The notes under the pieces are model-generated. The model was not told the DNA's origin. It did no database searches and saw only the letters and a list, made by a program, of their open reading frames with translations. Below, piece by piece: positions 1 to 33,210 of a DNA stretch of 33,210 nucleotides. This stretch comes from a virus: the IMG/VR virus record IMGVR_UViG_3300021964_000270, positions 1 to 33,210 of that record; one strand, written 5' to 3'. Position 1 is the stretch's first letter. Each line of letters opens with the position of its first letter. Position numbers and translations under genes: made by a program.

Positions 1-12
1 GCGCGAATAACC
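1..12. repeat. Terminal 12-bp direct repeat, left copy (candidate cos end)
   Basis: The first 12 bases, gcgcgaataacc, are repeated exactly as the last 12 bases of the window. GpA-family terminases such as lambda's make 12-nt cohesive ends, and the terS gene starts only about 70 bp away across the junction. The repeat is therefore read as a cos end represented twice. An assembly overlap is possible but would usually be longer. The 109 bases between here and the gene ending at 122 show no gene. Confidence 0.55.
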
Positions 13-121
13 CACGGCGCCCTACTGTCAAAGTACCTTGAACCCGGGGGCCACGCAGGCAAAGCCCCTGAGACCGCCTGAGCGCTCGCCTGGGCGACGA
101 TCATCCTCGAGCGAGGCCATT

Positions 122-757
122 CTACCCCCGCCGCCTCTGCGTCGCCAGAGCGCGACTGAGGCGCTGTCGGAACCTGGGCTCGAACCCGACGCCAGGCGAC
201 AGCACATAACTGGTGCCAATCCTTTGCAGCGGGAAGCGCTTCGAGTAATTGGCCGAGTCCTCATATTGCGCCACCATGCGGATGCGATTGCCCCGGCCAT
301 AGCGCTCCCATATTCCCTCGCCAGCGCTTGGGAATCCTTTCGGTTTGCCCGAGAAATATTTCTCCTTGTTATTGATCAGCGTTTGCAGCTTACCCCGGGT
401 CACGTTCCCGTACCGATTCTTTCGCAAGTGCTTAGTCGGAACCAGGATGGCCTTGCGCTTGGGTAGGCGCTGCCCACCGTGCACCATTAGATTCATATAC
501 GGATGCGTGCGCTCGTCGGTGTATATGCTCGATATCAGTTTTCGCTTTGTGCTTTTCTTAAACTTAAACGCGCGCTTTGTGTATGGCGTCGCACCACCCT
601 CGAATGCACTGTTCAATTCGCCAGGCATATGCTTGCGCGATAGACCAAACGCCACATCGTTGAGTGCCTGGCTTGTAGCAAAAGGCACCTGCTTGCGTTG
701 GAAGTCGGTCAGGCCTCGCGTTACCTGTTTGAGATTGTGTTCTATGCTGACCTCCAT
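122..757 (-). CDS. gpZ-like minor tail / tail-completion protein (tentative)
   Basis: A 211-residue basic protein. The N-terminal part (about residues 8-50) has the pattern of phage tail-completion proteins of the gpZ type: an amphipathic stretch followed by VPFATSQALNDVAFGLSRK, where a run of small residues and Asn precede a basic helix. The rest is rich in Lys and Arg with several Tyr and Gly turns. No catalytic motif is visible. The start is well supported by AAAGGAGGG six bases upstream, and the reading frame overlaps the preceding small gene by 16 nt. It is the last gene before the right genome end, so it lies across cos from terS and away from the tail module, where a gpZ gene is normally found next to gpU. 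No other gpZ candidate sits between gpU and the tube gene. The function is an inference from pattern and from this absence. Confidence 0.45.
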   Translation of the reverse strand: MEVSIEHNLKQVTRGLTDFQRKQVPFATSQALNDVAFGLSRKHMPGELNSAFEGGATPYTKRAFKFKKSTKRKLISSIYTDERTHPYMNLMVHGGQRLPKRKAILVPTKHLRKNRYGNVTRGKLQTLINNKEKYFSGKPKGFPSAGEGIWERYGRGNRIRMVAQYEDSANYSKRFPLQRIGTSYVLSPGVGFEPRFRQRLSRALATQRRRG

Positions 758-933
758 CGCGGACCCTCCTTTGGTCTGACTACCTCGAGAACACCGCGCG
801 CCTCAACCGAGTGCGCCGGCACCACCGACAGATCCATCATTATCGCATACGCCAGGTTGTCCCGCTTCGCCATCGCTTCCGCTGCTTTGATCGCGATCAG
901 CACATCCTCGATCATCTCTTCTGTGTTTAGCAT
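742..933 (-). CDS. Small hypothetical protein
   Basis: A 63-residue acidic, largely helical protein beginning MLNTEEMIEDVLIAIKAAEA. I do not recognise a family. It has a GGAG box six to seven bases before the ATG. Its end overlaps the start and ribosome-binding site of the gpZ-like gene, which suggests translational coupling. Its first 131 nt are also covered by the open frame of the gene starting at 1015, so at most one of the two frames is likely to be strongly constrained there. Confidence 0.6.
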   Translation of the reverse strand: MLNTEEMIEDVLIAIKAAEAMAKRDNLAYAIMMDLSVVPAHSVEARGVLEVVRPKEGPRWRSA

Positions 934-1015
934 CCTTCACTCCAAAAATCCGATCGAAGTTCTGATCGAATGTTGATTTGTTTGTCGGCCTTTGCCGTGA
1001 TCCTTTGCCGTTCAT
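803..1015 (-). CDS. Small conserved phage protein of the 'GKGSxxRP...FDxIFG' type
   Basis: The first 25 residues (MNGKGSRQRP... then FDQNFDRIFG) match a short motif I know from many phage genomes: a Gly-Lys-Gly-Ser start, a basic linker and a terminal N(F/W)DxIFG. Its function is unknown. The start is strongly supported by AAGGAG seven bases upstream. After the FG the frame stays open for about 43 more codons in a low-complexity, Gly/Asp/Arg-rich tail that runs antiphase to the next gene (start 933). Family members usually stop shortly after the motif, so the tail may be an unconstrained out-of-frame extension. The alternative is a sequencing or evolved frameshift that removed an earlier stop. 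Confidence 0.65.
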   Translation of the reverse strand: MNGKGSRQRPTNKSTFDQNFDRIFGVKDAKHRRDDRGCADRDQSSGSDGEAGQPGVCDNDGSVGGAGALG

Positions 1016-1025
1016 TGTGCGCTCC

Positions 1026-1211
1026 TTACGTCATATTGTACACGGTCGACTCGTCATCGTCGGGTTTAGTCCACCCGCAATTCTCTCGCCTATGTTTCGC
1101 CAGGCTCAATGCCTCGCCATGAGTTTCAACCTCGAAATCAATCCAATGCTGGCAGTCCTTAGTTCCACACCTGAACGATTCGCTGCAAAATGTCTTGTCT
1201 CGATATACCAT
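1026..1211 (-). CDS. Small Cys-rich, possible zinc-binding protein
   Basis: A 61-residue protein starting MVYRDKTFCSESFRCGTKDC, with Cys at 9, 15 and 20 and a further Cys near residue 48 after a basic AKHRREN stretch. Together with nearby His this looks like a small zinc-binding fold that could touch nucleic acid, but I do not recognise a named family. The ATG at 1211 is chosen because AGGGGC lies just upstream and the residues beyond it look unconserved; a GTG immediately before it is an alternative. The stop codon lies directly upstream of the ribosome-binding site of the gene starting at 1015, so the two are probably co-translated. Confidence 0.55.
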   Translation of the reverse strand: MVYRDKTFCSESFRCGTKDCQHWIDFEVETHGEALSLAKHRRENCGWTKPDDDESTVYNMT

Positions 1212-1274
1212 CACTCTAGCCCCTATTAATACCCTTCTGTGTATACTTTTCTGCGCCAATGTATATACATACGT

Positions 1275-1364
1275 TTACATCCTGAGCAGTGCATTGACCA
1301 CCACAACCACAATCAAAGTCATAAGCAGCCAGCTCATCAACTCGACCCACTCCTCATCGCTCAT
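1275..1364 (-). CDS. 29-residue single-pass membrane peptide
   Basis: An acidic head (MSDEEWVELM) is followed by a hydrophobic helix with a run of valines (residues about 11-26) and a short basic end (LLRM). This is a typical very small transmembrane peptide. It starts inside the end of the secreted-protein gene before it, overlapping by 11 nt, which suggests translation by re-initiation because its own Shine-Dalgarno signal is weak. Such peptides in phages can act as holin-like, antiholin or host-membrane effectors; none of these can be chosen from the sequence. The assignment rests on the helix and the coupling only. Confidence 0.4.
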   Translation of the reverse strand: MSDEEWVELMSWLLMTLIVVVVVNALLRM

Positions 1365-1530
1365 CGTCACATCTCGGCTTTTTGTTCTCATAGTCAGGCC
1401 AATGTCCTGCACATACCATTTTGGCATACACCTTCGCCTGGATCTCGGCTTCCTCGATGTCGCCGTTGCCGGCAAAGCCCAGGGCGCCGATAAACGCCAG
1501 GGCGAGGATTATGATTTGGTAGCGTTTCAT
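1354..1530 (-). CDS. Small secreted or membrane-anchored protein
   Basis: A 58-residue protein. Residues 1-20 form a signal peptide or anchor: MKRYQ, a hydrophobic core IIILALAFIGALGFA, then GNG. The mature part is mainly polar and contains KMVCAGHWPDYENKKPRC, in which two Cys flank a WPDY motif and could form a disulfide in the periplasm. I know similar short 'MVCxGxWPDY' proteins from other phage genomes, without a known function. The start has AAAGGA seven bases upstream, just after a 6-bp GC hairpin (1544-1559). No lipobox Cys follows the hydrophobic core, so it is not an outer spanin. Confidence 0.65.
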   Translation of the reverse strand: MKRYQIIILALAFIGALGFAGNGDIEEAEIQAKVYAKMVCAGHWPDYENKKPRCDDER

Positions 1531-1543
1531 GGTTTGGTCCTTT

Positions 1544-1559
1544 GGCCGCTTATGCGGCC
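1544..1559 (-). promoter_or_regulatory. GC hairpin between two small genes
   Basis: A perfect 6-bp inverted repeat (ggccgc / gcggcc) with a 4-nt loop spans the stop codon of the gene at 1550-1717 and ends two bases before the AAAGGA of the gene starting at 1530. No T-run follows, so it is not an intrinsic terminator. It could set the translation ratio of the two genes. Confidence 0.35.
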
Positions 1560-1717
1560 TGATCTTTCAATAGGTAGTTGATTGTCTGGATTGCTTCTTG
1601 CATTGCAACCACTCGACCTTGCGTGAAATCTGTTTCTTGCTCATGATCAACGCGCTGGTAGTAGTACAGTTGGCTTCGCAATTCGTTGAGTACCATGTTT
1701 AGAGTTTGTGTTTCCAT
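1550..1717 (-). CDS. Small helical hypothetical protein
   Basis: A 55-residue protein starting METQTLNMVLNELRSQLYYY and ending in a helix (MQEAIQTINYLL) with KDQAA. The hydrophobic spacing predicts a two-helix coiled coil, as in small phage regulators, but no family is recognised. The start is strongly supported by AAGGGGAAAGGA directly upstream. It is the first gene of the small-gene cassette, just downstream of the repeat cluster and the AT-rich stretch, and may have its own promoter. Confidence 0.6.
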   Translation of the reverse strand: METQTLNMVLNELRSQLYYYQRVDHEQETDFTQGRVVAMQEAIQTINYLLKDQAA

Positions 1718-1762
1718 TTCCTTTCCCCTTGGTTAGCTGGGTCTCCCTGACCCGATGAGCTC

Positions 1763-1792
1763 ATTAAACCAAACCCTAAACATTTTTGCTAA
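1763..1792 (-). promoter_or_regulatory. Possible promoter for the small-gene cassette
   Basis: On the minus strand, TTAGCA (1792-1787), an 18-nt spacer and TTTAAT (1768-1763) form a sigma70-like arrangement about 45 nt before the start at 1717. A small hairpin (GGGTC/GACCC) lies in the leader. The surrounding sequence is AT-rich, so a chance match is quite possible. Confidence 0.3.
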
Positions 1793-1850
1793 TACCATTT
1801 TATTCTTAAAAATCATTTTTTATACCGCTCACTGACACGCCGCACACCGA

Positions 1851-1968
1851 GGTCACTGTGGTACACCCCCTATAAGGGGGTGGTGTACCTGGGTGACCCT
1901 AATTCGGTGCTTTTTGCCCCGGGGTCACTAAAGGTCACAGTGACCCTCTAGTGTACCTGAGTGACCCT
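1851..1968. repeat. Cluster of GTGTACC-N2-RGTGACC repeats; candidate replication origin
   Basis: Three copies of a 16-bp element, GTGTACCnnRGTGACC, occur at 1851-1866 (inverted), 1883-1898 and 1951-1966. The half-site GTGACC/GGTCAC occurs six times in all (also at 1923-1928, 1933-1938 and 1940-1945). The first two copies face each other across caccccct-ata-agggggtg and form a long imperfect palindrome. An AT-rich tract (about 1763-1825) adjoins. The cluster ends two bases before the stop codon of the primase-helicase gene. Iterated binding sites plus an AT-rich tract beside a replication gene is the usual design of a phage or plasmid origin. A regulator-binding array is the alternative. Confidence 0.6.
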
Positions 1969-1969
1969 G

Positions 1970-3928
1970 TCATTTTCTGCCAAGTAGCATGGCTGCTGAC
2001 CAAGTGGCATCCTCAACCACCCACCCGCTTGAGTCCTTTCTCAACAATCCGCTCGATTTCAGATTGGCGAGCGGTCCTTTATCCTCGATCCCGTATGCGT
2101 ATTTTTTGGCGGTCATGGGTTTGTGTTTAACATCGAAAACACTCCGGGCAAACGCGACCGATACATACGGGTGACCGCAAAATAAATCGCGCCCGGATTC
2201 GTGCCATAGACTCTCAAAAAACTTTTTGTTATTGACGATAGTGTGATCGACTTTTTCGATCGGCGTCCCCTCCTGGATCACGGCGCTCGATACCGGCTCG
2301 CCATCCTCATCAAACCACCCGTCAATTGCCTGGCTTTGCAGTTGCACAAAAACCGTTGGCGCCAGCTCGGCATCCTTTGACTTGCGTTGCACGATCTCGA
2401 TCGGTTTATCCTTTTTGCCGGGCACGATTGATATCTCGATATCGAGCGCACCACGCCAGGCGGATGATCCCCTGGCTCGATGCTGCGCTTCGTCGCTTAC
2501 GCCGGTGTGATGAACTAATAGCACGGTGCAATCAAAGTCGACCATCAAAGCATTGCACGCATCGAGCATGGTCTTGGCGTCCTGGGCGCTGTTCTCATCG
2601 CCTTGTAGGAATCGGTGCAGCGTATCGACCACAATCATCTTGGGGGTGTCTGGCAGTTGCCTCACGGCCTCGCGCACCCGGTGATAACCTTCCGGCGTGT
2701 TGAGATCACACCCGGTAGAACTGATCCACATATTGTCGATTTGTGCTTGGTGGAACTGCGACCATGCGGCGATCCTCGAGCGCAAACCATGGTGACCCTC
2801 ACCGGCCAGATACACCACTGAACCGCCGTGCACCTTATTGCCAAACCATTGATCCTTGCCGGTGGCGACGTGCAGACACCAGTCGAGAACGACGAAGGTC
2901 TTACCGCCCCCACTAGGCCCGTGCACCATCACCAGGGCGCGATCTTGTATGTGGTGCTTTACGATCCACGATATTGGTGCAGGGCGTGCGCAGTAATCGG
3001 ACGCCGGTACCAGCCAATCGGATTTGGGTGGCTCGAGCAGCGCGAGCAGATCGTGCCCTGCCTGGTGGAAATCGTTGGCGTCCATTCCGGGCATCGGTGG
3101 GATCACCATGGAGCCACCGAATTTGGCGATCGCCTGCTCGGCGTATGCCTTGCCCACCCCCGACTCGTCGTTGTCCGCCACGATAATGACGCCGGCGCCT
3201 TTGTGCTTTGCTGTAACGTGTTGAGTTACAGGCACCAGGTTGGACGCGCTGAATGCGACATATACCATCGCACCGGTGATTTCGTGAATGGTTGCGGCGG
3301 TGGCGAAACCCTCGGCGATATAGACCGTTTGACCAGGCTCACCGATTGACCAATAGCACCCCCCGGTTTTGCCCCCGGTATGGTATCGCTTTTCGCCATT
3401 GCGATCGATGTACTGAATACTGGTGAGCTCATCCTCGTAATACAGCGGCACCATGAGCCGGCCGTCTCCGGTAATTCGCACGCCGTGCGCCTGTACGCCC
3501 TTCCTGGTCAAATATTCGTGCTCGGGCGACGCAAGGCCCGCCTGGTCCCATATCGTTTGCACGGTGTTGGTGGCGACCTCCTGGCGCTTTTCTTTCTCCG
3601 CATCCCGTGCGGCCTTTGCCTCGGCCATTCGCCTGGTAACCGCCATATTCTCCGCAAGCGTGAGATCCCGATCGACATCAGCCCGGAATACGTGATCCAC
3701 GCCCAGCTTCCAGTCGCCAAACCGACCGGCGGGTATGTTGTCGCCATACGCCACATACCAGGATGTTTTCTTGCGCCCAAACCGGCGCAGCTTGCCATCG
3801 AGTACAACCGATTCCGGCGCCTCGAGCCCGGCGCTTTCAATCGCATCGATCAGTTGCTGCTCCGGTGGTAATGTCACCCGGCTGGGTGGTGTCCATGGTC
3901 CATTAAATATATTAGTTAGATCTGCCAT
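1970..3928 (-). CDS. Toprim primase - RepA-like (AAA_25) helicase fusion
   Basis: A 652-residue replication protein. Residues about 55-75 hold the G-x-FGDWKxG motif seen ahead of Toprim domains in TraC-like phage and plasmid primases. The Toprim domain shows EGFATA (206-211) and DNDESG (252-257), the metal-binding residues for primer synthesis. The second half is a hexameric RecA-fold helicase of the RepA/AAA_25 type: Walker A GPSGGGKT (337-344), Walker B MIVVDTL (about 431-437) and LLVHHTG (470-476). No N-terminal zinc finger is visible. It should prime and unwind at the fork. It is transcribed away from the recombination operon, with AAGGGG six bases before the ATG, and its 3' end abuts the repeat cluster. 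No DNA polymerase gene is present, so the phage probably uses the host replicase. Confidence 0.9.
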   Translation of the reverse strand: MADLTNIFNGPWTPPSRVTLPPEQQLIDAIESAGLEAPESVVLDGKLRRFGRKKTSWYVAYGDNIPAGRFGDWKLGVDHVFRADVDRDLTLAENMAVTRRMAEAKAARDAEKEKRQEVATNTVQTIWDQAGLASPEHEYLTRKGVQAHGVRITGDGRLMVPLYYEDELTSIQYIDRNGEKRYHTGGKTGGCYWSIGEPGQTVYIAEGFATAATIHEITGAMVYVAFSASNLVPVTQHVTAKHKGAGVIIVADNDESGVGKAYAEQAIAKFGGSMVIPPMPGMDANDFHQAGHDLLALLEPPKSDWLVPASDYCARPAPISWIVKHHIQDRALVMVHGPSGGGKTFVVLDWCLHVATGKDQWFGNKVHGGSVVYLAGEGHHGLRSRIAAWSQFHQAQIDNMWISSTGCDLNTPEGYHRVREAVRQLPDTPKMIVVDTLHRFLQGDENSAQDAKTMLDACNALMVDFDCTVLLVHHTGVSDEAQHRARGSSAWRGALDIEISIVPGKKDKPIEIVQRKSKDAELAPTVFVQLQSQAIDGWFDEDGEPVSSAVIQEGTPIEKVDHTIVNNKKFFESLWHESGRDLFCGHPYVSVAFARSVFDVKHKPMTAKKYAYGIEDKGPLANLKSSGLLRKDSSGWVVEDATWSAAMLLGRK

Positions 3929-3952
3929 TTTTATCCCCTTGAAAAAAATCCC

Positions 3953-3982
3953 TTGTATTTAAACTCTTTTGCTGATTACAAT
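3953..3982 (+). promoter_or_regulatory. Promoter of the replication/recombination operon
   Basis: TTGTAT (3953-3958), an 18-nt spacer and TACAAT (3977-3982) lie about 60 nt before the ATG at 4042. The two hexamers are the same as those of the promoter in front of the XRE regulator gene. TTGTA and TACAA are also each other's reverse complement, so the site could double as an operator. Confidence 0.6.
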
Positions 3983-3986
3983 GCAA
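3958..3986 (-). promoter_or_regulatory. Candidate promoter of the primase-helicase gene, overlapping the divergent promoter
   Basis: On the minus strand TTGCAT (3986-3981), a 17-nt spacer and TTTAAA (3963-3958) precede the primase start at 3928 by about 30 nt. It lies face to face on the same 30 bp as the plus-strand promoter, so polymerase can probably occupy only one of the two at a time. The -10 match is moderate. Confidence 0.4.
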
Positions 3987-4041
3987 GCACCGATCAACAC
4001 GAATGGTTCGAACCGATCGGAAAACTAAAGGTAATGACAAC

Positions 4042-4716
4042 ATGGCAATTAAGCTCAAAAGCACGCGCGGCTTACACGCGCAAGGGGTGAAGTTGCTGGT
4101 GTATGGCCAAGCCGGCGCCGGTAAAACTTCGTTAATCAAAACACTGCCCTCTCCGGTGGTGCTATCTGCTGAAGGTGGGTTGTTGAGTATATCAGACGCA
4201 GATATCCCATTCATTGAGATCAATTCGATGGCCACCCTCGAGGAGGCGCTCAATTGGTGTGCAAGCGAGGAGGCGGCCGGGTTCCAAAGCGTTGCGCTCG
4301 ACTCGATATCCGAGATCGCCGAGGTGATCCTGGGTCATGAAAAGCGCGTCGCAAAAGACCCGCGTCAAGCGTATGGCGCCATGCAGGACGCGATGGCATA
4401 CGTGATCCGCGCCTTCCGGGATTTGCCTGGCAAGCACGTTTATTTCTCGGCCAAGCTAGAAAAGGCCCAGGATGAAATGGGCCGGATACTGTACGCACCG
4501 AGCATGCCGGGCAATAAGACCGGGCAAGCGCTGCCGTATTACTTCGATGAGGTCTTGGCTCTTCGCGTCGAAAAGGACGCCGATGGATCAACCCAGCGCG
4601 CGCTCATGTGCGACTCGGATGGCCTATGGATCGCCAAGGACCGATCGGGCAAACTCGATGCCTGGGAAGCACCCGACCTGGGCGCCTTGATCGCCAAAAT
4701 AGGGGGTGAGTCATGA
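4042..4716 (+). CDS. Sak4-like RecA-fold recombinase ATPase (AAA_24 family)
   Basis: A 224-residue protein of the phage nucleotide-binding AAA_24/Sak4 group, which promotes single-strand annealing with an SSB. Walker A is GQAGAGKTS (22-30), and SVALDSIS (83-90) is the Walker B region. A short acidic SAEGG follows strand 2, as in this family. The ATG at 4042 is preferred over an upstream start at 4003 because family members begin shortly before the KLLVYG strand and AAAGG precedes it. It is the first gene of the operon and overlaps the next gene by ATGA. With the DUF669 protein and the nuclease downstream it makes a full recombination set. Confidence 0.85.
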   Translation: MAIKLKSTRGLHAQGVKLLVYGQAGAGKTSLIKTLPSPVVLSAEGGLLSISDADIPFIEINSMATLEEALNWCASEEAAGFQSVALDSISEIAEVILGHEKRVAKDPRQAYGAMQDAMAYVIRAFRDLPGKHVYFSAKLEKAQDEMGRILYAPSMPGNKTGQALPYYFDEVLALRVEKDADGSTQRALMCDSDGLWIAKDRSGKLDAWEAPDLGALIAKIGGES

Positions 4717-5087
4717 ACATATATGAGGCATGGGTGCACGCTAAGGAGGCCGAGCGCCAGGCAACCGAGGAGCGCAGAATGCTCGAGGATGCGATGATTC
4801 GAGAGCTCGCCGTTGATGAAGCCGAAGGCACCAAAACGCTCAAACGCGATGGCTTTGTGGTCAAGGTCACCCAGCGATATAACCGCAAAATCGATGCGGA
4901 TATCTTGCAGGAAATCGCCATCGAGCACGGCATCGATAACTTGCTCGGTGATCTGTTTCGATGGAAACCCGAGATCGATGCGCGCGCCTGGAAGGCGACC
5001 GATGAGTCGATCACAAAACCACTTTTAAATGCAATCACCACAACCCCAGGACGTCCGTCCTTCAACATTACGAAAATCGGAGAGTAA
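4713..5087 (+). CDS. Conserved phage protein of the recombination module
   Basis: A 124-residue protein with an N-terminal charged helix (residues 5-32, rich in Glu, Ala and Arg), then a small alpha/beta part containing GFVVKVTQRYNRKID and a C-terminal KPSFNITK-like strand (PSFNITKIGE). Proteins of this size and layout commonly sit between Sak4-type ATPases and DUF669 proteins in phages. Their activity is not known to me. It has AGGGGGTGAG before its ATG, overlaps the ATPase stop by 4 nt, and ends one base before the next ATG. A role as partner or regulator of annealing is only inferred from position. Confidence 0.75.
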   Translation: MNIYEAWVHAKEAERQATEERRMLEDAMIRELAVDEAEGTKTLKRDGFVVKVTQRYNRKIDADILQEIAIEHGIDNLLGDLFRWKPEIDARAWKATDESITKPLLNAITTTPGRPSFNITKIGE

Positions 5088-5088
5088 T

Positions 5089-5556
5089 ATGTCTACATTA
5101 GGATATACCATTAATGCGGCGGACCTTCCCGTCGAAACGAACACCAATGAGCCGATCCCGGCCGGTTGGTACAATGCAACCATCACCGAGGCCGAGGTCA
5201 AAGATACCAAAGCTGGCACCGGTCGATATATCAAACTGCGTTTTGACGTAACCGGTCCGACGCACCAGGGCCGGGTGGTATTCACCAATATCAACATCCA
5301 GAACCCGAACCCAAAGGCCGAGGAAATTGGTCATCAGCAGCTAGGTCAATTGATGAAGGCCGGCGGCCTTTCGAGCCTGTCCGATACCGATCAGCTCATC
5401 GGCGTTGGTGCTCAGATCAAGGTATCGATTCGCAAGTCGGAAGAATACGGCGATCAGAATGAGGTCAAGGCGTATAAGTCGATCGGCGGGAGTGCGGCAC
5501 CGGCACCTGCGCCGGTAGCGGCGCCATCGGCGGCAACACCACCCTGGAAACGATAG
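5089..5556 (+). CDS. DUF669 protein, SSB-like
   Basis: A 155-residue protein of the DUF669 family (GWYNATITEAEVKDTKAGTG, then KLRFDVTG and FTNINIQNPN). It is beta-rich over residues 25-125, in keeping with an OB-like single-stranded DNA-binding role. The end is a flexible Ala/Pro linker (about 130-150) closing in TPPWKR, resembling SSB proteins with a disordered tail, although that tail is not acidic. The ATG at 5089 has GGAGAG close upstream and follows the previous stop by one base. In phages, DUF669 genes accompany Sak4 or other recombinases, and the protein probably coats single strands for the ATPase at 4042. Confidence 0.85.
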   Translation: MSTLGYTINAADLPVETNTNEPIPAGWYNATITEAEVKDTKAGTGRYIKLRFDVTGPTHQGRVVFTNINIQNPNPKAEEIGHQQLGQLMKAGGLSSLSDTDQLIGVGAQIKVSIRKSEEYGDQNEVKAYKSIGGSAAPAPAPVAAPSAATPPWKR

Positions 5557-5557
5557 G

Positions 5558-6559
5558 ATGGAGATACCAAAGCCCCTAAACGATATCGGCGCCCTGATTG
5601 ATAGGGCGCACGAATCGACAACACAAAAGCCCAGGGCGCACCTGGGCTGCTCTATGCTCGGGCACCATTGCGATCGGTGGATCTGGCTGTCTTTTCGTTG
5701 GGCGGTGATCGAATCCTTCCCTGGGCGCATCCTGCGATTGTTTCGCCGGGGTCAGCTCGAGGAGGATCAGATCATCGGCGACCTGCGCCGGATAGGCATC
5801 AAGATCGGAGGCGATCAGACTCGCGTCAATTTCGGATGCCATGTGTCTGGCTCGGTCGATGGCATTATCGAATCGGGGGTGCCGCAGGCGCCTAAGACTC
5901 GCCATGTGGCCGAGTTTAAAACGCATAGTTTGAAATCATTCAAAAGCCTGACAAAGGACGGCGTCGAAAAATCAAAGCCGATGCACTGGGCGCAAATGCA
6001 GCTTTACATGCTTGGCCTTGGAATCGACCGGGCTTTGTATGTGGCAGTCTGCAAGGATGATGATACCTATTACACGGAGCGCGTGCGCCTGGATAAAGAT
6101 GCAGCGCAAAAACTGGTTGATCGAGGTCACCGCCTGGCAACCGAGGACCGGCTGCCGCCACCAATTAGCACCGACCCGAGCTGGTTCCAGTGCAAATTTT
6201 GCCCGGCGCATGAATTTTGCCACGACACCAAACTGACAATGCAAGTGAATTGCCGCACCTGCGCACATTCAACCGCCAAGGATGATTCGACCTTTTACTG
6301 CGAGCGCTGGGGTGACACCATACCTTACGAGCACCAAATCACCGGGTGTCATTCTCATGTGCTGCACCCTGACCTGGTGCCCTGGAAGTTGGACCAGGAC
6401 GCAAGCACCGATATTGTTGCCGTGTACGATATCGACGGCGCAAAAATAACGAATGGCGAAGGTCACTATAAATCGAGCGAACTGATCGCCGGCAAGGAGC
6501 TTTGCGCCGATCAGGTGGTGCAGGCATTACGAGACACATTTGACGGGAGGATAGTGTGA
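5558..6559 (+). CDS. Cas4/AddB-type Fe-S PD-(D/E)XK nuclease with an extra Cys cluster
   Basis: A 333-residue nuclease. The core is GSVDGIIES (Asp101), AEFKTHS (Glu119-Lys121) and HWAQMQLYM (Gln146), the PD-(D/E)XK motif set of RecB/Cas4-like exonucleases. Two N-terminal cysteines (31, 38) and CKFCPAHEFC (212, 215, 221; CxxCx5C) fit the Fe-S cluster of Cas4 and AddB, in which one upstream Cys joins three near the C-terminus. A second Cys group follows (232, 235, 248, 264) and resembles the stand-alone Cys protein at 8287-8472. It likely resects double-strand ends to give single strands for the Sak4-like ATPase and DUF669 protein. It starts one base after the DUF669 stop and ends in a GTGA overlap with the next gene. 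Confidence 0.85.
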   Translation: MEIPKPLNDIGALIDRAHESTTQKPRAHLGCSMLGHHCDRWIWLSFRWAVIESFPGRILRLFRRGQLEEDQIIGDLRRIGIKIGGDQTRVNFGCHVSGSVDGIIESGVPQAPKTRHVAEFKTHSLKSFKSLTKDGVEKSKPMHWAQMQLYMLGLGIDRALYVAVCKDDDTYYTERVRLDKDAAQKLVDRGHRLATEDRLPPPISTDPSWFQCKFCPAHEFCHDTKLTMQVNCRTCAHSTAKDDSTFYCERWGDTIPYEHQITGCHSHVLHPDLVPWKLDQDASTDIVAVYDIDGAKITNGEGHYKSSELIAGKELCADQVVQALRDTFDGRIV

Positions 6560-6714
6560 GCAAGAAAAACCCAAAACTAACAGATCAATCCGTCCGTGAA
6601 ATTCGAATTAATCGAAATGGGCTAACAGACAAAGGCCAGGCTGAAAAATACGGTGTGCATCGAAACACGATCTGGCTGGTGCGGCATGGGCTGCTAAGGA
6701 ATAAAGTGTGCTAA
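6556..6714 (+). CDS. 52-residue helix-turn-helix protein
   Basis: A very small gene with a GTG start that overlaps the nuclease stop (GTGA) and ends 7 nt inside the helicase gene. The protein is basic: DQSVREIRINRNGLTDKGQA, then EKYGVHRNTIWLVRHG. This is a complete helix-turn-helix in which QAEKYGV is the first helix and HRNTIWLV the recognition helix, as in phage proteins that use 'LT...VREIR...LAxxYGVsxxTI'. It probably binds DNA as a small regulator or loader. No partner or target can be named. Confidence 0.75.
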   Translation: MSKKNPKLTDQSVREIRINRNGLTDKGQAEKYGVHRNTIWLVRHGLLRNKVC

Positions 6715-8306
6715 GACCCTACCAACAGCGCGCCATCGACGACCTTTACAAATGGATGAGCCGGCACGATGGCCACCCTTGCCTGGTGTTGCCCACGGGC
6801 TCCGGCAAGAGCCACATTGTCGCGCACCTTTGCAAGGACGCCGTGCAGAATTGGCCAGAAACCCGAATCCTCATGCTCACTCATGTAAAGGAGCTAATCG
6901 AGCAGAATGCAAACAAGTTGCGCCAGGTATGGCCAAATGCGCCGCTTGGCATTTACTCCGCCGGGCTCGGTCGACGGGATTTCGACTCGATCACTTTTGC
7001 CGGCATTCAGTCGGTGCGGAATAAGGCGCATAAGATCGGCCACGTTGACCTGGTGATCGTTGACGAGTGCCATTTGATAAGCCACAAGGCCGAAGGCGGA
7101 TATCGCAAGCTAATCAACGAGCTCGAGACCATAAACCCAAGCATCCGGGTGATTGGTCTCACCGCCACTCCCTACCGGCTCGGCCATGGCTACATCAGCG
7201 ATGGCGATGCCCTTTTCGACGGCCTCATCGAGCCTGTAACGATCGCTGAGCTGGTGGCCGATGGTTATCTGGCGCCACTGCGTTCTAAGGTCACAGAAGC
7301 CGCTCTCGATGTCTCAGCCGTACACAAGCGAGGCGGCGAGTATATTGATAAGGAGCTGCAAGCAGCGGTCGACACCGCCGATATGAATGCGCGCGTTGTG
7401 CGCGAGGTAATTCGCCTGGCTAACGATCGAAAAGCCTGGCTCTTTTTCTGTTCTGGCGTTGAGCACGCCGAGCACATCCGCGACGAGCTGCGCGAGCAGG
7501 GTATTATCGCCGAGAGCATTACCGGTGACACGGGGAGCGCGGATCGCGATGCTATCCTGGGCGCATACAAGCGCGGGCAGATCCAGGCGATCACGAATGC
7601 AAACGTATTGACCACCGGGTTCGATTATCCAGACATTGATTTGATCGCAATGCTGCGCCCCACGATGTCGCCAGGCTTGTATGTGCAAATGGCCGGTCGA
7701 GGTATGCGCTTGAAAAGCCACACCGATCATTGCCTGGTGCTCGATTTTGCCGGCGTTGTGAGCCAACACGGACCGATCACCTATATCACGCCACCCAGCG
7801 CGTCGGGAACCCGCCAGGGGCCGTCTGAGGCGCCCGTGAAGGCGTGCGATAATTGCCACGAGCTGGTGCATCCATCGGTGCGAAATTGCCCGGCGTGCGA
7901 TCATCCGTTCCCTGAGCCTGAAAAGCCAAAGCTCGCATTGCGCGATGATGACATTATGGGTTTGAAGTCAAAAACCATGGCGGTCACCGATTGGATCTGG
8001 TCCGACCACATGAGCAAGGCATCCGGCAAGCAAATGGTGAAGGTCACCTATTATGGCGCCTTATCAGACCGACCGGTCATCGAGTATCTACCAATCCTGC
8101 ATGAAGGGTATGCCGGACATAAAGCCATGGCCACCCTGGCGAGCATTGCCTCGAGGTCTTGTGTAACGATTCCCCAGGGCGGCACCCTGGTTGAGCTGTG
8201 CAAGATACTAAACACCGGGCGCAGCCCGAAAGAAATCGAGTACACCAAGGATGGCAAATTCAACCGAGTAACGAAAAGGATTTTTAATGAGACCGTCGAA
8301 GCCTGA
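6708..8306 (+). CDS. Superfamily 2 DEAD/DEAH-type DNA helicase with C-terminal zinc finger
   Basis: A 532-residue helicase. Motif I is PTGSGKS (29-35), motif II DECH (119-122), motif III TATP (152-155) and motif VI QMAGRGMR (327-334), preceded by TTGFDYP (motif V). The layout is that of SSL2/RadD-like helicases. A four-Cys zinc finger (380, 383, 394, 397) follows, then a DUF-like C-terminal part of about 110 residues. It starts at GTG (6708), with AAGGA upstream, inside the end of the HTH gene. It is probably the fork-restart or recombination helicase of this operon. Confidence 0.9.
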   Translation: MLRPYQQRAIDDLYKWMSRHDGHPCLVLPTGSGKSHIVAHLCKDAVQNWPETRILMLTHVKELIEQNANKLRQVWPNAPLGIYSAGLGRRDFDSITFAGIQSVRNKAHKIGHVDLVIVDECHLISHKAEGGYRKLINELETINPSIRVIGLTATPYRLGHGYISDGDALFDGLIEPVTIAELVADGYLAPLRSKVTEAALDVSAVHKRGGEYIDKELQAAVDTADMNARVVREVIRLANDRKAWLFFCSGVEHAEHIRDELREQGIIAESITGDTGSADRDAILGAYKRGQIQAITNANVLTTGFDYPDIDLIAMLRPTMSPGLYVQMAGRGMRLKSHTDHCLVLDFAGVVSQHGPITYITPPSASGTRQGPSEAPVKACDNCHELVHPSVRNCPACDHPFPEPEKPKLALRDDDIMGLKSKTMAVTDWIWSDHMSKASGKQMVKVTYYGALSDRPVIEYLPILHEGYAGHKAMATLASIASRSCVTIPQGGTLVELCKILNTGRSPKEIEYTKDGKFNRVTKRIFNETVEA

Positions 8307-8472
8307 TTTTGTTATACAATGGGAGCGCAAGGAGCCGGCGCCTAAGTGCTGCCATACATGTGAATTCTACGATAAGACCGGATTATGCCTATATCATCAC
8401 CAGCGACCACCCGCAAAATTCGCCGCAAGCCTCGATCAGTGCGACCAATGGGAGGAGGTGATTCCATTTTAA
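8287..8472 (+). CDS. Small Cys-cluster (zinc-ribbon-like) protein
   Basis: A 61-residue protein with Cys at CCHTC, then GLCLYHH and QCDQW. The pattern Cys-x2-Cys-x8-Cys-x~19-Cys-x2-Trp is that of small metal-binding domains in phage recombination operons, and the same arrangement forms the last part of the nuclease at 5558-6559. The start overlaps the helicase by 20 nt with AAGGA six bases upstream. The stop (TAA) shares one base with the next ATG. It may recruit or structure a nuclease, which is an inference from the shared module and position. Confidence 0.7.
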   Translation: MRPSKPDFVIQWERKEPAPKCCHTCEFYDKTGLCLYHHQRPPAKFAASLDQCDQWEEVIPF

Positions 8473-8819
8473 TGACCGAACATGAGATCCAGCGCGAGTT
8501 TGTTAAATGGTTCCGCCAGACATACAAAGGGGTGCGCATTTTCGCCATACCCAATGGCGGATATCGGGGCAAAAGCCAGGCAATGAAATTGAAGGCCGAA
8601 GGCGTATCGAAAGGCGTGCCGGATCTTTTTTGCCCGGAGCTTTATTTGTGGATTGAAATGAAGCGAGAAAAAGGCGGCATTGTCTCGCCTGAGCAAAAAG
8701 AATGGCTCGAGTACCTAGCAAGCGTTGGATATAAAACCATGATTTGCCGGGGCCTGGATGATGCCAAGGCCCAGGTGATTGGGTTTACTCAGACCTTTGC
8801 GGCGCCTGATCCTCAATAG
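8472..8819 (+). CDS. VRR-NUC domain nuclease
   Basis: A 115-residue protein covering the whole VRR-NUC fold: E-x-x-x-QREFVKWF at the start, PNGGYRG, GVPDL, then WIEMKREKG with a following EQ (the PD-(D/E)XK-like catalytic residues Asp, Glu, Lys) and a C-terminal helix. Stand-alone VRR-NUC proteins in phages cleave branched DNA such as Holliday junctions or flaps. The ATG at 8472 is chosen because the domain begins there; the longer open frame upstream overlaps the Cys-cluster gene. It is the last plus-strand gene and meets a minus-strand gene tail to tail with a 35-nt overlap. Confidence 0.88.
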   Translation: MTEHEIQREFVKWFRQTYKGVRIFAIPNGGYRGKSQAMKLKAEGVSKGVPDLFCPELYLWIEMKREKGGIVSPEQKEWLEYLASVGYKTMICRGLDDAKAQVIGFTQTFAAPDPQ

Positions 8820-8961
8820 TGAACTTTTTCTCCCGGCCAATCGCCGGGACGAAAGTCAAACATGACTCGCACATCCAGCCCTTGAGTTTCATATCTTCCT
8901 GGGCGGTGAATATTTCGGTCATTTGGTTGTTACATTCTTCGCAAATCATTAAAGCAATCAT
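8785..8961 (-). CDS. Small zinc-ribbon protein
   Basis: A 58-residue protein with CEEC (7-10) and CESC (31-34), the two knuckles of a zinc ribbon, followed by FVPAIGREKKFTIED. The ATG lies in an ATGA overlap with the stop of the DUF3310 gene, which decides the start. The gene overlaps the 3' end of the VRR-NUC gene on the opposite strand by 35 nt. The hairpin-forming cccggc/gccggg within it has no T-run and is coding. Role unknown; it could be a small transcription or replication accessory factor. Confidence 0.65.
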   Translation of the reverse strand: MIALMICEECNNQMTEIFTAQEDMKLKGWMCESCLTFVPAIGREKKFTIEDQAPQRSE

Positions 8962-9167
8962 TTGTCCGTCTCCCTTTCAATCAAAAACTCTATGTAGTGC
9001 TTGGCCTTCAGAAGGTCATCCAGTCCGTTCTTCTGGCGCCACCTAGAAATGTACTTCACCACACACCCCTCACAAAAGTCTAGGCCGTTCTCCATTATGT
9101 ATTCAATAGGCTGAATTCCCTTGTTCTTATAGTGCTCGCCGCCTATCTGGTAGTCTTTTGCGCTCAT
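8958..9167 (-). CDS. DUF3310 (SaV-like) protein
   Basis: A 69-residue member of the DUF3310 family, widespread in phages: GGEHYKNKGIQPIEYI, a C-x-x-C-VVKYISRW middle and a KNGLDDLLKAKHYIEFLI helix. The whole family length is present. It is probably a small nucleotide-metabolism or DNA-binding accessory protein; its exact function is not established to my knowledge. It is coupled by ATGA overlaps to the phosphoesterase before it and to the zinc-ribbon gene after it. Confidence 0.85.
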   Translation of the reverse strand: MSAKDYQIGGEHYKNKGIQPIEYIMENGLDFCEGCVVKYISRWRQKNGLDDLLKAKHYIEFLIERETDK

Positions 9168-10324
9168 GCAATCATCCTGTAGCTGATAGTCTGGCTCCCA
9201 ACCTGCCCGAACTCTTTATGGTAGGTAATAACCTGCGCCTCTCGGCCAGACATCCATCCGCCGCGACTGGCGTAAGCGTCCGGTGCCGCGAGCGTCCTGT
9301 GTTGGTTTACGATCATTAAATTGGTCTCTTTAATGTCGATTGAGTGATAGTGACCCATGTGAGCGTAGGCGTGCTCTGTCCTGCCGAATACCTCTCTGAA
9401 CTTAGCCGCAAACACTGAATCCACGTTAGCCACCTTACGCTTATGACCGTGATGGAAGAATAAAGCCGTCTTACCCCACTCGAAACAGTAGTAAGTGTCG
9501 GCGGAGTTATCTATATATATTCTCGGCTCATTGTCATAAAGCGCCATTAAAAACTCACGCATCCATGCGCTACTGGCCGGATCATGGTTTGCATCGCACC
9601 ACTTCACATGAACCTTTGGATACTTCTCTAAGAGCATTCTAATCACTCTGCGAATGACTCGAATGGTTGTCCTGACTAGCTTTTGAAATCTAGTGTCTGC
9701 GTCAAGTATATGCCGGCTCGCGGGAGTTACCGCCTCTAAACTGTCGAAATGCAGGAAATCACCCAACTGCGCGAATACTGCCACATCAGCTTGTGGGCTT
9801 TGCTCTATGGCCTGAGCAAACCATTTAACCAAAGTGTCCTCTGCTATTTGAAGATCCCAGTCTGCCCCTGTCTCCTCATGCCATGCGAGCATTCCCGCAT
9901 GATAGTCCGTTATCACGTACATGTTGCATAGCTGAGACTTCTTGACTTTAGGCTTTGTTATTTTTGGCTCTGGCTTTATGTCTTCATTGAGTGCAGAAAT
10001 AGCTTCCCGCATCAACTGCATCTGGCGTTCATTATCAATGTCAGACTTTACCCACTGAATTACCGGCTGTCCATCCTTGTACAGTGTCGAGGTTCCCTTG
10101 ACCTTGTACCCATCTGGAACCGTGTGCACCATGTCATGCTCGGGCGAGTGCCCCTGCTTCGCGGCCTTGTCCTTTAAACGCTTGCACATTGCCATCACAT
10201 TGCGCTCATTTATTCCGATCCGTTTACCCACTTCGTGAGCTGACAATCCATCGCGCCTTAAACCGACAACCAAGCGCTGCCGGTCGGTCTCGCAAAATTC
10301 TAGTAGCTTTTCCCAGTCGGCCAT
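9164..10324 (-). CDS. Metallophosphoesterase with N-terminal helix-turn-helix
   Basis: A 386-residue protein. The first 50 residues contain a helix-turn-helix (DGLSAHEVGKRIGINERNVMAM). The body is a calcineurin-like phosphoesterase: DYH (140-142), GDFLHFD (188-194), ANHD (245-248; the usual first residue of GNHD is Ala), HHGH (291-294) and GHYH (324-327), so all metal-binding positions are present. Phage members are often annotated as DNA repair exonuclease- or phosphatase-like. Substrate unknown; the HTH suggests it works at DNA. The start has GGGGG six bases upstream and the gene overlaps its neighbour by 25 nt. Confidence 0.85.
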   Translation of the reverse strand: MADWEKLLEFCETDRQRLVVGLRRDGLSAHEVGKRIGINERNVMAMCKRLKDKAAKQGHSPEHDMVHTVPDGYKVKGTSTLYKDGQPVIQWVKSDIDNERQMQLMREAISALNEDIKPEPKITKPKVKKSQLCNMYVITDYHAGMLAWHEETGADWDLQIAEDTLVKWFAQAIEQSPQADVAVFAQLGDFLHFDSLEAVTPASRHILDADTRFQKLVRTTIRVIRRVIRMLLEKYPKVHVKWCDANHDPASSAWMREFLMALYDNEPRIYIDNSADTYYCFEWGKTALFFHHGHKRKVANVDSVFAAKFREVFGRTEHAYAHMGHYHSIDIKETNLMIVNQHRTLAAPDAYASRGGWMSGREAQVITYHKEFGQVGSQTISYRMIA

Positions 10325-10629
10325 AAGTGCCCCCTGTCGTATTTTTTCAGCAGGTAGCCAAACTCGCCAGGCTCAAACCCCAATGACCTGGCCACCGTTC
10401 CCCTATTGTGCCCACGCTCCGCCAATTCTGACACCACCTGCCAGAATGGTTTGCCGTGATCTCTTTCGATTGATTCCATTTTTTGTGTATATACCGAAAG
10501 TATAAAGCTGGCCCGGTTTCCGTATTCGCTACTAATACCGGGCTCGATTTGCTTTATCTCACCACCGGCGTCCAAAAAGCGCCGGGTGTCGTATTCGATC
10601 TGTTTTCTGAGCCATTCATTTTGCCGCAT
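10300..10629 (-). CDS. Small helix-turn-helix protein
   Basis: A 109-residue protein with a basic, helical N-terminus (RKQIEYDTRRFLDAGGEIKQ) and a C-terminal HTH-like stretch (NRGTVARSLGFEPGEFGYLL). I recognise no named family. It begins inside the regulator gene (14-nt overlap) and overlaps the phosphoesterase by 25 nt, so the genes form a tight unit. Its Shine-Dalgarno signal is weak, in line with coupled translation. It probably binds DNA. Confidence 0.65.
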   Translation of the reverse strand: MRQNEWLRKQIEYDTRRFLDAGGEIKQIEPGISSEYGNRASFILSVYTQKMESIERDHGKPFWQVVSELAERGHNRGTVARSLGFEPGEFGYLLKKYDRGHLWPTGKSY

Positions 10630-10813
10630 CTATGAAATCACTTACCTCGATTTCGAGTGCCTTACATAGTTTTACGATGGTGGACAATTTCATATCCTCG
10701 GAATTTCGCCATCGGCTTAATTGCTGCGGAACCACGCCGAGGATATCGGCCAGATCGTTTCCACTTAGACCTTTGTCGTCTTGCAATTTCTTGATTGCTC
10801 TACCTGCGTGCAT
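10616..10813 (-). CDS. XRE/Cro-type transcriptional regulator
   Basis: A 65-residue XRE helix-turn-helix protein: LSGNDLADILGVVPQQLSRW with MKLSTIVKLCKALEIEVSDF after it, the typical five-helix Cro/C1-type domain and nothing more, so it resembles Cro rather than a full CI repressor. The ATG at 10813 has GGGGA in front; the longer open frame upstream crosses the promoter and is rejected. It heads the 10813-8785 gene group and is preceded by a good promoter (10842-10870) whose hexamers match those of the replication operon, its most likely target. Confidence 0.88.
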   Translation of the reverse strand: MHAGRAIKKLQDDKGLSGNDLADILGVVPQQLSRWRNSEDMKLSTIVKLCKALEIEVSDFIDAAK

Positions 10814-10841
10814 TCTATTCCCCTTATAAACCAAAGCGTTG

Positions 10842-10870
10842 ATTGTACCGTTTATTGGGAATTGATACAA
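10842..10870 (-). promoter_or_regulatory. Promoter of the regulator gene group
   Basis: On the minus strand TTGTAT (10870-10865), a 17-nt spacer and TACAAT (10847-10842) lie about 30 nt before the regulator ATG. ATTGTA and TACAAT also form an inverted repeat (10842-10847 and 10866-10871), so a dimer of the XRE protein could bind here. Confidence 0.65.
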
Positions 10871-10889
10871 TGAGCTCACCCCTTGCTTT

Positions 10890-10915
10890 GCCCGGCTCTC
10901 CCTCCGGGCTTTTTT
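10890..10915 (+). terminator. Intrinsic terminator, plus-strand direction
   Basis: GCCCGG (10890-10895), an 8-nt loop, CCGGGC (10904-10909) and six T (10910-10915) form a classic rho-independent terminator reading rightwards. Both flanking genes are on the minus strand. It can stop plus-strand transcripts that read through from the replication operon, which has no terminator at its own end (8819). Confidence 0.75.
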
Positions 10916-11399
10916 ATATGAACACCGCCACGCGCCTAATCGCATTCTGCGATGCTCTTTTGAGCCCAGGGAAATGCGGCTCGATGTTCATATTCTTGAG
11001 CAAATCAAACCGCTCCTGGTCAAACCAGTCACCGATCAGATATTGCCAGATCTCTTGCCCCATGACGTTGATATCGTCGTATTGAATGTGCAGCCCTTTA
11101 ATCCCATTTAATTGGCTCGTCAGCCTGGCGTCGATTTTCTCGCCGACCGATCTGGATACCTGATTCGGGTTTCTATGGATAATTAGCTTTTTGCACCGGT
11201 ACCGATTAAGTTTATCGCCATACAGCAAAAGCGAAGTATCGGCGACGCCGAGCACCTTGTCGGCCTTCATTGCCTCGACGTCTTTTATGGTCTTATCGCG
11301 TAGCGGGTCGTGCAAACAAATGGTTTTGTCGGTGGTCAACCAGTTGGCGAGCCAGGTACTGCGCGAGCGCGGCATCGAGACCACCATAAAATCAATCAC
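10914..11399 (-). CDS. Small sulfotransferase-like (PAPS-binding) protein
   Basis: A 161-residue protein with both halves of the PAPS-binding site of sulfotransferases: the 5'-phosphosulfate loop SMPRSRSTWLANWL near the N-terminus and the 3'-phosphate motif RNPNQVSRS about residue 77. It is shorter than most sulfotransferases, so the acceptor part may be reduced. A GTG start at 11399 is chosen because it overlaps the lysozyme stop as GTGA; an open frame 66 nt further upstream only runs into lysozyme. Possible targets are host surface sugars or a virion protein; nothing here decides. The other reading is a P-loop kinase-like protein, which is less likely given the 3' motif. Confidence 0.7.
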   Translation of the reverse strand: MIDFMVVSMPRSRSTWLANWLTTDKTICLHDPLRDKTIKDVEAMKADKVLGVADTSLLLYGDKLNRYRCKKLIIHRNPNQVSRSVGEKIDARLTSQLNGIKGLHIQYDDINVMGQEIWQYLIGDWFDQERFDLLKNMNIEPHFPGLKRASQNAIRRVAVFI

Positions 11400-11812
11400 G
11401 GGTATTCGCCGAACTCGATCATGTAAGCAATATCTTTCGCCCTTTGCCCCACCTGCTTCGCCCACTTTGAGTCGAGCGCCTCAGCGGCCGCCAGGCTGTA
11501 TTTCCCATCAGCCATGGCGCCCATCATCTTGGTGAACTTGGCAAGCCTGGGGAATCCCAGGTTAAAGCACATATTGACCAGTGCCTCCTGGCGTACGGTA
11601 TCCAGATCCATGAACCAGGCAAAGCGATCGAGCTCCTGGTAGCAGCGCTCGATGTCGTTTTGGAGCAGGTAGTCGATCTCATCATCCGACAAACCGAGCC
11701 CGGTCTCCGAGATATTCCGGCCGACGCCAATGGTTAGATATCCAGCCGGGCAGTCGTACGGGTGGCTGCGCACCCCCTCATGCAGCTTGAGCTGCTCAAT
11801 TAGCTTTTTCAT
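11396..11812 (-). CDS. T4-type lysozyme endolysin (GH24)
   Basis: A 138-residue endolysin that hydrolyses peptidoglycan. HEGVRSHPYDCPAGYLTIGVGRN carries the catalytic set E12, C21 and T27 in the spacing E-8-(D/C)-5-T, so the Asp of T4 lysozyme is Cys, a variant found in several phage lysozymes. The rest holds the family helices (LVNMCFNLG). No signal peptide or SAR anchor is present, so release needs the holin encoded just upstream (ATGA overlap). Confidence 0.92.
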   Translation of the reverse strand: MKKLIEQLKLHEGVRSHPYDCPAGYLTIGVGRNISETGLGLSDDEIDYLLQNDIERCYQELDRFAWFMDLDTVRQEALVNMCFNLGFPRLAKFTKMMGAMADGKYSLAAAEALDSKWAKQVGQRAKDIAYMIEFGEYP

Positions 11813-12180
11813 TTGTCGGCCTTGAATAGGTTGTTGCGAACCTTGACCCCGAATGATGTGAGCACGGCCACGCTCAGGATGAACTGGAACCAGGTCGGCA
11901 TGGATTCGAGCGCGGTCATACCCTCGCGTACCCTGGCGATGATTTGGTCATTATCGGTGGCGACGCCGTACATAATTGCCAGGACCGGAGTCGATACCAC
12001 CAGAGTCCAGTATTCATCTTTCCAAGATGTCGCCATCTGGGCGATCAAACTGGTCTCGGCTGCGCCGTCCTGATAGATGCGATTCAGCTCTGCCTGGTGC
12101 TTTGCTTTGCTCTTTTCCTGCTTATTCTCGAGCCATTGCTTTCCAAGGCTAAACACCGGGCCGATCAGAGCCTGCCACAT
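11809..12180 (-). CDS. Holin of the GTA/3TM type
   Basis: A 123-residue membrane protein. A charged, helical N-terminus (with KQEKSKAKHQAEL) is followed by ATSWKDEYWTLVV, the hallmark of the holin_3TM group, and two hydrophobic helices (about residues 59-75 and 96-112). It should form membrane lesions that let the lysozyme out. It sits between the XhlA-like gene and lysozyme with 1-nt and 4-nt overlaps. Confidence 0.85.
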   Translation of the reverse strand: MWQALIGPVFSLGKQWLENKQEKSKAKHQAELNRIYQDGAAETSLIAQMATSWKDEYWTLVVSTPVLAIMYGVATDNDQIIARVREGMTALESMPTWFQFILSVAVLTSFGVKVRNNLFKADK

Positions 12181-12512
12181 CAGAGGCCGCCCTTAATCCA
12201 CAGACCGACAACACCCATCACAATCACAGTTATGACACGCTCGATCCATGCGTCCTTTGCCTGTTTTAGCTCGATAGACTGAATGCGTCTTTCGTGACCT
12301 TTGACTTCTTCTTTAATCAACGATTGCATCTCGTCAATACGTTTATGCGCGCGCGTGATTGCGTCAGTCAAATTCACCTGCCTTTGCTCAATTCCGGCGA
12401 GATTGCGTAGAGTCTCAGCAATACTTGTTAATGCCGACTTCATCTCATGAATATCAGACGCCATTGCCTCTTGCTGCGCTTCTAGCTTCGCTACCGAGTG
12501 CTCTACGCTCAT
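12180..12512 (-). CDS. XhlA-like coiled-coil membrane protein
   Basis: A 110-residue protein: a long coiled coil (about residues 5-85, with heptads and HERRIQSIEL) and a single C-terminal transmembrane helix (VITVIVMGVVGLWIKGGL). This is the layout of XhlA-type lysis accessory proteins, which act with the holin at the inner membrane. The stop shares a base with the holin start. No spanin pair was recognised in the lysis region. Confidence 0.75.
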   Translation of the reverse strand: MSVEHSVAKLEAQQEAMASDIHEMKSALTSIAETLRNLAGIEQRQVNLTDAITRAHKRIDEMQSLIKEEVKGHERRIQSIELKQAKDAWIERVITVIVMGVVGLWIKGGL

Positions 12513-12520
12513 AAATACCT

Positions 12521-12922
12521 CTACAAAAACACCCTCGATGGTGAATTAGGCACAACACCATAAACCGCATCAATTGCTTCAACGTCAGTCCTACGTCCTT
12601 CACCTACCAATCGTACATTCACATGCCAGCCATCAATCGGTGCAGTCTCTGGGTACTCGTTACCCTCATCGTCCGTGAGTGTATTACCTGTAGGCTCGTA
12701 GATCGTACCGACCAGATCAATGGCGTAGTCGTGAGTATGGCTAACTAGATACGGTTCGCCATCGGGTGTCTGCGTAGACTCGCCCGTCTCTTCGTCTACT
12801 ACGGTTACGTAGTCCTGTTGGAAGAATGCAGAGAATACAGTAGGCAGGTCTGCTTCTGAGTTTAGCTTGATGTAGAAGTCGGTCTTTGGTGCTTCTACTA
12901 CTTCTTCGATTATTTCACTCAT
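12521..12922 (-). CDS. Hypothetical protein of the tail-fibre region
   Basis: A 133-residue acidic protein. The N-terminal part (FYIKLNSEADLPTVFSAFF) and a central EETGESTQTPDGEPYLVSHT loop region are followed by a beta-rich end (GWHVNVRLVGEGRR). I do not recognise a family. It follows the second fibre gene with an ATGA overlap, a usual place for a fibre assembly protein or a small baseplate part; the role is inferred from place only. Confidence 0.6.
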   Translation of the reverse strand: MSEIIEEVVEAPKTDFYIKLNSEADLPTVFSAFFQQDYVTVVDEETGESTQTPDGEPYLVSHTHDYAIDLVGTIYEPTGNTLTDDEGNEYPETAPIDGWHVNVRLVGEGRRTDVEAIDAVYGVVPNSPSRVFL

Positions 12923-14499
12923 GATGTTAGAGCCTCAAGTTGATCTGCTGTAAGTTTTCTCGGCCAATGTTTTATCGACTCAATATGACCATTAAAGTTC
13001 GCCCCAATATGTAATGTTGTTAATCCAGTTGGCAGAGTAACGCTAGTATCTGTTTTTGATGAGCCGTTTCTTGCACCTATAGCTGATGAGCTATCCGCAG
13101 TAATGCAAAATTTAAACAAATCTTCAGTAATCCCACTAAATGAATCTAAAACAGAGCTTGTACCGCCTACACTAACCCGATACTGATACGTTCCATCAGG
13201 AAATTTAAACGCCCTAATGCTATTTGTCACATCCGTGCCAGTTGATCCATCATTAAAATTGAAGCTATATTCTGTAAAAGGCGCGTCTGATAAAAATTTA
13301 CCAGACCAATATACGGTTACAGCATCTTGATTATAACCAAACTCACTCACGCCTATGCTCGCTACATCAGCAGAGCGTGTGGTGGTGCTACCGGAATTAC
13401 TCGGGATGTAGGATGTGGGGAAACTTCCGGCTTCGAGTTGGGCGCCATAGACGTATATACCCGAAGTACCGTCACCTGTATAGGTTACAACGCCGCTTGA
13501 ATTAGAAACGCCAAATATCACATAATCACGAATACTTGCAGATTCAGTGAATGTTGTTGAGCATCTATACCACCCATTCCCGCAATTTTGAATTGTAGCT
13601 AAATCATGGCTTGATGCTACAGTATCAACAACACCGTCAGCTAAGTTAAAAATACTTAACTGCGATGAGTTGTTTAGTGTTCCTAAAACTAAAAAATCTC
13701 TTTCGGCTGATTTTGCAAAAATACTTATTGTATAAATTATTCCTGATGAATATGCAAAGTTAAAATAGCTTGAATGCTCTTCGTTTAAAGTATTTTCATA
13801 AATTTTAAAAGCGTTCTGCGACCCATCAGGGGCATTTACTGTTGAACTTGCTATTGCAGAATCTGATGCATTCCAACCCGAACCCGTAAAGTCTTCCGAA
13901 TACGTAACTAGATTAGTCCTACTCTCCTCAACCAGCAGCCCCAACCGATTACCGTCTGCGTCATACTCAATGCGCGGTACATTAGTTGGATGGTTGAATA
14001 GGGTGAGCGGTGCATTGGGTTGATCGAATAGAACTTCGCGTACGGAGATGTTGTCGATAGAATATGTATAATTGGCGTAAGCGTTTCTTAAGCCAACAAC
14101 TGTAGATGTGTTTGTCGCTACAAATATTTCTGTAATTGTGCCTGTTAAGCCTCCAACATGCCTATTAAGTATTACCCAATGATCCGAGCCTGTGCCATAT
14201 CCAACTTCAAGCCTGCCTTCAGTTGCGGAATTACTGCCACTAATTGTAGCTGTCACGCTGTAAACTTTTCCAACCGTAGTTGAAATAGTTTGATAAATTT
14301 CACTATTAATCGCGGAAGCAACATTACCTGTCCCGCCTGAAACTGTAGCCCCATTAACTTTCGTCCAATCGCTATCACTATCAAACGTCCCATTAGTTAC
14401 AAGCTCATCACCATAGCTTATAGGCCGTAACGCTGTGCCACTAGATGCTCGGGTGAACGTAATTAAATCAGAGTAATTGTCAAAGTTCTTTGTACCCAT
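12919..14499 (-). CDS. Tail fibre / receptor-binding protein 2 (paralogue of the next gene)
   Basis: A 526-residue protein. ATG at 14499 is chosen because GGAG lies six bases upstream and it overlaps the stop of the preceding fibre gene as TAATG; the frame opens 12 bases earlier. Residues about 30-150 form a carbohydrate-binding-like module starting ELVTNGTFDSDSDW and ending YTYSIDNISVRE. The middle has NGWYRCSTTF and GIYVYGAQLEAG followed by PTSYIPSNSG, and the end is a LamG/concanavalin-like fold (YWSGKF... HIGANFNGHIESIKHWPRKL). All three elements recur in the neighbour. It is likely a sugar-binding host-recognition protein at the tail tip. AT-rich codons set it apart from the head and replication genes. 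Confidence 0.75.
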   Translation of the reverse strand: MGTKNFDNYSDLITFTRASSGTALRPISYGDELVTNGTFDSDSDWTKVNGATVSGGTGNVASAINSEIYQTISTTVGKVYSVTATISGSNSATEGRLEVGYGTGSDHWVILNRHVGGLTGTITEIFVATNTSTVVGLRNAYANYTYSIDNISVREVLFDQPNAPLTLFNHPTNVPRIEYDADGNRLGLLVEESRTNLVTYSEDFTGSGWNASDSAIASSTVNAPDGSQNAFKIYENTLNEEHSSYFNFAYSSGIIYTISIFAKSAERDFLVLGTLNNSSQLSIFNLADGVVDTVASSHDLATIQNCGNGWYRCSTTFTESASIRDYVIFGVSNSSGVVTYTGDGTSGIYVYGAQLEAGSFPTSYIPSNSGSTTTRSADVASIGVSEFGYNQDAVTVYWSGKFLSDAPFTEYSFNFNDGSTGTDVTNSIRAFKFPDGTYQYRVSVGGTSSVLDSFSGITEDLFKFCITADSSSAIGARNGSSKTDTSVTLPTGLTTLHIGANFNGHIESIKHWPRKLTADQLEALTS

Positions 14500-16790
14500 T
14501 ATTCGCTCCAATCCAATACGGTAAAGCTCGACTCAGTTGAATCAAAACTTAAACTCAATGACGGCTCTAGCGATGGTGCTGTTGCGGCTACTAATCCAGA
14601 GTCGGTCAAGTCTACGTTCCAGACTCTAAAGGTCTTGATTGTACCCATATATGTGTAGCCGAGTGACAGGTTAGTGCTAGACAGGTCTGGTAGTGCCGTT
14701 GGTGTTGTGTCAGCGGTTAGTGCTGTGCCTTCTACTGCACCGTTGATAAAGGTTGAGCCGTGACGACTTGAGATGTTGTATGGGACTAGAATGTCGGGAG
14801 TATAATAACCAGCACTTCCGGAAAGCGTATCAAAAGTGCCACTAGACACCTGCTGAAACACCTGCGTTCCATCTAAATAATCAATACTGCCAACATGCGT
14901 TGACACGTAACTCATTATTCTATTATTTCCGTCTTTTTCCCACTTTAATTGTACAACATTTAACGCTTCCGTATCATCAGCATACGTCATTCGCCCATCC
15001 ATCTGTATAGACACAGACAGTGGGTTTATTTCGCGGACGGAGATGTTGTCTAAACGAACATATTCGCCTGCTGTTTTAGCAATCCTTATATCTGTCCCAC
15101 GAAAGCCAGCACCAACAAATACATGCTCATACGTTCCAACTGCCGCAGAACCTAACGCATATGCCTGTGATGAGCTGTAGTTATATAAATTAATGCCTGT
15201 TGTGCTAACTTCAACAACATCGAATGTTAGCTTATAGACCTTTCCAACCTCATAAGTTTCTGACTGAGTAATAGAACAAAGCGTTCCAGAACCAGTTACC
15301 ATTTTTATCGCACCGTTATCATAAGATATAGTTCCACCAGCGCCTTCGCCCCAACCAGAAATATCCGTATCAAACGTCCCATTAGTAACCAACTCATCAC
15401 CAATGTACTGCGGTGTAGGCCATGGAAGATTAGCGGATGGGATTGTGAGTGTCTCAGCGGCTCTTGTTACTGAGGAGCCTGAAGTTGGGATGTAGCTTGA
15501 TGGGGTTGAGCCTTCTTCGAGTTGAGCGCCCCAGATGTAGACTCCTGACACTCCGTCTCCTGTTCTACCTGCGGCAGAGGAACCGTTGGCCGTTGTAAGA
15601 GCAATTTGTATTCGTTCAGATATTGTCCCTGTGGTTGTTGTGTTTGTTAAAGAGCATCTATACCAACCATTTCCAACACTTTGAATTGTGCCAGACATGC
15701 CAATATCCTCAGTTCCTTTTAAGCCGTTTTGTATATCAAACCAAACGCCTAAATTTGTTTGCGCGCCCCCAGCATCGTATTGCTGTAAGATTATCCACTG
15801 AACGCCTGAATATTTCACGTATACACTGCGCGTATATTCTGTATTAGCACTAACAGAAGTTGTGCTAAAAAGTGAATGATAAGTAGTGGTAGCATCCCAC
15901 ACTAATTTTGACGCATTTTCTGTTCCATCTGGGCTTATTTCTGCGTTGTGCGTAAGAATTATCCCGCCTCCGCTCCATCCAGAAAGAAAATTAGAATAAT
16001 CTTCAAGATTAGTCCGCGCTTCACTCTCCTGCAACAAACCCTCATCAACCCACTCATAGCCGTTGTATACGTGATGGCCGCGTCTCGGGAGATACGCTGC
16101 CGATGTGGTGGTGGGTACGTATGAGTCTCCACGGTCTGGGTTGTCTACCATGCCGCCTAAGTCGGAGCGGTAGAGGTGTGGAAATGCAAAATATATCGTT
16201 CCTGCCGCAGAGTTGGAAAACAAAAATATACTTGCATTAGATGAAGATAAGGCAGTAAAGGTTACACTAATTTTGTTCCACTCTGCTGTTAGTTGACTAT
16301 AGTAGCTTTCGAAAACAATATCTGAACCCTGATAAACTCTATATTTTGCTTCCGTTGCAGTTCCTTTTTTTGCATAAAACTCTAAAGTGTATTGAACATT
16401 TGCTTCCAATGTCACACCCTGAACAAAGTCACTTGCAGAGTTGGCAGAAGTGAACAGCACAGCATTATTATTTCCGTCAGGACCTAACTCAGTTATAGAT
16501 GTTTTTTCTCCGCCCTCTGCCACGCTCCAATTAGCTGAAAAGTCAGTATATTTAATCAAATTATGCGGCGCCCACTTAATCAACCCGTCACTATCCACCA
16601 TAGTGGCATTGCCGTTACGGGAGTGGGTGATTAGGTTGGAGAATGTGGTCTTTGAGCCATTGGCCCTGTAATACTCGCCATCAAAATCCGCAAGCAGACC
16701 AGGTATAGATCCATTGACCGATGCGTCTCGCAAAGCCTGGGACATTTTGTTCGGGCTTCGCTGGATGTTGATACCAATATTTACGCTCAT
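14499..16790 (-). CDS. Tail fibre / receptor-binding protein 1
   Basis: A 763-residue protein. Residues about 15-60 (NGSIPGLLADFDGEYYRANG, then TFSNLITHSRNGNATMVD) form a start unit typical of phage tip proteins. After it come at least two beta-sandwich modules, each ending in a GAQLExG..P.SYIP motif. One module begins ELVTNGTFDTDISGWGEG, matching the next gene, and the C-terminal LamG-like part (YMGTIKTFRVWNVDL) also matches. It starts in an ATGA overlap with the gene at 16787. Probable host-surface glycan binding. Confidence 0.75.
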   Translation of the reverse strand: MSVNIGINIQRSPNKMSQALRDASVNGSIPGLLADFDGEYYRANGSKTTFSNLITHSRNGNATMVDSDGLIKWAPHNLIKYTDFSANWSVAEGGEKTSITELGPDGNNNAVLFTSANSASDFVQGVTLEANVQYTLEFYAKKGTATEAKYRVYQGSDIVFESYYSQLTAEWNKISVTFTALSSSNASIFLFSNSAAGTIYFAFPHLYRSDLGGMVDNPDRGDSYVPTTTSAAYLPRRGHHVYNGYEWVDEGLLQESEARTNLEDYSNFLSGWSGGGIILTHNAEISPDGTENASKLVWDATTTYHSLFSTTSVSANTEYTRSVYVKYSGVQWIILQQYDAGGAQTNLGVWFDIQNGLKGTEDIGMSGTIQSVGNGWYRCSLTNTTTTGTISERIQIALTTANGSSAAGRTGDGVSGVYIWGAQLEEGSTPSSYIPTSGSSVTRAAETLTIPSANLPWPTPQYIGDELVTNGTFDTDISGWGEGAGGTISYDNGAIKMVTGSGTLCSITQSETYEVGKVYKLTFDVVEVSTTGINLYNYSSSQAYALGSAAVGTYEHVFVGAGFRGTDIRIAKTAGEYVRLDNISVREINPLSVSIQMDGRMTYADDTEALNVVQLKWEKDGNNRIMSYVSTHVGSIDYLDGTQVFQQVSSGTFDTLSGSAGYYTPDILVPYNISSRHGSTFINGAVEGTALTADTTPTALPDLSSTNLSLGYTYMGTIKTFRVWNVDLTDSGLVAATAPSLEPSLSLSFDSTESSFTVLDWSE

Positions 16791-16981
16791 GCTATGGCCT
16801 CGGGGAATTGTTGCAATGCGCCTTCGCTGCTGTCTTGCTCGCGTAGCGTTATAGTTTCCGTGTTGCCGTACGGCTTTATGGATATAGTCCGGCGAGCCAC
16901 CGATACTGTCCCGGTTGCATAAGATCCGAAATCAATCAATATCGTGTACTGCTTTTTCGACTGACTCACCAGGCTAATCAT
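16787..16981 (-). CDS. Small hypothetical baseplate protein
   Basis: A 64-residue, beta-rich protein (YTILIDFGSYATGTVSVARR, then ETITLREQDS). No family recognised. It overlaps the gene before by 8 nt and the fibre gene after by 4 nt, so it belongs to the tip-assembly unit. It may be a short connector between the preceding Ig-like protein and the fibre. Confidence 0.6.
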   Translation of the reverse strand: MISLVSQSKKQYTILIDFGSYATGTVSVARRTISIKPYGNTETITLREQDSSEGALQQFPEAIA

Positions 16982-17291
16982 GGCTTACATCTTCCAGGAT
17001 TATGGCTGTAAATGTTTCGGTTGAGAACACGTCGGAATTGCCGTCAGTGAACTCAATATCGCAAGAGTGCACGCCCGCAGTCCAGGTGTCAGTTTGTGCA
17101 GCGGTAGCCGATAAAACAATTTCGCCATTAATCGCATCGGTTTTCGTAACGGTCAATGTGGCGATCAGTGTGTCGTTGTTTCTGATCTGCGATCGAATAG
17201 ACCAATCGGTAACGTTGACCGCCGAACCACTCTCAGTCAGAGTGATTACCCATTCGAGTGTGTCGCCCTGCTTGTGAGTGATCGTCGCCAT
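16974..17291 (-). CDS. BppU-like N-terminal domain protein
   Basis: A 105-residue beta-sandwich protein starting with KQGDTLEWVITLTESGSAV and continuing with WSIRSQIRNNDTLIATLTV and AGVHSCDIEFTDG. This is the pattern of the small 'KxGDtxxwxxtxtdsgGxpvdLtgw' domain that anchors receptor-binding proteins to phage baseplates. Only this domain is present, so it may be a linker subunit. Its start is directly next to the stop of the gene before. Confidence 0.65.
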   Translation of the reverse strand: MATITHKQGDTLEWVITLTESGSAVNVTDWSIRSQIRNNDTLIATLTVTKTDAINGEIVLSATAAQTDTWTAGVHSCDIEFTDGNSDVFSTETFTAIILEDVSHD

Positions 17292-17567
17292 TTATACTAC
17301 CAGGGCATTGATGCCGGTTGCGGTCGTCCCGGTTGACTTTACACGCTTCACTGAGCATGTGAGTGTATGGAAGTCAGGCACAGTTATCGTGCGCTCGTTT
17401 CCGTCTTTGTTCAAAAAAACAATGCTGCCGCCTGTCTCGATGTATAAGCCGATGGCAATATTGCCAGCGCCGACGTTATCGATTGAGTCGCTTGGCGTGA
17501 CCGGAACCATGTCGTACACCAAGCCAGATTGGTTTGGTGAATTTGTATATACAAATGGGTTTGCCAT
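17292..17567 (-). CDS. Small hypothetical tail-region protein
   Basis: A 91-residue beta-rich protein (VYTNSPNQSGLVYDMVPVT, then GLYIETGGSIVFLNKDGNER and FHTLTCSVKRVKSTGTTATG). Similar short proteins with a central GG-x-V-xF strand and a VKRVxxTGTTATGI end occur near fibre genes of other phages; their task is unknown to me and may be spike or decoration. A GAGGA box lies seven bases before the ATG. Confidence 0.65.
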   Translation of the reverse strand: MANPFVYTNSPNQSGLVYDMVPVTPSDSIDNVGAGNIAIGLYIETGGSIVFLNKDGNERTITVPDFHTLTCSVKRVKSTGTTATGINALVV

Positions 17568-17625
17568 CTTGGAGTCCTCTCAATTTGCTCAGATTATAAC
17601 ACGTTTAAATTCAACATCGAAATTT

Positions 17626-18036
17626 TCACTGCGGCGTCTCCGGCCAGACAATATTGCTAGGATCTTGATTCGTTATATCGCGCAGCGCCTGGCGATATTC
17701 CGCCCATGCTTGCTTATCAACTGGCGCATCTGGTAGTTGCGTCCAGTCTGATTGATACAGTAAGGCGTTCCTTTGCTTTCTAAGCCCATCAATCGCTTCC
17801 TGCGCCCTGATTTCCTCTGACTTAGTATCAACCCATTGCTTTGAATCATAATCAAACTCATGGTCTTTTGAGGGTCTTTTAGGAAATGGTACCGGTTGAT
17901 CGTTTTCTATGTAATGGGTGGCGTCATTGCAACTTGTCTCAATATAAGACATTCCATTGGCAATCTTTTCTATCTTGCCAGCCGGGCATTCTATGCTTTG
18001 CAGTATGCGGCCTTTGCTGTCATATATTGCGTACAT
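17626..18036 (-). CDS. Tail-fibre assembly chaperone (Phage_tail_APC type)
   Basis: A 136-residue protein. The C-terminal half has the hallmark RKQRNALLYQSDWTQLPDAP, then WAEYRQALRDI and NIVWPETP, which define small tail-fibre or tail-assembly chaperones. The N-terminal part (residues 1-75) is a beta-rich substrate-specific domain. It starts in a 1-nt overlap (TAATG) with the J-like gene and lies ahead of the fibre genes it presumably helps to fold. Confidence 0.85.
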   Translation of the reverse strand: MYAIYDSKGRILQSIECPAGKIEKIANGMSYIETSCNDATHYIENDQPVPFPKRPSKDHEFDYDSKQWVDTKSEEIRAQEAIDGLRKQRNALLYQSDWTQLPDAPVDKQAWAEYRQALRDITNQDPSNIVWPETPQ

Positions 18037-21000
18037 TATTTTTTGGTCTCGATTGCTTGAAGGAATCTTTGCGAAACATCGTGATCTGGTGTCGAAACAG
18101 AGGTATCAGCTCTTTGAGCGTAAACCTCTATATCGTGCGTTCCTGAGCTGGGAGTTATAGTTAATGCGATGGTGACCATGTTCGGGAAATATGAATAAAC
18201 AGCAAAACCGCTTATCACTTGAGTGAAAACTATTGAGCCAGCAGTAAATACCCTTTGTGAGGTTCCATTTAATCTTATATCTATTCTGTGGCTGAGCGCA
18301 TCATCTAATTTGCAGTTATAAATTACGCTTACCGGACTTCCATCAAAGTCAACATCCTGCAATTCCTGCACTTTTATATAAGTCCCGGTTACCGAAATGG
18401 ACGATGCGGTGTAGGCTGCATATTTATTAGTAACAGCACCATTCGCAATTTTGATTGTGTCAACCGCAAGATTTTGAATTTTAGAATTGGTGATAACAGC
18501 GTCATCAATCTGCGCCGCGCTCGTTATTATCCCGGATGCTGCAATCAACCCGCCCGTTATAGTATTCGCGGCAATGCGATCGCCTTGGATATCTCCGGCT
18601 TTAATTCGATCTGAGGTGATAGTACCGGCCTGAATCTTTTCGGCAGTCACGGCATCGGCGGCCAGCTCAGAAGTCGATACGGCACCGGCTGCTATGATAC
18701 CGGCAGTTACGGAATCGGCTGCTAGTTTAGCGGTGGTCACAGCATTTGCCGCCAGTTTATCAGTGCTTATCGAGCCGGCCTGGATCTTTTCTGAAGTTAT
18801 CGAGTTGCTTGCCAGCTCAGTCGCCGTGATTGTTCCGGCCAGTATGTTTGAGGCGGTTATTGTGTTCGCTGCAATCTCAGACGATGTTATAGTGCCGGTT
18901 AATATCTCTAAGGCGGTTATAGTTCTGCTTTGAATTTGTTGCGAAGTGATAGTATTGCTTAAAATCTTAGATGCGGTAACTGATCCGGCTAGTATGGCAT
19001 CTGCTGTCACGGCATTCGCGCCAATAGCATCTGCAGTTACTGCGCCAGTGAAGATTTTTGCGGCGGTTACAGATCCGGTTGCCAGTTTTGGAGTCTCTAT
19101 TGCGCCATCCGCAATCTTGGTGGCAGATATCGCATTTGTCGCAACAATATCTTGAGTCACAGCCCCGATTGCTAATTTTGTCTCATCCACGGCACGCTCT
19201 GCTAACTTTGATTGCGACACGGAGCCATTAAATATCTTTTGTTCTGTAATCGCGCCTGCCGCTATCACATCACCTTGAATTGCATCGACTGCAATCTTTG
19301 CGTTAGTCACGGCCTCGTTGGCGATCTGTAGCGATGTGATCGTGCCGACCAGGTCAGCCGTTGGCACCGAGGATACCCATTCCGTGCCCGTGTATCGATA
19401 GAGCTTGTTGTCGCTTGTGTTAAATACAATCTGAGCGCCAGTGTATCCGCTTGGGTTTGGCAAACTGGACACAATGCCCACGGGCTCAATTCCAGCGGCA
19501 AACGATGCAAGATCAACCGATCCAGAAGTGATCGAGAAAATATCGTCAGTCCAAGTCGATGTATCCGCATCCCATCGGTAAAGTTTATTGGCTGTGGTAT
19601 CGTATTTTATCTGGCCATCAAAGTCGCCAGTCGCGGGCAATGAGCTCACCGGCTCGATACCGTAAGCACCAGCCTCAGAGAAAAGGTTGTTTACCGCCTC
19701 GCTGAATGAGTCGGTATCGACGAACAATGTGGTGGCGCTTGCTACTGCGGAAACGTCAGAAATATTGCCCGAATAGTCGGCAGATTTTAGCCAATAGTAT
19801 CGGGTCACATCGTAGCCAAGGCCGGTGCGAATGTAATTGTCACCCCCGGCGATTGCGATCTTTGTCGCGGTGGCAAAGTTATTGACCGTATTTTCCCACA
19901 CCTCAACGTGCGAATAATCTGGATCCGTTGGCGGTGTCCAGGATAGTGATATCTCACGAAGCCCGCCGACCGCCGTCAAACTGCCCGGTATTCCTGGCGC
20001 CGTAGTATCACCGTCGGGCGTGTTATCGGTGCTCACGAATGCACTTTTGACACCGAGCTCATTAAGTGAGCGCACCCGGATATTGTATTCCTCGCCCGGT
20101 GTCACGCCCTGGATCACATATTGCACCGTGCCGGTGAATGCGGAGCTGTATTCGCTTGCGCTGGCTAACTTCCACTGCACCTCGTATTGCGTGACAAAGG
20201 CATCGTCGGCAGCGGTCCAGGACACCAGGAGCGAAGGCAGCAGTGTGCCATCCTCGGCCACCACCGTCGTCTCAGTAATAGTCAGCGAGGTTGGCGGCTC
20301 AATATCGAATGGGTTCGGCAAATTGCTGTCTGGATATACCGCCTCCTCGTTTGCTGGGTCGTATGCGTAAATAGCGGAATCATACTCGATCAAGCTAAGC
20401 CCGACCGTGCCGTCGTAGTTAAGAGAAACCTCCTCGACCTGGAATGATTTTGCGTCCCACCCTGGCGTTGGGTGCGTGATAGACACAACATCGCCCACCG
20501 TGAGATCTGTTGCCTCTGAGGTGGCCTGAAGACCTACACGCAAACCATTGCGTGAGCGCAACACCAGGATGCGCGCAATGTCTCGAGCGCTGTAATAGTT
20601 TGTTACGCCATCAAGATCGACCTCGTCGACTAAGAGCGTGCCACCGTCCTCTGCCAGGTATGCGATTTCTTCAGCGCTGCCGGCGTCAGGCCATACGGCC
20701 TGGTCTGGTTGCCAGTCGGCTTCCGGGTTTGGGAATTTGACCACCACCCGGTTGAATTTGTCTTCTTTCTTGGCGCCGGCAATTTTTATCCCACCGATAA
20801 TGGTGTCGGTGGTGAGCGTTAAAATTGAGCTCGTCGCCTGGTCAATCTTGAGCGCATACTGGCCTTGAGTATATGGTAGAAATCCACGGCATCCGATTAG
20901 CAGTTTTTCGACGTTTCGAAAAATTTCCTCGCCGGTGTTGAGCACAATGTTCGCTTTGAATAATTGTATAGTGCTCGGAGCGCCGCTATATGGTGTCGCT

Positions 21001-21668
21001 GTAAAGCTCTCGAGATCGGTTGCAGCCTGGGAAAATGCGGTGTAATTAATTGCGCTCGATGGCAATCCTTTGCCGAATCGAGCATTTGTCAGGTAATCGC
21101 GGATGCAAAGCGCCGGGTTGTCTGACCATGCGGTCGTTGCCGTCCTTGGGTCATATACCTTGCGGCCTTTTACCACCGCCGTGATATCTGGAATGCTAGA
21201 AAAAGCGCTCTCGTCATATTTCAGTCGAACCGCAATATACGCCACCCCGCGCAAACGGTGGTCACTGGTCCACTGGGCGCCAGACTCTTGTAATAGTGTG
21301 CTCACGGTTTGATCGTCGGTACCCGTGAATACCTGGTAGGATGTGAGGCCATCAAATCGCGCATCGGTGATTGGTGTGTCGTCGATTTCGATATCGGTGA
21401 TCGACTCGACCTCGCCCTCGCATAACGCTAGGGCAATATATAGGTATTCATTCTTTTTGCCGCCGGCAGCCTCGAGATAAACCCGGACACCACCGACGCG
21501 CCTCTCGCCGTATATGACCGGCAATGGATCGATGTTCGATTCCTTATTGACCAGCACGCCGGCCATCGCGTCGGCGGCCTTTCTGGCCTGCTTCTGGGCG
21601 TCCCTGGCTTGCTTATAGGATATCCCGCCGGCGACGACAGCGACCGCAATCAGTACACCAATAATCAC
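18036..21668 (-). CDS. J-like tail-tip / host-specificity protein with FnIII domains and a 10-residue repeat array
   Basis: A 1210-residue tail-tip protein. It opens with a hydrophobic helix (MIIGVLIAVAVVAGGI), then a central-hub region (residues about 40-455: VIYGERRVGGVRVYLEAAGG and the DYLTNARFGKGLP motif of J-like proteins). FnIII-like domains follow at about 460-545 and 550-640, then two copies of a short unit ending NKLYRxxxxTW/TEW (about 670-760). Next come about 27 repeats of ten residues (785-1055) and a C-terminal beta domain (about 1070-1190), possibly a receptor-binding tip. The start is GTG at 21668, overlapping the gene before as GTGA. It probably reaches the host receptor and closes the tail tube. 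Confidence 0.9.
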   Translation of the reverse strand: MIIGVLIAVAVVAGGISYKQARDAQKQARKAADAMAGVLVNKESNIDPLPVIYGERRVGGVRVYLEAAGGKKNEYLYIALALCEGEVESITDIEIDDTPITDARFDGLTSYQVFTGTDDQTVSTLLQESGAQWTSDHRLRGVAYIAVRLKYDESAFSSIPDITAVVKGRKVYDPRTATTAWSDNPALCIRDYLTNARFGKGLPSSAINYTAFSQAATDLESFTATPYSGAPSTIQLFKANIVLNTGEEIFRNVEKLLIGCRGFLPYTQGQYALKIDQATSSILTLTTDTIIGGIKIAGAKKEDKFNRVVVKFPNPEADWQPDQAVWPDAGSAEEIAYLAEDGGTLLVDEVDLDGVTNYYSARDIARILVLRSRNGLRVGLQATSEATDLTVGDVVSITHPTPGWDAKSFQVEEVSLNYDGTVGLSLIEYDSAIYAYDPANEEAVYPDSNLPNPFDIEPPTSLTITETTVVAEDGTLLPSLLVSWTAADDAFVTQYEVQWKLASASEYSSAFTGTVQYVIQGVTPGEEYNIRVRSLNELGVKSAFVSTDNTPDGDTTAPGIPGSLTAVGGLREISLSWTPPTDPDYSHVEVWENTVNNFATATKIAIAGGDNYIRTGLGYDVTRYYWLKSADYSGNISDVSAVASATTLFVDTDSFSEAVNNLFSEAGAYGIEPVSSLPATGDFDGQIKYDTTANKLYRWDADTSTWTDDIFSITSGSVDLASFAAGIEPVGIVSSLPNPSGYTGAQIVFNTSDNKLYRYTGTEWVSSVPTADLVGTITSLQIANEAVTNAKIAVDAIQGDVIAAGAITEQKIFNGSVSQSKLAERAVDETKLAIGAVTQDIVATNAISATKIADGAIETPKLATGSVTAAKIFTGAVTADAIGANAVTADAILAGSVTASKILSNTITSQQIQSRTITALEILTGTITSSEIAANTITASNILAGTITATELASNSITSEKIQAGSISTDKLAANAVTTAKLAADSVTAGIIAAGAVSTSELAADAVTAEKIQAGTITSDRIKAGDIQGDRIAANTITGGLIAASGIITSAAQIDDAVITNSKIQNLAVDTIKIANGAVTNKYAAYTASSISVTGTYIKVQELQDVDFDGSPVSVIYNCKLDDALSHRIDIRLNGTSQRVFTAGSIVFTQVISGFAVYSYFPNMVTIALTITPSSGTHDIEVYAQRADTSVSTPDHDVSQRFLQAIETKK
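18510..19325 (-). repeat. 30-bp coding repeats (about 27 copies of a 10-residue unit)
   Basis: This part of the J-like gene encodes tandem units with consensus (G/N/D)-x-(I/V)-T-x-x-x-(I/L)-x-A, such as GTITSSEIAA, NTITASNILA and GTITATELAS. Every unit is exactly ten residues, giving a 30-bp period over about 0.8 kb, but third positions differ, so copies are old or under protein-level selection only. The fold is expected to be a regular beta shaft. Confidence 0.85.
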
Positions 21669-22225
21669 GCTTTACGCCCCCACCTCAAATCCTTGATTGT
21701 TTTGGATGCAAACTCGAAACCCATATCGCCGGCAAAATAGACCTGCTGGCTGTTATGGTTTGTTTTTCGATTCACTATTTTTTCAAAGTCGCGCCAATGC
21801 GATGCAATTTCCAAGTTGACCAGGCTATCGCGTTCGGTGTCCTCAATATCAAATCCAACAATGCGCCCATCGAAAAACAAAAACGGATCCCCGATCACCT
21901 CATCATCCGCATCGAGTATTACGCGCCACACCCGGAATCGCCGATCCATGTAATCCTGCTGCAGGAAAATAGATATATAAGACTGCTCGACACCGGATAG
22001 TTGAAAATTAAGCGTGTTTACTTTGAGCGCGCCGGTCTCTTTGACGTCAGTCAGCTCGATAAAATGCGAGCTGTTCACAAATGTACCGAGGCCCTCAATA
22101 GTGAGATCGTTCCCGTAATCGGTGATGTAAACAATCGAATCAAAATCAATGCGAATCAATGTGGCGAATCGAAAGCTATCGCCGGCCATTGCCGCCTTTG
22201 TATCAATATTGATTGACCGGCTCAC
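21665..22225 (-). CDS. Tail-tip assembly protein, DUF2163-like
   Basis: A 186-residue protein with a beta-rich first half (FRFATLIRIDFDSIVYITDY, then TFVNSSHFIELTDVKETGAL) and VWRVILDADDEV near residue 100, followed by FFDGRIVGFDIED and a RRTNHNSQ-like C-terminal stretch. The pattern fits the N-terminal baseplate proteins of the DUF2163 group that stand between distal tail protein and J in many tails. The start is GTG. It overlaps J by 4 nt, supporting a role in tip assembly (compare lambda gpL). Confidence 0.7.
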   Translation of the reverse strand: MSRSINIDTKAAMAGDSFRFATLIRIDFDSIVYITDYGNDLTIEGLGTFVNSSHFIELTDVKETGALKVNTLNFQLSGVEQSYISIFLQQDYMDRRFRVWRVILDADDEVIGDPFLFFDGRIVGFDIEDTERDSLVNLEIASHWRDFEKIVNRKTNHNSQQVYFAGDMGFEFASKTIKDLRWGRKA

Positions 22226-22581
22226 TAAACCACCTCAACCAGGTCAATCTCAAAACGATATCGCTCATCGACGCCGATGTCGAATTCCTGCACGTCATTC
22301 ATTAATCGCACGGTGACCGTTTCGCTTGTTCCCGGAAGTGTTGGATCCGGTATCGCAATCTGGAATGTCTCGAGCATACCTTGCTGATCAAGGATAAACT
22401 CGTAAATCGGCTCAAACTCGGTTTTTGTCATCGGTGGAAATTCGACCACAAATTCTCGCCTGGTTGAATTCAGCGATCGAACCTGGATGCGGCCATTAAT
22501 CGACTCGCTCGATAGCTGATAATGCTTATACCGGGTCCTGATTCTGGTATAACCTGGCGATGTTGGGAATGTTCCTGCCAT
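22225..22581 (-). CDS. Minor tail protein (gpM-like position)
   Basis: A 118-residue protein: FPTSPGYTRIRTRYKHYQLS, then GRIQVRSLNSTRREFVVEFPPMTKTEFEPIYEF; the second stretch, with a conserved FxxPLT-like element, resembles the small tip proteins (DUF2460 / gpM-like) just after the tape measure. It begins in a TAATG overlap with the tape-measure stop. It likely starts assembly of the tail tip on the tape. Confidence 0.7.
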   Translation of the reverse strand: MAGTFPTSPGYTRIRTRYKHYQLSSESINGRIQVRSLNSTRREFVVEFPPMTKTEFEPIYEFILDQQGMLETFQIAIPDPTLPGTSETVTVRLMNDVQEFDIGVDERYRFEIDLVEVV

Positions 22582-24398
22582 TATACTCTCCCCAATGACG
22601 CGCGACCGCGCTCATTCAAAGCCTGGTTGATTAGCGACACAATGGCGCCTCGGCGCTCAATGAGCAGCCGATCAAATCCCCTGGTATCGTTTGCCTGGAT
22701 ATTAAAGCTCACGTTCACCGGCGCCTGGTTCATTCCCTGGCCTTTCGTATGGTCTACAATCGTTTCATTTGGATGCACCATGGCGAGCTTTCCGCCTTTT
22801 CCGTCCATGCCACCTACTCGAGCGCCGTACCCGGTAAAGCCGCCGCCCTCGAACGATGCCAGAGTTTGCCCGGCAATCATTCCAGCGGTTGCAAAGCCCA
22901 TCGCCATTGCGACGTTAGCGTGCGCCTCACCCACTGCCACCAGGCCAGGGTTTGCCGTGAGCGCTGCTAATTGCGCATACGCTGCTCGAATCGACATCGC
23001 CGACATCAAGCCGTTGATAATTGCGGACCCGGCTGCAAGCGCTTGGGATATCACAAAAAACGCTTTCGCGGCGGCAGAGCCTTCCGCGAATATGCCTTGC
23101 AGTGCGCCCATTTGTCCCTGGGTAGTGCTTACCAGTGTATTCGCCTGGGTGAGAATCGCGTTTTGTGTCACGGTCGATGTTTGCTGTACTGCGGCGGCCG
23201 CTGCCTCGACGTCCATTTGTAATACCTTGCCAGGCGCATTTGCCGCGACCACTTCAGCGGTCTCGCGTGCTTTCATCTGCACCTGGTCATAAAATGCTGA
23301 TATCTGCTCGGATGGCAGCGTTTGATTCGCCATGTCGAGCATTTCTTGCTTGATCTGGTCGGCCACATTTCCGAATGATTCGCTCAGCTCTGCGAGCTCC
23401 TCGCCAGGTTTAAATGATATTTTATTAAGGTTGAGAAAATCCGCTAGTTGATTGTATTTCTCGATGGCCATATCGATGGCCCACATCAATTTGGACATCG
23501 CAAATGTGGCGCCTTCCGCCATCTTAGCGAAGACAAATTGAATGCCCTTCACGGCGATTCTAAGGCCCTGCACGCCATTTGCCACATGACCGAATGCCTT
23601 GACCAGGATATCTGATATCTTGGTCCCTACGTTGCCGGCTTCGTTCATATCAAGCGCGGTCTGGTAGAAATTTGTCGCAAGCTCTGCGATAACCGGGGAT
23701 AAATTGACCGCGATCTGGTTTGCCACGCCGGTGAATACACCTTGCGCTCGAGTGACCGCATCGTTTGCCGCCTCAATCTGAGCAGCATCAACTCGACTGA
23801 TCGCCAGGCCTAGCAATTCAGCCTCGCGTGCCATATCCTGAAGGCCTTGCGAGCCCTGCCCCAGTGTATTGACCAGGGCAACACCTTCAGAGTCGAACAA
23901 TTTCATCGCCAGGCGAACACGATCAGACTGGTTTGTAACTTTGCCCATCGCATCGGCAATGACGCCCATTTGCACATCGAGCGGCAGCTTTTGCAGCTTC
24001 GCCGCATTAATGCCTAGCTCATCGAGCGCCTTCACCGCCTCGCCAGACCCCATGGCCGCCTCAGCGACGCGCCTGGTCATTCGTTGCAAGGCCATGTTCA
24101 TGGTTTCGGTGGACACGCCAGTGAGCTCTGCGGCGTGCTGAAGCCCGGCAAGCGCCTCGGTGTTGATACCGATCTTGTCGGCCGTCTTGGCAAGCGCATC
24201 GATATTTTTCATCGACGCTCTGGTAAGTGCAGCGGTGGCACCGCCCGCTGCTAGTGCAAAGGCGCCACCAATTTTGGCGATCTTAGCCGTGACCGCGATC
24301 GAGGCCTTTGATACTTTGCCAAGGCCACCAGTGACCGAATCAAATGCTCGCTTGGTTTTGTCCCTGGCGACGATATCAAACTTTACGTCCTTTGCCAT
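22581..24398 (-). CDS. Tail tape measure protein
   Basis: A 605-residue protein with the typical Ala-rich, largely helical make-up: KDVKFDIVARDKTKRAFDSV at the start, several hydrophobic helices (FALAAGGATAALT, IFAEGSAAAKAFF, GSAIINGLMSA) and a TMP-like repeat-free core. No lytic domain is visible. At about 1.5 angstrom per residue the tail would be near 90 nm. It starts inside the end of the frameshifted chaperone (23-nt overlap) with AAGGAAG upstream, so its expression is tied to the chaperone. Confidence 0.92.
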   Translation of the reverse strand: MAKDVKFDIVARDKTKRAFDSVTGGLGKVSKASIAVTAKIAKIGGAFALAAGGATAALTRASMKNIDALAKTADKIGINTEALAGLQHAAELTGVSTETMNMALQRMTRRVAEAAMGSGEAVKALDELGINAAKLQKLPLDVQMGVIADAMGKVTNQSDRVRLAMKLFDSEGVALVNTLGQGSQGLQDMAREAELLGLAISRVDAAQIEAANDAVTRAQGVFTGVANQIAVNLSPVIAELATNFYQTALDMNEAGNVGTKISDILVKAFGHVANGVQGLRIAVKGIQFVFAKMAEGATFAMSKLMWAIDMAIEKYNQLADFLNLNKISFKPGEELAELSESFGNVADQIKQEMLDMANQTLPSEQISAFYDQVQMKARETAEVVAANAPGKVLQMDVEAAAAAVQQTSTVTQNAILTQANTLVSTTQGQMGALQGIFAEGSAAAKAFFVISQALAAGSAIINGLMSAMSIRAAYAQLAALTANPGLVAVGEAHANVAMAMGFATAGMIAGQTLASFEGGGFTGYGARVGGMDGKGGKLAMVHPNETIVDHTKGQGMNQAPVNVSFNIQANDTRGFDRLLIERRGAIVSLINQALNERGRASLGRV

Positions 24399-24869
24399 TC
24401 CTTTCTTCCTTTAACTTAAACCAGGCGACCCACCCCATAAACTCGCGGATGTCCATTTGATTGATTTCGCCGACCGTCTTGCTTAATGTTTCCGCTAGAA
24501 AATACCGGAACTGCAAGTCCCGGTCGGCTTTTAGTTTCCCTCGACGTCGGCCTCGTCTGGATCACCGGAATTGATCTCGGACACAATGCGAGCCAGGACA
24601 TCGGGGTCCACCGATTTCATGAGCTCGAGTTTATCCAATTTCTTGAATACCGGTTTGCCTTCGCCATCAATCAAACGATGCACAATCGTCATCACCATGG
24701 CCTCGGCAGCCTTGCCTGCGTTGGCCAATTCCATGATCTCACCGAGAGCTTGCAAGCTAATACCTGGCCGAACATAGAGTTTGGAATCCCATTCTGGGAT
24801 ATCAATCTCTCGAGGTTCAGCCGTTAGCTTGGCTTTATAGTGGTTTTTCGCTTTCTCGAGTATAGACAT
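24376..24869 (-). CDS. gpGT-type tail assembly chaperone made by -1 frameshift
   Basis: If ribosomes slip at GGGAAAC (24540-24534), the 112-residue gpG-like protein gains 52 residues in the -1 frame, ending at TGA 24376. The extension begins LKADRDLQFRYFLAETLSKT and ends with MDIREFMGWVAWFKLKEER, the kind of 'EFxxWxAWFKLKEE' stretch that ends T domains of lambda-like chaperones. No start codon precedes it in that frame, so the frameshift is its only route. The fusion would bind the tail tube subunit through the T part and the tape measure through the G part. Confidence 0.8.
24531..24869 (-). CDS. gpG-like tail assembly chaperone
   Basis: A 112-residue protein with an N-terminal strand and a helical body: REIDIPEWDSKLYVRPGISL, then MELANAGKAAEAMVMTIVHR and KLDKLELMKSVDPDVLARIV, closing with an acidic DPDEADVEGN. 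This is the pattern of XkdN/gpG-like chaperones that coat the tape measure during assembly. ATG at 24869 lies one base after the tail-tube stop. The stop codon follows the slippery heptamer directly. Confidence 0.88.
   Translation of the reverse strand: MSILEKAKNHYKAKLTAEPREIDIPEWDSKLYVRPGISLQALGEIMELANAGKAAEAMVMTIVHRLIDGEGKPVFKKLDKLELMKSVDPDVLARIVSEINSGDPDEADVEGN
24534..24540 (-). promoter_or_regulatory. -1 frameshift slippery heptamer GGGAAAC
   Basis: On the minus strand G GGA AAC is read in the zero frame as GAG GGA AAC, followed at once by TAA. It fits X XXY YYZ exactly and is one base from lambda's GGGAAAG. Both tRNAs can re-pair on GGG AAA. The location at the gpG end and the conserved look of the -1 extension agree. 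Confidence 0.8.
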
Positions 24870-24870
24870 A

Positions 24871-25263
24871 TTACGCAGCCGTTGACGCCGTCAGAGTACC
24901 AGTACCTTGCAGTGAGATCGAAGCATCGACCGTGCCATCAAACGATGCACTGATTGATACGCCGGTCACAATAGCCGACCCGGTGTAATAATTGTCACCA
25001 GTGTCGGCGCCTTCTGGATATACGTTTAAGGTCACTTCAGCGCCAATCGTTAATGCACCCTGGCCGGTGGTATCTGTCTCATCCCAAAATACATCAACCG
25101 ATGCGGTCCAGGATGTCAAAGTCGGCGAGTAAGTGCGCGCCACATCACCCATGCTGGTGGTTTCTCGGGTGTCGCCAGTTTCCTCGATCGAGTAGCTTTT
25201 CACCTCGGCGACGGTGTTTGCGCCGACCTTGATTAAGCCCTCTGAGCCTTTATGTGTTGCCAT
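24871..25263 (-). CDS. Major tail tube protein
   Basis: A 130-residue beta-sandwich: KGSEGLIKVGANTVAEVKSY, then RETTSMGDVARTYSPTL, WTASVDVFWDETDTTGQGAL and a Gly/Ser/Thr-rich end (FDGTVDASISLQGTGTL). This is the tail tube family of siphoviruses. It stacks as hexameric rings around the tape measure. A GAGGAGGA box before the ATG indicates strong translation, as expected for a protein needed in hundreds of copies. Confidence 0.9.
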   Translation of the reverse strand: MATHKGSEGLIKVGANTVAEVKSYSIEETGDTRETTSMGDVARTYSPTLTSWTASVDVFWDETDTTGQGALTIGAEVTLNVYPEGADTGDNYYTGSAIVTGVSISASFDGTVDASISLQGTGTLTASTAA

Positions 25264-25265
25264 TG

Positions 25266-25415
25266 CTATTCCTCCTCGGAATCGTCTTCATCAATCAAAT
25301 CCGGCTCAGGGAGTCCGGTTTCTTGGCCCTTGATGGACCAGCCTTTATGGATCATTTCCTCGACTTTATGAGCCAGGACCTTGATCGTTGTCTCTCCGTG
25401 CACCATTTCTATCAT
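25266..25415 (-). CDS. Small acidic protein between tail terminator and tube genes
   Basis: A 49-residue protein: MIEMVHGETTIKVLAHKVEE, MIHKGWSIKGQE, and an acidic tail ending DLIDEDDSEEE. The ATG at 25415 overlaps the tail-terminator stop (ATGA) and has GGAGG seven bases before it, which sets the start. I recognise no family; proteins with a 'GW' motif after a helix of this kind occur next to tube genes. It may be a small assembly factor. Confidence 0.65.
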   Translation of the reverse strand: MIEMVHGETTIKVLAHKVEEMIHKGWSIKGQETGLPEPDLIDEDDSEEE

Positions 25416-25855
25416 TGTGCAGCCTCCGGGTTGTTCTCTAATGTAACATAATCGACCGAAATTTGCATCGTAGCCCGCGCGACGGGCTGATCGCCATCGC
25501 CAGCGAAATCGCAATCAAACGATGTGACCATGGTGTCTTTTGCGTAACCGCCTCGAGTCTGGTCGGCGTATAGCGCCTCCTCGATCTCCAATGCGATCTG
25601 ATCGAGCTCGTCGTCGTAATCGGTCAATGCTTTGACATACACCTCAACCGATACCACCAGGTTGCGAATTTGCGTGCGCGGCTTTGTGATTGTCGCGTGA
25701 TCGGTCGACTCCTCTCGAGTGTAAATCGCAATGCCTGGCAGTTTGTCCTCGGCGATCGGATACACTCGCGTCTTGTAAACATTGGTGCCGGTGGTCACTA
25801 ACCCGGTGAGCGTTGTCTCGATGTTATCTCGGATTAGCTTGCGTACGTGTGCCAT
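25412..25855 (-). CDS. Tail terminator (gpU-like)
   Basis: A 147-residue protein with the gpU layout: an N-terminal amphipathic helix (VRKLIRDNIETTLTGL), KTRVYPIAEDKLPGIAIYT, and VVSVEVYVKALTDYDDELDQ with a helix IALEIEEAL, ending in a strand (ATMQISVDYV). gpU caps the finished tail and joins it to the head. It overlaps the gene before as TAATG. Confidence 0.85.
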   Translation of the reverse strand: MAHVRKLIRDNIETTLTGLVTTGTNVYKTRVYPIAEDKLPGIAIYTREESTDHATITKPRTQIRNLVVSVEVYVKALTDYDDELDQIALEIEEALYADQTRGGYAKDTMVTSFDCDFAGDGDQPVARATMQISVDYVTLENNPEAAQ

Positions 25856-26160
25856 TATTGCGCCTCGAGCATGAGCTCAGTGATCCCGGTGCCGTCTGGC
25901 ATAACCACGCGCACGATATAGGTCACCAATTCGATCACCATGGTGGCGCCTTCAGATACGCCAGACACGTCCGCCGATCGACAAGTTACCCTGGGCTGCT
26001 GCATAGCAAACGCAACACCACCACCAGCGTCAACCGCCTCGTATTGATTGTCGAATATCACCGTTATGCTCGAGGCCGTTCCGCCGATCGGCGTATACGT
26101 CGCTGCCACACCAAAATCGGCGAGCATAATCAAGCGATCGTCGGTGGTTTCGACTGCCAT
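25855..26160 (-). CDS. Head-tail joining protein (gpFII-like)
   Basis: A 101-residue beta-barrel-like protein: DDRLIMLADFGVAATYTPIG, then ITVIFDNQYEAVDAGGGVAF and RSADVSGVSEGATMVI. The ADFG start and the 'GVxFxNxYxxV' pattern match gpFII-type connectors. These fix the tail to the completed head below the gpW layer. Both neighbours overlap it by one base. Confidence 0.75.
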   Translation of the reverse strand: MAVETTDDRLIMLADFGVAATYTPIGGTASSITVIFDNQYEAVDAGGGVAFAMQQPRVTCRSADVSGVSEGATMVIELVTYIVRVVMPDGTGITELMLEAQ

Positions 26161-26381
26161 TATTCAGCGACCTTTTTTGTGCGCCGGGTTCGGCGTTTTG
26201 GTTTGCCTTCCTCGGAAAGACCTACTGATCGGTCTTGAACCTTTGTTTCGGTCTCAATCACCTGGCAAATGCGCCCCATATTTTGCAGCTCGACCGCCTC
26301 GGCGCCTTCGACCTCAACCACATCACCGGCGCGCACCTGGCGCCCGCTAATTACTGTTCCCTTTAATACCAAATATTTCAT
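26160..26381 (-). CDS. Small hypothetical protein of the head-tail region
   Basis: A 73-residue protein: an SH3-like start (MKYLVLKGTVISGRQVRAGD, VVEVEGAEAVELQNMGR) and a Lys/Arg-rich tail (KPKRRTRRTKKVAE). Small proteins of this type often stand between capsid and connector genes; the function is unknown. A basic tail may touch DNA. It has AAGGTGA six bases before the ATG and is the first gene after the terminator. Confidence 0.7.
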   Translation of the reverse strand: MKYLVLKGTVISGRQVRAGDVVEVEGAEAVELQNMGRICQVIETETKVQDRSVGLSEEGKPKRRTRRTKKVAE

Positions 26382-26427
26382 ATTGTCACCTTTTGGCTTT
26401 CTGCCGGGCTCTCATTAAAAGCCTGGG

Positions 26428-26455
26428 AGAAAACCACCCCCTCGAAAGGGGGTGG
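26428..26455 (-). terminator. Intrinsic terminator after the capsid gene
   Basis: Minus-strand hairpin CCACCCCC / GGGGGTGG (stems 26455-26448 and 26441-26434, loop 6 nt) followed by TTTTCTC. It lies eight bases after the capsid stop codon. It can lower the level of tail genes relative to capsid. Confidence 0.75.
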
Positions 26456-26462
26456 CGTCCGA

Positions 26463-28916
26463 TTAGCTGCCGCCGTCGTTGCCAAGGCAGAATGCAGTCG
26501 CGTGACGTACAGCGACGTCGCATGATTGCAGTGCCACAACACGTACAGTGCCGCTAGTGCTCGCAGTGTAAGGATCGACCACGATGTCCAGGCCACCGAA
26601 CATACCAACCAAAAGCTGGCTGAAGTCGCCGAAGTACAGATCACCAGAGGCAACCTGGTTCGATACGATCGTTCGGAATCCGTTCATTGTGCCGCCGGGC
26701 TCAACTACGAACTGCGCGGTGTTGCTGGCCTTCTCGACCGACTTCAATGCACCGTACATAGTCGCGTTTGAGATATAGGAACCACCGTTGCCAAGAGCAT
26801 TGTCTTCGCGAACCTTGGTTTCCATATCAACTATTTGGGCAAACGTCGGGATCAAGTCAGGAGCGGTGCCGAAGTCAACCGTGTTGATTCCTGAAGTGTT
26901 CTTGATACCGGTGGGCTGGCCAGAAGAGCCAGATCCTGCGAGTGCACCCAAGTCGATCGCCAAAGCGATTGCCTGAGCCAGATCGTCACGGATCAATGCT
27001 TCGATATCCAAAGAACTTTGGATAAGTAGCTGGCGTGAACAATCAGTGAAAGCGCCCAAAGTTTTGGGAGTCATTGACACTGAGCCGACAGTCATTTCGG
27101 ATTCAGACGATGCACCACCCTCGGTAGCAATCCAAGCAGCGGCAGCAGCAGCAGTCTTCTTGGGGATTTTTACATCGCCAGATAGACCATTCAGCATACG
27201 CGCGCCGGCTTGCATTACGCTTGAAGCGTTGCGAAGCACGTCGATGAAATCACCACCACGGAAGTCGTCAGTGAACAATGCAGACTCGTCGGCGCTGTTC
27301 AGGTCACGCTTCCAGTTGCGCATTACCTCGGCAGGCAAAAGGATGCCCTGGGCTGTGCGACCGTATGCGTCAGCGGCAGCGCGCGAGCATTCGAATTCGA
27401 AAGCAGCGGCTTCTTGAGCGCGTCGGTCAGTTGGGTTTGCAAGAGCGTGAATCGCGCGAAGCAAGGAGAAGCGCTTGACTTCTTTTTGAGTCATGCCGAT
27501 TTCTTTCTCTTCAAGCGCGCGCTGTGAACCGATAAGATCGAGCAATTCGCCACGGAATTCTTCGATGCTGCGGCCTTCAGCAATGGCTTTCTGAGCGAGA
27601 TCGCTCTTGTTATGACGGGCGCCAAGCTCAACAATTTGAGCGGCGTTGCGTTGTGCGGCTTTGCGGGCTTCTGCCTCGACTGCCGCGATATCAATAGATT
27701 CTGACATGATAGATTCCTCTTTGAAGTCAGTTGTAATCACGGGTTCGTTTGAAACCTCGCCAGACCGCCCCACGCCGACTGTCACATCTGCGGGAATTGA
27801 TACAAGCGATGCCTCCATCGGGCGCCAGGATTTAGCGACGTATGTCTCCTTATCCTTGCGCTCGAGTTTGTTGATCGCGTAACCGACCGAGATATTCGCC
27901 CGGATTCCGTCGACCACATCGGTGAAAGCCTCTTGGGCGAGCGCGCCTTTTCCAAAGCGCACCGTCGCGCGGAGTCGCCGCGCCGAGCCATCGAGCTCCA
28001 CTGATTCGATCACGCCGATTTGCTTTTCTGGATCGTGATCCAAAAGCAGCGGGGCGCGTCCGCTTGCGAGAAACGACAAATCAATCGCCTCGCTCGAGTG
28101 TTCCAATACTTCCATCCCGAATGATCGTTGCACCGGCTCCTCGGAGCTGATCGCAATGCGGACCTTCCGGGTCTCTTCGTCGATTGTCTTGGCCTCGAGC
28201 TCCATCGCCCGGTGCTCGATATCCGTCACCGACAGTCGATTCGCCTGCGAATCATCCTCGATCGACTCGTCGTGCGCTTCGATCATTTTTTCCTCGATAT
28301 CACTCATCTTTCTCTCCTCGATAGCCGGCTCGAACTTGATCGGCTCGTAACCGTTATCATTTAACCATTGCTGCGCTGCTTCAACGGTCCACTTTGTTTT
28401 GTCGAATCGAATCGACTGGATCTCACTGGCACCATCCAGCAGGCCCAGGATAATGTGAATCCCGTCGCCCAGCTCGTCATTCATTCGCCGAAAGCCCTGG
28501 TATTTCTCCGGGTCCGTTATCCTGGCGGCGTGCTCGTTTGGGTATGGTCTCATATCATCCATTCGATCAGCCTCGTCTAATGAATTGAGACGTTCGACGA
28601 TTCGATTTGCCCAAGATTGACCGACATCCCCGCCCCAGAGCGCCCAGGCGATTCGCCCTGCGCTTGGGTAGCCTTCCTCGCCAGGTCGGAATCCTTCCGC
28701 CTTTTTGTCAACCTCATGTCGAGCAAAATAAGAATACATACGCCGCACAGTATCAATGCCAAGCTCGCGACGGTTACTAATGTCACGAGCACGCGCGACA
28801 CCCACCTCAGTGCCGCCGCGACCATATTCTTCGCGCCATTCCAGGCCTCGAGCAGCCTCCTCCGCCATAGATTCGCTTGGCTTTGTGTCAATTTCTGCTC
28901 CTTTATACGTTGCCAT
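26463..28916 (-). CDS. Fused head protein: accessory domain - S78 prohead protease - HK97-fold major capsid protein
   Basis: One open frame of 817 residues carries three units. Residues 1-203: a phage head domain with KKAEGFRPGEEGYPSAGRIA, WALWGGDVGQSWANRIVERL and, near 170-195, FDKTKWTVEAAQQWLNDNGY. Residues 204-403: an HK97-type S78 protease (GMEVLEHSSEAIDLSFLASG, His294 in LLDHD, Ser343 in NISVGY). Residues 404-817: a capsid protein with a helical delta-like part (about 404-480) and the HK97 fold (GILLPAEVMRNWKRDL... DFIDVLRNASSVMQAGARML, AWIATEGG, GLDIVVDPYTASTSGTVRVV). The units are separate genes in most phages. ATG codons at residues 204 and 404 each have a good Shine-Dalgarno box. The start at 28916 has GAGGT upstream and overlaps the portal gene by 14 nt. 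Confidence 0.9.
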   Translation of the reverse strand: MATYKGAEIDTKPSESMAEEAARGLEWREEYGRGGTEVGVARARDISNRRELGIDTVRRMYSYFARHEVDKKAEGFRPGEEGYPSAGRIAWALWGGDVGQSWANRIVERLNSLDEADRMDDMRPYPNEHAARITDPEKYQGFRRMNDELGDGIHIILGLLDGASEIQSIRFDKTKWTVEAAQQWLNDNGYEPIKFEPAIEERKMSDIEEKMIEAHDESIEDDSQANRLSVTDIEHRAMELEAKTIDEETRKVRIAISSEEPVQRSFGMEVLEHSSEAIDLSFLASGRAPLLLDHDPEKQIGVIESVELDGSARRLRATVRFGKGALAQEAFTDVVDGIRANISVGYAINKLERKDKETYVAKSWRPMEASLVSIPADVTVGVGRSGEVSNEPVITTDFKEESIMSESIDIAAVEAEARKAAQRNAAQIVELGARHNKSDLAQKAIAEGRSIEEFRGELLDLIGSQRALEEKEIGMTQKEVKRFSLLRAIHALANPTDRRAQEAAAFEFECSRAAADAYGRTAQGILLPAEVMRNWKRDLNSADESALFTDDFRGGDFIDVLRNASSVMQAGARMLNGLSGDVKIPKKTAAAAAAWIATEGGASSESEMTVGSVSMTPKTLGAFTDCSRQLLIQSSLDIEALIRDDLAQAIALAIDLGALAGSGSSGQPTGIKNTSGINTVDFGTAPDLIPTFAQIVDMETKVREDNALGNGGSYISNATMYGALKSVEKASNTAQFVVEPGGTMNGFRTIVSNQVASGDLYFGDFSQLLVGMFGGLDIVVDPYTASTSGTVRVVALQSCDVAVRHATAFCLGNDGGS
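27705..27720 (-). promoter_or_regulatory. Internal ribosome-binding site and ATG for the capsid unit
   Basis: Inside the fused gene, minus-strand AAAGAGGAATCTATCATG gives an AGAGGA box with seven bases to an in-frame ATG (residue 404, MSESIDI). This is exactly the border between protease and capsid. It would allow a separate 414-residue capsid protein. Confidence 0.6.
28305..28319 (-). promoter_or_regulatory. Internal ribosome-binding site and ATG for the protease unit
   Basis: Minus-strand GAGGAGAGAAAGATG gives AGGAG with about six bases to an in-frame ATG (residue 204, MSDIEEK). It lies at the border of the accessory domain and the protease, so translation could start here too. Confidence 0.6.
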
Positions 28917-30384
28917 CGGTCGCCACCTCGGGAATCACCGGCATTTGTTGTGCTGCGTATGGCTCTAATGCGTATTTTACACCAAATTGATCCATCAGTG
29001 CTTTATCGCGTTGAATTTGTGCCAGCAGCTCCTCGGTGTCCTTGCCATATTGGCTCGCCACATCTTGGAGCGATAATATACCGGCCTTCATTCCATTGAT
29101 CGCTGCATTCATTTCCTTCTGGGGATCGACCCATGACCAGGCTCGACCACGGAATTCGGCAGCATCCGCAAACTTCTGATATTGGCGCAGCGGTATGCCA
29201 AACGTGCCCATCTCCATGGCCGACTCGAGCCAGGACTCGAACACCGGGCGCACGAAGTGATCAATCATAAACCCTTGCAGGTTTTTGTAATGATCGCGCT
29301 CCTCGAGAGCACCCTGGCGAATGCTCGAGTAGGATGTCGCCTCGAGGTCGTTGGCCAATGACGTATACGATACATTGAGCGCCGACGCGATACCCTTGAG
29401 CACCGACTTGTGAAATACGTCAAACTCATTGTTCGGATATGCCGGGTCGAAGGTCTTGAAATCAATCCCGGTCGGGAGCTGGTGGAATGTGCCAGGCTCG
29501 GCCGAAATTATCGGCACATTGCCATCGAGATCATCCGCGACAAATCCATCGCCGGTCGGGCTGGTAAAGAAACCCATTTTTGAGGCACCCATTCTGGCCG
29601 CCACAATGCTCGCCTCGCGAAAACCATCGAGCTGCTTGAGCGCTGATATTGCCGATGCAGTCCACGGCTCTCCGCGCGTTTGACCGGCCCTGGTGGGCAT
29701 GTAAATATGGATTACTCTATCGGCCGGCACCCGGATGTGTTTTGGGCTGCGCGTTTGACTTGTGAAATCATAGTCGCCAGGGTGGTATGTGAGTAGGTGA
29801 TAAGCCACCGGGCGACGAAACCGATCCAACTCCACACCCATTCGCACCTGGTTGCCATTTTTGAGTGTTTCGGATTTCTCCTCATCCACCTGGTCAGGCT
29901 CGATAAACTCGAGCGCGAATGAATCTTTAAACGATGCGTTTCGATGTTTAATGATAAACACCTCGCCATCGCGCGCCAGGCCTTCGATCACCATTTTCTG
30001 CGCGTCGACCCAAGACATCTTGCCATCAACCGTGCAGCCACCCTTGCGGCCCCATGATTTGAAGGCATTTTCAATCGCCTGGTTGCCGATTTGGTCTAAA
30101 TCGCCGGTCGTATTAGTGGCTTTTACCTGCAATCCGAAGCCTTTTTCGCCGACCACATTGGTCTTCAGCAGTGTCAAATATCGCTTTGTGTACTCGTTGT
30201 TTCGGGCTAAGTCACGCGATCTGGCGCGAATTCGACTGATAACCGGGTACAGTTCAGAGTCGGCTGAGCGCTCCGACTCTTTAAAATCAGAAAAAAGGCG
30301 CGACGTATTCGCCGCCTGGTATGATCTTTTGAATACTTTAGGCTCGGCTTTTGGTTTCGGCTTTAAAAAGTCAAAAATCGCCAT
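28903..30384 (-). CDS. Portal protein (lambda gpB family)
   Basis: A 493-residue portal of the phage_portal_2 type: RARSRDLARNNEYTKRYLTL, KTNVVGEKGFGLQVKA, WGRKGGCTVDGKMSWVDAQK and RDGEVFIIKHRN, then FREASIVAARMGASKMGFFT and YSSIRQGALEERDHYK. It forms the dodecameric ring at the head vertex through which DNA enters. Unlike lambda gpB, no ClpP-type gpC gene follows; here the protease is of the HK97 type in the next gene, so the head set is mixed. It starts three bases after the gpW-like gene with GAGG upstream. Confidence 0.93.
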   Translation of the reverse strand: MAIFDFLKPKPKAEPKVFKRSYQAANTSRLFSDFKESERSADSELYPVISRIRARSRDLARNNEYTKRYLTLLKTNVVGEKGFGLQVKATNTTGDLDQIGNQAIENAFKSWGRKGGCTVDGKMSWVDAQKMVIEGLARDGEVFIIKHRNASFKDSFALEFIEPDQVDEEKSETLKNGNQVRMGVELDRFRRPVAYHLLTYHPGDYDFTSQTRSPKHIRVPADRVIHIYMPTRAGQTRGEPWTASAISALKQLDGFREASIVAARMGASKMGFFTSPTGDGFVADDLDGNVPIISAEPGTFHQLPTGIDFKTFDPAYPNNEFDVFHKSVLKGIASALNVSYTSLANDLEATSYSSIRQGALEERDHYKNLQGFMIDHFVRPVFESWLESAMEMGTFGIPLRQYQKFADAAEFRGRAWSWVDPQKEMNAAINGMKAGILSLQDVASQYGKDTEELLAQIQRDKALMDQFGVKYALEPYAAQQMPVIPEVATDGNV

Positions 30385-30386
30385 CC

Positions 30387-30980
30387 TTAAAACCTCACCT
30401 TGATTGTGGAGCCGTTACTCTTGCCGCGCTTCAGTAGCTCCTTGTTGTTGTGGTGGTTGATCTCACGCTTGTAATACTCGCGCGCCTCGATCAACTCACT
30501 GAATGACATTTTTGTCAGTGATCGACCGGCGATCGAGTAGGATGCGACATCCGAGTCGGCCTTACCCGCCAAAATGGTCTCGATCTTGTTGACCATAATC
30601 TCGGCGTGTATGCGCGGGTCCGCCTGGTTGTTATCCATATCCGGGATCGCGGTAAAATCACCGATGTCCACCACAATGCGATTGCCCGAGCTGGTTTGAG
30701 TGATCTCGAGCTGCCAGTGATACAGGCCAGGCAAGAATACCGCGCTCGTCTCAGAACTAACCTGGAAAAGATAGTAATTATCGGTCGAGCTTGCGCTTTG
30801 CTGCAGCTTGATCTCGGTCGAACCACCGCCAGTGATTCGCGCCACGTATTCGGCCGTGTAACCACTCGATGTGGGGTAGTCTTCCGCAATATCGGAGCGC
30901 TTCCATTGTAAAAAGTCGCCGACCACCACCTCGATTGGTTCGCCTTCAGGCGCGTTTGCTGCATCAAATAAATTTGCCAT
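30387..30980 (-). CDS. gpW-like head-tail connector with an added N-terminal domain
   Basis: A 197-residue protein. The C-terminal 70 residues (AEIMVNKIETILAGKADSDV, SIAGRSLTKMSFSELIEARE, YYKREI) have the gpW layout: helix, a beta turn with a basic GRS/T, and a second helix. The N-terminal 120 residues form a beta-sandwich (VVGDFLQWKRSDIAEDYPTS, FLPGLYHWQLEITQTSSGN) like the KxGD-type domain at 16974-17291, so the connector appears fused to a tail or baseplate-type domain. A TTG at 30983 or ATG at 30980 is the start; ATG is chosen. It sits between terminase and portal as gpW does in lambda. Confidence 0.65.
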   Translation of the reverse strand: MANLFDAANAPEGEPIEVVVGDFLQWKRSDIAEDYPTSSGYTAEYVARITGGGSTEIKLQQSASSTDNYYLFQVSSETSAVFLPGLYHWQLEITQTSSGNRIVVDIGDFTAIPDMDNNQADPRIHAEIMVNKIETILAGKADSDVASYSIAGRSLTKMSFSELIEAREYYKREINHHNNKELLKRGKSNGSTIKVRF

Positions 30981-30983
30981 CAA

Positions 30984-32840
30984 TCACCGCCATGAATTAG
31001 CGAAACCGCCAGCGCGAGGCGCCCTGGTCGGGATGAATGCTTGTTTCTTCTCTGCTTTTTCTGGAGTTTTTGCTTCCATTTTTTGTGGCTCTGACTCCAA
31101 TTTATCGGCAAAAGCATTGACATTTATCCCAATGATAGCATATGCGGCGATGCTGTACACCATGCAATCGAGCGCCTCGTTTCTCGGTCGGATCTTCTCG
31201 AACATCCGTTTTTTGAATCCTTTGTGATATTTAGTGACAATCTTCTCAGCCGTGAGCTGCCGAAAGTATTCCTCATGCAGCGAATCCGAAAAATGCACAT
31301 ACCCGGCGCCAGGCTCTTGGATGCGCAGCCTGGCAAAAACCAAATCCTTGACCGTATCTACGCCGATCGGAAAAAGCGGGCATTTTGCCACGTTATTCTT
31401 GCTCGGGCGCCCGGCGATTGCCTTACCCTCACCACCGACACCCTTGATCGCGAAAATCCGGCGCCCCATGTTCTTTTTGCAATACTGATACACCGAATTG
31501 GTAAAGTGACCACCTGAGTCTACGCAAGCGGCACGAATGCCCAGGCGCCGACCGCTCTCGGTCTCGTATTGTCTCATCAAGTGCGAATCCAGGTTAGTCC
31601 AGAGCTGTGGCGTGCTCGGATCGCCGTATAGCGTCGAATGCGATATCACCCAGGACTCGTCATCGCGCCCCCAGCCGATCACACTGATCTCGAGCCGGTT
31701 ATCCTGCACATCCACGCCGGCCGTCAGAATGATCACATCCTCCGGTATAAATGGCATCTCCTCGCGCCGATCGGCAAGAATGTAATCCTCGAGCGTCTCG
31801 CCAGGATCGGACCATAATTCGCCCAGGTAAGTGTTCGTCCACACCCTGAGCTGCTCCGGGTTCTTTTTGACATTCAGAAAATCTCGCACGCCATCCGCGA
31901 GCGGTGTCCACGGCGAATACAGACCATTGATCGAGAAACCGGCCACCCCCTTGAATTCAGCCGTCGCCACCCATTGACCATTGCGAATAGACCACACCCG
32001 GTCCGACTCATTCCAAAGCACACCGCAATGCTCGCACATATAACCGGCGGTGTCGGGCTGTCCTTCCTCCCACTGGACGCCAGCCCACTTGAGCACCTGC
32101 TCATGGTGGCAATGCTTGCACGGCACAAAATACTTGCGCTGGTCGGATTTGTCGTAAGCGTCCTGGATTCGACTGGCGCCATCGTTTGTGGGGGTGCTTA
32201 CCATCACAATCTTACGGTTCCAGAATGTGGCCGCCCGCTTTCGCGCCAGGCTAATCGGATCACCTTCAGCGCCGGCCGAGGATGGATAGCGGTCGACCTC
32301 GTCGCATAGCACCAGGCGTATCGGCCTCGAGGCGAGCCCGCTCGGGCTATTGGCACCGACCATGGTAATGGCGCCACCTGGGAATACTTTGTGCAGCGTC
32401 GTATTGCCCGAGTCACGAGCTCTGGGGTCTTTTACTTTATCCCGGATTGCAGGCGTTGAGCGAATAAGTCCAGACGCGACTCGATCCTTTGAGAAACTTT
32501 GTGCCATGTCCAGCGTCGGCTGAAGCACCAGAATTGGACACGGATTGTGATGAATATGATACCCAATAATATTGAGTATCGCTTCAGTCTTGCCGAGCTG
32601 TGCGCCCGCCATAACGACAACTTCGCTGATATTTGGGTCAGAGCACGCATCCATTATTCCCCTTTGGTATTCGGCCCTCGATGTGTACCATCGACCAGGC
32701 TCCGCGCTACTTTGAGAGTCGAGCCGTCTTTCTCGGTCGGCCCACTCGCTTACTGTTAGTTTTGGCGGCGGCTTTAGCGTCGCCAGTGCTTTCTTCAGGT
32801 GATTCGACAGTCGCTTTTGTCGGGTCGATTCTTGGGTCAT
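30984..32840 (-). CDS. terL: Terminase large subunit, GpA family
   Basis: A 618-residue packaging ATPase-nuclease. It opens like lambda gpA (PPPKLTVSEWADRERRL). The ATPase has MAGAQLGKT (77-85) and LVLCDEVDR (176-184). A zinc finger-like pair of CxxC (241/244 and 269/272) is inserted after it. The nuclease domain contains ILTAGVDVQDNRLEISVIGW (Asp377, Asp380). The Lys/Glu-rich C-terminus should bind the portal. GpA terminases cut at cos with staggered nicks 12 bp apart, in line with the 12-bp terminal repeat. Its first 134 nt overlap terS in another frame. Confidence 0.95.
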   Translation of the reverse strand: MTQESTRQKRLSNHLKKALATLKPPPKLTVSEWADRERRLDSQSSAEPGRWYTSRAEYQRGIMDACSDPNISEVVVMAGAQLGKTEAILNIIGYHIHHNPCPILVLQPTLDMAQSFSKDRVASGLIRSTPAIRDKVKDPRARDSGNTTLHKVFPGGAITMVGANSPSGLASRPIRLVLCDEVDRYPSSAGAEGDPISLARKRAATFWNRKIVMVSTPTNDGASRIQDAYDKSDQRKYFVPCKHCHHEQVLKWAGVQWEEGQPDTAGYMCEHCGVLWNESDRVWSIRNGQWVATAEFKGVAGFSINGLYSPWTPLADGVRDFLNVKKNPEQLRVWTNTYLGELWSDPGETLEDYILADRREEMPFIPEDVIILTAGVDVQDNRLEISVIGWGRDDESWVISHSTLYGDPSTPQLWTNLDSHLMRQYETESGRRLGIRAACVDSGGHFTNSVYQYCKKNMGRRIFAIKGVGGEGKAIAGRPSKNNVAKCPLFPIGVDTVKDLVFARLRIQEPGAGYVHFSDSLHEEYFRQLTAEKIVTKYHKGFKKRMFEKIRPRNEALDCMVYSIAAYAIIGINVNAFADKLESEPQKMEAKTPEKAEKKQAFIPTRAPRAGGFANSWR

Positions 32841-33129
32841 AGTTGCTGAGCTCCTCGAGCGCTTCGTTGATTAGATCCTCCATGATTTGCTGGCACGCTG
32901 CCGCATTGATCTCGGCTGCAACCACCGGGGCACCTTTGACCGGCACCGCCAGCAGTTTGGCCTTGAGTGCCGCCAGGACATCATTCCACGCGCTCACTAC
33001 ATCCTCGGCAGTTACCAGCTCGCCGTTGACCTTCTTGAGCTCGAGCTCCGCGATCTCAGCCTCGGCTGCCACCTTCCTGGTGCGCGCCTCCTCGTATGTT
33101 GGACCTGCTTTTTTCACGCTTACATTCAT
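32707..33129 (-). CDS. terS: Terminase small subunit, Nu1-like
   Basis: A 140-residue protein. Residues 10-60 are a coiled coil (TYEEARTRKVAAEAEIAELE, LKKVNGELVTAEDVV) typical of gpNu1, followed by a helical stretch (AWNDVLAALKAKLLAVPVKG, VVAAEINAAACQQIMEDLIN). The tail (about 95-140) is Lys/Ala/Pro-rich and has an AT-hook-like RVGRPRKTA. No classical N-terminal winged helix is visible. It recognises cos and forms the terminase with TerL. It begins about 70 bp from the repeat at the window end, as Nu1 begins close to cos. Confidence 0.85.
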   Translation of the reverse strand: MNVSVKKAGPTYEEARTRKVAAEAEIAELELKKVNGELVTAEDVVSAWNDVLAALKAKLLAVPVKGAPVVAAEINAAACQQIMEDLINEALEELSNYDPRIDPTKATVESPEESTGDAKAAAKTNSKRVGRPRKTARLSK

Positions 33130-33172
33130 CTGTTTTTCCGATTGATTCTGATTTTTCTATCGACTTTTCCGA
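33128..33172. repeat. Two cosB-like direct repeats upstream of terS
   Basis: ATCTGTTTTTCCGA (33128-33141) and ATCGACTTTTCCGA (33159-33172) match at 11 of 14 positions and start 31 bp apart, about three helical turns. They lie between the terminal repeat and terS, where lambda has the R sites for gpNu1. Only two copies are visible. Confidence 0.45.
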
Positions 33173-33198
33173 AATTCTGTCGCTAGGCGAAGACGGCG

Positions 33199-33210
33199 GC
33201 GCGAATAACC
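33199..33210. repeat. Terminal 12-bp direct repeat, right copy (candidate cos end)
   Basis: An exact copy of bases 1-12. If the ends are joined, one copy is redundant and the circle is 33,198 bp. The sequence across the joint (ggcggcgcgaataacccac) is GC-rich on the left, like a cosN region. Confidence 0.55.

Follow-up and report, generated by a model that had tools for sequence, protein, structure and literature searches.

An iteron array directly 3' of a phage primase-helicase gene as a probable replication origin and probable binding site of the encoded protein

The replication origins of most environmental phages are unknown, and a cluster of short repeats abutting a primase-helicase gene in one such phage raises the question of whether an origin, and the protein that binds it, can be recognised there. 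The phage is an IMG/VR record of 33,210 bp, analysed in its entirety and referred to here as the window, in which the replication genes lie on the left and the structural genes, portal and terminase (30984-33129, at the opposite end from the repeats) on the right. The gene next to the cluster (1970..3928, minus strand, transcribed leftward, stop codon at 1970-1972) encodes a 652-residue protein that combines a Toprim_3 primase (Pfam E 1.2e-11), an AAA_25 helicase (PF13481, E 3.4e-37) and a C-terminal domain predicted to be a winged helix. RSF1010 RepA (1g8y/1nlf) is its sole PDB relative by sequence (E 7.7e-7, profile positions 323-502), and the window protein has the helicase core of this RepA-type family. 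Just 74 bp (3929-4002), overlapped by a single ORF without a PHROG match, separate this gene from Sak4. Elsewhere in the window, an 817-residue major head protein (26463-28916) also matches head maturation protease families and is probably a protease-capsid fusion, while two adjacent proteins (12919-14511 and 14499-16790) both match tail protein family phrog_5939, a possible duplication.

The original prediction described three copies of GTGTACCnnRGTGACC and six half-sites, and these are indeed present within a 116-bp array (1851..1966) whose end lies 3-4 bp past the primase-helicase stop codon, so that the cluster touches the end of the gene as had been claimed. The exact matches are GTGTACCtgaGTGACC (1951..1966, plus strand), the first after the stop, GTGTACCtggGTGACC (1883..1898, plus strand) and GTGTACCacaGTGACC (1851..1866, minus strand), the last two being the arms of a 48-bp palindrome (1851-1898) in which GGTCACtgtGGTACAC faces GTGTACCtggGTGACC. 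At its centre, again as predicted, is a C5/G5 hairpin (CACCCCC-TATAA-GGGGGTG, 1864..1882) with a CTTATAG core on the gene strand. GTGACC half-sites start at 1851, 1893, 1923, 1933, 1940 and 1961, the other 27 in the window being scattered; three of the six stand apart from the composite iterons (1923-1928 and 1933-1938 on the minus strand, 1940-1945 on the plus strand), and the last two of these form the palindrome GGTCACaGTGACC. GTGTACC itself has four copies in 33 kb, three of them within the cluster. When up to two mismatches are allowed, the composite motif occurs four times in the whole window against 0.14 expected, a count that none of 100 shuffles reached, and chance does not yield it. 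Iteron spacings peak at 5 and 10 bp, corresponding to half and full helical turns, as would suit proteins that bind cooperatively along the DNA. When folded as single-stranded DNA, the region outperforms shuffled sequences by 4.9 sd. Beyond the inverted iteron lies the AT-rich tract that had been noted (1763..1835), a candidate melting region in which the 60-mers starting at 1763-1765 reach 80% A+T, tied highest in the window. The two iteron groups are separated by a spacer, GGGGCAAAAAGCACCGAATT (1901..1920, minus strand), carrying a GGGCRAA motif common to relatives; of 59 array loci, 26 have this motif in the first 260 bp past the stop, against an expectation of 0.043 per 260 bp, and the conserved GGGGCAAAAnGC spacer occupies the same place in those 26.

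A search for the repeat beside the primase gene of related phages had been suggested, and its outcome was divided, since the arrangement of the array recurs and the repeat sequence does not. In Idiomarinaceae phage 1N2-2, Alteromonas PB15 and XX1924, Salicola CGphi29, ct3Oc712 and a metagenomic contig, an array directly follows the primase stop, and the repeats differ (GGTACA, GGTTCA, GGGGACA, TGGGACA, GGTAATA). A lone protein query retrieved one relative, and an alignment query added 80 loci that were 52-62% identical. In 50 of 85 loci, the 200 bp at the primase stop contain five or more copies of a single 6-mer, and in 49 of the 85 no other part of the locus has a 6-mer array as dense (a strict maximum). 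The same was seen in an independent held-out set of 64 loci, which includes MAG contigs, the sole yield of a scan of bacterial genome contigs: 48 had at least five copies at the primase stop. Across these phages the repeat is variously GGTAAC, GGAAC, GACCC, GGTCCG and others. Scanning viral contigs for the exact 16-mer is the wrong approach because the sequence is phage-specific; it returned 73 matches, single and scattered, that were judged mostly chance. A mobile element as the source of the repeats was also considered and rejected, the iteron sequence varying between phages while its position is constant.

In a subset of the relatives, the array is accompanied by DnaA boxes. Perfect DnaA boxes (TTATNCACA) occur at 2.13/kb in the 300 bp after the stop versus 0.067/kb elsewhere and are present in 15 of 59 array loci, where a tandem pair typically precedes the array and a single box follows it. 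In eleven loci (L094-L098, L101, L107, L127, L133, L134 and L141), perfect boxes (TTATCCACA and variants) were seen just past the primase stop, often in tandem and usually with one behind the hairpin. DnaA is not essential to the layout, because the window has an array and no DnaA box.

The array is missing after the gene in about 20 relatives, which form one subfamily with an insertion in the C-terminal domain. Seven members of the subfamily without a downstream array (L106, L113, L119, L130, L139, L143 and L146) have three to four TGATTGA repeats within the 3'-terminal part of the primase coding sequence, 40-180 bp before the stop; these may be intragenic iterons, of which lambda O offers an example, or equally just the encoded LI(D/E) peptides. 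Likewise, about eight TGAACGTGCG-like repeats lie some 1300-1050 bp before the repA stop of L085 (ctyzp037), within the coding sequence and between the portions for primase and helicase, where they encode a repetitive ERAS/ERAT stretch and are candidate intragenic iterons. In ct3Oc712 (L007), a Prim-Pol/PriCT primase replaces Toprim, and the helicase, the type of C-terminal domain and the array layout are kept; the origin therefore appears to follow the C-terminal domain, whichever type of primase is present.

What, then, would bind the repeats? AlphaFold2 predicts the ~95-residue C-terminal domain (residues 560-652, encoded by 1973..2251, minus strand; mean pLDDT 86) to be a winged helix with the order H-E-H-H-H-E-E-H, in which helix 3 (residues 604-612) is the predicted recognition helix. 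The domain has no Pfam family. This topology fits a winged helix-turn-helix fold, and the database matches are largely winged helices of the ArsR/MarR type, albeit weak (best Foldseek E 0.15, VIA Z about 6); a search of solved structures with the domain returned nothing relevant. Once divergence elsewhere in the protein is corrected for, the six of 604 primase columns most strongly associated with iteron identity are K609, Y612, K603, K608, Y610 and H602, all within the recognition helix and its N-cap (residues 602-612, encoded by 2093..2125, minus strand). The best column has a partial r of 0.54; no column outside the domain exceeds 0.17, and 100 shuffles of the labels gave at most 0.28. The iteron classes behind these values were assigned from k-mer counts and inspection, in sequences that share ancestry. 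With the remainder of the domain and protein controlled for, the helix retains a partial r of 0.49, a value reached in 0 of 1000 permutations, whereas residues 613-652, whose codons are closer to the array, are left with only 0.03 when the helix is taken into account, making linkage insufficient as the sole cause of the coevolution.

The correspondence can be read as pairs of helix motif and repeat: SAKQY with GGTAAC, SAKVY with GGAAC, SAKLY with GGTACA, SASIY with GCGCAAC, RT(I/V)RNM with GACCC and RTIEND with CCCCTA. A natural near-isogenic pair is provided by L095 and L097, whose last ~95 residues differ at three positions (Q to V in the helix, S to A and P to T) and whose arrays are made of GGTAAC and GGAAC, respectively. 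In held-out loci, some of them close to training loci, an identical 11-residue helix predicted the right iteron in 16 of 16 cases, of which the nearest neighbour in residues 1-555 gave 8 correctly, and a helix at least 0.8 identical did so in 27 of 31 (neighbour 11 of 31). When restricted to held-out loci less than 93% identical to training, the figures were 5/5 for an identical helix (neighbour 4/5) and 16/20 at 0.8 identity or above (neighbour 7/20). Prediction breaks down at lower helix identity, as expected. Two phages with a GGTAAC-type helix and no array at the stop were found to have the predicted GGTAAC arrays at displaced positions, +306 to +414 and +999 to +1101 bp. Taken together, the coevolution and the held-out prediction point to the DNA-binding domain of the initiator as the determinant of iteron specificity, and constitute a strong argument that the C-terminal winged helix of the primase-helicase contacts the iterons. 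Three ligands had been put forward, and it is the primase-helicase that this favours; the 52-residue HTH protein and the XRE protein gained no support.

The central hairpin follows a different rule, its core being near-constant, CT(T/A)(T/A)AG, in relatives (CTTTAG, CTATAG, CTTAAG or similar). Of 117 loci, 91 have a core hairpin no more than 330 bp past the stop, with a median position of +120, and none has one in an intragenic control stretch. Across 20 distinct hairpins, the stem keeps its two innermost pairs and the other six vary on both sides, giving a stem covariation score of 0.80, versus 0.19 for shuffled and 0.13-0.24 for slid pairings; as the hairpins were chosen as symmetric sequences, the paired percentage is inflated by selection and what is informative is how varied the stems are around a single core. 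Selection appears to act on pairing and not on sequence, because the stem differs even among phages with the same iteron and a nearly identical DNA-binding domain. This fits a DNA hairpin or cruciform; an RNA role is conceivable, though the hairpin has no terminator signature.

Such a structure after a stop codon, with a strong hairpin and a covarying stem, could suggest a transcription terminator or RNA element that ends the primase operon, the repeats being by-products of the structure. There is, however, no T-run or terminator-like site at the hairpin, the only terminator-like site found being at 1544-1559 on the plus strand, and the best Rfam match (E 0.71) is far under the gathering score. 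Since this explanation also leaves unaccounted for the DnaA boxes and the multi-copy iterons on both strands that track the recognition helix, we regard it as extremely improbable. An operator or regulatory region, at which the primase-helicase, a Cro/XRE protein or an HTH regulator would bind the repeats and control downstream genes with no origin role, is unlikely as well. The array is intergenic and upstream of same-strand genes, and in relatives a Cro/XRE-like gene often adjoins the primase, between it and Sak4. Yet the window has the array and no Cro/XRE family match at that place, and the place of the array beside the primase is constant, the next annotated gene being what varies (MazG, or hypothetical genes of different kinds). 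Moreover, no sigma-70-like promoter was found in 1500-2300, specificity maps to the primase's own C-terminal helix, and regulation would not explain the DnaA boxes or the constant hairpin core.

Direct-repeat arrays beside rep genes can also be centromeres, and parS repeats adjoin mycobacteriophage repA (PMC7157519), which lends some plausibility to a partition, incompatibility or packaging site (parS-like or pac-like) bound by the primase-helicase or another protein. No ParA/ParB match was obtained among the window proteins tested, the terminase genes are at the far end of the window, and specificity tracks the primase-helicase, all of which make a site of this kind very unlikely. The repeat cluster is, in our opinion, very probably the replication origin of the phage, bound by its own primase-helicase-initiator fusion. 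This reading of the sequence data is favoured because the protein that probably binds the array is the primase-helicase of replication, because DnaA boxes are enriched after the stop in relatives and because there are precedents in PICI, pRN1 and RSF1010. The candidate origin originally proposed has thus gained support from a layout common to most relatives, from winged-helix coevolution and from the DnaA boxes that some relatives carry. Cumulative GC skew, which had been recommended as a check, was of no help; it follows gene orientation and marks no origin.

A possible scenario, in which DNA opening and the start of replication at the cluster are suggested by analogy and by the DnaA boxes, would begin with the C-terminal winged helix of the primase-helicase, for which the argument is strongest, binding the iterons just 3' of its own gene. 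As these face each other across the GC-rich hairpin, bound protein would gather there, and protein on both sides of the hairpin might assemble the RepA-type helicase ring with its fused primase. The DNA would presumably open at the hairpin or in the neighbouring AT-rich tract. In the weakest step of the scheme, which is speculative, the fused primase may then start at the exposed hairpin strand, as at RSF1010 ssiA or the pRN1 stem-loop.

These phages might further represent a widespread class of origins, defined by a fused primase, a RepA-type helicase and an iteron-binding initiator, with a hairpin selected for its structure and a recognition helix that changes often, in step with the iterons and according to a readable code. 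Close relatives would then have mutually orthogonal origins, perhaps escaping interference by co-infecting relatives or satellites; the case for this wider proposal is evenly balanced. No description of the layout for AAA_25 phages was found in the open-access papers searched. If the reading is correct, origins of this kind could be located from sequence alone, directly 3' of a RepA-type primase-helicase, and their specificity could be read from an 11-residue stretch, which amounts to a testable protein-DNA recognition code with L095/L097 as a natural test pair. It also raises the question of why closely related phages keep switching origin specificity.

How does this arrangement compare with known systems? 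In the IncQ plasmid RSF1010, oriV has iterons, and primase, helicase and iteron binder are three proteins. The helicase domain in the window is a sequence relative of RSF1010 RepA, but a single 652-residue chain takes the place of a separate RepC iteron binder and RepB' primase, and its primase is of the Toprim type (Prim-Pol in ct3Oc712), not RepB'. The RSF1010 primase RepB' starts at the hairpin sites ssiA/ssiB (PMC4434180). The alpha protein of satellite phage P4, with its sites ori1 and crr, is a primase-helicase with a C-terminal iteron-binding domain, and the iterons are short and of the TGNNC type. The window protein is likewise a primase-helicase with a putative iteron-binding domain at its C-terminus, and its iterons are short and similar in type, whereas the helicase class and the site layout differ. 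The C-terminal domain of the window protein has no sequence match to a relevant solved structure, and the P4 alpha domain was absent from its structure matches, which speaks neither for nor against a relation.

Closer in layout are pRN1 ORF904 and phage BIP-1, in which a stem-loop origin conserved in structure and not in sequence lies directly 3' of a primase-helicase-winged-helix gene (PMC4234260). The window likewise has such a fusion, with a predicted winged helix, and, 3' of its own gene, a hairpin conserved in structure, as indicated above by its covariation score and median position. Theirs, however, is a Prim-Pol with an SF3 helicase and a winged helix, with a ~100 nt stem-loop and no origin iterons, in contrast to the Toprim_3 primase, RepA-type AAA_25 helicase, short hairpin and iteron arrays found here. 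In PICI/SaPI elements, the origin directly follows the initiator gene on its 3' side and has two element-specific sets of iterons; the initiator can be a primase fusion (PMC6092414). An iteron array immediately 3' of the initiator gene, with phage-specific sequences, is also what was found in the window and most relatives. The differences are that PICI iterons flank an AT-rich region, whereas here they flank a GC-rich hairpin with the AT tract outside, and that the context here is a whole tailed-phage genome with an AAA_25/RepA-type helicase. By analogy with these systems, the putative origin in the window is best read as a variant on a known PICI/P4/pRN1-like plan, in which the origin lies 3' of the initiator gene.

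Follow-up and report, generated by a model that had tools for sequence, protein, structure and literature searches.

Organization of the fused gene

The 33,210-nt stretch of marine phage DNA analysed here (the window) carries on its minus strand, between positions 26463 and 28916, a frame of 817 codons that opens with ATG and closes with TAA, no stop codon intervening. It is flanked by a portal gene of the lambda type (28903-30384) and by small head-completion genes, and a gpA-type terminase gene lies upstream of it. The initial annotation had described this frame as joining an accessory domain, an S78 protease and a capsid protein, and the domain matches bear this description out. Its parts are the following:

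26463..28916 (-), fused ORF, 817 aa: accessory domain, S78 protease, delta-like segment and HK97-type major capsid protein (MCP)
28308..28916 (-), N-terminal accessory domain, residues 1-203: head-associated mobile domain (phrog_2859, E 4e-26; AlphaFold2 mean pLDDT 89)
28191..28316 (-), disordered linker 1, residues 201-242 (AlphaFold2 pLDDT <50)
27768..28190 (-), S78 prohead protease domain, residues 243-383 (PF04586, E 8e-5 with the domain alone)
28035..28037 (-), His294, probable catalytic histidine, invariant in 41 relatives
27888..27890 (-), Ser343, probable catalytic serine, invariant in 41 relatives
27690..27767 (-), disordered hypervariable linker 2, residues 384-409 (AlphaFold2 pLDDT <50; alignment)
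27288..27707 (-), helical delta-like scaffold segment, residues 404 to about 543 (AlphaFold2 secondary structure)
26478..27278 (-), HK97-fold shell domain, residues about 547-813 (PF05065; PDB 8gta by sequence and fold)

The protein belongs to the protease-MCP fusion family phrog_617, whose profile is matched from position 10 to 622 of 626 by residues 235-813 (E 4e-147). Against the NCBIfam model for prohead protease/MCP fusions (NF045541) it scores 148.9 bits, with residues 245-495 only being aligned, and because this lies below the curated cut-off of 525 the ORF is not filed as NF045541. The Peptidase_S78 model gives 23.3 bits for the domain alone, above the gathering threshold of 21, and 19.6 bits, just under that threshold, in the whole protein; the catalytic roles of His294 and Ser343 are those we presume from knowledge of the S78 family. 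Uncultured phages and haloviruses have homologues of the accessory domain in their head proteins, among them prohead protease and portal, and a fold search with this domain against the PDB gave no significant match. The capsid part matches the Phage_capsid domain (PF05065) with E 1e-44 and, in fold searches, the R4C capsid (8gta, E 4e-18) and HK97 proheads (E 1e-10 to 1e-11), which places it among the HK97-fold proteins. The solved R4C capsid chain begins downstream of the delta-like segment. A search of the defence library returned no match.

An AlphaFold2 model built on an alignment of 25 sequences from the window and viral contigs predicts well-folded domains and two long stretches of low confidence, residues 201-242 and 384-409. 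In this model M204 stands at the start of linker 1 and M404 near the end of linker 2, directly before a helix at residue 410, and a product initiated at either of these methionines, lying as they do in or at the edge of disordered linkers, would therefore begin at a domain border.

Candidate internal start codons in the window

Each of the two borders holds an in-frame ATG preceded by a Shine-Dalgarno (SD) box, precisely as had been reported in the initial annotation:

28308..28319 (-), SD box GAGGAGAGAAAG preceding M204: duplex -8.9 kcal/mol, the best of the 21 later Met codons
28305..28307 (-), ATG of M204, proposed internal start 1: 614-aa protease-MCP product, 65.6 kDa
27708..27722 (-), SD box AAAGAGGAATCTATC preceding M404: duplex -6.0 kcal/mol, conserved nucleotide motif
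27705..27707 (-), ATG of M404, proposed internal start 2: 414-aa MCP precursor, 43.6 kDa

When the 21 Met codons after M1 are ranked by the strength of their anti-SD duplex, M204 comes first and M404 third, and both values fall inside the range found for the real gene starts of the window (about -2 to -12); the duplex of M1 itself reaches -10.4 kcal/mol.

Conservation of the protease/capsid border

At the aligned position of M404 an ATG is present in 97 of 100 dereplicated relatives, and the length and residues of the linker around it vary widely among them. The mean SD energy is -6.3 kcal/mol for these 97 ATGs as compared with -2.2 for 1927 other Met codons. The first viral scan had been seeded in part with peptides containing both border methionines, a source of selection bias, and the statistics were therefore redone on a set independent of the borders, composed of loci recovered with MCP-only or N-domain-only queries and of annotated phages (67 dereplicated ORFs). 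All 67 linkers in this unselected set contain an ATG, against 40.9 expected from the Met content, and the mean border SD, taking the best Met in linkers with two, is -6.5 kcal/mol, the other Met codons averaging -2.2. Glutamate within the four codons upstream of the border ATG is written GAG 42 times and GAA 15 times, the counts elsewhere being 2074 and 2794; in the SD zone 42 GAG codons are thus seen where 25 are expected (stratified odds ratio of 3.6).

The last linker Met was also scored, whatever its SD, in 83 fusions that include 15 distant phages. An SD core precedes it in 63 of the 83, as opposed to 14% of 1620 other Met codons, mostly at a distance of 5-8 nt from the ATG and in all three codon phases (42/11/10). 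The region of the border start is also less paired than that around other methionines (mean rank 0.74). The P values attached to the border comparisons ignore the relatedness of the sequences and hence overstate their independence.

The 15 distant fusions, from enterobacterial, Pseudomonas, Xanthomonas, Vibrio, Halomonas, Rhodobacter and Burkholderia phages and with VP882, R4C and phiHAP-1 among them, have all kept the linker ATG, which heads differing N-terminal segments in them. The SD is clear (duplex -4.5 or stronger) in 11 of these and weak in MQ-4, Alexa, FoX2 and Mano, and the combination of SD and ATG persists among MCPs down to about 31% identity. Mapped on a tree of 81 MCPs, the presence of the SD extends across the tree and requires six changes only, its absence being confined mainly to one clade of cyanophages and open-ocean relatives. 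Members of this clade keep the linker ATG, have no SD at either border and show, in part, weak SDs at the starts of neighbouring genes as well; initiation may there be independent of the SD or may have been lost, and the use of the internal start is uncertain. The SD-less clade comprises, among our loci, L157, L165, L193, L195, L188, L005, L006 and L009.

Conservation of the accessory/protease border

A complete N-domain is present in 34 relatives; in 28 of these an ATG lies no more than a few residues from the M204 position, and in the other six there is none nearby. The mean SD energy at this border is -4.4 kcal/mol against -2.3, and an SD of -5 or stronger is found in 57% at the border compared with 17% of other methionines. 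Two loci devoid of the N-domain, L069 and L127, have as their best SD-preceded start the equivalent of the M204 ATG. In L069 a remnant of the tail of the N-domain, VIKFKIEIEEKPM, stands directly before this ATG, following the portal gene and an unrelated stretch, and the arrangement of this locus suggests that the N-domain was lost in nature and that the internal start then took over. The persistence of the internal boxes among relatives, which the initial annotation had expected of functional starts, is thus found at the protease/capsid border, is less uniform at the accessory/protease border and breaks down in the cyanophage clade, and a nested start at residue 204 is supported more weakly than the one at 404.

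Many relatives (L102, L157, L193, L027 and others) have an extra module inserted between the accessory domain and the protease, either of the form VGDFVSW..GG.A.G.I..I..DG.I.VP, resembling the TUDOR-like DUF2945 type, or a segment of the RSGKHDTDLLP type; the N-terminal part is therefore modular. The L008 locus (CRP-823, 3159-3199) was considered as a natural split at this border and was discarded, its frame break sitting inside the N-region instead. The record of L008 annotates two 'major capsid protein' genes, and the break could reflect either a mistake in sequencing or a genuine split.

An independent case in ClpP-type fusions

Pseudomonas phage F10, of the MD8 group, encodes a ClpP-type protease, a scaffold and an MCP as one fusion, and the ATG at its protease border (M220) is found in all 16 sequences compared, that is F10 and 15 dereplicated relatives, with SD values of -5.4 to -8.3, the neighbouring M214 being neither conserved nor preceded by an SD. 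This site occupies the same place as the start of lambda's Nu3 within C. The F10/MD8 genes resemble the gene of the window in having protease, scaffold and MCP in one ORF and in conserving, at the protease border, an ATG with an SD before it; they differ from it in that the protease fold is unrelated, the start precedes the scaffold region and the scaffold is longer. Gene 5 of MD8 has been described as one gene for protease, scaffold and MCP, lambda's overlapping C and Nu3 being cited in that work (PMC8508860). The F10 gp5 gene corresponds to L240:4387-6468 in our collection and its relatives to L241-L320.

A model of nested translation and its alternatives

We consider it likely that ribosomes enter this late gene at as many as three starts in the same frame, so that the short form would supply most shell subunits and the longer forms would tether a minority of protease. 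Initiation at M1 would give the 817-aa accessory-protease-MCP protein, at M204 the 614-aa protease-MCP protein and at M404 the 414-aa MCP precursor, consisting of the delta-like scaffold segment and the shell domain. The M404 product would build most of the shell, and the rarer longer forms, sharing an identical MCP end, would co-assemble with it, so that protease and accessory domain would enter the prohead. The protease would then cut the linkers and the delta segment, leading to its own release and to the maturation of the shell. We infer ribosome initiation at the internal ATGs, the ratio of the products and the proteolytic steps from what can be read in the DNA directly, namely the frame, its domains, the ATGs, the SD boxes, their placement in disordered linkers and their conservation.

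The fact that the hidden start at the capsid border is kept in all distant relatives, mostly with an SD, makes it very probable that the gene also yields free capsid protein, in the excess needed by the shell. The supply of capsid subunits at the right ratio by the 414-residue form, put forward in the initial annotation, is plausible. The role of internal scaffold suggested there for the longer forms is less likely, given that the 414-residue form has a delta-like segment of its own (residues 404 to about 543), as in HK97; the longer forms would more likely serve therefore to deliver the protease, together with the accessory domain, into the prohead.

The main competitor of nested translation is a single polyprotein, made in full length only and divided by S78 self-cleavage into parts of equal amount, the internal ATGs and SDs being relics. 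Related fusions have been presented in the literature in this way, the Murka MCP as one 684-aa propeptide (PMC10892653) and MD8 gene 5 as the source of three proteins (PMC8508860), and since the protease residues are conserved, cleavage surely occurs. Relic boxes would however be expected to decay, yet SD and ATG have lasted across MCPs with identities down to about 31%, the SD occurring in all codon phases and with a synonymous bias, inside a linker that is otherwise free to change. Space inside the prohead is a further difficulty. The R4C capsid is a T=7 shell of 415 MCPs (PMC10276861), and 415 copies of residues 1-543 amount to 25 MDa; if the interior is assumed to have a radius of 22-18 nm, they would occupy about 0.7-1.25 of it, as opposed to 0.17-0.32 for the delta-like segment alone under the same assumption. 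With the radius so assumed, a T=7 prohead holding 415 full N-terminal parts looks sterically hard, and the packing estimate agrees with the mechanism that we propose. Mature capsid structures such as that of R4C (PMC10276861) fit the internal-start and the polyprotein models alike and cannot tell between them, since the N-terminal part is lost under both. Taking these points together, we judge the polyprotein unlikely.

Still less probable, to a degree that makes it a minor concern, is that the border Met and its acidic neighbours are kept for reasons of the protein, for example as a cleavage site, the likeness to an SD arising from Lys-Glu codons. Many borders do read K-E-x-M, and GAG and AAG codons are SD-like. 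The residues preceding the Met nevertheless differ among relatives (EESI, QRSDP, NGEPK, IRGAE, SEDA), the SD occurs in all three codon phases, there is a 3.6-fold preference for GAG over GAA and, in distant fusions, the ATG heads different N-terminal segments.

Age of the fusion

Searches with tblastn recovered the fusion from phages of many different genera, with protease and MCP always in one frame, including seven roseophages, the cyanophages S-CBS1/3 and S-LBS1 and the fifteen distant phages examined in detail. The unselected set contributed 124 ORFs or loci with all three parts and 22 with protease and MCP, the partial cases being contig ends. The initial annotation had proposed to look among homologous phages for separate genes, and no relative with protease and MCP split was found, either among the tblastn relatives or among the unselected viral contigs. 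Judging from these genomes, protease and MCP were already joined in the ancestor of the whole family. A recent joining of three genes through the loss of two stop codons, which the initial annotation had offered beside deliberate nested translation and to which the separate protease and MCP genes of HK97-like phages lend some appeal, is therefore rejected as hardly credible, every examined relative being fused. Of that pair of readings it is nested translation that gains from the comparative evidence, strongly at residue 404 and less so at 204.

Relation to known systems

The fusions of the phrog_617/NF045541 type (VP882, phiHAP-1, Murka, R4C and S-CBS1/3) likewise combine an S78 protease with an HK97 MCP in a single frame that follows the portal gene, as in the window. 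They are treated as one polypeptide, and the records examined annotate no internal start even though the ATG is present. Unlike the VP882/Murka/R4C-type fusions, the window and many of its marine relatives add the N-terminal accessory domain. The roseophage paper does not mention the protease (PMC12629253), the text of the R4C capsid paper does not discuss it (PMC10276861), and among open-licence papers we came across none that puts forward an internal MCP start.

The fused protein shares with gp4 and gp5 of HK97 the S78 protease, the delta-domain type of scaffold and the HK97 fold of the MCP, but in HK97 these are separate genes with stop codons, whereas here they lie in one open frame. A parallel to the proposed expression is offered by lambda C/Nu3, in which a protease is fused to an assembly protein and an internal in-frame start at the protease border gives a shorter product in excess; a conserved, in-frame, SD-preceded ATG at the protease border is what we find in the present family too. 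The difference is that the nested product of lambda is the scaffold, with the MCP encoded by a separate gene, while in the window it would be the MCP with a built-in delta-like scaffold. The I and Z genes of Mu are nested in frame in the manner of lambda C/Nu3. In herpesviruses UL26 is a protease-scaffold fusion and UL26.5 a nested 3' product without the protease, made in excess; that system differs in that a nested transcript is used and in that the nested product is the scaffold and not the MCP. The parts, and nested starts as such, are hence already known, and it is a conserved nested MCP start inside a protease fusion that appears to be new.

We lean, with less assurance than for the gene of the window itself, to the general view that such fusions are not single polyproteins. 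A conserved hidden start in at least the unrelated S78 and ClpP-like types would make the MCP separately, the strength of initiation would set the ratio of shell subunits to tethered protease, and a second hidden start in the marine branch would add a third tier (accessory-protease-MCP, beside protease-MCP and MCP). Protease-MCP fusions present a puzzle in that a shell needs hundreds of capsid subunits and few proteases, which a conserved internal start, if true, would solve. The N-terminus that databases state in their 'fusion MCP' entries would in that case be wrong for the main capsid product, and the device known from lambda C/Nu3 would extend from scaffold to MCP in two unrelated types of protease.

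Another gene of the window, at 24531-24869 on the minus strand, is of the tail assembly chaperone type and ends in GGGAAACTAA (24531-24540). The GGGAAAC right before its stop codon resembles a -1 slippery site by which ribosomes could pass, as in gpG/gpGT, to an overlapping frame located ahead of a tape-measure-like gene.
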